Below, one piece after another: positions 1 to 43,589 of a stretch of DNA of 43,589 bases; position 1 is the stretch's first letter, and the number at the start of each line of letters is the position of its first letter. The DNA is taken from positions 1 through 43,589 of the forward strand of contig JAFXPV010000094.1 of the NCBI GenBank assembly GCA_017527625.1, written 5' to 3'. This stretch comes from Bacteroidales bacterium. GTDB lineage: Bacteria > Bacteroidota > Bacteroidia > Bacteroidales > UBA932. Below the pieces are notes generated by a model. That model was not told where the DNA came from and did no database searches. It was given only the letters and a program-made list of their open reading frames with translations. A program made the position numbers and the translations under genes.

Positions 1-1605
1 GATCCTGTCCTTCGGGTTCTCAAGGGTCCTGGTGGCCATTATCGCAGGCACTCCGCAGCCGAAGCCGATGATATAGGGTATGAACGACTTGCCGTGCAGA
101 CCTATGCGGTGCATCAGCTTGTCCATTATGAATGCCGCTCGGGCCATATATCCCGTGTCCTCGAGGAACGAGATGAACATAAACAGGATGATGATGTTCG
201 GCAGGAACACCAGCACCCCTCCCACTCCGGAGATTATGCCGTCCACCAGCAGGTCGTTCAGCATTCCTTCGGGCAGCAGGCCGCCTATCCAGTTGCCGAG
301 GGCGGCAATGCCGGCCTCGAGCCACTGCTGGGGATATGCGCCCAGGGTAAATGTCGTCTGGAACATCACCCACAGGAATATTACCAGCAGGGGAAATCCG
401 AGATATTTGTTGGTAAGGACCGTATCGAGGGCATAGGCCAGCTTGCGCTTGTCCTCCTTGGCCGGCGTCAGGGTCTCTTTCAACGCTCCACGGATGAACC
501 CGTAGCGGATGTCGGATATGATGTCGGCTATTTCGCCGCGATATTCTTTTTCGAGGCGGGCGCGGGCAGAGTCCGCGGCTTCCTTAATCTGTGCAAATGC
601 CGGAACGGATTCGATGGATTTCGTGATGACCTTGTCGCCCTGTATCAATTCGAGGGCAAGGTAGCGTCCGTGATAGCGGTCACGGAGGGACTGGTCGGCG
701 TCGATGAGCTTCTTGACGGATGAAATGCAGTCTTCTACGTTCTCTCCGTAGTTGATGTGGATATGCTTCGTATAGCCTTCTTCATCGCGGTAGATGTGCA
801 CGATTTTCTCCAGCACGTCTTCGACGCCCCGACCGGTGCGCGCAACTACAGGCACGATGGGGAAACCGAGCATCTTTTCGAGGCTCTCCACGTCAAGCTG
901 GTCCCCGGACCTCTCGAGCTCGTCGTACATATTGAGAGCCATCAGCATCCTGGGGTTCATATCGATAAGCTGCGCGGTGAGGTACATATTGCGCTCGAGG
1001 TTGCCGGCGTCGACTATGTTCAGAACAAGGTCGGGATGGTGGTTCAGCAGATAGTCCCTCACATAAAGTTCTTCGGGTGAATATTCAGTGAGGGAATATG
1101 TTCCGGGCAGGTCTACCAGGTTGATCGTATAGCCGTCGTGGTAGAAGGTCCCCACCTTGCTGCTCACTGTCACTCCTGAATAGTTGCCCACTTTCTCGCG
1201 GAGGCCTGTGGCAAGGTTGAAGAAGGATGTCTTGCCGCAGTTGGGATTGCCAACCAGTGCCACCGTGATCGTCTTTGAACTCGTCTCGACTTCCCGCGCC
1301 ACGTGGGCTTCGATCGTACCGTTGAAATCAAAGTCCGGATGGAAGCCCTCTTCCAGCGACACCACCTCGATCTTGTCGGCCTCAGAGCGCCTGAGGGAGA
1401 CGTGGCTGCCCATTATGCTGTATTCTATCGGGTCCATCAGGGGGGCGTTTTTGATGACGTCCACTTTCTCGCCCTTGATGAAACCCATCTCCATTATGCG
1501 GTGGCGGAAACCGCCGTGGCCGTGCACCTTGGAGATGATACAACTGCTGCCGGTAGGGATATCGGTCAGCACAGTCACTTCGTTCTGTTTGTTGTTTTCT
1601 TCCAT
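1..1605 (-). CDS. feoB: Fused FeoA-FeoB ferrous iron transporter (partial, 3' end beyond window)
   Basis: Imports Fe2+ across the inner membrane, gated by a cytoplasmic G domain. Translating from the ATG at 1605 gives an N-terminal FeoA-like SH3 domain (about residues 10-85, containing HRIMEMGF), then a FeoB G domain with the G1 loop GNPNCGKT at residues 119-126, the G3 motif DLPGTYSL and a helical region. The first membrane segments follow, including the gating region with [19 protein letters not shown]. The reading frame stays open to base 1, so the remaining transmembrane part lies outside the window. FeoA-FeoB fusions are common in Bacteroidota. It is divergent from the DUF1538 gene, with 133 bases between them. 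I see no clear TAnnTTTG box for this strand. Confidence 0.93.
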
Positions 1606-1643
1606 CTTCGAAGTGCAAATGTCGGCAATTACACGCAATTATG

Positions 1644-1663
1644 TATCACTATTTGTGGTGATA
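1644..1663. promoter_or_regulatory. Small dyad between feoAB and the DUF1538 gene
   Basis: TATCAC and GTGATA form 6-base inverted arms (1644-1649 and 1658-1663) around an 8-base centre in the divergent intergenic region. It could be an operator for either side. It does not resemble a canonical Fur box, and short dyads arise by chance, so confidence is low. Confidence 0.25.
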
Positions 1664-1709
1664 ACACGAAAGTATATGTTACAAACCGTAAAACAATGTT
1701 AAAAAAAGC

Positions 1710-1717
1710 TAAATTTG
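1710..1717 (+). promoter_or_regulatory. Bacteroidota -7 element for the DUF1538 operon
   Basis: TAAATTTG matches the TAnnTTTG consensus of the main Bacteroidota sigma factor and is followed by CA. It would start transcription near 1723, about 16 bases before the ATG at 1739. No good -33 TTG was found. Confidence 0.6.
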
Positions 1718-1738
1718 CACGATTGGTTATCCTGATAA

Positions 1739-3298
1739 ATGAGTAAGAATTCTGCAATATTCAAAGATGTCTGGAAATCCCTTTGGGAGAAGCTGAAAGA
1801 GTCGCTGGTGTCGGTCCTTCCGGTAAGCGCGCTGGTAGTCATCCTTTCACTGACTCCCTGGGTTGATATTTCCACACACGACCTGTGCGTCTTCCTGGGA
1901 GCGGCCATCCTTCTGATTGTGGGAATAAGCCTGTTCAACCTGGGAGCCGATATGGCAATGACACCGATGGGCCAGTATATAGGAGAAGGTCTGACCCGCT
2001 CGAAGAAATCAAGCATCTTGCTGCCTATCGCCTTTGTTATGGGCTTGCTGATCACCGTGGCCGAGCCTGACCTGTCAGTTCTGGCCTCGCAGGTGAGCGC
2101 AGTTATGAACAGCACGGTCCTCATACTCACCGTAGGTGTGGGTGTCGGCATAATGCTGCTCCTCGGCGTGATAAAAATCCTGACACACGCTGATCTGACC
2201 AGCATTCTGCTCTATGGCTATATGATACTGTTCTGCCTGGCTGCCTTGTTGATGGACAACGATGAAACCTGGCCGCTGCTGGCTATGAGTTTCGACTCCG
2301 GCGGCGTCACTACCGGCCCTATCACCGTCCCGTTCATAATGGCTCTCGGCGTAGGAATCGCGATGTCCATCGGCGGCCGCAATGCCAACGAGAACAGTTT
2401 CGGCCTCATCGCCCTGTGCTCGATCGGCCCGGTCGCCGCAGTGCTCGTCCTTTCAATGCTCTCCACTGGCGTTCCAGATTATGCCGTGCCGGATTATTCG
2501 ATGTCCGCCATCCTGGCTGAAGGGTTCGACGACATCCTTTTCGGATCTATGGCCAATGTAGGCAAGTCTCTGGTGATGATCGTGATCTTCTTTTTCATCC
2601 TGCAGTTTGCCATACTAAGGCTTCCGAAGACCAAAATTCTCCAGATCATCGTGGGCATCATCTATGCTTTCATAGGCCTGGTGCTCTTCCTGGCTGCAGT
2701 TGAGATGGCCTTTATGCCCATAGGCTACCGCATCGGCGTCGAGCTGGCCGAGGCGAACCCCATAATACTGATCGTCTTCTCATTCATCATAGGTATGGTG
2801 GTAGTGCTGGCCGAGCCGGCTGTGCACGTACTCAACAACCAGGTCAGCGAAATCACCGGAGGAGAAGTGAGCCGCAAGCAGATGATGACTGCACTCTCTC
2901 TCGGCGTAGGCGCCTCGATCGGCCTTTCAGTGATCAGAGTTTACTTCGGTTTCTCGCTTCTGTACTACCTGATACCCGGATATGTCATCTCTCTCGGGCT
3001 CTCACTCTTCGTGCCCAGACTATATACGGCCATCGCCTTCGACTCCGGCGGCGTGGCCAGCGGTCCGCTCACCTCAAGTTTCATACTGCCCCTGGTCATC
3101 GGTTCCTGCGTATGTATGCAGGGCGAATCGAATGTGATGGAGCTGGCTTTCGGCGTAGTCGCAATGGTCGCTATGACTCCCCTCATCACTATCCAGTGCC
3201 TTGGTTTCAAATCTGTCATAGCTACCCGCCGTCGCCGCAATGCCGCATTCCGCCGCATACTTGCAGCCAAGGAGGACACTATCATATATTTTGAATAA
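1739..3298 (+). CDS. DUF1538 family polytopic membrane protein (putative transporter)
   Basis: A 519-residue, strongly hydrophobic protein matching what I know of the DUF1538 family, whose function is not established to my knowledge. It has two homologous halves. Half one carries AEPDLSVLASQV and FDSGGVTTGPIT; half two carries AEPAVHVLNNQV and FDSGGVASGPLT. Each half also has a related MA-MxPxGxxIG segment (MAMTPMGQYIG and MAFMPIGYRIG). Such internal duplication is typical of secondary transporters, and the repeated acidic and Gly-rich motifs in membrane context are candidate substrate or ion sites. The N-terminus is a short amphipathic cytoplasmic helix. Two P-II-like genes follow at 2 and 1 base spacing, recalling amtB-glnK, so regulation of the carrier by small trimeric proteins is inferred. 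Substrate unknown. Confidence 0.85.
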   Translation: MSKNSAIFKDVWKSLWEKLKESLVSVLPVSALVVILSLTPWVDISTHDLCVFLGAAILLIVGISLFNLGADMAMTPMGQYIGEGLTRSKKSSILLPIAFVMGLLITVAEPDLSVLASQVSAVMNSTVLILTVGVGVGIMLLLGVIKILTHADLTSILLYGYMILFCLAALLMDNDETWPLLAMSFDSGGVTTGPITVPFIMALGVGIAMSIGGRNANENSFGLIALCSIGPVAAVLVLSMLSTGVPDYAVPDYSMSAILAEGFDDILFGSMANVGKSLVMIVIFFFILQFAILRLPKTKILQIIVGIIYAFIGLVLFLAAVEMAFMPIGYRIGVELAEANPIILIVFSFIIGMVVVLAEPAVHVLNNQVSEITGGEVSRKQMMTALSLGVGASIGLSVIRVYFGFSLLYYLIPGYVISLGLSLFVPRLYTAIAFDSGGVASGPLTSSFILPLVIGSCVCMQGESNVMELAFGVVAMVAMTPLITIQCLGFKSVIATRRRRNAAFRRILAAKEDTIIYFE

Positions 3299-3300
3299 TT

Positions 3301-3669
3301 ATGTCAGAAACACGGAATATAGCCCCTATGAAGCTGGAACTGCTGGTCGCCATAGTACACGACGACAAATCGGCATATTATTCCAGCCTGATACAGTCTC
3401 ACCAGGCCAATATGCAGCTGACTCTCCCCTGCAAGGGCAGCACCCATCTGCTGCTTGGCTACCTCGGCCTGACTGAGCGTCCCAAGAACATCATAATGAG
3501 CGTCGTGCGTTCCGACGAAGCTCCCGGTCTCTTCGAAGTCCTGAACGAGAACTTCAGCAAGGGCAAAAACTATAAAGGCGTCGCCTTTACCATCCCGTTC
3601 AGCAGTATGATCGGCACGATGGCTTATGGTTTCTTAAGTAACGAAAAAAGATTCAAGGAGGAAGTATAA
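3301..3669 (+). CDS. Small P-II-like protein, first of two
   Basis: A 122-residue protein starting 2 bases after the DUF1538 stop. The pattern LELLVAIVHDDKSAYYSSLIQ at the start, a central strand-rich region (NIIMSVVRSDEA) and KGVAFTIPFSSMIG near the end fits a P-II/CutA-like ferredoxin fold. It lacks the classical GlnB T-loop uridylylation Tyr motif and the typical ATP-site signature, so it is not an ordinary GlnB or GlnK. It is probably co-translated with the genes on either side. Fold assignment rests on pattern and context, not a search; alternatively it is an unrelated small partner of the DUF1538 protein. Confidence 0.7.
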   Translation: MSETRNIAPMKLELLVAIVHDDKSAYYSSLIQSHQANMQLTLPCKGSTHLLLGYLGLTERPKNIIMSVVRSDEAPGLFEVLNENFSKGKNYKGVAFTIPFSSMIGTMAYGFLSNEKRFKEEV

Positions 3670-3670
3670 A

Positions 3671-4018
3671 ATGTCTGATGCAACTAAAAACGAGCTTGTT
3701 GTCTGCATAGTAAATGCGGGTTATTCAGAGAATGTAATGACGGCAGCCCGCGCAGCCGGAGCCAAGGGAGGCACTATTATCCGAGGCCGCGGAACCGCCA
3801 ATCCCGAGGCGGAGGAATTCTTCAACATCCCCATCCAGCCTGATAAAGAAATGATACTCATCCTTGTTCCTTCAGACATCAAGGACGAAGTTATGAAAAG
3901 CGTCTACCGAAACGAAGGTCTTGCCACTGATGCGGCTGCGTTCGTTTTTTCCCTGCCGGTCGTCAGGTCTTCCCTGGATTTCAAGAAAGAAGACAAAGAA
4001 AAAGAAGGAGACGACTAG
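3671..4018 (+). CDS. P-II family regulator-like protein, second of two
   Basis: A 115-residue protein beginning 1 base after the preceding stop, with AGGAGG about 10 bases upstream of the ATG. It contains LVVCIVNAGYSENVMTAARA, then AKGGTIIRGRGT and KEMILILVPSDIKDEVMKSVY, a recognisable P-II-type beta-alpha-beta layout in which the Gly-rich GGTIIRGRG replaces the usual T-loop entry. The C-terminus is a charged tail (KKEDKEKEGDD). In GlnK-type systems such proteins plug a transporter in response to ATP, ADP or 2-oxoglutarate; a comparable role on the DUF1538 carrier is inference. It is the last gene of the unit. The next 70 bases hold no obvious promoter or terminator. Confidence 0.8.
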   Translation: MSDATKNELVVCIVNAGYSENVMTAARAAGAKGGTIIRGRGTANPEAEEFFNIPIQPDKEMILILVPSDIKDEVMKSVYRNEGLATDAAAFVFSLPVVRSSLDFKKEDKEKEGDD

Positions 4019-4090
4019 CGGCTATATTTTTTTGCGTCCAGTGATGCAAATTGCTTACCTTACGGTCAGTTTTTCCAGTTACCAATTATT

Positions 4091-6526
4091 ATGTTCCGAA
4101 AAATCACCTTCATAGCAGTAAGCCTGCTTGCCATCTGCACACTGGCCGGAGCCCAGCCCCGCAAACCCGCTGCAGAGCCCAAAGACAACGACAAACAAGA
4201 AGAAAAAAAAGTTGAACTGAAAGTCACCCCCGGAATGGTGGGAGTGGCCCATAACGAGAATGACTGGTACTTCGACGTGCCCGACAGCCTGCTCGGCAGA
4301 AGGATGCTGGCAGTGACCAGATTCACAAGCATCACTGCCGGCGCCGGCCAATACGGCGGCGAAGAGGTCAACGAGAAGATGATATATTGGGAGAAGGCTT
4401 CCAACGGCAATCTGCTGCTGAGAGCCGACGTACTCAGCATCCAGGCAGATGAAGACCAGGTGATCCGCAAAGCTGTCGACATCAGCTCCGAAAATCCTAT
4501 AGTAGCATCGTTCAAGCCCGAGAAAGACGCTCCCGAAGGAGTGACCAGGATCAAGGCCAACAGTCTTTTCGAAGGTGACCTCCAGGTGTTCTCTCTGACC
4601 CCCGGCGACAAGAGATCCTTCAATCTGGGCGGAGTAAAGGCTGATGCCAGCTTCATCAACAGCATCAGGACCTACCCCATCAATACCGAAATCACCGTTA
4701 CCAAGACTTTCAACTATAACGCCCCGACCGGAGGCGGCCCTGCAGCTGGCGGACAGCAGGCAAGGAATCTGCCCGCAGGCCGTGAGGCAGGGACTGTGAC
4801 TATGGTCCTCAACACTTCAATCGTCCTTCTGCCCGAAGAGCCTATGCAGCAGAGATGGTTCGACCCCAGGGTCGGATTCTTCGCAGGCGGATACACCCAG
4901 TTCAGCGATGAGCAGCAGGGCGTCGAGAGCATCCGCTACATCACCAGATGGCGTCTTGAGGCCAGGCCCGAGGACGTAGAGCGCCAGAAACGCGGAGAGC
5001 TCGTGGAACCCGTCAAGCCTATTGTCTATTACATCGACCCTGCGACTCCGAAGCAGTGGCGCAAATACCTCATCGCCGGCGTCAACGACTGGAACGCAGC
5101 TTTCGAGCAGGCCGGCTGGAAGAATGCGATCCGCGCAGAGGAATGGCCTGAGAACGACACTACGATGAGTCTCGAGGACGCCCGTTTCTCAGTCATCAGG
5201 TATCTGGCATCCGACATCGCCAATGCCTACGGCCCGAACGTGCACGACCCGCGTTCAGGTGAAATCCTTGAAAGCCATATCGGCTGGTACCACAACGTTA
5301 TGACGCTCGTGCACGACTGGTACCAGGTACAGGCAGGAGCGGTAGACCCCCGCGCCCGCAAAATCAAATATGACGACGAACTGATGGGAGACCTCATCCG
5401 CTTCGTTTCTTCACACGAAGTCGGCCACACCCTGGGACTCCGCCACAATATGGGATCCAGCAGCCAGACACCCGTCGAGAAACTCCGCGACAAAGAGTGG
5501 GTGGAAGCCCACGGCCACACCGTCAGCATTATGGACTACGCCCGCTTCAATTACGTAGCCCAGCCGGAGGACAACATTTCCAAGGCCGGCCTCTATCCCC
5601 GCATCAACGACTATGACAAGTGGGCCATCGAGTTCGGCTACACCCCCACTTATTTCAAGACGGCCAAGGAAGACCACCTTTACTGGAACAAGGTCATAAT
5701 CGACCGCCTGTCAGCCAATCCGCGCCTGTGGTTCGGCGGCGAAGGCCGTGACGAGGACCCCCGCGCCCTCACCGAAGACCTCAGCGACGATGCAATGGTT
5801 GCCAGCAGCTACGGCATCGCCAACCTGCAGCGTACCCTTCCCCAGATTCCCGAATGGAACAAGGAAGAGGCTGATATGTTCACCAATGTGTCAAGGATGT
5901 ATTCAGCAGTCGTAAGCCAGTTCAACCGCTATCTGGGCCACGTTTCAGCCAACATCGGAGGCCGCTACATCACAAACCACAGCATCGAGGAAACCAGCGC
6001 AGTCAAGTATGCACCCGTCCCGAAAGACAAGCAGAAACGCGCCCTCGACTGGCTGGACGACAATCTTTTCCACAAGCCCGAGTGGCTGGTGGACGTTCCC
6101 TACATCTGGGACCTCACCGACCGTCCGGACAGCTATCTGTACACGCTGGTGAACAATGTCGTCAGCCCGACCAACCTGCTGAGCACTTCGAAACTTGCCC
6201 GTCTTGAGCAGTTCTCGCTCTACGACTCGTCGAACTACAGTCCCGAGGAGTACCTCTCAGACCTGAGCGGCAAGATCTTCTCGGAGCTCGGCAAGGGCAG
6301 CAAGGTCGACAGCTACCGCCGCTATCTGCAGCGCCGCTACATCACTTCAGCCCTCACTGTCGTTGCCAGCGATGCGGCCAAGACTTCAGATGTGCGCACC
6401 CTGCTTCTTGCCCAGTTGACAGACCTCCAGAAAAAAATGGCCAAGGCCAAGTCTTCGGACAAAGTCACACAGGCACACTGGCAGGCACTTGCCAAACAGA
6501 TCAGCGACCAGCTCTCTGCAAAATAG
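4091..6526 (+). CDS. Secreted zinc-dependent metalloprotease (DUF5117/DUF4953 type)
   Basis: An 811-residue protein with a signal peptide (residues 1 to about 21, ending LAGAQ). The N-terminal half matches the DUF5118-DUF5117 arrangement. The metzincin zinc motif HEVGHTLGLRH is at residues 442-452 (zinc ligands H442, H446, H452; catalytic E443), and the Met-turn SIMDY follows with M481. The C-terminal half is the conserved DUF4953 region of this family, and 800-850 residues is the usual length. These proteins are widespread in Bacteroidota and act in the periplasm or outside the cell; their substrates are generally unknown. It stands alone: the gene before ends 72 bases upstream, and malY converges on it with a 1-base gap. 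Confidence 0.92.
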   Translation: MFRKITFIAVSLLAICTLAGAQPRKPAAEPKDNDKQEEKKVELKVTPGMVGVAHNENDWYFDVPDSLLGRRMLAVTRFTSITAGAGQYGGEEVNEKMIYWEKASNGNLLLRADVLSIQADEDQVIRKAVDISSENPIVASFKPEKDAPEGVTRIKANSLFEGDLQVFSLTPGDKRSFNLGGVKADASFINSIRTYPINTEITVTKTFNYNAPTGGGPAAGGQQARNLPAGREAGTVTMVLNTSIVLLPEEPMQQRWFDPRVGFFAGGYTQFSDEQQGVESIRYITRWRLEARPEDVERQKRGELVEPVKPIVYYIDPATPKQWRKYLIAGVNDWNAAFEQAGWKNAIRAEEWPENDTTMSLEDARFSVIRYLASDIANAYGPNVHDPRSGEILESHIGWYHNVMTLVHDWYQVQAGAVDPRARKIKYDDELMGDLIRFVSSHEVGHTLGLRHNMGSSSQTPVEKLRDKEWVEAHGHTVSIMDYARFNYVAQPEDNISKAGLYPRINDYDKWAIEFGYTPTYFKTAKEDHLYWNKVIIDRLSANPRLWFGGEGRDEDPRALTEDLSDDAMVASSYGIANLQRTLPQIPEWNKEEADMFTNVSRMYSAVVSQFNRYLGHVSANIGGRYITNHSIEETSAVKYAPVPKDKQKRALDWLDDNLFHKPEWLVDVPYIWDLTDRPDSYLYTLVNNVVSPTNLLSTSKLARLEQFSLYDSSNYSPEEYLSDLSGKIFSELGKGSKVDSYRRYLQRRYITSALTVVASDAAKTSDVRTLLLAQLTDLQKKMAKAKSSDKVTQAHWQALAKQISDQLSAK

Positions 6527-6527
6527 T

Positions 6528-7688
6528 TCAGAAAGAGGCAAGGCCTCGGCTGAGGCGCTCCAGTCCTTGTGAAAGCAAGGCTCTGGGACAGGCAAGGTTC
6601 ACCCTTATGAATCCTTCCGTGCCATACATCGTCCCTGCGTTTATCCAGACCCGCTCCCTGCGCAGAAGTTCCTCTTCGAGCGTCTGCGACGGCATCCCGA
6701 GGCTGCTCACATCGATCCAGGCCAGGTACGTGCCTTCCAGCTTGCAGACAGGGAAGTCCGCGATCTTCTCTTTCAGAAGCTTGTAGTTTGTGAATATATA
6801 CTCATTGAGTTCTTCCAGCCACCTGGCGCCTTGTTCAGAGTAGGCAGCCTGCAGGGCGACGACGCCGAACGGATTGACATCGCAGATTTCATTGTCGTTG
6901 ACAGCCCTGTCAATGCGTCTGAGCCAGCCGGCGTTGTCTGTGACGATATTTGCAATCTGGAGCCCTGCTATGTTGAAGCTTTTGCTTGGAGAACAGAGGG
7001 TGACGCAGCAAGACTGGTTGTCCGCCGAAACCGAAGCGAAAGGCACGAAACGGTGTCCTGGCATTACAATCTCACAATGGATCTCATCGCTCACGACCAC
7101 GACGCCGTGTCTGCGGGCAATCTCTCCCGCCCTTGCCAGCTCTTCTGCCTTCCATACCCTTCCGGCCGGATTGTGGGGGTTGCACAGCAGCAGTACACGG
7201 GCTTTCGGGTCAGCGCACGCACGCTCCAGTCCTTCGAAATCAAAGCTGTAGGTGCTGTCGTGATACAGCAGCGGGACGTCGAGGATTTCGCAGGCGTTGT
7301 TGCGTATCGATGAGAAGAAGCAGTTATAGACCGGCGTCTGGACAATGACCTTGTCGGTGGGCTTGCAGAAAGCCTTGATGACTGCCGACAGCGCCGGCAC
7401 CACGCCTGTGGTGTACAGGATCCACTCTCTTTCCATTTTCCAGCTGTGCCTTGCTGCGAACCAGTTTATGACAGCGTCATAATAGCTGTCAGGCACGTTG
7501 ACATAGCCGAACACGCCGTGTTCCACCCGTTTCTTCAAGGCGTCCAGTATGAACGGTGCAGCCTTGAAATCCATATCGGCGACCCAAAGTGGTATGACAT
7601 CATCGCCAGGGATTCCAAAAGGAGGCCGGGAGTCCCATTTGACGGAACCGGAACCCCTGCGGTTGACTATTTCGTCGAAATCGTACAT
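6528..7688 (-). CDS. malY: PLP-dependent MalY/PatB family C-S lyase
   Basis: Fold-type I PLP enzyme of the MalY/PatB group, which cleaves C-S bonds in cystathionine or cysteine conjugates to give pyruvate, ammonia and a thiol. Visible signatures are the N-terminal RRGSGSVKWD, the substrate/PLP segment PVYNCFFSSIRNN, CNPHNPAGRVW, VVSDEIHCE (PLP-ring Asp) and the Schiff-base lysine K236 in SPSKSFNIAGLQ. The C-terminal Arg region is GFIRVNLACP. 386 residues is full length. It is the last gene of a minus-strand unit after a MATE exporter and DUF3737 with 5-6 base gaps. A separate role as a biosynthetic beta-lyase or conjugate detoxifier cannot be decided from sequence. Confidence 0.93.
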   Translation of the reverse strand: MYDFDEIVNRRGSGSVKWDSRPPFGIPGDDVIPLWVADMDFKAAPFILDALKKRVEHGVFGYVNVPDSYYDAVINWFAARHSWKMEREWILYTTGVVPALSAVIKAFCKPTDKVIVQTPVYNCFFSSIRNNACEILDVPLLYHDSTYSFDFEGLERACADPKARVLLLCNPHNPAGRVWKAEELARAGEIARRHGVVVVSDEIHCEIVMPGHRFVPFASVSADNQSCCVTLCSPSKSFNIAGLQIANIVTDNAGWLRRIDRAVNDNEICDVNPFGVVALQAAYSEQGARWLEELNEYIFTNYKLLKEKIADFPVCKLEGTYLAWIDVSSLGMPSQTLEEELLRRERVWINAGTMYGTEGFIRVNLACPRALLSQGLERLSRGLASF

Positions 7689-7693
7689 AGCCG

Positions 7694-8536
7694 TTATCCG
7701 ATCTTGATGTCGCAGTCGCCGGGCGCCTTTATGTTGGCATCGAGAATCACCTCGCCGCAGCTGTCAGCCTTGATATAGCCTGTGCGGGGATTCTTGATCG
7801 ACGGGATATGGCCCTTGATGGTTGCCTTTACGTCGCTGTACTCAAAAGCCAGGTCAGCGTCGGCTGCAAAGGTGCAGTCTTCGAGCACGAGGTTTTCGGC
7901 ATAGCAGAGGGGCTGGGAACCGCCGATGTGGCAACGCACCAGATGCAGGCCGCGGGAATGCCAGCCGAGGAATTCTCCGTCGATGACTGAATCGTAGACA
8001 GTGACGTTTTCAGCCTCCCAGAATGCGTCCTTGGTGTTGAGGACTGAGTCGCGGATCACAATGTCTTTCGCCCACTGGAACGAATAGTTGCCGCCCAGCT
8101 TGAAATTCTTTATGTCTACGTCGTGGCAATGCATAAAAATGTAGTCTGCACGGTCGGCGCGCACATCTTCAAGTTTTACGTGACCGCAGTGCCAGAGGGT
8201 CTCGGCCGCCGAATCGATTATGACGCGGCGCAGGGTGAGGCGTTCCATCTCGCGGAACATCTTGGGAGCGTCGACGATAGTGTCTTCCATCAGAAGGTCG
8301 CGTGAATACCAAAGCGCGGCACGGGCGCCCACGGTGAAAATACAGTCCTTTACAGTAAAACGGTCGCAGCACCAGAACGGGTACTTGCCTTCGAAGCGGC
8401 AACGTACCGCAGTGATGTCTGAAGTCTCTTTTATTGCGGATTCGCCGGCGTGAATGACCACGTTTTCGAGATAAAGGTCGTGCTCACAATATAACGGTCT
8501 TTCGCCGCCAAATTCCTGATTCTTGATTTCTTTCAT
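7694..8536 (-). CDS. DUF3737 family beta-helix protein
   Basis: A 280-residue protein with repeated short strands (for example VKLEDVRADRADYIF, VDIKNFKLGGNYSF, VTVYDSVIDGEFLGW), each about 20 residues long, consistent with a right-handed parallel beta-helix. This matches the DUF3737 family, which begins with an EI...FGGERPLYC segment as seen here. There is no signal peptide, so it is probably cytoplasmic. Function is unknown. It sits between a MATE exporter (6-base gap) and malY (5-base gap), which suggests a shared transcript and possibly a shared small-molecule substrate. Confidence 0.9.
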   Translation of the reverse strand: MKEIKNQEFGGERPLYCEHDLYLENVVIHAGESAIKETSDITAVRCRFEGKYPFWCCDRFTVKDCIFTVGARAALWYSRDLLMEDTIVDAPKMFREMERLTLRRVIIDSAAETLWHCGHVKLEDVRADRADYIFMHCHDVDIKNFKLGGNYSFQWAKDIVIRDSVLNTKDAFWEAENVTVYDSVIDGEFLGWHSRGLHLVRCHIGGSQPLCYAENLVLEDCTFAADADLAFEYSDVKATIKGHIPSIKNPRTGYIKADSCGEVILDANIKAPGDCDIKIG

Positions 8537-8542
8537 ATAGCT

Positions 8543-9967
8543 TTATGTCGTTTTTATCATATTCTTCATCCATTTTTCTCCGCTGATGCGGCCGATGAAC
8601 AGCAGTCCCCTGACATTGAGTTCCACACACATACAAATCCAGTACCCGACCAGGCCGTAGACCCTGGTGAGGAAAATGGCCGGTATGATGCGGACCAGCC
8701 ACATACTGGCGAGGTTGATGATGCTCGGGACCGTCGTATCTCCGGTGCCGACGCAGGCGCCGTAAGCCACTATCGAAGCGGCATAGCCGGCTTCCGCGAA
8801 CGCTTCTATGCGCAGCACCCTTGCTCCAAGCGCCACTACGTCAGGGTCGACACTCAGCAGGGACATAAGCTGCGGGGCGATGAAGTACATCACCACGGCC
8901 AGGGCTGACATCATTCCCATACCAAGGCCCAGCGTTATGCGGGAAAAACTCTTCACCAGGTCCCGCCGCTTCGCTCCCAGGCTCTGGCCCACAAGAGTCG
9001 TGGCAGCATCACCCATACCGTAGCCGGGCATATAGCAGAAGCTTTCTGCCGTTATTGCAAATGAGTTTGCGGCTATGGCCACTGCGCCGAGCGGAGCAAC
9101 GATGACAGTGCTGGCGATATGCGCTCCTCGCATTATGACATTCTGCACCCACATCGGCCCGCAGATGCCAAAGGCATTCTTAAGACATTGCGCCGTCGGC
9201 TTGAAAGAGCCTGCCTCGTGGACGATTCTGAGCTCCCTGGAGCGCACAAGCAAAAAGTAAATCATAACGACGGCAGTCACTGCCTCTGCGAGGCCAGTGC
9301 CGAGCGCAGCTCCGCGCACGCCCATTCCGGCTCCAGGCATCGTTATCTGCGAGCCGAAGATGCTGATCTCCCTCGTCGGGAAGATAAGCAGGAAATTGAA
9401 GATGACATCGAGTAAGCACATCATAACGTTGAGTATGGCCGGTACTTTGGTATTGCCGCTGCACGAGAGCATCGTAGCCCCAAAGAATCCAAGCTGCATA
9501 GCCGGCAGGAACATCGTGTACGTCCGGAAGTAAGCTGATGCCGCACCGTTGATTTCAGGGCTTCCGCCAAGCCAGCCCGGCAGAGGCCCGGCCACGGATA
9601 ATCCGGCCATCGACAGGCAGACACTGAAAATGATGACACTTGCAAGCCCCTGCCTCATCACCTTCCTCGCCTGGACGAAATCGTTCGAGCCGATAAGATG
9701 GGCCACCTGCACCGAAAAGCCTTGCGCGGCTGCCATTGCGAATCCGCCGAAAATCCAGGTCGTTGTCGAAACGAGGCCTATGGAAGCTGATGGATTGGCT
9801 CCGAGGCTGCCGACCATCGATGCGTCGATGAACTGCAGCAGCACTGAAGCCACCTGCGCCATTATGGCCGGGCCGCACAGATACATAGTCAACCGGACCT
9901 GCTGCCCCAGAGCAAGTGGTTCTCCGTCTCGGATTCTGCCCAAAAGTATCTCTTTGCTCGCTGCCAT
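8543..9967 (-). CDS. MATE family efflux transporter
   Basis: A 474-residue polytopic inner-membrane antiporter. It shows the two-lobe MATE layout with about 12 hydrophobic helices: QFIDASMVGSLG in the first lobe, GGFAMAAAQGFSVQVAHLIG near helix 3, and the second-lobe counterpart PGYGMGDAATTLVGQSLGAKR. MATE proteins export cationic or other small compounds using Na+ or H+. It is the first gene of the unit with DUF3737 and malY. No TAnnTTTG box is visible between its ATG and the hsp20 terminator just upstream, so the promoter is unassigned. Confidence 0.93.
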   Translation of the reverse strand: MAASKEILLGRIRDGEPLALGQQVRLTMYLCGPAIMAQVASVLLQFIDASMVGSLGANPSASIGLVSTTTWIFGGFAMAAAQGFSVQVAHLIGSNDFVQARKVMRQGLASVIIFSVCLSMAGLSVAGPLPGWLGGSPEINGAASAYFRTYTMFLPAMQLGFFGATMLSCSGNTKVPAILNVMMCLLDVIFNFLLIFPTREISIFGSQITMPGAGMGVRGAALGTGLAEAVTAVVMIYFLLVRSRELRIVHEAGSFKPTAQCLKNAFGICGPMWVQNVIMRGAHIASTVIVAPLGAVAIAANSFAITAESFCYMPGYGMGDAATTLVGQSLGAKRRDLVKSFSRITLGLGMGMMSALAVVMYFIAPQLMSLLSVDPDVVALGARVLRIEAFAEAGYAASIVAYGACVGTGDTTVPSIINLASMWLVRIIPAIFLTRVYGLVGYWICMCVELNVRGLLFIGRISGEKWMKNMIKTT

Positions 9968-9990
9968 CTTTCAACCGCGTAAAAATATGA

Positions 9991-10024
9991 AAAAACCCCG
10001 GATGCCCAAGCACCCGGGGTTTTT
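9991..10024 (-). terminator. Intrinsic terminator of hsp20
   Basis: An 11-base perfect stem (9991-10001 with 10014-10024) has a GC core CCCCGG/CCGGGG, a 12-base loop and A/T runs on both sides, giving a U tract in the minus-strand transcript. It lies 33 bases after the hsp20 stop and could work in both directions. Confidence 0.9.
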
Positions 10025-10056
10025 CTTTCATAAACCTTTTTACCAAACAATCAGTT

Positions 10057-10500
10057 TTATTTGATGCAGATCTGCTTCTTTGCCTTAGGCAATTCAACGT
10101 GAGCTTTCTTAGGCAGGTCGATGGTCAGCACGCCGTGCTCGACTTTGGCGTCGATCTTGTCAGCGTCGACATCTTCAGGAAGCAGCATAGTCTGCTGGAA
10201 CTTTGCGTATGAGAACTCGTGGCGCAGGTAACGCGTGTCTTTGTTCTCTTCCTTGTCTTCTTTTTTCTTGCTCTCGATAGCGATTACCAGATTGTCATCT
10301 TCGTCGACGTGTACCTGGAAGTCGTCTTTTGTCATACCGGGAGCGGCGACCTCAAGGATATAAGCGTTCTTGTTTTCTTTCACATTGATGGCAGGAGCTA
10401 CGGCATTGTTGTATGCATTGACTCTTTCCATCCAATCGTTGTCGAAAAAGTCATCGAAAAATGACGGCAACCAATTCTGATTTCTTCTAACTAGTGTCAT
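10057..10500 (-). CDS. Small heat shock protein, Hsp20/alpha-crystallin family
   Basis: A 147-residue ATP-independent holdase. The alpha-crystallin domain runs from about residue 38 (NVKENKNAYILEVAAPGM) to 137, with the conserved GVLTIDLPK near the end followed by a short C-terminal tail. Bacteroidota Hsp20 proteins typically start with MTLVRR and contain a WMERVNAYN-like segment, as here. A strong ribosome binding site (AGGAGGT) lies 7 bases before the ATG, which is rare in this window and suggests high translation. It is transcribed away from the hemerythrin-LuxR gene, and a terminator follows it. A heat-shock operator of the CIRCE type was not found. Confidence 0.95.
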   Translation of the reverse strand: MTLVRRNQNWLPSFFDDFFDNDWMERVNAYNNAVAPAINVKENKNAYILEVAAPGMTKDDFQVHVDEDDNLVIAIESKKKEDKEENKDTRYLRHEFSYAKFQQTMLLPEDVDADKIDAKVEHGVLTIDLPKKAHVELPKAKKQICIK

Positions 10501-10579
10501 TTTTAATACCTCCTATTGATTAAGTTGTTCTTTTGTGTTTCGAAACCTCATATAGGCAAACGCTGTGCCCACGGCTCAG

Positions 10580-10600
10580 AATATGACGAATCGTCATATT
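10580..10600. promoter_or_regulatory. Perfect 21-base palindrome, candidate operator
   Basis: AATATGACGA and its exact reverse complement TCGTCATATT are separated by a single A (10580-10589, 10590, 10591-10600). It lies between divergent hsp20 and the hemerythrin-LuxR gene, 28 bases upstream of that gene's -7 element. A dimeric regulator site is likely; the cognate protein is unknown, with the adjacent LuxR-type protein one candidate. Confidence 0.7.
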
Positions 10601-10627
10601 TGTGGACTTTTTGGCAGTTTTTTTTAA

Positions 10628-10635
10628 TATTTTTG
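10628..10635 (+). promoter_or_regulatory. -7 element for the hemerythrin-LuxR gene
   Basis: TATTTTTG fits TAnnTTTG. Predicted transcription start is near 10641, about 16 bases before the ATG at 10657, which supports that start over the in-frame ATG at 10516. Confidence 0.65.
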
Positions 10636-10656
10636 CCACAAAATCAAAAGAAACAG

Positions 10657-11556
10657 ATGTCAACTACGCCGTTCTCAGCATCGATGAAGCTCTCGGATGT
10701 ATTGTTCGAGAACCGCAACCTTCTCCTGCTGCTTCCCCGTTTCGGCATCCCCGTCGGTTTCGGAGGGAAGACCATAGCCCAGGTGTGCGAGGAGCACGGA
10801 GTCAGCGTCAGGCTCTTTCTGTTCGTATGCAACGTATACTGCTATGAAGGGTTCACGGCCGGCAGCGACAGCATCTGTGACGAGGACCTTCCTGCCTTGC
10901 TGCATTACCTGCGGGCCTCCCACCATTATTATCTGGAAGAACGGCTCCCCCACATCGAGCGGCACCTCAACGATTTGGCCGACAAGGCAGGCTCCCCCTA
11001 CGGAGACTTGCTGAAAAAGTTCTTCGACGACTACCGCAAGGAAGTCGAGGACCATTTCGCATTCGAGGAGGCCAACATCTTCCCCATCGTCGTTGAAGAC
11101 ATCGCCCGCAGCAAGAAAGCCTTCACCGGAGCCCACGACAGCATAGAGGAAAAACTCTCCGACTTTACCAAGATCATCTTCAAGTTCCTGCCGCAGAACA
11201 TCTCATCGGAAGAAATAATAGAGCTGACCTTCGACATTTTCCAACTTGCCGAAGACCTCGGCCGTCACACGGTGCTGGAAGAGGCCGTGTTCACCGACGA
11301 CCACGGAGCCGGGCACTCCAAGGAAAGAAAGAAATCCGATGATTCGCAAAGCGGGATGGCTGACGAGGCACTGACCCAACGGGAGACTGAAATCCTCGTG
11401 CTTGTGGCGAAGGGTTATATGAGCAAGGAAATAGCAGATATGCTGAACATATCGATGAACACAGTGAACACCCACCGCAAGAACATAACTGCAAAAACAG
11501 GGATAAAGTCAATCGCCGGTCTGACCGTCTATGCTATGCTGAACAAGCTGATGTAG
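10657..11556 (+). CDS. Hemerythrin-domain LuxR-type transcriptional regulator
   Basis: About 299 residues from the ATG at 10657; an in-frame ATG at 10516 would lie upstream of the promoter and palindrome, so I reject it. Residues 1-75 resemble the N-terminal domain of the RIC/YtfE/ScdA iron-centre repair family. A hemerythrin four-helix region follows, with ligand-type residues in SHHYYLEERLPHIERH (H89, H90), VEDHFAFEE, GAHDSIEE and LGRHTVLEE. Residues 239-299 are a LuxR/GerE helix-turn-helix (LTQRETEILVLVAKGYMSKEIADML). A di-iron centre joined to DNA binding suggests direct sensing of oxygen, nitric oxide or iron-sulfur damage. This is inference from the domains. Confidence 0.9.
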   Translation: MSTTPFSASMKLSDVLFENRNLLLLLPRFGIPVGFGGKTIAQVCEEHGVSVRLFLFVCNVYCYEGFTAGSDSICDEDLPALLHYLRASHHYYLEERLPHIERHLNDLADKAGSPYGDLLKKFFDDYRKEVEDHFAFEEANIFPIVVEDIARSKKAFTGAHDSIEEKLSDFTKIIFKFLPQNISSEEIIELTFDIFQLAEDLGRHTVLEEAVFTDDHGAGHSKERKKSDDSQSGMADEALTQRETEILVLVAKGYMSKEIADMLNISMNTVNTHRKNITAKTGIKSIAGLTVYAMLNKLM

Positions 11557-11559
11557 CCG

Positions 11560-12378
11560 CTACCAGCTTCCGCCGGCTCCGCCGCCCCCGAAATGTCCGC
11601 CGCCGAAACCGCCGAATCCACCGCCGAATCCGCCTGAGTGACCGCCGCCCCATCCTCCGGAAGAAGATCTGCCGCTAGATGAAGAGCCTCCGGAAGAGCC
11701 GAACATATTGCTGAGGACAATCAGGTCCCACAGATCCAGATGATGTTTGCCACTGCCGATGTTGGTGCTTCCTCCATTCATAGAAGCCAGGATGAGAACT
11801 ATTACCAGGACAGCCAGCAGGAACATTACGAATGAGACGAGGGCAAGCACATCTTCTCCGTCAAACTCCCTGCTTTCAGAATATTCCCCGCAGGCCAGCG
11901 GCATCAGCACATCCAGGGCCGCATTCACTGCAGAGTAATAGTCGTTGCCGTTCCTGAGGTGGGGAACCATCTCATTCTCGAATATCCGCTTGGTCATAGC
12001 ATCAGGAATAGCCCCTTCGAGGCCATATCCTACTGCGATGAACACCTGCCCGCTGCTGAACGCAGTCTTCGGCTTGATAAGGATTACTATGCCGTTGTTG
12101 TTTTTCTCGCCGCCCACACCCCAGCTCTCACCTATTTCATAGGCAACCATCGCCGGATCTCCTTCAAGCTCTTCAAGAGTAACGACTGCTATCTGGTTGG
12201 AAGTCGTGTCGTCGAAAGCGACAAGGCGCTGTTCCAGAGCCGCCTTCTGCCAGTCATTGAAAATGCCGGCAAAGTCATTGACAAGGCGCGGCGGGTAGGG
12301 CCGCTCGGGTATCTTCGCCATCGCGGCGACGGCACAAATAAGCAGTAATGCCGCAGCCAGCGTCCTAGTCCTCTTCAT
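11560..12378 (-). CDS. TPM-domain protein with Gly/Ser-rich tail (YgcG-like)
   Basis: A secreted or membrane protein with a signal peptide (MKRTRTLAAALLLICAVAAMA), a TPM domain (about residues 25-165: VNDFAGIF...QIAVVTLEEL...NGIVILIKP...VGYGLEGAIPD), one membrane helix (LVSFVMFLLAVLVIVLILA) and a low-complexity C-terminus of Gly, Ser, Phe and Trp. The TPM domain faces the periplasm. This architecture matches YgcG-type proteins, often encoded with LemA and implicated in envelope maintenance. I prefer the ATG at 12378 because the signal peptide then begins normally; in-frame ATGs at 12384 and 12405 are possible. It overlaps the preceding gene by 14 bases. Confidence 0.88.
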   Translation of the reverse strand: MKRTRTLAAALLLICAVAAMAKIPERPYPPRLVNDFAGIFNDWQKAALEQRLVAFDDTTSNQIAVVTLEELEGDPAMVAYEIGESWGVGGEKNNNGIVILIKPKTAFSSGQVFIAVGYGLEGAIPDAMTKRIFENEMVPHLRNGNDYYSAVNAALDVLMPLACGEYSESREFDGEDVLALVSFVMFLLAVLVIVLILASMNGGSTNIGSGKHHLDLWDLIVLSNMFGSSGGSSSSGRSSSGGWGGGHSGGFGGGFGGFGGGHFGGGGAGGSW

Positions 12379-12820
12379 CCTCATCTCCTCCGAAAGAAAT
12401 TTCATCGGGCTGCTCGTTAACGTCGTCGCTCCGATAAGGGAAGTACTGCGAAAGTACCTTGCCGACGGCCTCTATTGCGGCTATTATGCCCTCGGTGTAA
12501 AGACCGGAAGCGAATGCGGCTTTCATATCGGCAAGGATGCCGTCCCAGAAGCCGGCAGGAATCACTTCATTGATGGCTACATCGCCGACGATGGCGCAGG
12601 CTCGGGACTGATATGCCAGATATATCACGACGCCGTTGCGGGCGGCGGTATCGTACATTTCAAGACGGTTGAATACTTTGATTGCACGGGATACCGGGTC
12701 CGTCTTGCACTTGGGCTCGACGTGAACACGTATCTCGCCGCTGGTACAGTCTTCGGCCTTTACAATGGCCTCGACTATCCTGAGCTGCTGCTCTTTGTCA
12801 AGTATGGGTATCGGATTCAT
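12365..12820 (-). CDS. TPM-domain protein, short cytoplasmic-type
   Basis: A 151-residue protein with a TPM domain: LRIVEAIVKAEDCTSGEIRVHVEP at the start, then ARNGVVIYLAYQSRACAIVGDVAINEVIP. It lacks a signal peptide and ends in an acidic stretch (GGDEDEED). In related loci a paired short TPM protein sits between lemA and the Gly-rich TPM gene. Here lemA is missing and a FISUMP lipoprotein gene ends 1 base upstream. It overlaps the following TPM gene, so translational coupling is likely. Confidence 0.87.
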   Translation of the reverse strand: MNPIPILDKEQQLRIVEAIVKAEDCTSGEIRVHVEPKCKTDPVSRAIKVFNRLEMYDTAARNGVVIYLAYQSRACAIVGDVAINEVIPAGFWDGILADMKAAFASGLYTEGIIAAIEAVGKVLSQYFPYRSDDVNEQPDEISFGGDEDEED

Positions 12821-12821
12821 C

Positions 12822-13841
12822 CTACCTGCCAGCGCCGTCGGCGAGCCTTACGCATCTTACAGAGAAGGCCATATCATCGACATCAGCATAATTGACGCCG
12901 CAATAGTCAGCATCAAAGTAGATATATCGGTAATATGCGCGGTCGGAAGACCTTCTTGCAGAACTCCACCACATACCGTATGCCCTCATATCGCGGAATA
13001 TGTCGCCGGAAGTCATACAGTAACCAGCCGGGAGGGCATTCCAGTTCACGGTGTTGGCTTTGTTGTTGTCGGGAGATATCGGCCAGAGTTTCTCGCCGTT
13101 CATAAACGCTTCGACAGTGAGTTTCTGCCCGAGTCCGGCCCAGTTCGAAAGGAAAGGCACTTCCACGCCTTTGTTTAGGACCTCGCCGAGGTTCTCCCAA
13201 TCTTCGGCTGTAGGGACGCTCCATCCTTCGGGGCAGGCTCCCTGAGGACCGCCTGCAAGCCCGAAGCCATCTTCTCCTCCGGTAGCCTCATTCCAAGTGT
13301 AGAGTCTGCCGAAGAGATCCTGAAGCACGTCGCAGTCGTCATAGCAGATGCCGGCTCCACCCCACTTGAGGTTCTCAGCGAACCACTCGAGGTCGCCGAC
13401 AGTTGTCGTATGATACTGCTGTCCGTCACGGGGGTCGGTAATCAGCCCGCCTTTGAAGACACGGCCGGTAAGGGACTCCTCAGGATCGATGATGACTACC
13501 GTCCTGCTTTGAGTCAGTTCATAGTAGCCGTAAGCATTGGTGATAACTGTTACGAACAGGTTGCAGGGCTCATCAGGAGTACGGATAGTGAGATGAGTGC
13601 CTGTGAGGGTATCTTCGTATATTTTTGGAATCAGCCATTTTACCACGAACTTCTCGGGAGAGACCACTCCTGTTGCCTTCAGGTCGATGAGCTGGGAGCA
13701 GGGAAGGAAAGATTCGAGTTCGAAATCGGTCGAGCCCACCATATGCGTATATGACGGGTCGACGTTCTTTTTGCAGGATGCCAATGAAAGGCAAACTGCA
13801 AAAACCGCAATAAGGCGGGCAAATCCTCTAATCTTCTTCAT
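12822..13841 (-). CDS. FISUMP-domain lipoprotein
   Basis: A 339-residue lipoprotein: signal peptide with lipobox LASC and the acylated Cys near residue 23. Residues about 40-130 form a strand-rich, Ig-like region. The C-terminal half is a Fibrobacter succinogenes major paralogous (FISUMP) domain, with DLEWFAENLKW, GRLYTWNEATG, ACPEGWSVPTAEDWENLGE, a WWSSARRSS segment and SVRCVRL. FISUMP proteins are surface-exposed in Bacteroidota and Fibrobacteres and lack an agreed function. It is the first gene of a unit with two TPM genes. A promoter-like box lies 24 bases upstream. Confidence 0.88.
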   Translation of the reverse strand: MKKIRGFARLIAVFAVCLSLASCKKNVDPSYTHMVGSTDFELESFLPCSQLIDLKATGVVSPEKFVVKWLIPKIYEDTLTGTHLTIRTPDEPCNLFVTVITNAYGYYELTQSRTVVIIDPEESLTGRVFKGGLITDPRDGQQYHTTTVGDLEWFAENLKWGGAGICYDDCDVLQDLFGRLYTWNEATGGEDGFGLAGGPQGACPEGWSVPTAEDWENLGEVLNKGVEVPFLSNWAGLGQKLTVEAFMNGEKLWPISPDNNKANTVNWNALPAGYCMTSGDIFRDMRAYGMWWSSARRSSDRAYYRYIYFDADYCGVNYADVDDMAFSVRCVRLADGAGR

Positions 13842-13864
13842 CGTGGCTATTGGTCTGTAAAATG

Positions 13865-13872
13865 CAAATATA
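13865..13872 (-). promoter_or_regulatory. -7 element for the FISUMP-TPM unit
   Basis: On the minus strand this reads TATATTTG (TAnnTTTG) followed by CA. Predicted transcription start is near 13859, about 18 bases before the ATG at 13841. It faces the apbE promoter across only 11 bases. Confidence 0.6.
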
Positions 13873-13883
13873 AGTATTTATTG

Positions 13884-13891
13884 TAAATTTG
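13884..13891 (+). promoter_or_regulatory. -7 element for apbE
   Basis: TAAATTTG followed by CA. Predicted transcription start is near 13897. An upstream ATG-like AATG stands where a -33 TTG would be expected. Confidence 0.6.
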
Positions 13892-13911
13892 CAGGCGGTG
13901 GAGCCAAAATC

Positions 13912-14958
13912 ATGCCACCGGGCCTTATGAAACAAAGATTGCTGTCATTGCTGATGCTCCTGTCTGTATGCTCCTGCAGTATGGACCGCTACGTCAACAT
14001 CCAGGGTTTCGCACAGGGCGGCACATATTCCATCAAATGCAGCCTGCCGTCCACCGTCCTGTCGCAGGAAGTCAAGGATGCAGTCGACAGCGTCCTCCTT
14101 CGCATCGACAATTCCATCTCGGGCTACAACAAAGGCTCCATCCTTTCCCGCGTCAACAACGGAGAACAGGTGGCTCTCGACGACATATTCGTAGATATCT
14201 TCAACATATCGAAGGACATCTGGCTCAAGAGCGGCGGAGCCTTCGACCCTTCCGCAGGACCGCTGTTCGACCTCTGGGGCTTCGGCTTTGCCGACAGCAC
14301 AGCCACCGCCGACCGGAAAGCTCTGATGGCAGCCTCGATGAAAGAATACATCGGGATGGACCTCTTCGGCTTCGAGGAGACTCCGCAGGGAACTTTCCTG
14401 ACAAAGACTGACAGCCGCTGCCGGCTCAATTTCAACGCCATCGCCCAGGGCTACAGCTGCGACGCAGTGGCCCGCATACTGGAAAGTTTCGGCAGCCGCA
14501 ACTACATCATCGAGCTGGGCGGAGAGATTGTCTGCAAGGGACAGCGCGAGCAGGGCGGCCCCTGGCGAATCTGGATCGACAAGCCGGAGGACGGCAACTA
14601 CGTATCAGGAGAGCTGAAACAGGATGTTGTGTCCATCAGCGACTGCGGCCTTGTCACCAGCGGCAACTACCGCAAATTCTACGTTGAGGACGGACAGAAA
14701 TACTCTCACACGGTGGACCCGGTTTCAGGCGCTCCGGTGAAGCATTCACTGCTCAGCGCAACTGTCGTAGCCTGCGACGGAGCCACTGCCGACGCCTATG
14801 CGACCTGGTTTATGGTCATCGGTACCGAAGCCGCAAAGCAGGTCATCTCATCCCGGCTGGCGGGTGAGGGTGTCGAAGCATACCTCGTATACGGCGAGCA
14901 GGACGATATGCGCGTCTGGCACACTCCCGGACTTATTCTTGACTCTGATCGGCGATAG
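13912..14958 (+). CDS. apbE: FAD:protein FMN transferase (ApbE), lipoprotein
   Basis: Transfers FMN from FAD to a Thr of flavoprotein targets such as Rnf/Nqr subunits, on the periplasmic side. The N-terminus is a lipoprotein signal (LLSLLMLLSVCSC; acylated Cys 20 or 22). Diagnostic ApbE segments are FDPSAGPLFDLWGFG, NFNAIAQGYSCD, IIELGGEIVCKG, YSHTVDPVSGAPV and the Mg-binding GATADAYATWFMV. 348 residues is the normal length. An in-frame ATG at 13927 gives a more typical MKQRLL start. Its last 26 bases overlap the 3' end of phoH on the opposite strand. Confidence 0.94.
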   Translation: MPPGLMKQRLLSLLMLLSVCSCSMDRYVNIQGFAQGGTYSIKCSLPSTVLSQEVKDAVDSVLLRIDNSISGYNKGSILSRVNNGEQVALDDIFVDIFNISKDIWLKSGGAFDPSAGPLFDLWGFGFADSTATADRKALMAASMKEYIGMDLFGFEETPQGTFLTKTDSRCRLNFNAIAQGYSCDAVARILESFGSRNYIIELGGEIVCKGQREQGGPWRIWIDKPEDGNYVSGELKQDVVSISDCGLVTSGNYRKFYVEDGQKYSHTVDPVSGAPVKHSLLSATVVACDGATADAYATWFMVIGTEAAKQVISSRLAGEGVEAYLVYGEQDDMRVWHTPGLILDSDRR

Positions 14959-15910
14959 ATGCCTTCTCGAAGGCGTCGACGATCTTTGTGACCAGCGGGT
15001 GGCGGACTATGTCCTCGCGGCCGAACTCGATAACGCTGATGCCGCGTATGCCGCGTACCAGCTCGACGCCGCGCTCAAGGCCTGAATCACTCTTGCGGGG
15101 CAGGTCTATCTGGGTGACGTCGCCCGTGACGATGAACTTCGCATCGCAGCCCATTCGGGTGAGGAACATTTTCAGCTGGCCCAGCGAAGTGTTCTGCGCC
15201 TCGTCCAGGATTACGAAGGCGCGGTCCAGGGTGCGGCCTCGCATATAGGCCAGCGGCGCAATCTGGATGGTGCCGTCCTCCATAAATGCCTGCAGCTTCT
15301 TGGCAGGAATCATATCCTGCAGGGCATCGTACAGCGGTTGCAGATACGGGTCGAGCTTCTCCTTCAGGTCGCCCGGCAGGAAGCCGAGCCTTTCCCCGGC
15401 TTCGACAGCCGGTCTTGTCAGGATCAGCTTCTTCACCTCCCGGTTCTTAAGCGCCCTGACAGCGAGTGCAATCGCCGTGTAAGTCTTGCCTGTTCCGGCA
15501 GGTCCGAGGGCAAATATAAGATCGTTGTCATAGTATTCCTTGACAAGCCGCTTCTGATTCTTCGTGCGGGCTTTGATGCACTTGCCGTCGTTGCCGTAGA
15601 CTATGATATAGTCGTCGCCGGACTGCATATCCACCTTGCCGACCTCGGCCTCGCGGCCTTTCTCCTCGAAAAGGAAGTCTATGTCATATTCATTGATCAC
15701 GCCCTTGGACTCTTTGATTGAAAGGAGGGCGTTGAAAGCCGCTTCAAAAGCTTCAATATCCTCCTGGGCACCCTCGACTGTAATTTGGGAACCCCTGGCA
15801 ACCGCCTTGACCTTCGGGAAATGATATCGGAAAAGATTGAGGTTTTTATTGTTGACTCCATAGATTTCTACAGGATCGAAATGCTCAAGCGTCAGTGTTT
15901 TTTCTATCAT
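14933..15910 (-). CDS. phoH: PhoH family ATPase/RNA-associated protein
   Basis: Cytoplasmic P-loop ATPase of the PhoH family (325 residues, usual length 310-330). Residues 1-75 form a KH-like nucleic-acid region; the Walker A loop GPAGTGKT is at 136-143, followed by the PhoH hallmark PAVEAGERLGFLPGDLKEKLDPYLQPLYD and Walker B-type AFVILDEAQNTS. Family members have been connected with rRNA processing and with YbeY. A weak -7-like TATATTTA lies at 15935-15942 on the minus strand. The 3' end overlaps apbE by 26 bases in convergent orientation. Confidence 0.94.
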   Translation of the reverse strand: MIEKTLTLEHFDPVEIYGVNNKNLNLFRYHFPKVKAVARGSQITVEGAQEDIEAFEAAFNALLSIKESKGVINEYDIDFLFEEKGREAEVGKVDMQSGDDYIIVYGNDGKCIKARTKNQKRLVKEYYDNDLIFALGPAGTGKTYTAIALAVRALKNREVKKLILTRPAVEAGERLGFLPGDLKEKLDPYLQPLYDALQDMIPAKKLQAFMEDGTIQIAPLAYMRGRTLDRAFVILDEAQNTSLGQLKMFLTRMGCDAKFIVTGDVTQIDLPRKSDSGLERGVELVRGIRGISVIEFGREDIVRHPLVTKIVDAFEKASIADQSQE

Positions 15911-15949
15911 TCGGGAGCTGTTGTGTGTTTTTTGTAAATATACGATTTT

Positions 15950-15981
15950 TTTGCCTTTGATGTGGCAATTGTATACTTTTG
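15950..15981 (+). promoter_or_regulatory. Promoter for the SPOR lipoprotein-gcvT-PAP2 unit
   Basis: A -33 TTTG at 15950-15953, a 20-base spacer and TACTTTTG at 15974-15981 together match the Bacteroidota consensus in both elements and spacing. Predicted start is near 15987, about 19 bases before the ATG. Confidence 0.7.
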
Positions 15982-16005
15982 TGAAGATACAAAAAGCCTG
16001 TCGAA

Positions 16006-16482
16006 ATGAAACTTTTCAGACTGTCCGCCATACTTCTCGCCGTATGTATGCTGTTTACCGGCTGCGATGCGGTCCGCTCTATGCTGGGTAAGCCGACTTC
16101 GAAGGATCTGGAGCAACTGCGGCTCGAGCAGGAGGCTGCAAGGGCGAAGGCAAGGGAAGATTCCATCGCTGCCCTTCAGGCTGAAGTGGAGCGTATCGCA
16201 GCCGAGCAGGAAGCTGCCGCCCAAAAAGTATCGTCGCGGTATTATGTAGCCTTGGGAGGCTTCAAGGTCCCTTCCAATGCCGTCAACTACAAAGCCTACC
16301 TCGAAGAGCAGGGGTACGACATCCTCGCCGTCCGGTTCAAGACCGGCTACGACGTGCTGCTGACCAGCGGAACTGACAATTACTACGAAGCCCTGAGGAG
16401 TATGTACAAATTCATGGAATATGAAAAGACGTGCCCCTACGACATCTGGATATATGATACTAAAACCGCAATCCACGAATAG
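16006..16482 (+). CDS. Lipoprotein with coiled coil and SPOR-like domain
   Basis: A 158-residue lipoprotein (lipobox LFTGC, Cys 20). A charged helix (about residues 33-75, rich in Glu, Ala, Gln) is followed by a small domain with RYYVALGGFKVPSNAVNYKAYLEEQGYD and VLLTSGTDNYYEALRSMYKF. The layout, strand-helix-strand with a Y.V.LGGFK start, is that of a SPOR domain, which binds denuded peptidoglycan at division sites; the assignment is by pattern. It is the first gene of a unit with gcvT 3 bases downstream. Confidence 0.8.
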   Translation: MKLFRLSAILLAVCMLFTGCDAVRSMLGKPTSKDLEQLRLEQEAARAKAREDSIAALQAEVERIAAEQEAAAQKVSSRYYVALGGFKVPSNAVNYKAYLEEQGYDILAVRFKTGYDVLLTSGTDNYYEALRSMYKFMEYEKTCPYDIWIYDTKTAIHE

Positions 16483-16485
16483 ATA

Positions 16486-17595
16486 ATGGAAAAAAGAACT
16501 GTTTTCACCGACAAACATATCGCCCTTGGAGCCAAGATGGCCCCTTTCGCCGGCTACCTGATGCCTATCGAATACACCGGAATCAACGACGAGCACGCCA
16601 CCGTCCGTAGCGGCGTCGGCGTCTTCGACGTTTCCCATATGGGTGAAATCTGGGTAAAGGGCCCTTCCGCAACTGCTTTCCTGCAGTATGTAACGAGCAA
16701 CGACGTGTCTGTGCTCTACCCCGGCAAAGCCCAGTACACCTGCTTCCCGAACGGCCGCGGAGGCATCGTCGACGACCTGATCGTATACTGCATAGATCCG
16801 CAGACATATCTGCTTGCAGTCAATGCGGCCAACATCGACAAGGACTGGACGCATCTGTGCAGCATCGGCCCGAAGTTCGGAATGGCTCCCGGCAAAGAAC
16901 TCTACAACGCCTCTGACGAAATCTGCCAGCTGGCCGTGCAGGGTCCCAAGGCAATGGAAGCTATGCAGAAAATCTGCAAGCAGGACATCTTGTCGATGGA
17001 ATACTACACCTTCCAGAAAGTCGACATCGCAGGCATCCACGACGCAATCCTTTCCACCACCGGTTATACCGGCAGCGGCGGATGTGAAATATATGTTGCC
17101 AATGAAGACGGCGAAAAGCTGTGGAACGCTGTTTTTGAGGCCGGAGCCGAGTTCGGCATCAAGCCCATAGGCCTCGGTGCCCGCGACACCCTCCGCCTCG
17201 AGATGGGCTTCTGCCTTTATGGCAATGACATCGACGACACCACATCGCCTCTGGAAGCAGGCCTTGGATGGATAACAAAATTCAATGACGCCAAAGGCGA
17301 CTTCATCGACCGCGCCTATATGGAGGCTCTCAAGGCCGACGGCATCAAACGCCGCCTGGTAGGTTTCGAGCTGGTGGACAAAGGCATCGCCCGCCACGGC
17401 TATGATATCTGCGACGCTTCAGGAGCCGTTATCGGTCACGTCACTTCAGGCACGATGGGCCCTTCTGTCAAGAAAGCCATCGGCCTTGGCTACGTCGATG
17501 CTGCCCACAAGGCTGTCGACAGCGAAATCTTCATCAGCGTGCGCGGCCGCCTGCTGAAGGCTAAAGTCGTGAAGCTGCCCTTCTACAGGGCGTAA
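16486..17595 (+). CDS. gcvT: Aminomethyltransferase, glycine cleavage T protein
   Basis: Transfers the aminomethyl-derived methylene group to tetrahydrofolate in the glycine cleavage system, releasing ammonia. 369 residues, full length. Characteristic segments are [50 protein letters not shown], the folate-site [14 protein letters not shown], and [22 protein letters not shown] followed by the C-terminal domain with [20 protein letters not shown]. The gcvH, gcvP and lpd genes are not in the window. It sits between a SPOR-like lipoprotein and a PAP2 phosphatase, with no obvious pathway connection. Confidence 0.97.
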
Positions 17596-17603
17596 GGCTC
17601 CCT

Positions 17604-18224
17604 ATGGAACGGCTTATCGAGCTTGACAAGCAACTGCTTCTGGCCATCAATCACTGGACTTCGCCGTGGGCTGATGCCCTTATGGTCACGATGTCCAAGG
17701 TCAGTTTCTGGTTTCCGCTGTACCTGCTCGTAGCCGTAGCCCTCTTCATCCCGAAACTGTACTCCCGCGGCAGCATCGCCCGCAGAGACTGCGACGGTGC
17801 CAAGGTATGGCTGGTCGGTATGGCCGGTTTTGTGGCAGTGCTCTTCTGCTACCTGCTGACCGACCACGTGTCTGACATAGTGAGGAATACCGTCTGCAGA
17901 TTCAGGCCCGGGCACGACCCTGTCATAGGCAGCACGGTAAGGCTCATCGACGGGGCCGGCAACCTCTACGGTTTTTTCTCCGGACACGCCGCCAACACCA
18001 TCGGTTTCGCTGTAATCACATCGCTGATATTCCGCCGCAAGGCCTGGACCGTCTTCGCTGTCGTATGGGCCCTGCTGGTCTGCTACAGCCGTATGTATCT
18101 GGGACGGCATTACCCCCTGGACGTGCTCTGCGGCATCCTCTGCGGCGTGCTCTTCGCCGCCGTCTGCTACTGGCTCTACAAGTTCCTGATGCGCCGGATA
18201 GCCGTTGGTCACGCACGAACTTGA
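17604..18224 (+). CDS. PAP2 family membrane phosphatase
   Basis: A 206-residue membrane protein with about five helices and the three phosphatase motifs: RNTVCRFRP (motif 1, Arg replacing the usual first Lys), FFSGHAAN (motif 2, catalytic His) and SRMYLGRHYPLDVL (motif 3, catalytic His and Asp). PAP2 enzymes dephosphorylate lipid phosphates such as undecaprenyl pyrophosphate, phosphatidate or lipid A precursors at the periplasmic face. It begins 8 bases after gcvT. The ATG at 17604 is the natural start for the amphipathic MERLIELDKQLLLAIN segment. Confidence 0.9.
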   Translation: MERLIELDKQLLLAINHWTSPWADALMVTMSKVSFWFPLYLLVAVALFIPKLYSRGSIARRDCDGAKVWLVGMAGFVAVLFCYLLTDHVSDIVRNTVCRFRPGHDPVIGSTVRLIDGAGNLYGFFSGHAANTIGFAVITSLIFRRKAWTVFAVVWALLVCYSRMYLGRHYPLDVLCGILCGVLFAAVCYWLYKFLMRRIAVGHART

Positions 18225-18241
18225 AAGCCAGGAATAGGGGA

Positions 18242-19780
18242 CTAACCTACGTGCAGGTTTTTGGTTACGAGGTCCATCGTGAGGGATTTGTTGCCTGAGA
18301 TGGCTTCGCGCAGGCGCGCGTCGTCGAAGTTGCGCAGATAGCGCTCGAGATAGTCGATGATGCTGTCCGAGAACACTCCTTTCGCAGTGTAGATGGCGCG
18401 GTCCTTTTCAAGTTCGGCAGCGGCGCCTGCACAGGAATCGGGAAGCTGCTCCAGAGAGTTGGCCAGCGCAGTGTTTTTCTTGTCGTGGATGTCTACGCCC
18501 AGGCCCACATAGGTCCTGTCGGCGACAGCCAGAGCGTCTTCAACCTCGAATCCGTGACGTACGGCTGCGCAAAGGGCGGCCATAAGCATATAGATGTCGG
18601 CGCATCCGTCGGAAGCCCTCCACTCGAAGGTCTGCTTCTTGCTGAAATCCACATCGGCAGCCTTCTGCGGTCCGTTGACCTGCTCGGCCATATCGCTGCA
18701 GCCTGCCCAGCCCAGAGGGATGCGCACCAGCGCACTGCGGTTGCTGAACGACCAGCAGAGAGACGTCGGAGCCTCCTGGTTGGGCACCAGACGGAGATAT
18801 GACAGCGGATTGGGATTGCCGAAGGCAGGAAGCGAAGTTCCGGCCATCATAAGCCCGGCTATAGCCCTGCGGCACTCTTCGGTCAGATTGACCTTGCCGT
18901 CACCGGCATCGGCAGGAACGTTTACATCCTTGACCATCACGCTGCGGCCGTCGCGGGTGAACTTCATATGGACGTGCAGTCCGCTGCCAGCCTGGCCCAC
19001 AGTAATCTTCGGGGCGAAAGTGATGGTCAGCCCGCGCCTGTAGGCAAGTTCACGCATAATCCACTTGGCGATGACAAGCTGGTCTGCAGCATCCTCTATG
19101 TCGACAGGCAGGAACTCAATCTCGTTCTGCTCATAGTTCTTGCCGTCCTGGCAGAAATTGCCTACTTCGCTGTGGCCGTACTTGATCTTGCCGCCGGACT
19201 GTGCGATGAGCCTCATAGCCTCGTTGCGGTATTCTGACGACTTGTTGAAAGGAGCGCTCTCGTGATAGCCCTTCTGGTCAGGCACGGGATACATATCCTC
19301 CTTGTCGCTGATGACATAATGCTCCAGCTCACCCATAGCCTGCATCTCCAGGCCGGTAGCGGCCTTGAGCGCACAGTGGGCCTTGTGGAGGATATACTCC
19401 GGAGAACTCTCATAGGGCTTGCCGTCACGTCCATAATATGAGCAGAGAAGGTCGAGGGCAGGCACTTCGCTGAAGGGATTCAGGAAGGCGGTTTTGTATT
19501 TGGGAATGACATACAGATCGCTCTCTCCGGCCTTGATGAACGGGAAAAGATTGCTCCCGTCCACACGCTCTCCGGCAGTCAGGATATTCTCGAGATGCTC
19601 CAGACTGTGGATCACAAAATTAAGAGTCTTGAACTTCCCGTCGAAACTGCAATAGTGGAAATTGACGAATTCAACTTTGTTGGCTACGCAAAAATCAATC
19701 AGGTCCTGCCTGGTGAAAGCGCTGCAAGGCTTGCCGAGCGCCCTTTCCAGCAGATTGGCGTTCATAGAGTAATCTGTCAT
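18242..19780 (-). CDS. Glutamine synthetase family protein
   Basis: 512 residues, a little longer than the 440-470 of classical GlnA. The catalytic region retains the main glutamine synthetase signatures: GELEHYVI (Glu ligand), HSEVGNF...YEQNEIEF (metal and glutamate site), the ATP-site GQAGSGLHVHM and the Arg-containing NPLSYLRLVPNQEAPTSLCWSFSNRSALVRIP. A further EWRASDGCADIY segment follows. The reaction is presumably ATP-dependent amide formation from glutamate and ammonia, but a related ligase is possible because no search could be run. It begins 9 bases after DUF1015 in the serC-serA operon. Confidence 0.85.
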   Translation of the reverse strand: MTDYSMNANLLERALGKPCSAFTRQDLIDFCVANKVEFVNFHYCSFDGKFKTLNFVIHSLEHLENILTAGERVDGSNLFPFIKAGESDLYVIPKYKTAFLNPFSEVPALDLLCSYYGRDGKPYESSPEYILHKAHCALKAATGLEMQAMGELEHYVISDKEDMYPVPDQKGYHESAPFNKSSEYRNEAMRLIAQSGGKIKYGHSEVGNFCQDGKNYEQNEIEFLPVDIEDAADQLVIAKWIMRELAYRRGLTITFAPKITVGQAGSGLHVHMKFTRDGRSVMVKDVNVPADAGDGKVNLTEECRRAIAGLMMAGTSLPAFGNPNPLSYLRLVPNQEAPTSLCWSFSNRSALVRIPLGWAGCSDMAEQVNGPQKAADVDFSKKQTFEWRASDGCADIYMLMAALCAAVRHGFEVEDALAVADRTYVGLGVDIHDKKNTALANSLEQLPDSCAGAAAELEKDRAIYTAKGVFSDSIIDYLERYLRNFDDARLREAISGNKSLTMDLVTKNLHVG

Positions 19781-19789
19781 ATCGATGAT

Positions 19790-21028
19790 TTAGAATTTGT
19801 GTATAGTTATACCGCTGCGGAGCTTGGGCTCGAACCAGGTGGTTTTCGGCGGCATTATGTTGCCGGTGTCGGCAATGCTCACAAGCTGCTCCATCGTCAC
19901 AGGATAGAGGGCGAAGGCGACAGCCATCTCGCCGCTGTCCACTCGGCGCTGCAACTCTTCGAGGCCGCGGATTCCGCCGGGGAACTCGATGCGGTTGGAA
20001 GTACGCAGGTCGCCGATGTGCAGGATGTCCTGAAGGACAAGGTTCGAAAGCACTGTCACATCGAGCTTGCCGATAGGGTCATTGTCGTCGTAAGTGCCCT
20101 CTTTTGCGGTCAGTGAATACCACTTGCCGTCGAGATACATCGCAAAGTTGTGAAGCCTGCAGGGACGGTAGGGACCGCTGCCCTCAGCCTCCTCAACAAC
20201 GAAATTCTTTTTGAGCGCATCAATGAGCTGCTCCGGAGTCAGGCCGTCGAGGTCCTTGACCAGACGGTTGATCTCCATTATCTTGAGGTGGCTCTGCGGG
20301 AATACGACTGCCATAAAGTAGTTGTACTCTTCCGTGCCGTCGTGGGCAGGATTGTTATCCCTGCGTTCAGCTCCCACACGGGCTGCGGCAGCAGTGCGAT
20401 GATGGCCGTCAGCAACATAGAAAGCGGGGATTGAAGCGAAAGCGGCAGTGATGGCCTCGATATCCTTCGCATCGTCGATGACCCAAAGCTTATGGCCGAA
20501 GCCGTCATCCGCCACAAAATCATATTCAGCGGGACGGGCGGTATATTTGGCCACGATGGCATCGATGGCGGCATTGTCAGGATAAGCGAAGAACACGGGT
20601 TCCAGATTGGCGCTCTGTATGCGCACGTGCTTCATACGGTCATCCTCTTTGTCCTTGCGGGTCAGCTCGTGCTTCTTGATGGCACCGCTCATATAGTCCT
20701 CGATGTTGGCGCAGACAACAAGGCCGTACTGGGTGCGGCTGCCCATAGTCTGGGCATATACGTAGTAACACTCCTTCTCATCCTGCACAAGCCAGCCCCT
20801 GCTCTGCCAGAGCTTGAAATTTTCCACGGCCTTTTCGTAGACGCGCGGCTCCTGCTCTTCGGCTATGGGGTCGAAATCAATTTCAGGTTTGATGATGTGA
20901 AGCAGCGACTTCTCGCCGGCTTCGGCTTTAGCTTCCTCAGATGAGAGCACGTCATAGGGACGGCTCGCCACTTCCTTTGCAAGAGCCTTGGGAGGCCTGA
21001 TAGCGGCGAAGGGTTTTACTTTTACCAT
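19790..21028 (-). CDS. DUF1015 family protein
   Basis: A 412-residue cytoplasmic protein of the DUF1015 family, recognisable from the start (VKPFAAIRPPKALAKEVASRPYDVLSSEEA), YVYAQTMGSRTQYGLV, and VADGHHRTAAAARV in the centre, with TTWFEPKLRSGI at the end. The HHRTAAA motif resembles a phosphoesterase-like site, but the family's biochemical role is unknown to me. In many Bacteroidota and Firmicutes it lies beside serA, as here (11-base gap), so a role in serine metabolism is inferred from context. Confidence 0.92.
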   Translation of the reverse strand: MVKVKPFAAIRPPKALAKEVASRPYDVLSSEEAKAEAGEKSLLHIIKPEIDFDPIAEEQEPRVYEKAVENFKLWQSRGWLVQDEKECYYVYAQTMGSRTQYGLVVCANIEDYMSGAIKKHELTRKDKEDDRMKHVRIQSANLEPVFFAYPDNAAIDAIVAKYTARPAEYDFVADDGFGHKLWVIDDAKDIEAITAAFASIPAFYVADGHHRTAAAARVGAERRDNNPAHDGTEEYNYFMAVVFPQSHLKIMEINRLVKDLDGLTPEQLIDALKKNFVVEEAEGSGPYRPCRLHNFAMYLDGKWYSLTAKEGTYDDNDPIGKLDVTVLSNLVLQDILHIGDLRTSNRIEFPGGIRGLEELQRRVDSGEMAVAFALYPVTMEQLVSIADTGNIMPPKTTWFEPKLRSGITIHKF

Positions 21029-21039
21029 ATTTAGAAATC

Positions 21040-21963
21040 TTAGAACCTGTTAAGTTGGAAACGGGTATTGCCTGTTGCGAAAAAGTCGCAGATCTGGCGG
21101 GCTGCAGCCAAGCCGGCGTTGATGTTGGCCTCAGAAGTCTGGGCACCCATCTTCTTGGGAGTGGCGAACACGCGCACTCCGAACTTCTCGTTCAGCTCAG
21201 CCTGGTTGTCGGCAGCGATGTCGGTGATGTACTTGAGGTCTTCACGCTCGGTGAGCACCTTCACCAGCTCAGCCTCGTTGATGACCTCCTTGCGGGCAGT
21301 GTTCACAAGGCAGCCGCCTTTCGGCATACGGCTCAGAAGGGCGTAGCCGATGGAACCCTTGGTCTGCGGAGTGACAGGGATATGCAGGGAGATGAAGTTG
21401 CTGCTGCTGTAGAGCTCTTCGAGAGATGAAGCAACCTTCACACCGTCAGCCTCGATCTTCTCGGCCGGAATGAACGGGTCGAAGGCCATTATATTCATAC
21501 CGAAGCCCTTGGCGATGTTGGCCACCAGACGTCCCACGTTGCCATAGGCCTGTACGCCGAGGGTCTTGCCCTTCAGCTCGCTGCCGGTGGCAGGAGTATA
21601 CTGGTTGCGGGACATATACACCATAAAGCTTACTGCAAGCTCTGCTACCGCATTGGAGTTCTGGCCGGGAGTGTTCATAGCCACAACCTTGGCTGCGCTG
21701 AGGGCGTCGAGGTCGAGGTTGTCGTAACCGGCACCGGCCCTGACGACGATCTTGAGGTTCTTTGCTGCCTCAACGACATCGGCGGTAACCTTGTCCGAGC
21801 GGACGATAAGGGCGTCAGCATCCTTGACTGCCTTGAGCAGGTCTTTCTTGTCAGTATATTTCTCGAGTGTGGCGAATGTGTGGCCTGCACTCTCTACAAT
21901 TTCGCGGATACCCTTCACGGCCACGCCTGCGAAAGGTTTCTCTGTTGCTACCAATACTTTCAT
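21040..21963 (-). CDS. serA: D-3-phosphoglycerate dehydrogenase
   Basis: Catalyses NAD-dependent oxidation of 3-phosphoglycerate to 3-phosphohydroxypyruvate, the first serine-specific step. 307 residues, the short form without the C-terminal ACT regulatory domain, so allosteric serine inhibition through ACT is not expected. Seen: VRAGAGYDNLDLDAL, the Rossmann region LGVQAYGNVGRLVANIAKGFG, the catalytic Arg in VNTARKEVINEAEL and the late Glu/His region near FATPKKMGAQTSEA, where the usual catalytic His appears as KKMGAQT, a deviation worth noting. It is 12 bases downstream of serC. Confidence 0.93.
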   Translation of the reverse strand: MKVLVATEKPFAGVAVKGIREIVESAGHTFATLEKYTDKKDLLKAVKDADALIVRSDKVTADVVEAAKNLKIVVRAGAGYDNLDLDALSAAKVVAMNTPGQNSNAVAELAVSFMVYMSRNQYTPATGSELKGKTLGVQAYGNVGRLVANIAKGFGMNIMAFDPFIPAEKIEADGVKVASSLEELYSSSNFISLHIPVTPQTKGSIGYALLSRMPKGGCLVNTARKEVINEAELVKVLTEREDLKYITDIAADNQAELNEKFGVRVFATPKKMGAQTSEANINAGLAAARQICDFFATGNTRFQLNRF

Positions 21964-21975
21964 CGCGGCAATCTG

Positions 21976-23049
21976 TTATTTGTGTTCTGCTTCGAATTCC
22001 TGCATACAAGCGACCAGCGCATCCACAGCCTCCATAGGGCAGGCATTGTAGATGGAAGCGCGGAAACCGCCGACTGAGCGGTGGCCCTTGATGCCGACCA
22101 TACCCTTGCTCTGGGCGAAAGCCATAAACTCGTCCTGGAGAGCTTCGCGGCCTTCGGCCATCACGAAGCAAACGTTCATAATCGAACGGTCTTCCTTGGC
22201 TGCAGTGCCGCGGAAGAGGCTGTTGCGGTCGATTTCAGCATAGAGCTTTTCAGCCTTGGCGACATTGATCTTGTTGATAGCCTCTACTCCGCCGATTCCC
22301 TTGAGCCACTTGAGGGTCTCAGTCATCACGAAGATCGGGAATACCGGAGGTGTGTTGAACATAGATGCGCCTTCGATATGGGTGCGGTAGTCAAGCATCG
22401 TGGGGATGTAGCGGCTTACCTTGCCGAGAGCGTCCTTGTTGACGATGGCGAATGCCAGGCCGGCAGGACCTACGTTCTTCTGCGCACCACCGTAGATGAG
22501 GGCATACTTGCTTACATCCACCGGGCGGCTGAGGATATCAGACGACATATCCGCGATCAGGGGAACCGGGCTGTCGATGTCGTGCCTGATCTCCGTGCCG
22601 TAGATAGTGTTGTTCGAGGTGATATGGAAATAATCTATGTCAGTGGGGATTTCGAAGCCTTTGGGGATATAGCTGAAAGTCTTGTCGGCGCTGGATGCGA
22701 GAGCATAGGCGTCACCCAGACCTTTGGCTTCCTTGAGGGCTTTCTTTGCCCACACACCTGTCTCGAGATAAGCAGCTTTATGCTCCAGGAAGTTCATTGC
22801 AACATAAAGGAACTGCATAGATGCTCCTCCACCGAGGAAAAGGACTTCATAGTTGTCAGGAATGTTCAGAAGTTCCTTCCACAGACTGCGGGCCTCGTCC
22901 ATTACGGCGGTCCACTCTTTGGTGCGGTGAGAGATTGAAACGACAGGGACACCCGTTCCTGCGAAATCCTTGAGAGCCTCGATGGCTGCATCAATGGCTG
23001 GCTGCGGCAGGACGCACGGGCCGGCGGTAAAATTGTAAGCTTTTTTCAT
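21976..23049 (-). CDS. serC: Phosphoserine aminotransferase
   Basis: PLP enzyme that converts 3-phosphohydroxypyruvate and glutamate to O-phosphoserine and 2-oxoglutarate. 357 residues, full length. SerC landmarks are [88 protein letters not shown] (PLP Lys in GAQKN) and [17 protein letters not shown]. First gene of the serC-serA-DUF1015-glutamine synthetase unit. Its promoter lies in the end of pyrI. serB is not in the window. Confidence 0.97.
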
Positions 23050-23105
23050 TTATATTGTTGGTTTTTTGCTGATTCAAGTGCTGCTTCCGTCTCTTCCGGA
23101 AGGGG

Positions 23106-23561
23106 CTACAAATTTATAATATTTGTGGTCTTTTCACAATAATGGCAGAGAAGTTTGATGCTGTCCTGAGCGACTATCGTCTTGAACTTCGTGGCGATCT
23201 TCTGATGGTTCGTCACACACATCGGATTGGCGCATCTGCCGATGCCGACGACCTCTTCAGGAATGGTGATTTTATGCTTCTCGATGACCTTGTAGTCCTT
23301 TATGATGTTGATTGTGGCCCGGGGGGCGACAAGGGCTATGCGGTTGAGTTCGTCATCTTCGAAATAACGGTCGGCGATCTTGATGATGCCTTTGCGGCCG
23401 AAGCTCCTGCTGTCCAGGTTGCTGCCTATAGTGATCTGGTTGGAAGATTCTGCCAGATGCAGGATTTCCACCACCTTGAAAAGATTTTCAGAAGGGATGT
23501 GGTCAAGCACGGTGCCGTTCTCGATGGCGTTGACTATGAGTTGTCTTGCTGATGTTGTCAT
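23106..23561 (-). CDS. pyrI: Aspartate carbamoyltransferase regulatory subunit
   Basis: A 151-residue regulatory chain that binds nucleotide effectors and joins the PyrB trimers into the 12-subunit enzyme. The N-terminal allosteric domain begins VNAIENGTVLDHIPSENLFKVVEIL. The C-terminal zinc domain has the four-Cys site RCANPMCVTNH...LLCHYCEK. Starts 14 bases after pyrB. The final codons also serve as the serC promoter -7 element. Confidence 0.97.
   Translation of the reverse strand: MTTSARQLIVNAIENGTVLDHIPSENLFKVVEILHLAESSNQITIGSNLDSRSFGRKGIIKIADRYFEDDELNRIALVAPRATINIIKDYKVIEKHKITIPEEVVGIGRCANPMCVTNHQKIATKFKTIVAQDSIKLLCHYCEKTTNIINL
23109..23116 (-). promoter_or_regulatory. -7 element for the serC operon, inside the 3' end of pyrI
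   Basis: On the minus strand this is TAAATTTG, the last codons of pyrI immediately before its stop at 23106-23108. Predicted start is near 23103, giving a 5' leader of about 53 bases containing the self-complementary CTTCCGGAAG (23093-23102). Confidence 0.55.
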
Positions 23562-23575
23562 ATTGCGTTCCTCCG

Positions 23576-24481
23576 TTATCTGTAGCCGAGCAGGCAGGCT
23601 ATGATGGCCATACGGACATACATTCCGTTCTCGGCCTGTTTGAAGTAATATGCATAAGGTGTGTCGTCCACATCCTGGGCTATCTCGTTGATGCGGGGCA
23701 GCGGATGGAGGATCTTCATATTGCTGCGCACGCCGCCGAGCATACTTGCGTCGAGCCTGTACACATCCTTGACCTTCTCATATTCCATAGGGTCGCTGAA
23801 GCGTTCCTGCTGCACCCTTGTCATATACAGGATGTCACAGTCGTTGAGATGTTCGTTCAGGGAAGTGGTCTCCTTGAATGCTATGCCCCGTTCGCAGAGG
23901 AACTGCTTGTACTCGGCAGGCATCTGCAGCTCGGGCGGAGCCGTGAATACGAAGCTCGGGTCGAAGTGGCTCATCGCCTGCAGCAGCGAATGCACCGTAC
24001 GTCCATACTTCAGGTCGCCAACCATATTGATGGTCAGGCCGTCCAGGCGGCCCTGCGACTGACGGATCGAATACATATCCAGCAGCGTCTGGCTGGGGTG
24101 CTGGTTCGCACCGTCTCCCGCATTCACCACCGGCAGGTTGCAGACTTCGCTGGCATAGCGGGCCGCTCCTTCGAGAGGGTGACGCATAATAATTATGTCG
24201 ACGTAGTTTGAAACCATCTTGATGGTGTCTTTAAGGCTTTCTCCCTTGCTGATGGAAGTATTGCCCACGTCGCTGAAACCGATCACCCTAGCTCCGAGAC
24301 GGTTGGCGGCAGTCTCAAAACTCAGGCGCGTGCGGGTCGAAGGCTCGAAGAACAGGCAGGCGACCACCTTGCCGTCCAGTATCTTCTGGGACTTGTTCTT
24401 CTCCATCTCTGAAGCCACATCGAGGATGTGCAGCATCTCATCCTTCGAAAAATCGTGGATTGATATCAGGCTCTTTGGCAT
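23576..24481 (-). CDS. pyrB: Aspartate carbamoyltransferase catalytic subunit
   Basis: Condenses carbamoyl phosphate and aspartate to N-carbamoylaspartate in pyrimidine synthesis. 301 residues. The carbamoyl phosphate site [13 protein letters not shown] is at about residues 48-60, the mobile loop Lys region is [10 protein letters not shown], and MRHPLEGAA and the aspartate site segment [10 protein letters not shown] are present. Overlaps the end of yigZ by 16 bases; pyrI follows directly. Confidence 0.98.
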
Positions 24482-25080
24482 ATATCTGTATTTTTAAGCA
24501 TTTCCTTGAATCTGTCTATGTCCCTCAGCCGGACAGGGGCAGCAATCAGACATCTTTCGTCGAAACTCTGCTCGAGTGGAGCGATCTGCAGCTCCTTGAG
24601 CGCCTTCATCACGTCGTTCATCTGCAGGTAGTCGAACCGGATCTCAAAAAGCTCGGTGGCGACCTTCTCCACTATCCTGCTGTTGGCAATGGCGTCAGCT
24701 GCAGCAGTTTTATATGCCACCGTCAGGCCTGACGTGCCCAGCAGTATACCTCCGAAATAACGCACTACTACTATGAGGATGTCGCTCAGTTCCGCCGACA
24801 GTATCTGTCCGAGGATGGGACGGCCGGCGGTCGAAGAGGGTTCTCCGTCGTCATTGGCGCGCCAGCAGTCGCCGCTCAGGCCCAGACGGTATGCGTAGCA
24901 GTGATGCCGGGCGTCGAAATATTCTTTTTTGAGGGAGGAAACGATGTCTTTTACCTGTTCTTGCGAGGAAACCGGATAAGCGAATGAAAGAAATTTGCTC
25001 CCTTTGTCTTTATAAAGGCCTCTTGAGGGGGCAGCGATGCTTTTGTAGCTATCTGTGACCGGTTTTGCAACTGAATCCAT
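24466..25080 (-). CDS. YigZ/IMPACT family protein
   Basis: Cytoplasmic IMPACT-family protein of about 204 residues. The N-terminal domain carries the family signature [14 protein letters not shown] (here [34 protein letters not shown]), and [24 protein letters not shown] follows. A C-terminal ferredoxin-like domain ends the protein. The function is unresolved; links to translation regulation come from the eukaryotic IMPACT protein. I choose the ATG at 25080, since the promoter -7 element sits at 25090-25097 and would start transcription near 25084, making the mRNA almost leaderless. An in-frame ATG at 25131 lies upstream of the promoter. Confidence 0.9.
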
Positions 25081-25086
25081 TACCGA

Positions 25087-25121
25087 TTGCAAAAGTAGGC
25101 TTTTATTTATATTTTTGCAAA
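25087..25121. promoter_or_regulatory. Superimposed divergent promoters for yigZ and the pRiA4b-like gene
   Basis: Plus strand: TTG (25087-25089), 20-base spacer, TATTTTTG (25110-25117). Minus strand: TTTG (complement of 25118-25121), 20-base spacer, TACTTTTG (complement of 25090-25097). Each -33 box abuts the opposing -7 box, and TTGCAAAA (25087-25094) mirrors TTTTGCAA (25113-25120). Both boxes in both directions match consensus and spacing. Confidence 0.75.
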
Positions 25122-25147
25122 GATGAAACAAGCCCCGGCTTACTGAT

Positions 25148-25708
25148 ATGATCTATAGATTAAGAGCGACAATCCCTTCCAGCAAGGTGTTCGTCAGGGA
25201 ATATGAAGTCCCTGCCAAGATTAGTTTGTTTGATTTCAACAAGTTCATCATCAACGATCTGTGTTTCTCTTCAGACCAGATAGTGGTCTACCGTGCCCTG
25301 GATGAGAAGGGAGCTATGACCGCAGTGTACGGCCTGTTCGACCTCGGATACGGCTCAATGGACAAGGTCACTTTCGAGCAGCTGGCACAGAAAGGCCAGA
25401 ATGTCCTTCAGTTCTGCTACGATATGCACAACAACAGCTGCATAGTCATCACGATTCTCTCCGAAGAGCCTGAAGACCCCAGAAGCCATTATCCCCAGAC
25501 CGTCCTCGAGAAGGGGCACAACCCCGACCAGTTCTCAGCCAAATACGAGGATCCCCAGGTGTATATCCCCCGCGCAAGCGGCAGCAGTCCCGTTGTCGAC
25601 GACGATGATGAGGATGATAACGATGATGACGATGAAGAGGACGGCAAGGACGACGACAACGCCTTCAGCGAGTTTGAAGACGGGCTTGATTCCGGTTCAG
25701 AAGATTAA
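25148..25708 (+). CDS. Plasmid pRiA4b ORF-3-like protein with acidic tail
   Basis: A 186-residue protein. Residues 1 to about 145 match the pRiA4b ORF-3/IS1096 TnpR-like family (YRLRATIPSSKVFVREYEVPA, LFDFNKFIINDLCFSSDQI, MDKVTFEQLAQKG, LQFCYDMHNNSCIVITIL). The last 40 residues are almost all Asp and Glu with some Gly and Ser. No transposase or resolvase is nearby, so it appears domesticated, with an unknown role. It lies 11 bases before miaA. Confidence 0.82.
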   Translation: MIYRLRATIPSSKVFVREYEVPAKISLFDFNKFIINDLCFSSDQIVVYRALDEKGAMTAVYGLFDLGYGSMDKVTFEQLAQKGQNVLQFCYDMHNNSCIVITILSEEPEDPRSHYPQTVLEKGHNPDQFSAKYEDPQVYIPRASGSSPVVDDDDEDDNDDDDEEDGKDDDNAFSEFEDGLDSGSED

Positions 25709-25719
25709 TCCGTCCCTTA

Positions 25720-26577
25720 ATGCCTAAAAAACTGACGATAGTGCTCGGCCCCACGGCTGTGGGCAAGACGGACTATGCCGTTTGCCTTGCAGAAAGTCTG
25801 GGCACAGAGATCGTCAACTGCGATTCCCGACAGATATTCAGGGAGATGTCCATTGGTGTCGCCCGCCCGGACGCAGAAACGCTCAGCCGTGTCAAGCATC
25901 ATTTCATAGCCTGCCGTTCCGTCAAGGAACCTTACACGGCGGGTATGTTCGAACTGGACGCTATGGCTCTTCTGGAAGAGTTGTTCAAGAAATACGACAC
26001 GGTCGTGATGACAGGCGGCTCGGGTTTCTACATCGACGCCCTATGCAGAGGCCTTGACGACTTTCCCCCTGCTGATCCGCAGCTCCGTGAAGAACTCACT
26101 CGGCGCGTAAGGGAGGAAGGTGTCGAATCGCTGAGGATGGACCTCAAGAGGATGGATCCGGAAAGCTATGCCGCAATCGACATAGCGAACTGGCAGCGGG
26201 TAGTCAGGGCCCTGGAGGTGACCATCGCCACCGGACGGAAGTTCTCCGACTTCAAAACCGCGACGGCAAAGAAACGCCCCTTCGAGATAGAAAAAATCGG
26301 CCTGCAGAGAGAGCGCAGCATCCTTTATGGACGCATCGACAGCCGCGTCGACGAAATGATGAAGCAAGGGCTCGAAGAAGAAGCCAGAGGCTTGCTGCCG
26401 CTGCGGAATCTCACAGCCTTGAACACTGTCGGCTACAAGGAACTCTTCTCATACTTCGACGGAGACTGCACGTTCGATGAGGCAGTCGAAGCCATCAAGC
26501 GCAACACCAGACATTATGCCAAACGCCAGATGTCATACTGGGGACGGGATGATTCGATTGTCTGGAAAAAAATGTAG
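25720..26577 (+). CDS. miaA: tRNA dimethylallyltransferase
   Basis: Adds a dimethylallyl group to A37 of tRNAs that read codons beginning with U. 285 residues. The P-loop GPTAVGKT is at residues 10-17; it is followed by CDSRQIFREMSIGVARP, HHFIACRSVKEPYTAGMFELDA, VMTGGSGFYIDALCRG and the C-terminal NTVGYKELFSYFDG plus RNTRHYAKRQMSYW. Typical MiaA proteins are 300-310 residues, so this is slightly short but intact. A hairpin overlaps the stop codon. Confidence 0.96.
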   Translation: MPKKLTIVLGPTAVGKTDYAVCLAESLGTEIVNCDSRQIFREMSIGVARPDAETLSRVKHHFIACRSVKEPYTAGMFELDAMALLEELFKKYDTVVMTGGSGFYIDALCRGLDDFPPADPQLREELTRRVREEGVESLRMDLKRMDPESYAAIDIANWQRVVRALEVTIATGRKFSDFKTATAKKRPFEIEKIGLQRERSILYGRIDSRVDEMMKQGLEEEARGLLPLRNLTALNTVGYKELFSYFDGDCTFDEAVEAIKRNTRHYAKRQMSYWGRDDSIVWKKM

Positions 26578-26604
26578 GGGTAATGCTCAAGGCATCACCC
26601 CTAC
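26574..26604 (+). terminator. Hairpin overlapping the miaA stop codon
   Basis: Arms 26574-26586 and 26592-26604 pair with a single A-C mismatch and a 5-base loop (TCAAG). No U tract follows, so intrinsic termination is uncertain; it may stabilise the mRNA end. Confidence 0.45.
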
Positions 26605-26749
26605 CCACCTAAACACTATTATTGCCTGACAACGCGGGCTCATTTGTTTCAATGCAAAGGTAATCAGGGCACCCGAAATGCACTTTAGATTTTACTTCAT
26701 GTACTATTTATAGTGTTTCATAGCGGCTCTTATTTGTATCAAATACTTT
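26605..26749. other. Intergenic region, miaA to hybrid regulator
   Basis: AT-rich, no open frame or strong repeat. It contains the upstream part of the regulator promoter; TTTG occurs at 26733-26736, but spacing to the -7 box is only 13 bases. Confidence 0.5.
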
Positions 26750-26757
26750 TATATTTG
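26750..26757 (+). promoter_or_regulatory. -7 element for the hybrid regulator
   Basis: TATATTTG; predicted transcription start near 26763, 13 bases before the ATG at 26776 and 40 before the ATG at 26803. The TTG at 26764 would be leaderless and is disfavoured. Confidence 0.6.
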
Positions 26758-26775
26758 TAACAATTGCTACAATTG

Positions 26776-28542
26776 ATGTTAGTAATTGTATATCTTCGCC
26801 CTATGCGACATCTATTTACTTTACATTTTCTAACATCCGGACTCAACGTCCTCTATGTTTTTCTTGCCTGCTGTGCAGCCGCGGCAATCTCAGGCATCGC
26901 CGTGTGGTTCTCATATAAACAATCGGCAAAAAAGAATGCCGCACAGAAAGAAACTGTCGAAAAAAAGCTGGAATACCTCACGTATCTGACCCACGAACTC
27001 CGCTCGCAGATGACTTTGGTCACCACCCCTTTACAAAAACTGACCGAGAACAGTTACGACGAAGAGACCGAAAAAGAACTGAATGCGATGCAGCAGAATA
27101 CAGAAAAGGCCCTTTTGCTTCTCAACAAGACGATGAGTGTCGACAAGATTGACGAAGACAGCAGCAGTATGAGGTTCTGGGAAATCAATCTTGTAAAATA
27201 CATAAGTAATTTCCTGTCCGTTTTCAGGTATCAGTCCAAAATAGGCAATGTAGAGCTGGCTTTTCACTGCAACAAGGACAGGATTACCGCCTGGCTGGAC
27301 AGGTACAGGTTCGACGAGCTGTTCGTAAACCTGGTGGGGGTGATTATCAAACACACTCCCGAAGGCGGAAAGCTTGACGTAGAAGTATCAAATGACGACA
27401 GATACGCCTATATCGTAATCAACACCAACAGCAGGGTACTTTCAGAAGAGCGTATCCCACACCTTTTCGAACTGTTCGAACGGTCAGACTCCGGCGCTGT
27501 CACCGGCACCAATATGGAACTTTACTTGTGCAAGGATATAATCAGCAAGCACAAAGGCACAATAACAGTCTCAAACTTCCCCGACGGTGATGGATACAGC
27601 CTTACTATCAAGCTTCCTCAAGGGAACGCCCATATCCCGAAAGAGCAGCTTACAAGCAGAAGCGACAAACTTATCGAGACGTGGGGCAGCATCAACTCAG
27701 GTGAAGGTTCTGATGACGGCAGCTCTGACAAAGGATCTTCGTCCGGCCATAAATACTCAGTAATCGCCATCGACGAGTATCCTGATATCTGCCATTACCT
27801 CTATATGCTGCTCAGCCCCCGTTTCAATGTCACGACCTACAGCAATCCTACCGAAGGACTGAATGCCGCTATTTCAGAGATGCCCGACCTTGTGATCGCT
27901 GAAGTAATGATGTCCGAGATCGACGGAATATCTCTGGTTAAACGGCTTAAGAGCAATGCCAATACTGCCCATATTCCAGTGCTTCTGATGACAGCCCTGC
28001 CTGGAGACCAGATCAGAGTACAAGGCCTTATGACCGGAGCGGACGCCATCATATCGAAGCCGTTCAACGAAGAAGAGTTTATGCTAAGCTGCAACAACCT
28101 CATTATGAGTCGGTCACGACTGGCAAGCCACATCAAGGAGATGCAGATATCAAGAGAGACGCTCCAGCCCGTCGAACTTGAGGGCAACAACGACGCTCTG
28201 ATCAAGAAAGTCCTCGAAATCATAAACGAGCACCTGTCCGACCCGGGCCTTAACGTCGAGATGCTTGCAGGTGCCATCGGCATAAGCAGAGGCCATCTGC
28301 ACCGGAAGATAAAGGAGATTACAGGGATGTCTCCCGGAGAGTATATCCGCACCATCCGCCTGAATCAGGCAGCACAGCTGCTCAAGGGCGAAAAGAAGAA
28401 CATCGCACAGATAGCCTACTCCGTGGGCTACAGCAACCCTTCTGTCTTCTCTACAGCGTTCAGGCAATTCTTCGGCCTTTCAGCCAAAGATTACCAGAAG
28501 CGCAACCTGGAATCGCAGGCAGATGATCCGGCTCAGTCTTAA
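26776..28542 (+). CDS. Hybrid two-component-like regulator with degenerate kinase and AraC output
   Basis: 588 residues from the ATG at 26776 (ATG 26803 is equally plausible). Order: one membrane helix (about 24-47), a HisKA-like dimerisation region with H73 in THELRSQ, a HATPase-like domain (about 130-275), a receiver domain (about 325-435) and an AraC-type helix-turn-helix (about 475-580). The ATP-binding motifs are lost: N-box NLVGV has Val at 189 instead of Asn, the G1 box DxGxG reads NTNSR (216-220), and the G2 Gly pair is replaced by TNMEL. The receiver phospho-acceptor Asp is Glu 376 (IAEVMMSEIDG), while Thr and Lys switch residues remain. The large periplasmic sensor of typical HTCS proteins is absent. 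Likely a phosphorylation-independent DNA-binding protein. Confidence 0.85.
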   Translation: MLVIVYLRPMRHLFTLHFLTSGLNVLYVFLACCAAAAISGIAVWFSYKQSAKKNAAQKETVEKKLEYLTYLTHELRSQMTLVTTPLQKLTENSYDEETEKELNAMQQNTEKALLLLNKTMSVDKIDEDSSSMRFWEINLVKYISNFLSVFRYQSKIGNVELAFHCNKDRITAWLDRYRFDELFVNLVGVIIKHTPEGGKLDVEVSNDDRYAYIVINTNSRVLSEERIPHLFELFERSDSGAVTGTNMELYLCKDIISKHKGTITVSNFPDGDGYSLTIKLPQGNAHIPKEQLTSRSDKLIETWGSINSGEGSDDGSSDKGSSSGHKYSVIAIDEYPDICHYLYMLLSPRFNVTTYSNPTEGLNAAISEMPDLVIAEVMMSEIDGISLVKRLKSNANTAHIPVLLMTALPGDQIRVQGLMTGADAIISKPFNEEEFMLSCNNLIMSRSRLASHIKEMQISRETLQPVELEGNNDALIKKVLEIINEHLSDPGLNVEMLAGAIGISRGHLHRKIKEITGMSPGEYIRTIRLNQAAQLLKGEKKNIAQIAYSVGYSNPSVFSTAFRQFFGLSAKDYQKRNLESQADDPAQS

Positions 28543-30248
28543 TCCACTGACACGTGGTAGTAATCAAAGTCAGCGTGTCCGCCGGTAGCCAGAGTTGAAT
28601 AGCAATACAGGAAGGTGCGGTAACCCATAAATATGTCGAGGGTATAACGCATCTGAAGTTCTATTCCGCAGTCAACCCAGTTCTTGCCCCCGTCAAACGA
28701 GTATGCGAGCGTCGCAAAATCACGCTTGGTATCGTTGTCGTCGGCAGGGTCGAAGATATACCTTATCTTGAGGGCCACGGTAGAAAGGCCATCGGGAACC
28801 GGCTGGGAAAGGACCTCAACCGAACCGTCATCTTCAGCACCGAGCATACGCTTGTTTCCGCCGCCGGTCCTTTGCATCACGCTCAGGCGTTTTTCTCCAT
28901 TCTCGCCTACAGCAATTCCCACTGAGGCATAATTGCTCTGGAATGCGCAGATACCCGCCCTGTCGCCAGCCTTGAGCCCGCTGAAATCCAGCAGCACTTC
29001 AGTGTCACAACGAGGGCCTGGAAGCCTTTGTGACGGTGAATTGCGCGCCCTGAGGATGTTGGGAGCAAGTGAAACGGGTTTCAGCCTCAGCCAGCCGGGA
29101 CGCTCGGTAAGGCTCCATCCCGCAGCGACAGGATTATGGTTCCACTGCCAGGCGAGGCCAAGCTTGTTCTCTTTATAATCGAAGTCATCGCTGCCGAACC
29201 AGTTGGCCACGGTGACAGTTTTCGCCTTTACGCCAACCTCTGCGGGCATAACACCCACTTCGGGCAGCTTCGCCATACCGAAGGTCTTTCCGGTCGCAGC
29301 GCCTGCAGCATCGCCACCTGCCATCACCGGCCAGTCATCGACCCACTCCATAGGCACAAGCACCGGGCAGCGGCCGAGCGGACCGTGGTCCTGGAAGAGG
29401 AAGGCATACCATTCGCCGGTCGGGGTATCAACGATTCCACCCTGTGCAACGCCATTGGCAGAGAAACCACCGCGGCCCTCGTTCAAGGTAGTATACAGGA
29501 CAGTCCTTTGCTCGTAGGGTCCCATCAGGTTCGTGCTTCTGTTGACTATTTCGCGACGTACGCCTCCACGCGGCCAGTCAATGTCAAACAGATAGTAGTA
29601 TCCGTTGCGCTTGTAGAGGTGGCTGCCTTCGGGCTGGAGCTGCAACTCACGCGAACGCAGGTTGAGCAGCAGACTGTCGACAATGCCGTCTTGCTTGATT
29701 GCGTGGAAATTGTCTGTGAGCTGGGTGATATGAAGCCCACCGTTGCCATAGACAACCCACTCCGTGCCGTCTTCATCCTCAAACAGGGCCGGATCGTGGA
29801 AGACAACGTCGAAGTCGCTTCTGGTCCATTCTCCTGAGGTCAGGTCTTTCGTGTGGTAGATATAGCTCTTGTGCTGCTCGTTGGCGATGAAGCATACGTG
29901 ATACTCTCCGCCGGCATATTTGATGGACGATGCCCACGAACCGCCACCGTAGCTGAATTCACCGTTCAGAAGATTCGCCTTGTCATTGTCTTCGAGCTGG
30001 TCATAGACGTAGGAGACAATCTCCCAGTTGACGAGGTCGGTACTGTGCATCACCGGCACACCGGGCAGAAGATGCATCGTGGTGCTGGTCATATAATAAT
30101 CATTGCCCACCCTGATAACGTCGGGATCGGGGACGTCACCATAGATTACGGGGTTGGAAGTAGTGACCGTGCGGGAGCAACCGGCGCCTGCACAAAGAAA
30201 TACCGGCAGCAAGGCTGCAAGTATGAAGTTCATAGCATAGTTTTTCAT
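28539..30248 (-). CDS. Glycoside hydrolase family 43 lipoprotein
   Basis: A 569-residue enzyme, probably a beta-xylosidase or arabinofuranosidase. Lipoprotein signal with lipobox GAGC (Cys 24). The five-bladed propeller begins NPVIYGDVPDPDVI (general base D41); the pKa-modulating Asp lies in FHDPALFEDEDG and the catalytic Glu in LQPEGSHLYKRNGYYYLFDID. A C-terminal beta-sandwich (from about residue 355, NKLGLAWQWNHNP...) is of the concanavalin-like type found in this family. Subfamily and linkage specificity cannot be fixed here. It starts 15 bases after a small secreted protein gene. The 3' end overlaps the regulator gene by 4 bases. Confidence 0.93.
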   Translation of the reverse strand: MKNYAMNFILAALLPVFLCAGAGCSRTVTTSNPVIYGDVPDPDVIRVGNDYYMTSTTMHLLPGVPVMHSTDLVNWEIVSYVYDQLEDNDKANLLNGEFSYGGGSWASSIKYAGGEYHVCFIANEQHKSYIYHTKDLTSGEWTRSDFDVVFHDPALFEDEDGTEWVVYGNGGLHITQLTDNFHAIKQDGIVDSLLLNLRSRELQLQPEGSHLYKRNGYYYLFDIDWPRGGVRREIVNRSTNLMGPYEQRTVLYTTLNEGRGGFSANGVAQGGIVDTPTGEWYAFLFQDHGPLGRCPVLVPMEWVDDWPVMAGGDAAGAATGKTFGMAKLPEVGVMPAEVGVKAKTVTVANWFGSDDFDYKENKLGLAWQWNHNPVAAGWSLTERPGWLRLKPVSLAPNILRARNSPSQRLPGPRCDTEVLLDFSGLKAGDRAGICAFQSNYASVGIAVGENGEKRLSVMQRTGGGNKRMLGAEDDGSVEVLSQPVPDGLSTVALKIRYIFDPADDNDTKRDFATLAYSFDGGKNWVDCGIELQMRYTLDIFMGYRTFLYCYSTLATGGHADFDYYHVSVD

Positions 30249-30263
30249 ATCAGGGGCTGTGTC

Positions 30264-30644
30264 TTATTTCTTGACTCGGGTCATAGCTGATTCCATAAAG
30301 AACCCGCCGGCATCAATCGCAATATTGATGTTATCATCATCTACGACAGCATAGTTGATGTCAATCACTGAACCGAATTCCGGGATATCCAGCTGACTGC
30401 AGAGCTTGCCGTTGACTTCCTTGATCTGAAGCCTCTGCTCGGGGGCTCCGGGCATCTCCATCACCGCAAAGACTCCTTCGTCGGTCTTGACGACATCGTA
30501 GGTGAATTCCATTTCTTCACCGTTCATATCGACTTTGATCAGCCAGGTGCCGATCATTTTGTCAAGTTTAGACTGGGCGTTTGCCTGCAGGCCGCAAAGG
30601 CCGCAAGAAAGTACGAGAACAACTGCAATTAATAATCTTTTCAT
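30264..30644 (-). CDS. Small secreted lipocalin-like protein
   Basis: 126 residues with a signal peptide (ending LQANAQS). The mature part is short and strand-rich (DKMIGTWLIKVDMNGEEMEFTYDVVK, FAVMEMPGAPEQRLQIKEV, NINIAIDAGGFF), consistent with a small beta-barrel of the lipocalin-like type. Found upstream of the GH43 gene with a 15-base gap. Function unknown; it may bind a substrate or inhibit an enzyme in the envelope. Confidence 0.75.
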   Translation of the reverse strand: MKRLLIAVVLVLSCGLCGLQANAQSKLDKMIGTWLIKVDMNGEEMEFTYDVVKTDEGVFAVMEMPGAPEQRLQIKEVNGKLCSQLDIPEFGSVIDINYAVVDDDNINIAIDAGGFFMESAMTRVKK

Positions 30645-30685
30645 CGTAATCGGTTTTTGAATAGCGTGTATTGCAAGAACTACTC

Positions 30686-30693
30686 CAAAATTA
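30686..30693 (-). promoter_or_regulatory. -7 element for the lipocalin-like/GH43 unit
   Basis: On the minus strand TAATTTTG; predicted start near 30680, about 36 bases before the ATG at 30644. Confidence 0.5.
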
Positions 30694-30714
30694 GAGTTTT
30701 TTCATTAAAAACGC

Positions 30715-30722
30715 TAAATTTG
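30715..30722 (+). promoter_or_regulatory. -7 element for the MFS-ROK-TlpA unit
   Basis: TAAATTTG; predicted start near 30728, about 32 bases before the ATG at 30760. No clear -33 box. Confidence 0.5.
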
Positions 30723-30759
30723 AATATCATTACTTTGGCAATAATAAACCTTTTAAAAT

Positions 30760-32013
30760 ATGTCAAACACTACTACAACCAACAAGAATGGAAGACTTGT
30801 CGCGATTATCACGATGTGCTTCATCTTCGCGATGATTTCATTCGTCACCAACATGGCCGCTCCGTTCGGCAACATCTGGAAAGGCCAGTACAGCTGGGCT
30901 GCAATGATGGGTAATATGATGAACTTCGCCGCATACTTGTTTATGGGTATCCCCGCCGGCAAGATGCTGGTCAAGGTCGGCTACAAGAAAACAACCCTCA
31001 TCGCCCTTGCCACAGGCTTCGTGGGCATCTGCATCCAGTACCTTTCAAGCTTCGGCTTCCTTGGCGAAAGCGCCATCTACGTCTATCTCCTCGGTGCCTT
31101 CGTCTGCGGATTCTGCGTATGTATGCTTAACACCGTCGTCAACCCGATGCTGAATATCCTCGGAGGAGGCGGCAACCGCGGCAACCAGCTCATCCAGACA
31201 GGTGGAACCCTCAACTCCCTGACCGGAACCCTCACTCCCCTGCTCGTCGGCGTGCTCATCGGTACCGTTACCGACAACACCGCAATGTCTGACGTCGTTC
31301 CTCTGCTCTTCATCGCAATGGGCGTCTTCGCTCTTGCCTTCATCATCATATCATTCGTCAATATTCCCGAGCCTGCAAAGGAGCGCAAGACCACTACCTA
31401 TGAGCACAGCGCCTGGAGTTTCCGCCACACCGTGCTCGGCGTCATCGCCATCTTCTTCTATGTAGGTATCGAGATCGGCATCCCCGCCCAGCTGAACTTC
31501 TACATCTCCGACCTCGGCTTCGAGGGTTCTGCCGCAGTCGCCGGCTTCCTCGCCGCTTCATACTGGTTCCTGATGATGATAGGCCGCTTCCTCAGCAGTA
31601 CTCTCAGCGGAAAGATCAGCACCCGCACCCAGATGATTTCAGTGTCGTCACTGGCCATCCTGCTGCTGCTCATCGCCATCTTCCTGCCCGAAAGCGTCAG
31701 TATGACCGTCAAGGGTTCTGCCGTTCCTATGAAATGTATCTTCCTCGCCCTCTGCGGTATCTGCACTTCGATAATGTGGGGTGCAATCTTCAACCTCGCA
31801 GTCGAGGGTCTCGGCAAATACACCGAGCAGGCTTCCGGCATCTTTATGATGATGGTTGTCGGCGGTGGCATAATGCCGCTCATCCAGCAGGCCATAGCCC
31901 AGCGTGCAGGTGCCATCCCCAGCTACTGGCTGGTAGTGGCTATGCTCGCCTACCTGCTCTACTATGCAATCTGGGGCAGCAAGAACGTTAACAAAGACAT
32001 TCCCGTAGATTAA
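30760..32013 (+). CDS. Sugar MFS transporter (FucP-like)
   Basis: 417-residue, 12-helix major facilitator protein. The N-terminal half begins GRLVAIITMCFIFAMISFVTNMAAPFGN; a conserved GNRGNQLIQTGGTLNSLTGTLTPLLVG segment occurs near helices 4-5 and matches sugar carriers of the FHS/FucP type seen in Bacteroidota. The second half has IGRFLSSTLSGKISTR, an MFS loop motif. It probably imports a hexose by proton symport. The ROK kinase gene lies 17 bases downstream, so the imported sugar is likely phosphorylated by it. Confidence 0.9.
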   Translation: MSNTTTTNKNGRLVAIITMCFIFAMISFVTNMAAPFGNIWKGQYSWAAMMGNMMNFAAYLFMGIPAGKMLVKVGYKKTTLIALATGFVGICIQYLSSFGFLGESAIYVYLLGAFVCGFCVCMLNTVVNPMLNILGGGGNRGNQLIQTGGTLNSLTGTLTPLLVGVLIGTVTDNTAMSDVVPLLFIAMGVFALAFIIISFVNIPEPAKERKTTTYEHSAWSFRHTVLGVIAIFFYVGIEIGIPAQLNFYISDLGFEGSAAVAGFLAASYWFLMMIGRFLSSTLSGKISTRTQMISVSSLAILLLLIAIFLPESVSMTVKGSAVPMKCIFLALCGICTSIMWGAIFNLAVEGLGKYTEQASGIFMMMVVGGGIMPLIQQAIAQRAGAIPSYWLVVAMLAYLLYYAIWGSKNVNKDIPVD

Positions 32014-32030
32014 TTTTATAAAAACAGAAT

Positions 32031-32984
32031 ATGGACAAAGAATATGTTGTTGGTGTAGACGTCGGCGGACAGACCACCAAGATCGGCATCATCGACCGTC
32101 GCGGAGAAATTCCCGCGCAAACCGTCATCTCTTCTAAATTCGGCCCGGACGAAGGCGAGAAATTTATGGACTCAGTGTGCGAAACCATCAAGAGTCTTGC
32201 AGCCAACATCGGGCTTGACCAGATCCAGGGCATCGGAATCGGCGCACCTAACGGCAACTATTACACCGGAATGATCGAGGATGCCCCCAACCTGCCTTGG
32301 GCCAACGGCAAAAGGGTGTTCCTGAAGCAATATATCGAGTCGAAGCTGAACATCCCCGTCACCGTGACCAACGACGCCAATGCCGCTGCAGTAGGTGAAA
32401 TGACCTACGGCGCTGCCCGCGGAATGAAGGATTTCATTATGCTTACTCTCGGAACAGGTGTCGGCAGCGGTATCGTCATCAACGGATCCCTTGTCTACGG
32501 CCACGACGGATTTGCAGGAGAACTCGGCCACACCCGTGCCGTACGTCACAACGGACGCCGCTGCGGTTGCGGCCACGACGGCTGCCTCGAGGCCTATGCT
32601 TCTGCCATCGGCGTCGCCAAGACTGCACGCGAATGGCTTGAGAGCGGCAAATATGCCGACAGTTCCCTTGCCTCCATCCAGGAAATAACATCAAAAGATG
32701 TATATGAGGCTGCCGTAAAAGGAGACCAGCTCGCCATCGACATCTTCAACTACACTGGCAGGATACTGGGTGAGTCTTGCGCCAACTTCGTAGCATTCAG
32801 CGCTCCTGAGGCTATCGTCCTCTTCGGAGGTCTGGCAAGGGCCGGAGAATTCATCTTCAAGCCTATGCGCGAAGCAATGAACGCCAACCTGCTCTCAATC
32901 TGGAAAGACAAGATCGACATCATCCCTTCTGCCCTCAAGGAGTCTGACGCAGCGATCCTTGGCGCCGGAGCCCTTGCCTGGTAA
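32031..32984 (+). CDS. ROK family glucokinase-like sugar kinase
   Basis: 317 residues. Phosphate-binding DVGGQTTKIGI at the N-terminus, catalytic Asp region VTNDANAAAVGEM, GTGVGSGIVING and the ROK zinc site CGCGHDGC at residues 178-185 (C178, C180, C185 with a preceding His in GELGHTRA). There is no N-terminal helix-turn-helix, so this is an enzyme and not a ROK repressor. Substrate is probably glucose or a related hexose or amino sugar. It lies between the MFS carrier and the TlpA-like gene. Confidence 0.94.
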   Translation: MDKEYVVGVDVGGQTTKIGIIDRRGEIPAQTVISSKFGPDEGEKFMDSVCETIKSLAANIGLDQIQGIGIGAPNGNYYTGMIEDAPNLPWANGKRVFLKQYIESKLNIPVTVTNDANAAAVGEMTYGAARGMKDFIMLTLGTGVGSGIVINGSLVYGHDGFAGELGHTRAVRHNGRRCGCGHDGCLEAYASAIGVAKTAREWLESGKYADSSLASIQEITSKDVYEAAVKGDQLAIDIFNYTGRILGESCANFVAFSAPEAIVLFGGLARAGEFIFKPMREAMNANLLSIWKDKIDIIPSALKESDAAILGAGALAW

Positions 32985-32995
32985 TTGCCTCAAAT

Positions 32996-34093
32996 ATGAA
33001 GAAAGCCCTTGCCATACTTGCGATAGCTGCATTGTCCGCATCCTGCGCACAAGACAAGTGTACCGTCAAAGGGTCGATTGAATCCTACCTGGATTTCAAT
33101 GAAGGCGACTTTATGATAATGGTCGACAACCTGACGCAGCAGATCGACACTGCCGCATTAGCCTCCGACGGATCCTTCACTTTCACCTGCCCGGCCTCCA
33201 ACGAAACCATTAAACAGATAATGCTTGTTGACGGCGGCGTGCCGGACACTCCGAGCGCAGTGACGCTGATTCCCGAGGCCGGGAATATCAAAATTGATTT
33301 CAAGGCGCCCAAGGTTATCCAGGGCGGCGTCCTGAACGACAAGTTCCAAGCTTACAACGAGGCTGTCACCGCCATCGTGAACGGCTACACCTCGAAGGCA
33401 AGGGAACTGAGCGGCAACTTGACAGGCGCTGAGCTGGAGGCAGCCATCAATGAGGTCGCCGACGATGCCCAGTCCAAATTGAGCGAGCTCAATATGGATA
33501 CTTTCAACGCAAACAAGGACAATGTCATCGGCCTTTACGCCTTGACCGATATGGCCTACGACTTCGCGACGGTGGCTGATTTTGACAAGGCCCTCGAAGG
33601 AGCTGCCGACTTCATCGTGAACTACGAGCCGTTCAGGAATATCCGCGCAGGCCTTGAAAAGATGGAAAGCACTTCTGTCGGACGTATGTTCGCGGACTTC
33701 AAGGGCGAAACTGCCAACGGCAAGCCTGTCTCCCTTTCCGACTATGTCGGCAAGGGGAAATGGGTGCTCGCAGATTTCTGGGCAAGCTGGTGCGGCCCCT
33801 GCAAGGAAGAGATTCCCAGGATAATCGCCGTTTACAAGAAGTATGCAGGCAAGGACTTCACCGTTGTCGGCATCCCCATTTCTGACGAAAGGGAGGACAC
33901 CGACAAGGCGCTGAAGGATCTCGGCATCAAATATGACCAGATTTTTGTCGGTCACGACTCTACTCCGGCTGAGGTATATGGCATCAGCACTATACCTCAC
34001 CTGATACTATTCGCTCCTGACGGTACCATAGCCAAGCGGAACCTGCGCGGCGACAGCATCGAAGAAGCAGTCAAAGAAGCATTGCAGAAATAG
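32996..34093 (+). CDS. TlpA-like thioredoxin lipoprotein with DUF4369 domain
   Basis: 365-residue lipoprotein (lipobox LSASC). Residues about 25-120 form a DUF4369-like beta domain (CTVKGSIESYLDF...), followed by a helical linker and a thioredoxin-fold domain from about 230. The active site WASWCGPCKEEIPRI has C266 and C269. A cis-Pro segment is ISTIPHLILF. It probably reduces periplasmic disulfides. It starts 11 bases after the ROK kinase gene, with no obvious metabolic link. Confidence 0.93.
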   Translation: MKKALAILAIAALSASCAQDKCTVKGSIESYLDFNEGDFMIMVDNLTQQIDTAALASDGSFTFTCPASNETIKQIMLVDGGVPDTPSAVTLIPEAGNIKIDFKAPKVIQGGVLNDKFQAYNEAVTAIVNGYTSKARELSGNLTGAELEAAINEVADDAQSKLSELNMDTFNANKDNVIGLYALTDMAYDFATVADFDKALEGAADFIVNYEPFRNIRAGLEKMESTSVGRMFADFKGETANGKPVSLSDYVGKGKWVLADFWASWCGPCKEEIPRIIAVYKKYAGKDFTVVGIPISDEREDTDKALKDLGIKYDQIFVGHDSTPAEVYGISTIPHLILFAPDGTIAKRNLRGDSIEEAVKEALQK

Positions 34094-34102
34094 TTTTTTT
34101 GT

Positions 34103-34110
34103 TACTTTTG
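34103..34110 (+). promoter_or_regulatory. tRNA-Thr promoter -7 element
   Basis: TACTTTTG, with TTG at 34082-34084 (18-base spacer) inside the end of the TlpA-like gene. The box is part of a 15-base palindrome, TTTTGCA-A-TGCAAAA, at 34106-34120. Confidence 0.65.
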
Positions 34111-34121
34111 CAATGCAAAAA

Positions 34122-34194
34122 GCCTTTTTAGCTCAGTCGGTAGAGCAGCTCATTCGTAATGAGCAGGTCGCGGGTTCGAGTCCCGTGAAAGGCT
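34122..34194 (+). tRNA. tRNA-Thr (anticodon CGT)
   Basis: 73-base cloverleaf. The acceptor stem GCCTTTT pairs with GAAAGGC (one G-T wobble); the D arm is GCTC/GAGC; the anticodon stem GCTCA/TGAGC holds loop TTCGTAA with anticodon CGT at 34155-34157; the T arm is GCGGG TTCGAGT CCCGT. CCA is not encoded. Reads the Thr codon ACG. Confidence 0.97.
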
Positions 34195-34234
34195 CTTCTC
34201 TTATTATTACATCATTCCCTTTTTATATCTTGTT

Positions 34235-36214
34235 ATGAAAAGACATGTTCTCATTGTATTGAGCATGGCAGCTATGCTGTTGTCTCAAAGCGTCAACGCA
34301 AAAGTCACACTCCCCAAGATGATCAGCGACGGCCTCATCCTGCAGCGTGACCAGCCCGCACGCATCTGGGGTTTTGCCGACCCTCAGGAAAGAGTCACCG
34401 TTACATTCGACGGGAACACTTACAACGCCAGAGCCGACCGCAACGGCAACTGGCTCGTTGTCCTTCCCTCAACTTCCTGGGACGGGAAGACATATACCAT
34501 AAAAGTCAATGACATCGAAGTGCACAACGTCGTGTTCGGAGATGTCTGGGTATTTTCCGGCCAGTCTAATATGCAGACTCCGCTGGAGCGTGCCCTGGAC
34601 CTCTACGGCGACGATGTCCTGCATTATACCAATCCTCTCATCCGCGAGTTCCTCGTTGGTGAGAAATATGCTTATGACGGTCCCCAGAAGGATTTCGCAT
34701 CGGGTACGTGGAAGGAAGTCGACCCTGTCAACTGTCTCAAGATGTCGATGATTCCCTATTTCTTCGCCCGCAAGATATACGATACCTACCAGGTGCCCGT
34801 AGCCATCATCCAGTGTGCTGTCGGCGGTACTGCCATCGAGAGCTGGATGAGCCCTGACGACCTGAAGGACTATCCTCAGTACGCTGAGGCCCTCGAAGCC
34901 CAGCGCAATCCCCAGCCGAGGAGCGGCCCTGCTTTCGGGGCGTTGTTCGGGAACAGGCCGACGGGCGGCGGAGCTGCCGCGGAACGTCCGGTAGAGAATC
35001 CTGCCTATTATGCTGCTGATTTCGACGACTCGGAGTGGGCTCCGGCCTATCTGCCTCATTACTTCAGGGAGGTCGGCATCACCGGCAGCGCTTTGATCTA
35101 TTACAGACACGACCTCTGGCTGACTGCCGAGCAGGCTGCATCCAAGAACAATCTGCTCAAGCTCGGAACCATCACCCAGGCCGACGAGACTTTCATCAAC
35201 GGCGTCAGGGTCGGAACCACCGGATATGAATATCCGCCGCGCAACTACGCTTTCGGCGAAGGCATTCTCAAGGAAGGCAAAAATGTGATATGTATCAAAA
35301 TCAACGGTGCCAATGCCAACGGCGGCTTCTATGAGGACGAGCAGTACCGTCTCCGCCTCGACAAGGACACCATCTCTCTCAATGACGGCTGGAAGTTCTT
35401 CAAAGAAGACATTCCCAGCAACTTTGCAAGGCCCGGCGGAGCTCCTGCGGAACGTCCTGTCGTAATGCAGTACACTGAAAGGGAGATTAAGCACTCCTCT
35501 ATGGTCCGCACCCCCTTCGGTCTGTACTGGGGTATGCTGAAACCTGTCACAAATGCCAACGTGAAAGGTGTAGTATGGTATCAGGGCGAAACCAACAGCG
35601 GCAATACTCCGGAATACGGCACTTTCCTGGCCAGGATGATGAAGACCTGGAGCAAGGATTTCCGCAACAACAATATGCCGGTGATCATCTGCCAGCTCGC
35701 AAGCCACCAGGCAAAGACCTTCCTGCCCGTGCAGGACGGCTGGGCCAACGTCCGTGAGGGACAGAGGCTTGCCACCCATATGCTTCCCAACGCCGCACTG
35801 GCAGTAGCGTGCGACATCGGTACGTGGAACAACATCCACCCCATCAACAAGAAACCGGTGGCCGAGAGAGTCGCCAAGGCTGCGATGAGGACTGCCTACG
35901 GTGAGACAGTGGTCCTTTCTCCGGAATGCACCAAGGCTGAACTCAAGGACGGAAGGGTTTACCTCACTTTCAGTGAAATAGGCAACGGCCTTGTCATCAA
36001 GGGAGACGAGATCAAGGGCTTCGCAGTATCTGACGAAAACGGGGTCTACCAGCGCGTCAATGCCACCATCCTTGGCAACAGGGTTGTCCTCTATGTCGGC
36101 GGCATCAAGAATCCCAAGAAAGTCCGCTTCCTGTGGAAAAACTACGTCCGTGAAGATGTAACCCTCTACAACGCCGAAGGAATGCCGGCTTCTCCTTTCG
36201 AGATCGCTCTCTAA
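34235..36214 (+). CDS. Sialate O-acetylesterase, SGNH type
   Basis: 659-residue secreted enzyme (signal peptide ending SVNAK) that removes O-acetyl groups from sialic acids or, in relatives, from other glycans. It begins with the family-typical KVTLPKMISDGLILQRDQPARIWG. The SGNH block I is FSGQSNM with nucleophile S111. An inserted jelly-roll-like segment (about residues 240-385, WAPAYLPHYFREVGITGSALIYYRHDL... and WKFF) resembles a GH2-type sugar-binding domain. Then come GVVWYQGETNSGN and the late IGTWNNIHPINK, with the catalytic His-Pro. No sialidase or SusCD genes are present. Confidence 0.93.
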   Translation: MKRHVLIVLSMAAMLLSQSVNAKVTLPKMISDGLILQRDQPARIWGFADPQERVTVTFDGNTYNARADRNGNWLVVLPSTSWDGKTYTIKVNDIEVHNVVFGDVWVFSGQSNMQTPLERALDLYGDDVLHYTNPLIREFLVGEKYAYDGPQKDFASGTWKEVDPVNCLKMSMIPYFFARKIYDTYQVPVAIIQCAVGGTAIESWMSPDDLKDYPQYAEALEAQRNPQPRSGPAFGALFGNRPTGGGAAAERPVENPAYYAADFDDSEWAPAYLPHYFREVGITGSALIYYRHDLWLTAEQAASKNNLLKLGTITQADETFINGVRVGTTGYEYPPRNYAFGEGILKEGKNVICIKINGANANGGFYEDEQYRLRLDKDTISLNDGWKFFKEDIPSNFARPGGAPAERPVVMQYTEREIKHSSMVRTPFGLYWGMLKPVTNANVKGVVWYQGETNSGNTPEYGTFLARMMKTWSKDFRNNNMPVIICQLASHQAKTFLPVQDGWANVREGQRLATHMLPNAALAVACDIGTWNNIHPINKKPVAERVAKAAMRTAYGETVVLSPECTKAELKDGRVYLTFSEIGNGLVIKGDEIKGFAVSDENGVYQRVNATILGNRVVLYVGGIKNPKKVRFLWKNYVREDVTLYNAEGMPASPFEIAL

Positions 36215-36984
36215 GCCAGCGCTTCAAACAGTCTGTCCAGGGCCTCGTCGGGGCTGCCGCTCTGCTCCAGCAGAGTGACGAATTTGCTTCCGATGATGGC
36301 CCCGGCGGCGTTTTTCTGGGCGGCCTCCAGAGTCTGACGGTTGCTTATTCCGAAGCCTATCATACGCGGATGCTTTAGGTTCATCGCGTCGATGCGGCGG
36401 AAATATTCCTGCTTGCGCTCGTCGAAGCTCTTCTGGGTGCCGGTTATCGACGCTGAACTCACCATATAGATGAAGCCGTCGGTGTTGTCGTCGATAAACC
36501 GTATCCTCTCTTCTTCTGTCTCGGGAGTGATCAGCATAATGACATATATGCCGTAGCGTCTGGCGACCGGCCGCACTTCTTCCATATAGTCCTTGAACGG
36601 CAGGTCGGGGATTATCACCCCGCTCACCCCGCTGGCCGCGCAGCTGCGGAAAAACGCTTCCACGCCATACTGCATCACCACGTTCAGGTAGCCCATCAGC
36701 ACAAGGGGGATGGACACCTCATCCTTGATTTCCTCCAGCTGAGCGAAGAGTTTGCTGATGGTCATTCCGCCACGGATGGCGTTTGTCGCCGCCGTCTGTA
36801 TCACCGGACCGTCTGCAAGCGGATCCGAGAAGGGGAAACCCACTTCGACCATAGCGATGCCGCGGCGTTCCATTGCGCGTATCACGTCTGCTGTTCCATC
36901 AAATGTGGGGTCGCCGGCGCAGAAATAGAGCGAAAGCAGTTTTTTGTCGCCACGACCTTCAAAAAGTCTGTCTATCTTGTTCAT
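36211..36984 (-). CDS. trpA: Tryptophan synthase alpha chain
   Basis: Cleaves indole-3-glycerol phosphate to indole and glyceraldehyde 3-phosphate. 257 residues; the catalytic Glu is in MVEVGFPFSDPLADGPVIQ and the catalytic Asp in IIPDLPFKDY; the phosphate site GFGIS and GAIIGSKFV are present. Last gene of the operon: 4-base overlap with trpF, and the stop overlaps the esterase gene by 4 bases on the other strand. Confidence 0.98.
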   Translation of the reverse strand: MNKIDRLFEGRGDKKLLSLYFCAGDPTFDGTADVIRAMERRGIAMVEVGFPFSDPLADGPVIQTAATNAIRGGMTISKLFAQLEEIKDEVSIPLVLMGYLNVVMQYGVEAFFRSCAASGVSGVIIPDLPFKDYMEEVRPVARRYGIYVIMLITPETEEERIRFIDDNTDGFIYMVSSASITGTQKSFDERKQEYFRRIDAMNLKHPRMIGFGISNRQTLEAAQKNAAGAIIGSKFVTLLEQSGSPDEALDRLFEALA

Positions 36985-37607
36985 TGTCTTATCTTGTCTA
37001 TAAAGGTTTTCAAAGATTCTGCATCTTTCATCCCTGGCGCAGTCTCGAAGCGGCTGTTAAGGTCGATTCCGATGCATCCGGGGGCACGGAATGCCTTGAT
37101 GCGCTCCGCGTCGCAGGGGCCTATTCCTCCGCTGAGAAGGAACGGCAGTCGCCCGGTGTAGTCCTGCAGCAGTCCCCAGTCGAACTGGCTTCCGTTGCCG
37201 CCCGGCAGTTTTCCTTTCGTGTCGAAAAGGAAGAGGTCGCACACGTTTTCAAACTGCTGAGTCTGTCCGAGATCTTCCGCCGTAGTCACCGGGATGCTCT
37301 TTATAAAGCGCATATCGGCCTTCAGACGGTCGGTCTGCTTCCTGAGATATGCTATATACTCCGGCGTTTCGTGGCCGTGAAACTGTATGCAGTCCAGACG
37401 GTACGCCTTCGCGACTGCCAGTATGTCCCTGGGGGCCGCATCCACGAAGACTCCTGCCCTCAGGCAGCTTTCCGGCAGGTAGACGGGCTGGCTGTCGACA
37501 TAGCGGCCGGAGCCGGGCCAGAAGATGAATCCCATAATGTCTACACCGAGAGCTTCCACTGCGCGTATGTTGTCTGCGTCGCGCATTCCGCATACCTTGA
37601 TTTTCAT
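36981..37607 (-). CDS. trpF: Phosphoribosylanthranilate isomerase
   Basis: A 208-residue TIM barrel. The catalytic Cys is in MKIKVCGMRDADNIRAV, and the C-terminal catalytic Asp region is LLSGGIGPCDAERI and GIDLNSRFETAPGMKD. Standalone, not fused to trpC. Overlaps trpC and trpA by 4 bases at each end, implying translational coupling. Confidence 0.97.
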   Translation of the reverse strand: MKIKVCGMRDADNIRAVEALGVDIMGFIFWPGSGRYVDSQPVYLPESCLRAGVFVDAAPRDILAVAKAYRLDCIQFHGHETPEYIAYLRKQTDRLKADMRFIKSIPVTTAEDLGQTQQFENVCDLFLFDTKGKLPGGNGSQFDWGLLQDYTGRLPFLLSGGIGPCDAERIKAFRAPGCIGIDLNSRFETAPGMKDAESLKTFIDKIRQ

Positions 37608-38392
37608 AGTTCCGCGATCAATTGTCCGAGTGCCGCCCCGGGGTCATTCTCCTTCATAAGCATCCCGCCGATGAGGAAGCCTCTGAATCCGCATTCCCTC
37701 AGTTCTTTCAGGGTCTGAGGCCTGCTGATGCCGCTTTCGCTGACCTTCACGGCGCCTGAAGGCAGTTTTTCAGCCAGGCGGAAACTGTTTCCGACATCCG
37801 TCACAAATGTGCCGAGGTTACGGTTGTTGATGCCGCACATATCCGGTCCCAGCTCCGCATATTCCAGTTCCGCTTCGCTGTGCATCTCCAGCAGGACTTC
37901 GAGGCCCAGGGAGTGCGCAGTCTTCAGCAAACTGCCGCATTCAGCCTTGGTCAGCGCTGCCGCAATCAGCAGGACGGCAGAGGCGCCGCTGAGCCGTGCC
38001 AAGTATAACTGGTACTCGTCCACGATGAACTCCTTGTAAAGGATGGGCAGGGTGACTCCGCTACGACGGGCTTGCGCGATATATTCCGGGCTGCCCGCGA
38101 AATACTTTCCGTCAGCCAGGATGCTGACGGCTGCGGCTCCGTTGCGCTGATAGCTCAGGGGTATGACGGCTGCGTCGCCGTCTTCCTTTATCCAGCCTTT
38201 CGAAGGGGACTTGCGTTTGAATTCGGCTATTATGCCGCTCCCGGAGGCCAGCAGAGCCGCCACCATCGACGGCTGTGGGCCGGCGGCCATTGCGGTTTCT
38301 ACATCGCGGCGCAGGGCTGCAAGAGGCCTTTCCTGCTTCTGGGCCGCAACTTCGATACGCTTGTGGGCTATTATTTCATCAAGGATATCCAT
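37604..38392 (-). CDS. trpC: Indole-3-glycerol phosphate synthase
   Basis: 262 residues, TIM barrel. Starts MDILDEIIAHKRIEVAAQK; the active-site Lys-Ser run is IIAEFKRKSPSKGWI; EYIAQARRSG, LYKEFIVDEYQLY (Lys) and NNRNLGTFVTD (Asn) follow, and SESGI with the final Gly-rich phosphate site GGMLMKENDPGAAL ends the barrel. Separated from trpD by 6 bases. Confidence 0.97.
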   Translation of the reverse strand: MDILDEIIAHKRIEVAAQKQERPLAALRRDVETAMAAGPQPSMVAALLASGSGIIAEFKRKSPSKGWIKEDGDAAVIPLSYQRNGAAAVSILADGKYFAGSPEYIAQARRSGVTLPILYKEFIVDEYQLYLARLSGASAVLLIAAALTKAECGSLLKTAHSLGLEVLLEMHSEAELEYAELGPDMCGINNRNLGTFVTDVGNSFRLAEKLPSGAVKVSESGISRPQTLKELRECGFRGFLIGGMLMKENDPGAALGQLIAEL

Positions 38393-38398
38393 TGTGCC

Positions 38399-39394
38399 TT
38401 AGCTGTTCATTTCCACGAATTTCTTGAAATTGGCGAGGGCCTTGCCGCTTTCCAGGCTTTCGCGGGCGATATCCAGCGCCTGAAGTATGTCCAGGCCCTG
38501 GTCTACGCACTGTATTGCGACTGCCGCGTTGGCCAGCACAGTGTTCTTCTGGCCTTCGGTCGCCTTGTTTTCAAGGACGTCGTCGAATATGCCGGATGCC
38601 TCTTCTTTGGTGCGGCCTCCGAAGAGGTCGAAATCATTCGTCTGCGGCAGGTTGAAGTCTGACGGGTCGAACACTTTCTCGTACTTGTTGGTGGTGATCT
38701 TGAACGTTCCTGTCAGTGAGATTTCGTCATAGCCGTCGGTACTGTTCACAAGGGCATAGTCTACTCCCATCTTCTGGAAGACGTTGTTGTAGAGGCGCAT
38801 CTGCTCCAGCGTCGCCGTTCCCATCACGTTGCATTTCGGCTGTGAGGGATTGACCAGCGGACCTAGCAGGTTGAAGAATGTCATAAAGGGGAGTTTCTTG
38901 CGGACAGGGCCGACGAATTTCATCGCCTTGGCGTATACCTGGGCGTGGAGATATACCATATGGGTCTTTTCCATCGAGCGGTTCAGGCGGTCTTCATCAA
39001 AAGAGAACTGCACTCCGTGCATCGCCATCACATCGCTTGCTCCGGAGGTGCTGGTGCTGGCATAGTTGCCGTGCTTGGCCACATTGTAACCTGCTCCGGC
39101 CACTACTGCGCAGGCGCAGGTGGAGATATTGAAGGTGTTCTTCATATCGCCGCCGGTTCCGACGATGTCGACATACCGGTCTGCATCGAGTTTTACGGAC
39201 AGGCCGGTCTCAAGGATGCCGTCGCGGAAGCCCAGCAGTTCGTCTACGGTGATGCCGCGGAGCTGGAGCATACTCATCAGGGAGGCCAGCTGCTCACTGG
39301 GATATTTTTCTTGTGTGATGTTGATAAGGATGTCGTGCGTTTCTTCGCGTGACAGGTACTCGTGGTTGAGTACTTCTTCCAGGTACTTTTTCAT
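38399..39394 (-). CDS. trpD: Anthranilate phosphoribosyltransferase
   Basis: 331 residues. Adds phosphoribose from PRPP to anthranilate. Signatures are DIVGTGGDMKNTFNIST (PRPP loop), KHGNYASTSTSGASDVM, FFNLLGPLVNP and the Mg site TDGYDEIS. Unfused to trpG. 6-base gap to trpG and to trpC. Confidence 0.98.
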   Translation of the reverse strand: MKKYLEEVLNHEYLSREETHDILINITQEKYPSEQLASLMSMLQLRGITVDELLGFRDGILETGLSVKLDADRYVDIVGTGGDMKNTFNISTCACAVVAGAGYNVAKHGNYASTSTSGASDVMAMHGVQFSFDEDRLNRSMEKTHMVYLHAQVYAKAMKFVGPVRKKLPFMTFFNLLGPLVNPSQPKCNVMGTATLEQMRLYNNVFQKMGVDYALVNSTDGYDEISLTGTFKITTNKYEKVFDPSDFNLPQTNDFDLFGGRTKEEASGIFDDVLENKATEGQKNTVLANAAVAIQCVDQGLDILQALDIARESLESGKALANFKKFVEMNS

Positions 39395-39400
39395 AGCAGG

Positions 39401-39967
39401 TTATTGTTTATCGATGAAATTCTTGATTATTACTGTTCCGTCAGGGGTCAGGACGCTCTCGGGGTGGAACTGGATGCCGTGGATGTCGTACTGACGGTGG
39501 CGCAGGGCCATTATCTGACCTTCGTCGCTCTGCGCCGTTATCTCCAGGCAGTCCGGGAAGTTGTCTTTGCTGACCACCCAGCTGTGGTAGCGGCCCATCA
39601 CTATTCTTTCGGGAAGGCCGCTGAAGATGTAGTCGTTGCCTGCCTGGCTGCCTTCGGTGGCTACACCGTGGAATACGTCGCTCAGGTTCTCGAGTTTTCC
39701 GCCAAAGACTTCTCCTATGGCCTGATGGCCGAGGCAAACGCCCAGCATCGGCTTGCGACCTGCGTAGCTGCGGATTACGTCGAGCAGCAGACCCGCCTCC
39801 GAAGGAATGCCCGGGCCAGGCGAGAGGATTATCTTGTCGAACTTTTCCAGTTGGGACATCTCGAAGCGGTCGTTGCGGTAGACCGTCACCTGGGCTCCCA
39901 GGGACTTCACCAGATGGGAAAGGTTGTAGGTGAAGCTGTCGTAATTGTCTATGATAACTATTTTCAT
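39401..39967 (-). CDS. trpG: Anthranilate synthase glutamine amidotransferase subunit
   Basis: 188-residue class I glutaminase supplying ammonia to TrpE. Begins VIIDNYDSFTYNL; the oxyanion region is LSPGPGIPSEAG; the nucleophile Cys is in GVCLGHQAIGEVFGG; the His and Glu of the triad are in GIQFHPESVLTPDG. 4 bases after trpE. A p-aminobenzoate role (pabA) is possible in shared form. Confidence 0.98.
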   Translation of the reverse strand: MKIVIIDNYDSFTYNLSHLVKSLGAQVTVYRNDRFEMSQLEKFDKIILSPGPGIPSEAGLLLDVIRSYAGRKPMLGVCLGHQAIGEVFGGKLENLSDVFHGVATEGSQAGNDYIFSGLPERIVMGRYHSWVVSKDNFPDCLEITAQSDEGQIMALRHRQYDIHGIQFHPESVLTPDGTVIIKNFIDKQ

Positions 39968-39971
39968 TGTC

Positions 39972-41372
39972 TTACATATTTTCGGCCATCAGAATCGCTC
40001 TGCGAAGCGCGTTGAGTTTGTTGTTGACTTCCTGGAGTTCATATTCTTCGTTGCTGCGGGCGACTATCCCGCCTCCGGCCTGGAACCAGAGTTCGTTGTT
40101 GCGGCTGACGAAGGTCCGGATGGTTATCGCCTGGTTGAGGCTTCCGTCAAGGCCGATGTATCCGATGCAGCCGCCGTACGCGCCTCTGTTGTGGGGTTCG
40201 TATTCGCTGATGAGCTGCATCGCCCTCACCTTCGGAGCGCCGCTCAGTGTGCCGGCCGGAAATGTGTCCATAAACGCTTTCACGGGGTCTGCATCGTCGT
40301 CAAGCTCGCCGCTCACGCGTGATACGAGGTGTATGACGTGGCTGTAGTACTGGAGGTCCTTGTAGAATTCGACTTTCACGTCGTGACAGTTGCGGCTCAA
40401 GTCGTTGCGCGCCAGATCCACCAGCATTACGTGCTCTGCGTTTTCTTTGGGATCGTTGCGCAGGAATTCTGCGCCTGCTGCGTCTTCTTCGCGGTTTCCA
40501 GTCCGCTTTGTCGTGCCGGCTATAGGGTCGATATAGGCTCTGCGGCCTTCGATGCGGCAGTGGGTTTCGGGGGATGAGCCGAAGATGCGGAAGCCTCCGA
40601 AGTCGAAATAGAAAAGGTAGGGGCTGGGATTGATGCTTCTCAGCGCCCTGTAAAGCTTGAAGTCATCTCCTTCGTATTTCTGCACGAAGCGGCGTGACAG
40701 CACGATTTGGAATACGTCTCCGCGCAGGCAGTGGGCTATTCCTTTCCGTACGTTGGCTTTATGTTCTTCGTCGCTTATTGTGGACGTGGTCTCTCCTACC
40801 GGATGGAAGCCGTAGGGATTGACATTGGTGCGGTTCATCTCCTGGTCTATCTTCGCCAGGCCGCTCTTCTCTCCTTCTTTCATCAGTTCTACCATCACCA
40901 TCGTGTTGTTGAAGTGGTCGAACATTATTACGTACTTGTAGAGTATGTAAAGGATGTCGGGAGCGTCGTTCCTGGCCTGGGTCTCGTCTTTGACCTGGAT
41001 GTTTTCGAGATAGCGCACTGCGTTGAATGTCATATAGCCGTACAGACCGCACATATTGCTGTATTCGCCCTTCACGTCGAAGCTGCGTATGAATTCGTTG
41101 ACTGCCATATCTGCCGTATAGTCGTCCGCCAGGGGCTTGCGCATCCTGCTGCCGTCGGGATAGTTTGCTACTGCTACTCCGTGTTCCACGGCTACGCTTG
41201 CTATCGGGGCGATGCCGATGAAGGACCTGGAGTTCTCGCCGCTGTGGTAGTCGCTTGACTCCATCAGGGCCGACTGGGGATAAAGGTCGCGGAGTTTCAT
41301 ATATACTGAAACTGGCGTATGGAGGTCTGCCAGACGTTTGCGGGCGTTGGTGGTGTATTTAAAAGTTTCCAT
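39972..41372 (-). CDS. trpE: Anthranilate synthase component I
   Basis: 466-residue chorismate-binding enzyme. The catalytic C-terminal half carries DPIAGTTKRTGNREED, MLVDLARNDLSRN, SGELDDDADPVKAFMDTFPAGTLSGAPKVRAMQLI and GGGIVARSNEEYELQE. The N-terminal part contains ALMESSDYHSGENSRSFIG, corresponding to the LLES-type tryptophan feedback site. Overlaps the end of trpB by 14 bases. Confidence 0.98.
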   Translation of the reverse strand: METFKYTTNARKRLADLHTPVSVYMKLRDLYPQSALMESSDYHSGENSRSFIGIAPIASVAVEHGVAVANYPDGSRMRKPLADDYTADMAVNEFIRSFDVKGEYSNMCGLYGYMTFNAVRYLENIQVKDETQARNDAPDILYILYKYVIMFDHFNNTMVMVELMKEGEKSGLAKIDQEMNRTNVNPYGFHPVGETTSTISDEEHKANVRKGIAHCLRGDVFQIVLSRRFVQKYEGDDFKLYRALRSINPSPYLFYFDFGGFRIFGSSPETHCRIEGRRAYIDPIAGTTKRTGNREEDAAGAEFLRNDPKENAEHVMLVDLARNDLSRNCHDVKVEFYKDLQYYSHVIHLVSRVSGELDDDADPVKAFMDTFPAGTLSGAPKVRAMQLISEYEPHNRGAYGGCIGYIGLDGSLNQAITIRTFVSRNNELWFQAGGGIVARSNEEYELQEVNNKLNALRRAILMAENM

Positions 41373-42561
41373 ATTCTGCAGCCATTTCTTTGTTCTTGAG
41401 ATAGGTCTCGACGTCTTTGTCGCCGCGGCCGCTTACCGTGAGGACGACTATGTCGTCGGGGCGGAAGCTTATCTTGCTCAGGGCCGCTATCGCGTGGGCG
41501 CTCTCGATTGCTGGTATTATGCCTTCGAGGCGGGTCATTTCGTAGCCTGCATAGATTGCTTCGTCGTCGTTTATGGCGAGCACCTTCGTGCGGCCCTGTT
41601 TTGCCATATTGCAGTGCATCGGTCCTACTCCGGGATAATCCAGGCCGGCGGAGATTGAGAATGCTTCTTCGATCTGGCCGTCGGGGGTCTGCATTACGAG
41701 CATCTTGGAGCCGTGGAGGATGCCTGTGCGGCCGCGGTGGATGGTTGCTGCCGTGTAGCCTGAATCTACGCCGTGGCCTCCGGCTTCGGCCAGGACGATT
41801 TTGACTCTGTCGTCATCCATATAGTGATAGATGGTTCCTGCTGCGTTGCTGCCGCCGCCGATGCAGGCTATCAGGTAGTCGGGGTAGTCGCGGCCTGTCT
41901 TTTCCAGCAGCTGGGTCTTGATTTCTTCTGAGATTACGCTCTGGAGCTTTGCTACGAGGTCCGGATATGGATGGGGGCCCATCGTCGAGCCTACCAGGTA
42001 ATATGTGTCTGAAGGATGGCAGCACCAGTCCCGGATGGCGGCGGAGCAGGCGTCGCTGAGGGTCATATTGCCTGTCGTCACCGGATTGACTTTTGCACCA
42101 AGCATACGCATTCGTTCTACGTTGGTATGCTGGCGTTCTACGTCGGTCTTACCCATAAATATCTCGCATTGCATTCCCATCAGGGCGCACACTGTGGCTG
42201 TCGCGACTCCGTGTTGTCCTGCGCCGGTCTCGGCTATCACGCGGGTCTTGCCCATCTTACGGGCCAGCAGGATCTGTCCGATGGCATTGTTGATCTTGTG
42301 GGCTCCTGTATGGTTGCAGTCTTCGCGTTTGAGGTAGAGTCGGCAGCCGTACTTACGGCTCATCCGGTCTGCATAGTACAGCGGCGAAGGTCTGCCTGCA
42401 TAGTCCAGCAGCAGCCGATGGTACTCTTTATTGAACTCTTCGCTTTGGATTACCGGCAGGTAGGCTTTCCTCAGTTCATCTACGCACTTGTAGAGTATCT
42501 CGGGGATATAGGCTCCTCCAAATTCGCCGTAGAATCCGTTTTCATCTACTTGGTAACTCAT
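41359..42561 (-). CDS. trpB: Tryptophan synthase beta chain
   Basis: PLP enzyme condensing indole with serine. 400 residues, TrpB1 type. PLP Lys is K89 in HTGAHKINNAIGQ; catalytic Glu region is AETGAGQHGVATA; the phosphate-binding GGGSNAAG and the Ser-PLP pyridine-site segment near the C-terminus (LTVSGRGDKD) are intact. First structural gene of the operon; the trp leader with attenuator lies directly upstream. Confidence 0.98.
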   Translation of the reverse strand: MSYQVDENGFYGEFGGAYIPEILYKCVDELRKAYLPVIQSEEFNKEYHRLLLDYAGRPSPLYYADRMSRKYGCRLYLKREDCNHTGAHKINNAIGQILLARKMGKTRVIAETGAGQHGVATATVCALMGMQCEIFMGKTDVERQHTNVERMRMLGAKVNPVTTGNMTLSDACSAAIRDWCCHPSDTYYLVGSTMGPHPYPDLVAKLQSVISEEIKTQLLEKTGRDYPDYLIACIGGGSNAAGTIYHYMDDDRVKIVLAEAGGHGVDSGYTAATIHRGRTGILHGSKMLVMQTPDGQIEEAFSISAGLDYPGVGPMHCNMAKQGRTKVLAINDDEAIYAGYEMTRLEGIIPAIESAHAIAALSKISFRPDDIVVLTVSGRGDKDVETYLKNKEMAAEYGNF

Positions 42562-42595
42562 ATCTTTGGTTTTATTGTTGTTTTCGTTCGGGTAT

Positions 42596-42624
42596 AAAAA
42601 AAGCCTGTCGTGATTACGACAGGC
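42596..42624 (-). terminator. trp attenuator terminator hairpin
   Basis: In the minus-strand RNA GCCUGUCGU (42624-42616) pairs perfectly with ACGACAGGC (42611-42603) across a 4-base loop and runs into seven Us (42602-42596). It lies 35 bases before trpB and 40 bases after the leader peptide stop, as in ribosome-mediated attenuation. Confidence 0.92.
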
Positions 42625-42658
42625 CTTCGATGGTATTTGATTAGTTTACACGGCTGCA

Positions 42659-42691
42659 GCGTCTCACGAATTTTTAATCCTTGAGTCACGC
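42659..42691 (-). promoter_or_regulatory. trp attenuator regions 1 and 2
   Basis: RNA region 1 (GCGUGACUCA, 42691-42682) begins at the last Trp codon; region 2 (UGAGACGC, 42666-42659) starts with the stop codon. They pair as GCGU/ACGC and CUCA/UGAG with a 2-base bulge. Region 2 continues into GCAGCC (to 42652), which can instead pair with the terminator 5' arm with two bulges. Pairings found by eye. Confidence 0.6.
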
Positions 42692-42717
42692 CACCACCAT
42701 GAAAAACGAGTCATCAT
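42664..42717 (-). CDS. trpL: trp operon leader peptide (17 residues, three consecutive Trp)
   Basis: The minus-strand frame from ATG at 42717 reads MMTRFSWWWRDSRIKNS and ends TGA at 42664-42666. Trp codons 7-9 (TGG TGG TGG) lie at 42699-42691. A -33/-7 promoter lies 23 bases upstream of the ATG, and an intrinsic terminator plus trpB lie downstream. Low charged tRNA-Trp would stall the ribosome at codons 7-9 and favour readthrough. The position, Trp run and paired hairpins make this a regulatory, non-enzymatic peptide. The second ATG (42714) could also be used. Confidence 0.9.
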   Translation of the reverse strand: MMTRFSWWWRDSRIKNS

Positions 42718-42739
42718 TTCTTGCTTTGTTTTGTTGTCA

Positions 42740-42769
42740 CAAAGATAGAGAATAATCAACTCTCCGCAA
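42740..42769 (-). promoter_or_regulatory. trp operon promoter
   Basis: Minus strand: TTG (42769-42767), 19-base spacer, TATCTTTG (42747-42740). Both boxes and the spacing fit the Bacteroidota consensus. Predicted start is near 42734, giving a leader of about 173 bases before trpB. Confidence 0.8.
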
Positions 42770-42905
42770 CACTTTATTACAATTAATAAATAATTTGAAA
42801 CAATTATATGATACATTCCAGTATCAATTGTCCATCAGTGAAAAGAAGCAGTATCATTTTGCATTACTGTGTACAATATTGATACAGGCCACAGCTCAAA
42901 ACCCG

Positions 42906-42958
42906 TCTAGGTGTACAAGGTCTGCAAAATCAACGCAGACCTTGCCCATTCTAGGTGT
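42906..42958. repeat. Direct repeat flanking a perfect hairpin
   Basis: TCTAGGTGT occurs at 42906-42914 and 42950-42958, bracketing a 10-base perfect stem CAAGGTCTGC/GCAGACCTTG (42916-42925 and 42935-42944) with a 9-base loop. The direct repeats look like a target duplication around a tiny element; chance is not excluded. Confidence 0.6.
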
Positions 42959-42967
42959 GACCGCAGC

Positions 42968-43149
42968 AACTGCCCGTCACAGCAGGAATAAGGTCTTCGG
43001 GGGGTTCCGTTCGCCTTCGGCTCACTCCAATCCCTCCCAACGCCTGCTTCGTCCTGCTTCGCAGAACTCGCATTCGTCGGGTCCCTCCCGCTCTGCCGCC
43101 GCGGGTGGCCAGCCCCCCGAAGGCCTTATTCCTGCTGCGACGGGTAGTT
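42968..43149. repeat. 39-base imperfect inverted repeats around 104 bases
   Basis: Arms 42968-43006 and 43111-43149 match as reverse complements at 35 of 39 positions. Arms contain CAGCAGGAATAAGG and a run of six G. The GC-rich interior has the repeated CTGCTTCG unit. Possibly a MITE-like or dispersed intergenic repeat; no transposase is present. Confidence 0.75.
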
Positions 43150-43257
43150 CATCCAGGTTACCGACAAAACTGGAATCAAGTAATAATAGCTTTACTAATC
43201 TGAAACGAGTAAAGCCGATAAGAATGTCAAACCGTCTCAAGTGAAGCAAGCACTCAC

Positions 43258-43378
43258 ATTGCGCGTGATTTGTAAAAGACTATATACCAAACAATAACGC
43301 ATACATCTCACCCTCAAATCAAGGGTATGACATATCGCAAATATTCTGATTTACACCCAATTACAAATCACGCACAAT
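43258..43378. repeat. 18-base inverted repeat pair around an AT-rich spacer
   Basis: ATTGCGCGTGATTTGTAA at 43258-43275 is mirrored by TTACAAATCACGCACAAT at 43361-43378, with 17 of 18 positions matching. The 85-base spacer carries no gene. Confidence 0.7.
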
Positions 43379-43433
43379 ACAGATTCAACAACTCCCAGCA
43401 GCGTCAGCTGCCGGCGCTTGCGACGCGGGGTTT

Positions 43434-43567
43434 GGGGCGGAGCCCCATTGGAAAAAGCTGGCTTCCAGGGAAGCCGGCGTCAGCCAGCTATGCTGGCCGT
43501 GCGAAGCACGCAGGGGTCTCAGGGGACAGAGTCCCCTGTAAAGAAGGTCGGCGGCTCAGCCGCCGGC
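43434..43567. repeat. Train of six short GC-rich hairpins
   Basis: Consecutive stems: 43434-43446 (GGGGC, loop GGA), 43457-43478 (10-base stem with one G-T wobble, loop AG), 43483-43497 (GCCAGC, loop TAT), 43498-43510 (CGTGC, loop GAA), 43520-43538 (8-base stem, loop AGA) and 43547-43567 (9-base stem with one wobble, loop TCA). Loops are 2-3 bases. The run continues to the window edge. Confidence 0.75.
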
Positions 43568-43589
43568 TTCTAAAGCCCGGCCCCATACA

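Follow-up and report, generated by a model that had tools for sequence, protein, structure and literature searches.

A probable ribosome-mediated trp attenuator of the Escherichia coli type, with three consecutive Trp codons, before a trpBEGDCFA operon of a Bacteroidales bacterium

The trp leader of Escherichia coli, trpL, lies before the trp genes and encodes a peptide with a Trp run (two adjacent Trp codons), followed by a 1:2 hairpin, a 2:3 antiterminator and a 3:4 terminator with a U run. Enterobacteria are where amino-acid attenuation was elucidated; for Bacteroidota, Rfam returned a single family here, an in-silico trp leader whose model ends before the switching part. Bacteroid-trp (RF01692), as this family is called, is tabulated by Weinberg et al. 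2010 (PMC2864571) among the Bacteroidetes motifs that are probably cis-regulatory but not riboswitches, and a 2019 paper notes it upstream of the Flavobacterium psychrophilum trp operon, drawing a comparison with the leader of E. coli. For Bacteroides thetaiotaomicron, a transcriptome map describes long 5′ untranslated regions with short open reading frames (ORFs) resembling attenuation leaders, tryptophan going unmentioned in that account. No experimental test of a Bacteroidota trp leader was found in the open-access literature. A further system of similar layout, the trpB motif (RF04312), has been reported from Firmicutes and Fusobacteria; like the leader described below, it has a first hairpin whose right shoulder holds the antiterminator, with a terminator after it (PMC11109978).

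The window, which is the whole stretch of 43,589 nucleotides that was analysed, carries on its minus strand (36211–42561) a trpB-E-G-D-C-F-A operon whose genes were named by NCBIfam: trpB (41359–42561; TIGR00263, 562.8 bits, cut-off 392), trpE (39972–41372; best model TIGR00564, 421.6 bits, below the cut-off of 517.7), trpG (39401–39967; TIGR00566, 192.5 bits, cut-off 121), trpD (38399–39394; TIGR01245, 279.3 bits, cut-off 199), trpC (37604–38392; NF001377, 286.7 bits, cut-off 260), trpF (36981–37607; best model NF002295, 156.5 bits, below the cut-off of 216) and trpA (36211–36984; TIGR00262, 219.1 bits, cut-off 102). The seven-gene trp operon named in the original prediction was thus recovered, trpE and trpF through best models below cut-off. 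Upstream of trpB on the same strand are arranged, in order, a Bacteroidota-type promoter (42770–42740), a leader ORF, a hairpin and finally a terminator that ends in seven U. An Rfam scan of the whole window at the gathering threshold returned one tRNA and nothing else.

The promoter consists of a −7 box, TATCTTTG (42740–42747, minus strand; pattern TAnnTTTG), and a −33-like box, GTTG (42767–42770, minus strand), 19 nt upstream of it, both read from the sequence; the consensus of the −33 box is TTTG. In an alignment of 75 leaders (A1), comprising that of the window and 74 relatives picked by the motif TGGTGG, a TAnnTTTG box is present in 74, no more than 110 nt ahead of the Trp codons (median distance 52 nt), and at least 66 of these 74 have a TTG-containing tetramer at the −33 offset (among the 72 listed). 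The promoter predicted upstream of the leader ORF is accordingly present and of a widely kept type. A generic promoter and terminator scan (sigma-70 hexamers, with its own stem and tail limits) listed neither the leader promoter nor the terminator, and was set aside; its patterns are not built for Bacteroidota promoters.

The leader peptide ORF, MMTRFSWWWRDSRIKNS (42664–42717, minus strand, stop included; 17 codons), begins with ATG at 42717, has a second ATG at 42714 and ends with a TGA stop at 42666–42664, approximately 100 nt before the start of trpB. Three consecutive TGG codons (42691–42699, minus strand), the putative sensor, overlap region 1 of the leader, and direct reading agrees with the 17-residue frame and the Trp codons first proposed. 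A Shine–Dalgarno sequence is not evident, again as first described, but starts of this kind are commonplace in Bacteroidota; Kozak-like sequences have reportedly been studied in Flavobacterium johnsoniae.

The predicted fold of the leader RNA (42738–42592) has a z-score of −4.4, and none of 200 shuffles folded equally well. Its minimum-energy structure contains a region 1:2 sequestering hairpin (42649–42701, minus strand), in which an outer stem pairs 42701–42688 with 42662–42649 around an inner hairpin (42685–42663). This stem begins at 42701, just before the first Trp codon, and not at the last Trp codon as had been claimed. Region 2 (42652–42667, minus strand), the antiterminator strand assigned from predicted pairing and alignment, holds the stop codon. 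Region 3 (42610–42625, minus strand), its partner over 13 predicted pairs, is made up of the terminator 5′ arm, the loop and the start of the 3′ arm, so that the alternative pairing originally proposed between region 2 and the terminator arm does appear in predicted folds (42667–42652 with 42625–42610) but is longer than the arm alone and includes the terminator loop. The region 3:4 terminator hairpin (42599–42628, minus strand), which has an AAUC loop, is supported by a predicted fold and by two-sided changes in the alignment; it is followed by a T7 tract (42596–42602, minus strand) read from the sequence. Here the proposed nine-base terminator with seven U holds for the G+C-rich core of nine pairs (42624–42616 with 42611–42603) and for the T tract, but the predicted stem reaches 13 pairs. 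Runs of six to eight T are found in all seven leaders of the window’s type.

The window leader thus resembles trpL in its Trp-run peptide, its predicted 1:2, 2:3 and 3:4 pairings and its U run, and differs in having three adjacent Trp codons rather than two, a stop codon inside region 2, a Bacteroidota promoter, no evident Shine–Dalgarno sequence and trpB as the first gene. The features of the class are found together: a putative Trp-codon ORF before trp genes, mutually exclusive predicted 1:2, 2:3 and 3:4 pairings, and a terminator with a U tract. We are highly confident that it is a ribosome-mediated transcription attenuator of trpBEGDCFA, of the E. coli type. With ample charged tRNA-Trp, a ribosome would pass the three Trp codons, reach the UGA at 42666–42664 and cover region 2, whereupon the terminator (42628–42596) would form and transcription would end before trpB. 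With charged tRNA-Trp scarce, the ribosome would stall on the Trp codons, covering region 1, and the freed region 2 (42667–42652) would pair with 42625–42610 before region 4 exists, allowing the polymerase to continue. If the leader were not translated, region 1 would hold region 2 and the terminator would form.

Conservation was assessed by a TrpB search of genome contigs, from which the best 80 of 253 confirmed loci were kept. Among these 80, an ORF with at least two adjacent Trp codons precedes trpB in 74 and one with three in 71, the latter counted as ORFs of 7–45 codons within 320 nt before trpB; the background for three Trp codons is 1 of 1,376 windows, and 0 of 60 regions upstream of hisG or ilvD. 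The six of the best 80 loci in which no leader ORF adjoins trpB (L007, L063, L068, L076, L077 and L080) have trpA and further trp genes immediately upstream of trpB, which is not the first gene. In two of them (L076 and L080) the leader was found before trpD, the first gene of the operon; the other four sequences begin inside or at trpD, leaving the region upstream of the first gene outside view. The first of the three Trp codons is TGG in 72 of the 75 aligned leaders, and one leader of the window’s type (L004) reads GWW in place of WWW; the second and third codons are invariant, which is not independent evidence, the leaders having been chosen by TGGTGG. All seven leaders of the window’s type retain the ORF, the hairpin, the terminator and the T tract.

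The consensus fold of the alignment (RNAalifold) comprises the inner hairpin and the terminator, with 22 pairs, 10 of which show two-sided changes; columns 42 and 60 of the inner hairpin, for instance, form A–U in 55 of 75 leaders and G–C in 20. The outer 1:2 stem of the window fold is absent from this consensus. On aligning the leaders of relatives, both the Trp run and the hairpins thus proved to be conserved, as the original prediction demanded. In 50 of 75 leaders, including all seven of the window’s type, the stop codon falls in a single column within region 2; it lies at hairpin columns 50–53 in 20 and at columns 66–68 in 5; leader types whose UGA is altered by a compensating base change have their stop at those other columns.

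The antiterminator pairing was assessed over the same 75 leaders. The 2:3 duplex has a mean energy of −19.5 kcal/mol, compared with −11.9 kcal/mol when region 2 is shuffled, and it beats 95% of shuffles in 65 leaders, 10 falling short. In the 16-pair consensus register used for the alignment test, 82.6% of cells are paired, compared with 30.5–56.6% for slides of one to three columns and with 79.7% when partners are dealt anew among leaders. Column-wise covariation of this pairing is weak: two-sided changes occur in 3 pairs, compared with 3.6 in shuffles and 6 in the +3 slide. Swapping region 3 across leaders does not discriminate: the mean changes from −19.5 to −18.0 kcal/mol, on average 40% of foreign regions 3 being equal or better; pairing is not always weakened, the window type having −17.4 kcal/mol with its own region 3 and −18.0 kcal/mol with that of type A. 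The terminator loop, which is unpaired in the terminator, varies along with region 2: TGAGAA in region 2 is found in 45 leaders, 44 of which have a TTCTT loop, and the loop occurs in 3 of the other 30 (counts uncorrected for kinship). Leader types were sorted by terminator loop, and near-invariance of the loop within type A is therefore circular. The alignment thus defines a candidate switch, in which region 2, with the stop codon inside it, would engage the terminator arm together with the loop.

Among the 48 leaders of type A (TTCTT-type loop), the longest T run within 12 nt after the hairpin core is four or fewer in 32. With so short a T tract, termination there may need a factor or differ mechanistically.

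A peptide motif, RxSR, is conserved after the W run in many relatives, and its Ser codon lies in the hairpin, reading TCA or TCG in 75 of 75 leaders, with AGA or AGG as the next codon in 71 and GGA in 4 (one of the 75 leaders has this triplet outside its reading frame). Such a conserved peptide, like the short T tract of many type-A relatives, would suit a leader ORF that works through translation, by coupling to trpB or by a nascent-peptide stall of the TnaC kind, and not through transcription termination. We consider this very unlikely, because the leader stop is about 100 nt from the start of trpB, the leaders of the window’s type have six to eight T, and the bases of the Ser codon and the next codon form the inner hairpin, so that RNA pairing fits their conservation better than peptide selection does.

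The predicted switch was modelled by folding the RNA up to the terminator loop with a ribosome assumed to occupy 14 nt counted from the A-site codon. Pairing of region 3 with region 2 (value above 0.5) is seen in 68, 73 and 73 of 75 leaders when the ribosome is stalled at the first, second and third Trp codon, respectively, in 6 of 75 with no ribosome, and in 2 of 75 when it has reached the stop codon, the last figure being partly by construction, as region 2 is then covered. The original prediction called for folding with and without region 1 available, and in these models its masking by a stalled ribosome frees region 2 for the terminator 5′ arm. When region 1 is shuffled, the mean no-ribosome value rises from 0.08 to 0.38; when region 2 is shuffled, the value at the second Trp codon falls from 0.68 to 0.43, with 21 of 75 leaders still above 0.5. 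Adding region 4 brings the terminator into the window’s minimum-energy fold in all five states tested, stalled ribosome included; antitermination therefore has to be kinetic. The reading of the leader as a ribosome-mediated trp attenuator with E. coli logic is supported overall, the named elements being conserved and the predicted folds pairing as required. From the observed anatomy, conservation and switching of model folds we infer that ribosome stalling, its kinetics, termination and a response to tryptophan very probably operate here.

Similar putative leaders, built on other amino acids, precede other biosynthetic genes in related genomes. An ORF with three consecutive His codons lies upstream of hisG in 23 of 30 loci (L214–L243; three Trp codons in none of the 30), and one with three Val codons upstream of ilvD in 13 of 30 (L244–L273; three His or three Trp codons in none), a count that includes one ORF without a terminator-like hairpin (L264) and is otherwise 12. 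In the 1,376 background windows the corresponding numbers are 4 for His, 13 for Val and 1 for Trp, and no His-run ORF precedes trpB in any of the best 80 of 253 loci. The leader ORF is followed by a terminator-like hairpin at 21 of the 23 his loci and at 12 of the 13 ilv loci. In a similar folding model, the 5′ arm of this hairpin is paired with the preceding region (above 0.5) in 5 of the 21 his leaders and 6 of the 12 ilv leaders with no ribosome, in 16 of 21 and 12 of 12 with a stalled ribosome, and in 1 of 21 and 0 of 12 with the ribosome at the stop codon; since half of the ilv leaders are paired with no ribosome, the untranslated state is poorly explained for ilv. Within the window’s clade, all four hisG loci with upstream sequence have a leader with a run of four to six His (a fifth locus was without such sequence, and hisG was not found in one of the six genomes), and ilvD is preceded in 6 of 6 by ORFs with Ile, Leu and Val runs, by a permissive pattern. 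At the gathering threshold, Rfam gave no match in 20 his and ilv loci (11 hisG, 9 ilvD), and no paper on his attenuators in Bacteroidota was found in the open-access literature. Individual examples are His-run leader ORFs, with three to six His codons, before hisG (L190, L193, L205 and L274–L277) and Ile/Leu/Val-rich leader ORFs before ilvD (L188 and L280–L285).

The relation of the window leader to catalogued RNA families was examined with covariance models. A held-out model, built from 43 of the 68 leaders outside the window’s clade, hand-chosen to thin near-duplicates, scores the window leader at 73.9 bits, its sole full-length match in the window, and gives 69–81 bits for each of the remaining six members of the clade. 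RF01692 scores 33.2 bits on the window, below its gathering cut-off of 49, which leaves the leader outside the family as delimited by that cut-off, and reaches the cut-off in none of 19 near relatives; the leader of the Prevotella genome G001 scores 46.1. When 20 loci (the 19 near relatives and locus L085 of genome G242) were searched with Rfam at gathering, only L085 matched RF01692, with 78.1 bits at positions overlapping a 77.2-bit match of our model R1. Model R2 detects the window and L085 alike, linking the window to RF01692 through intermediate sequences. On these sequence comparisons, the window leader is a divergent relative of Bacteroid-trp, and hence of a kind already known, lying below Rfam’s own threshold. 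Both are Bacteroidetes trp leaders with a peptide ORF and a first hairpin; the Rfam model, in contrast, stops in the terminator 5′ arm and has neither terminator nor antiterminator pairs. The alignment extends the candidate switch to a branch that the Rfam cut-off misses, with his and ilv leaders indicated in related genomes. Of the 247 genomes in a phylum sample, 31 match RF01692 at E 0.01, and 24 of these exceed the cut-off.

Among other families, the proteobacterial Trp leader has no match in the window at E up to 5, and Phe_leader (15.2 bits) and Thr_leader (14 bits) fall far below their cut-offs of 55. RF04312 scores 31.3 bits (E 0.0081), below its gathering cut-off of 59 and so outside the family by that measure. 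This sub-threshold match would fit a leader that binds a ligand as a riboswitch, or a protein, its ORF being incidental; the authors of the Firmicutes motif describe it as a riboswitch candidate, while leaving a protein factor or a classic attenuator possible (PMC11109978). The score is far below the cut-off, however, the printed RF04312 consensus has by eye no Trp-codon run, and a single aptamer would not explain adjacent Trp codons before trpB in 74 of the best 80 of 253 loci together with His runs before hisG in 23 of 30, all of which makes such a reading extremely improbable beside that of a ribosome-mediated attenuator. T-box and riboswitch readings were dropped for want of Rfam matches above cut-off and because the codon pattern speaks against them; a T-box has no match in the window either at gathering or at E up to 5.

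The trp operon and the rest of the genome may differ in history. Between genomes G003 and G004, TrpB is 95% identical and GyrB 70–72%, and between G003 or G401 and the Prevotella genome G001 the values are 84% and 63–64%; G001 and G331 have 75% and 74%, and G003 and G401 differ in the opposite direction, with 90% for TrpB and 96% for GyrB. HisG identity among four clade genomes is only 58–66%. GyrB was taken as the longest ORF per locus, with G399, G402 and G313 excluded as evidently not GyrB (identities about 20–58%), and RplB, found in only 8 of 12 genomes, was left out of the comparison. These identities suggest that the operon moved horizontally together with its attenuator among rumen Bacteroidales (the window, L001–L005 and L049). 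Similarity within the window’s clade is consequently not independent evidence of selection, and the case rests on the more distant leaders. With TrpB identity well above that of GyrB between several carrier lineages, the operon may be a recent arrival, and the attenuator could have come with it in a vestigial or inactive form; this, too, we judge exceedingly doubtful, given that the parts are all intact in the window and that the seven leaders of its type keep them.

In 151 genomes of one family, model R1 has a match in 131 at E 0.1 and in 97 at E 1e-9 or better. Of the 101 genomes in which trpB is present, at least 85 have a match within 400 nt upstream of it and at least 3 more have one farther upstream in the operon, among the matches listed. 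Of the 42 matches inspected, 30 are followed by trp or trpB-like genes, 7 by hisG and 1 by ilvD; the other 4 (L187, L195, L199 and L203) were rejected by inspection as chance terminator matches, with no amino-acid-run ORF and no recognised biosynthetic gene adjoining. The names hisG and ilvD come here from reading the proteins. Taken with the his and ilv leaders and the operon comparison, it seems reasonably probable that Bacteroidales control trp, his and ilv operons by ribosome-mediated attenuation like that of E. coli, the his and ilv attenuators being uncatalogued in Rfam, and that the trp operon and its switch have spread between distant rumen lineages. The trp leader gives constructs for probing transcription–translation coupling in a phylum whose starts commonly are without Shine–Dalgarno sequences, and better annotation of gut and rumen genomes would follow.

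A second leader is present in some genomes, ahead of trpD or of a gene whose product has about 28–30% identity to the window’s TrpB. Trp leaders before such a distant TrpB-like gene or before trpD were seen in L176, L181, L182, L207 and L210, and as the second leaders in L178 and L179.
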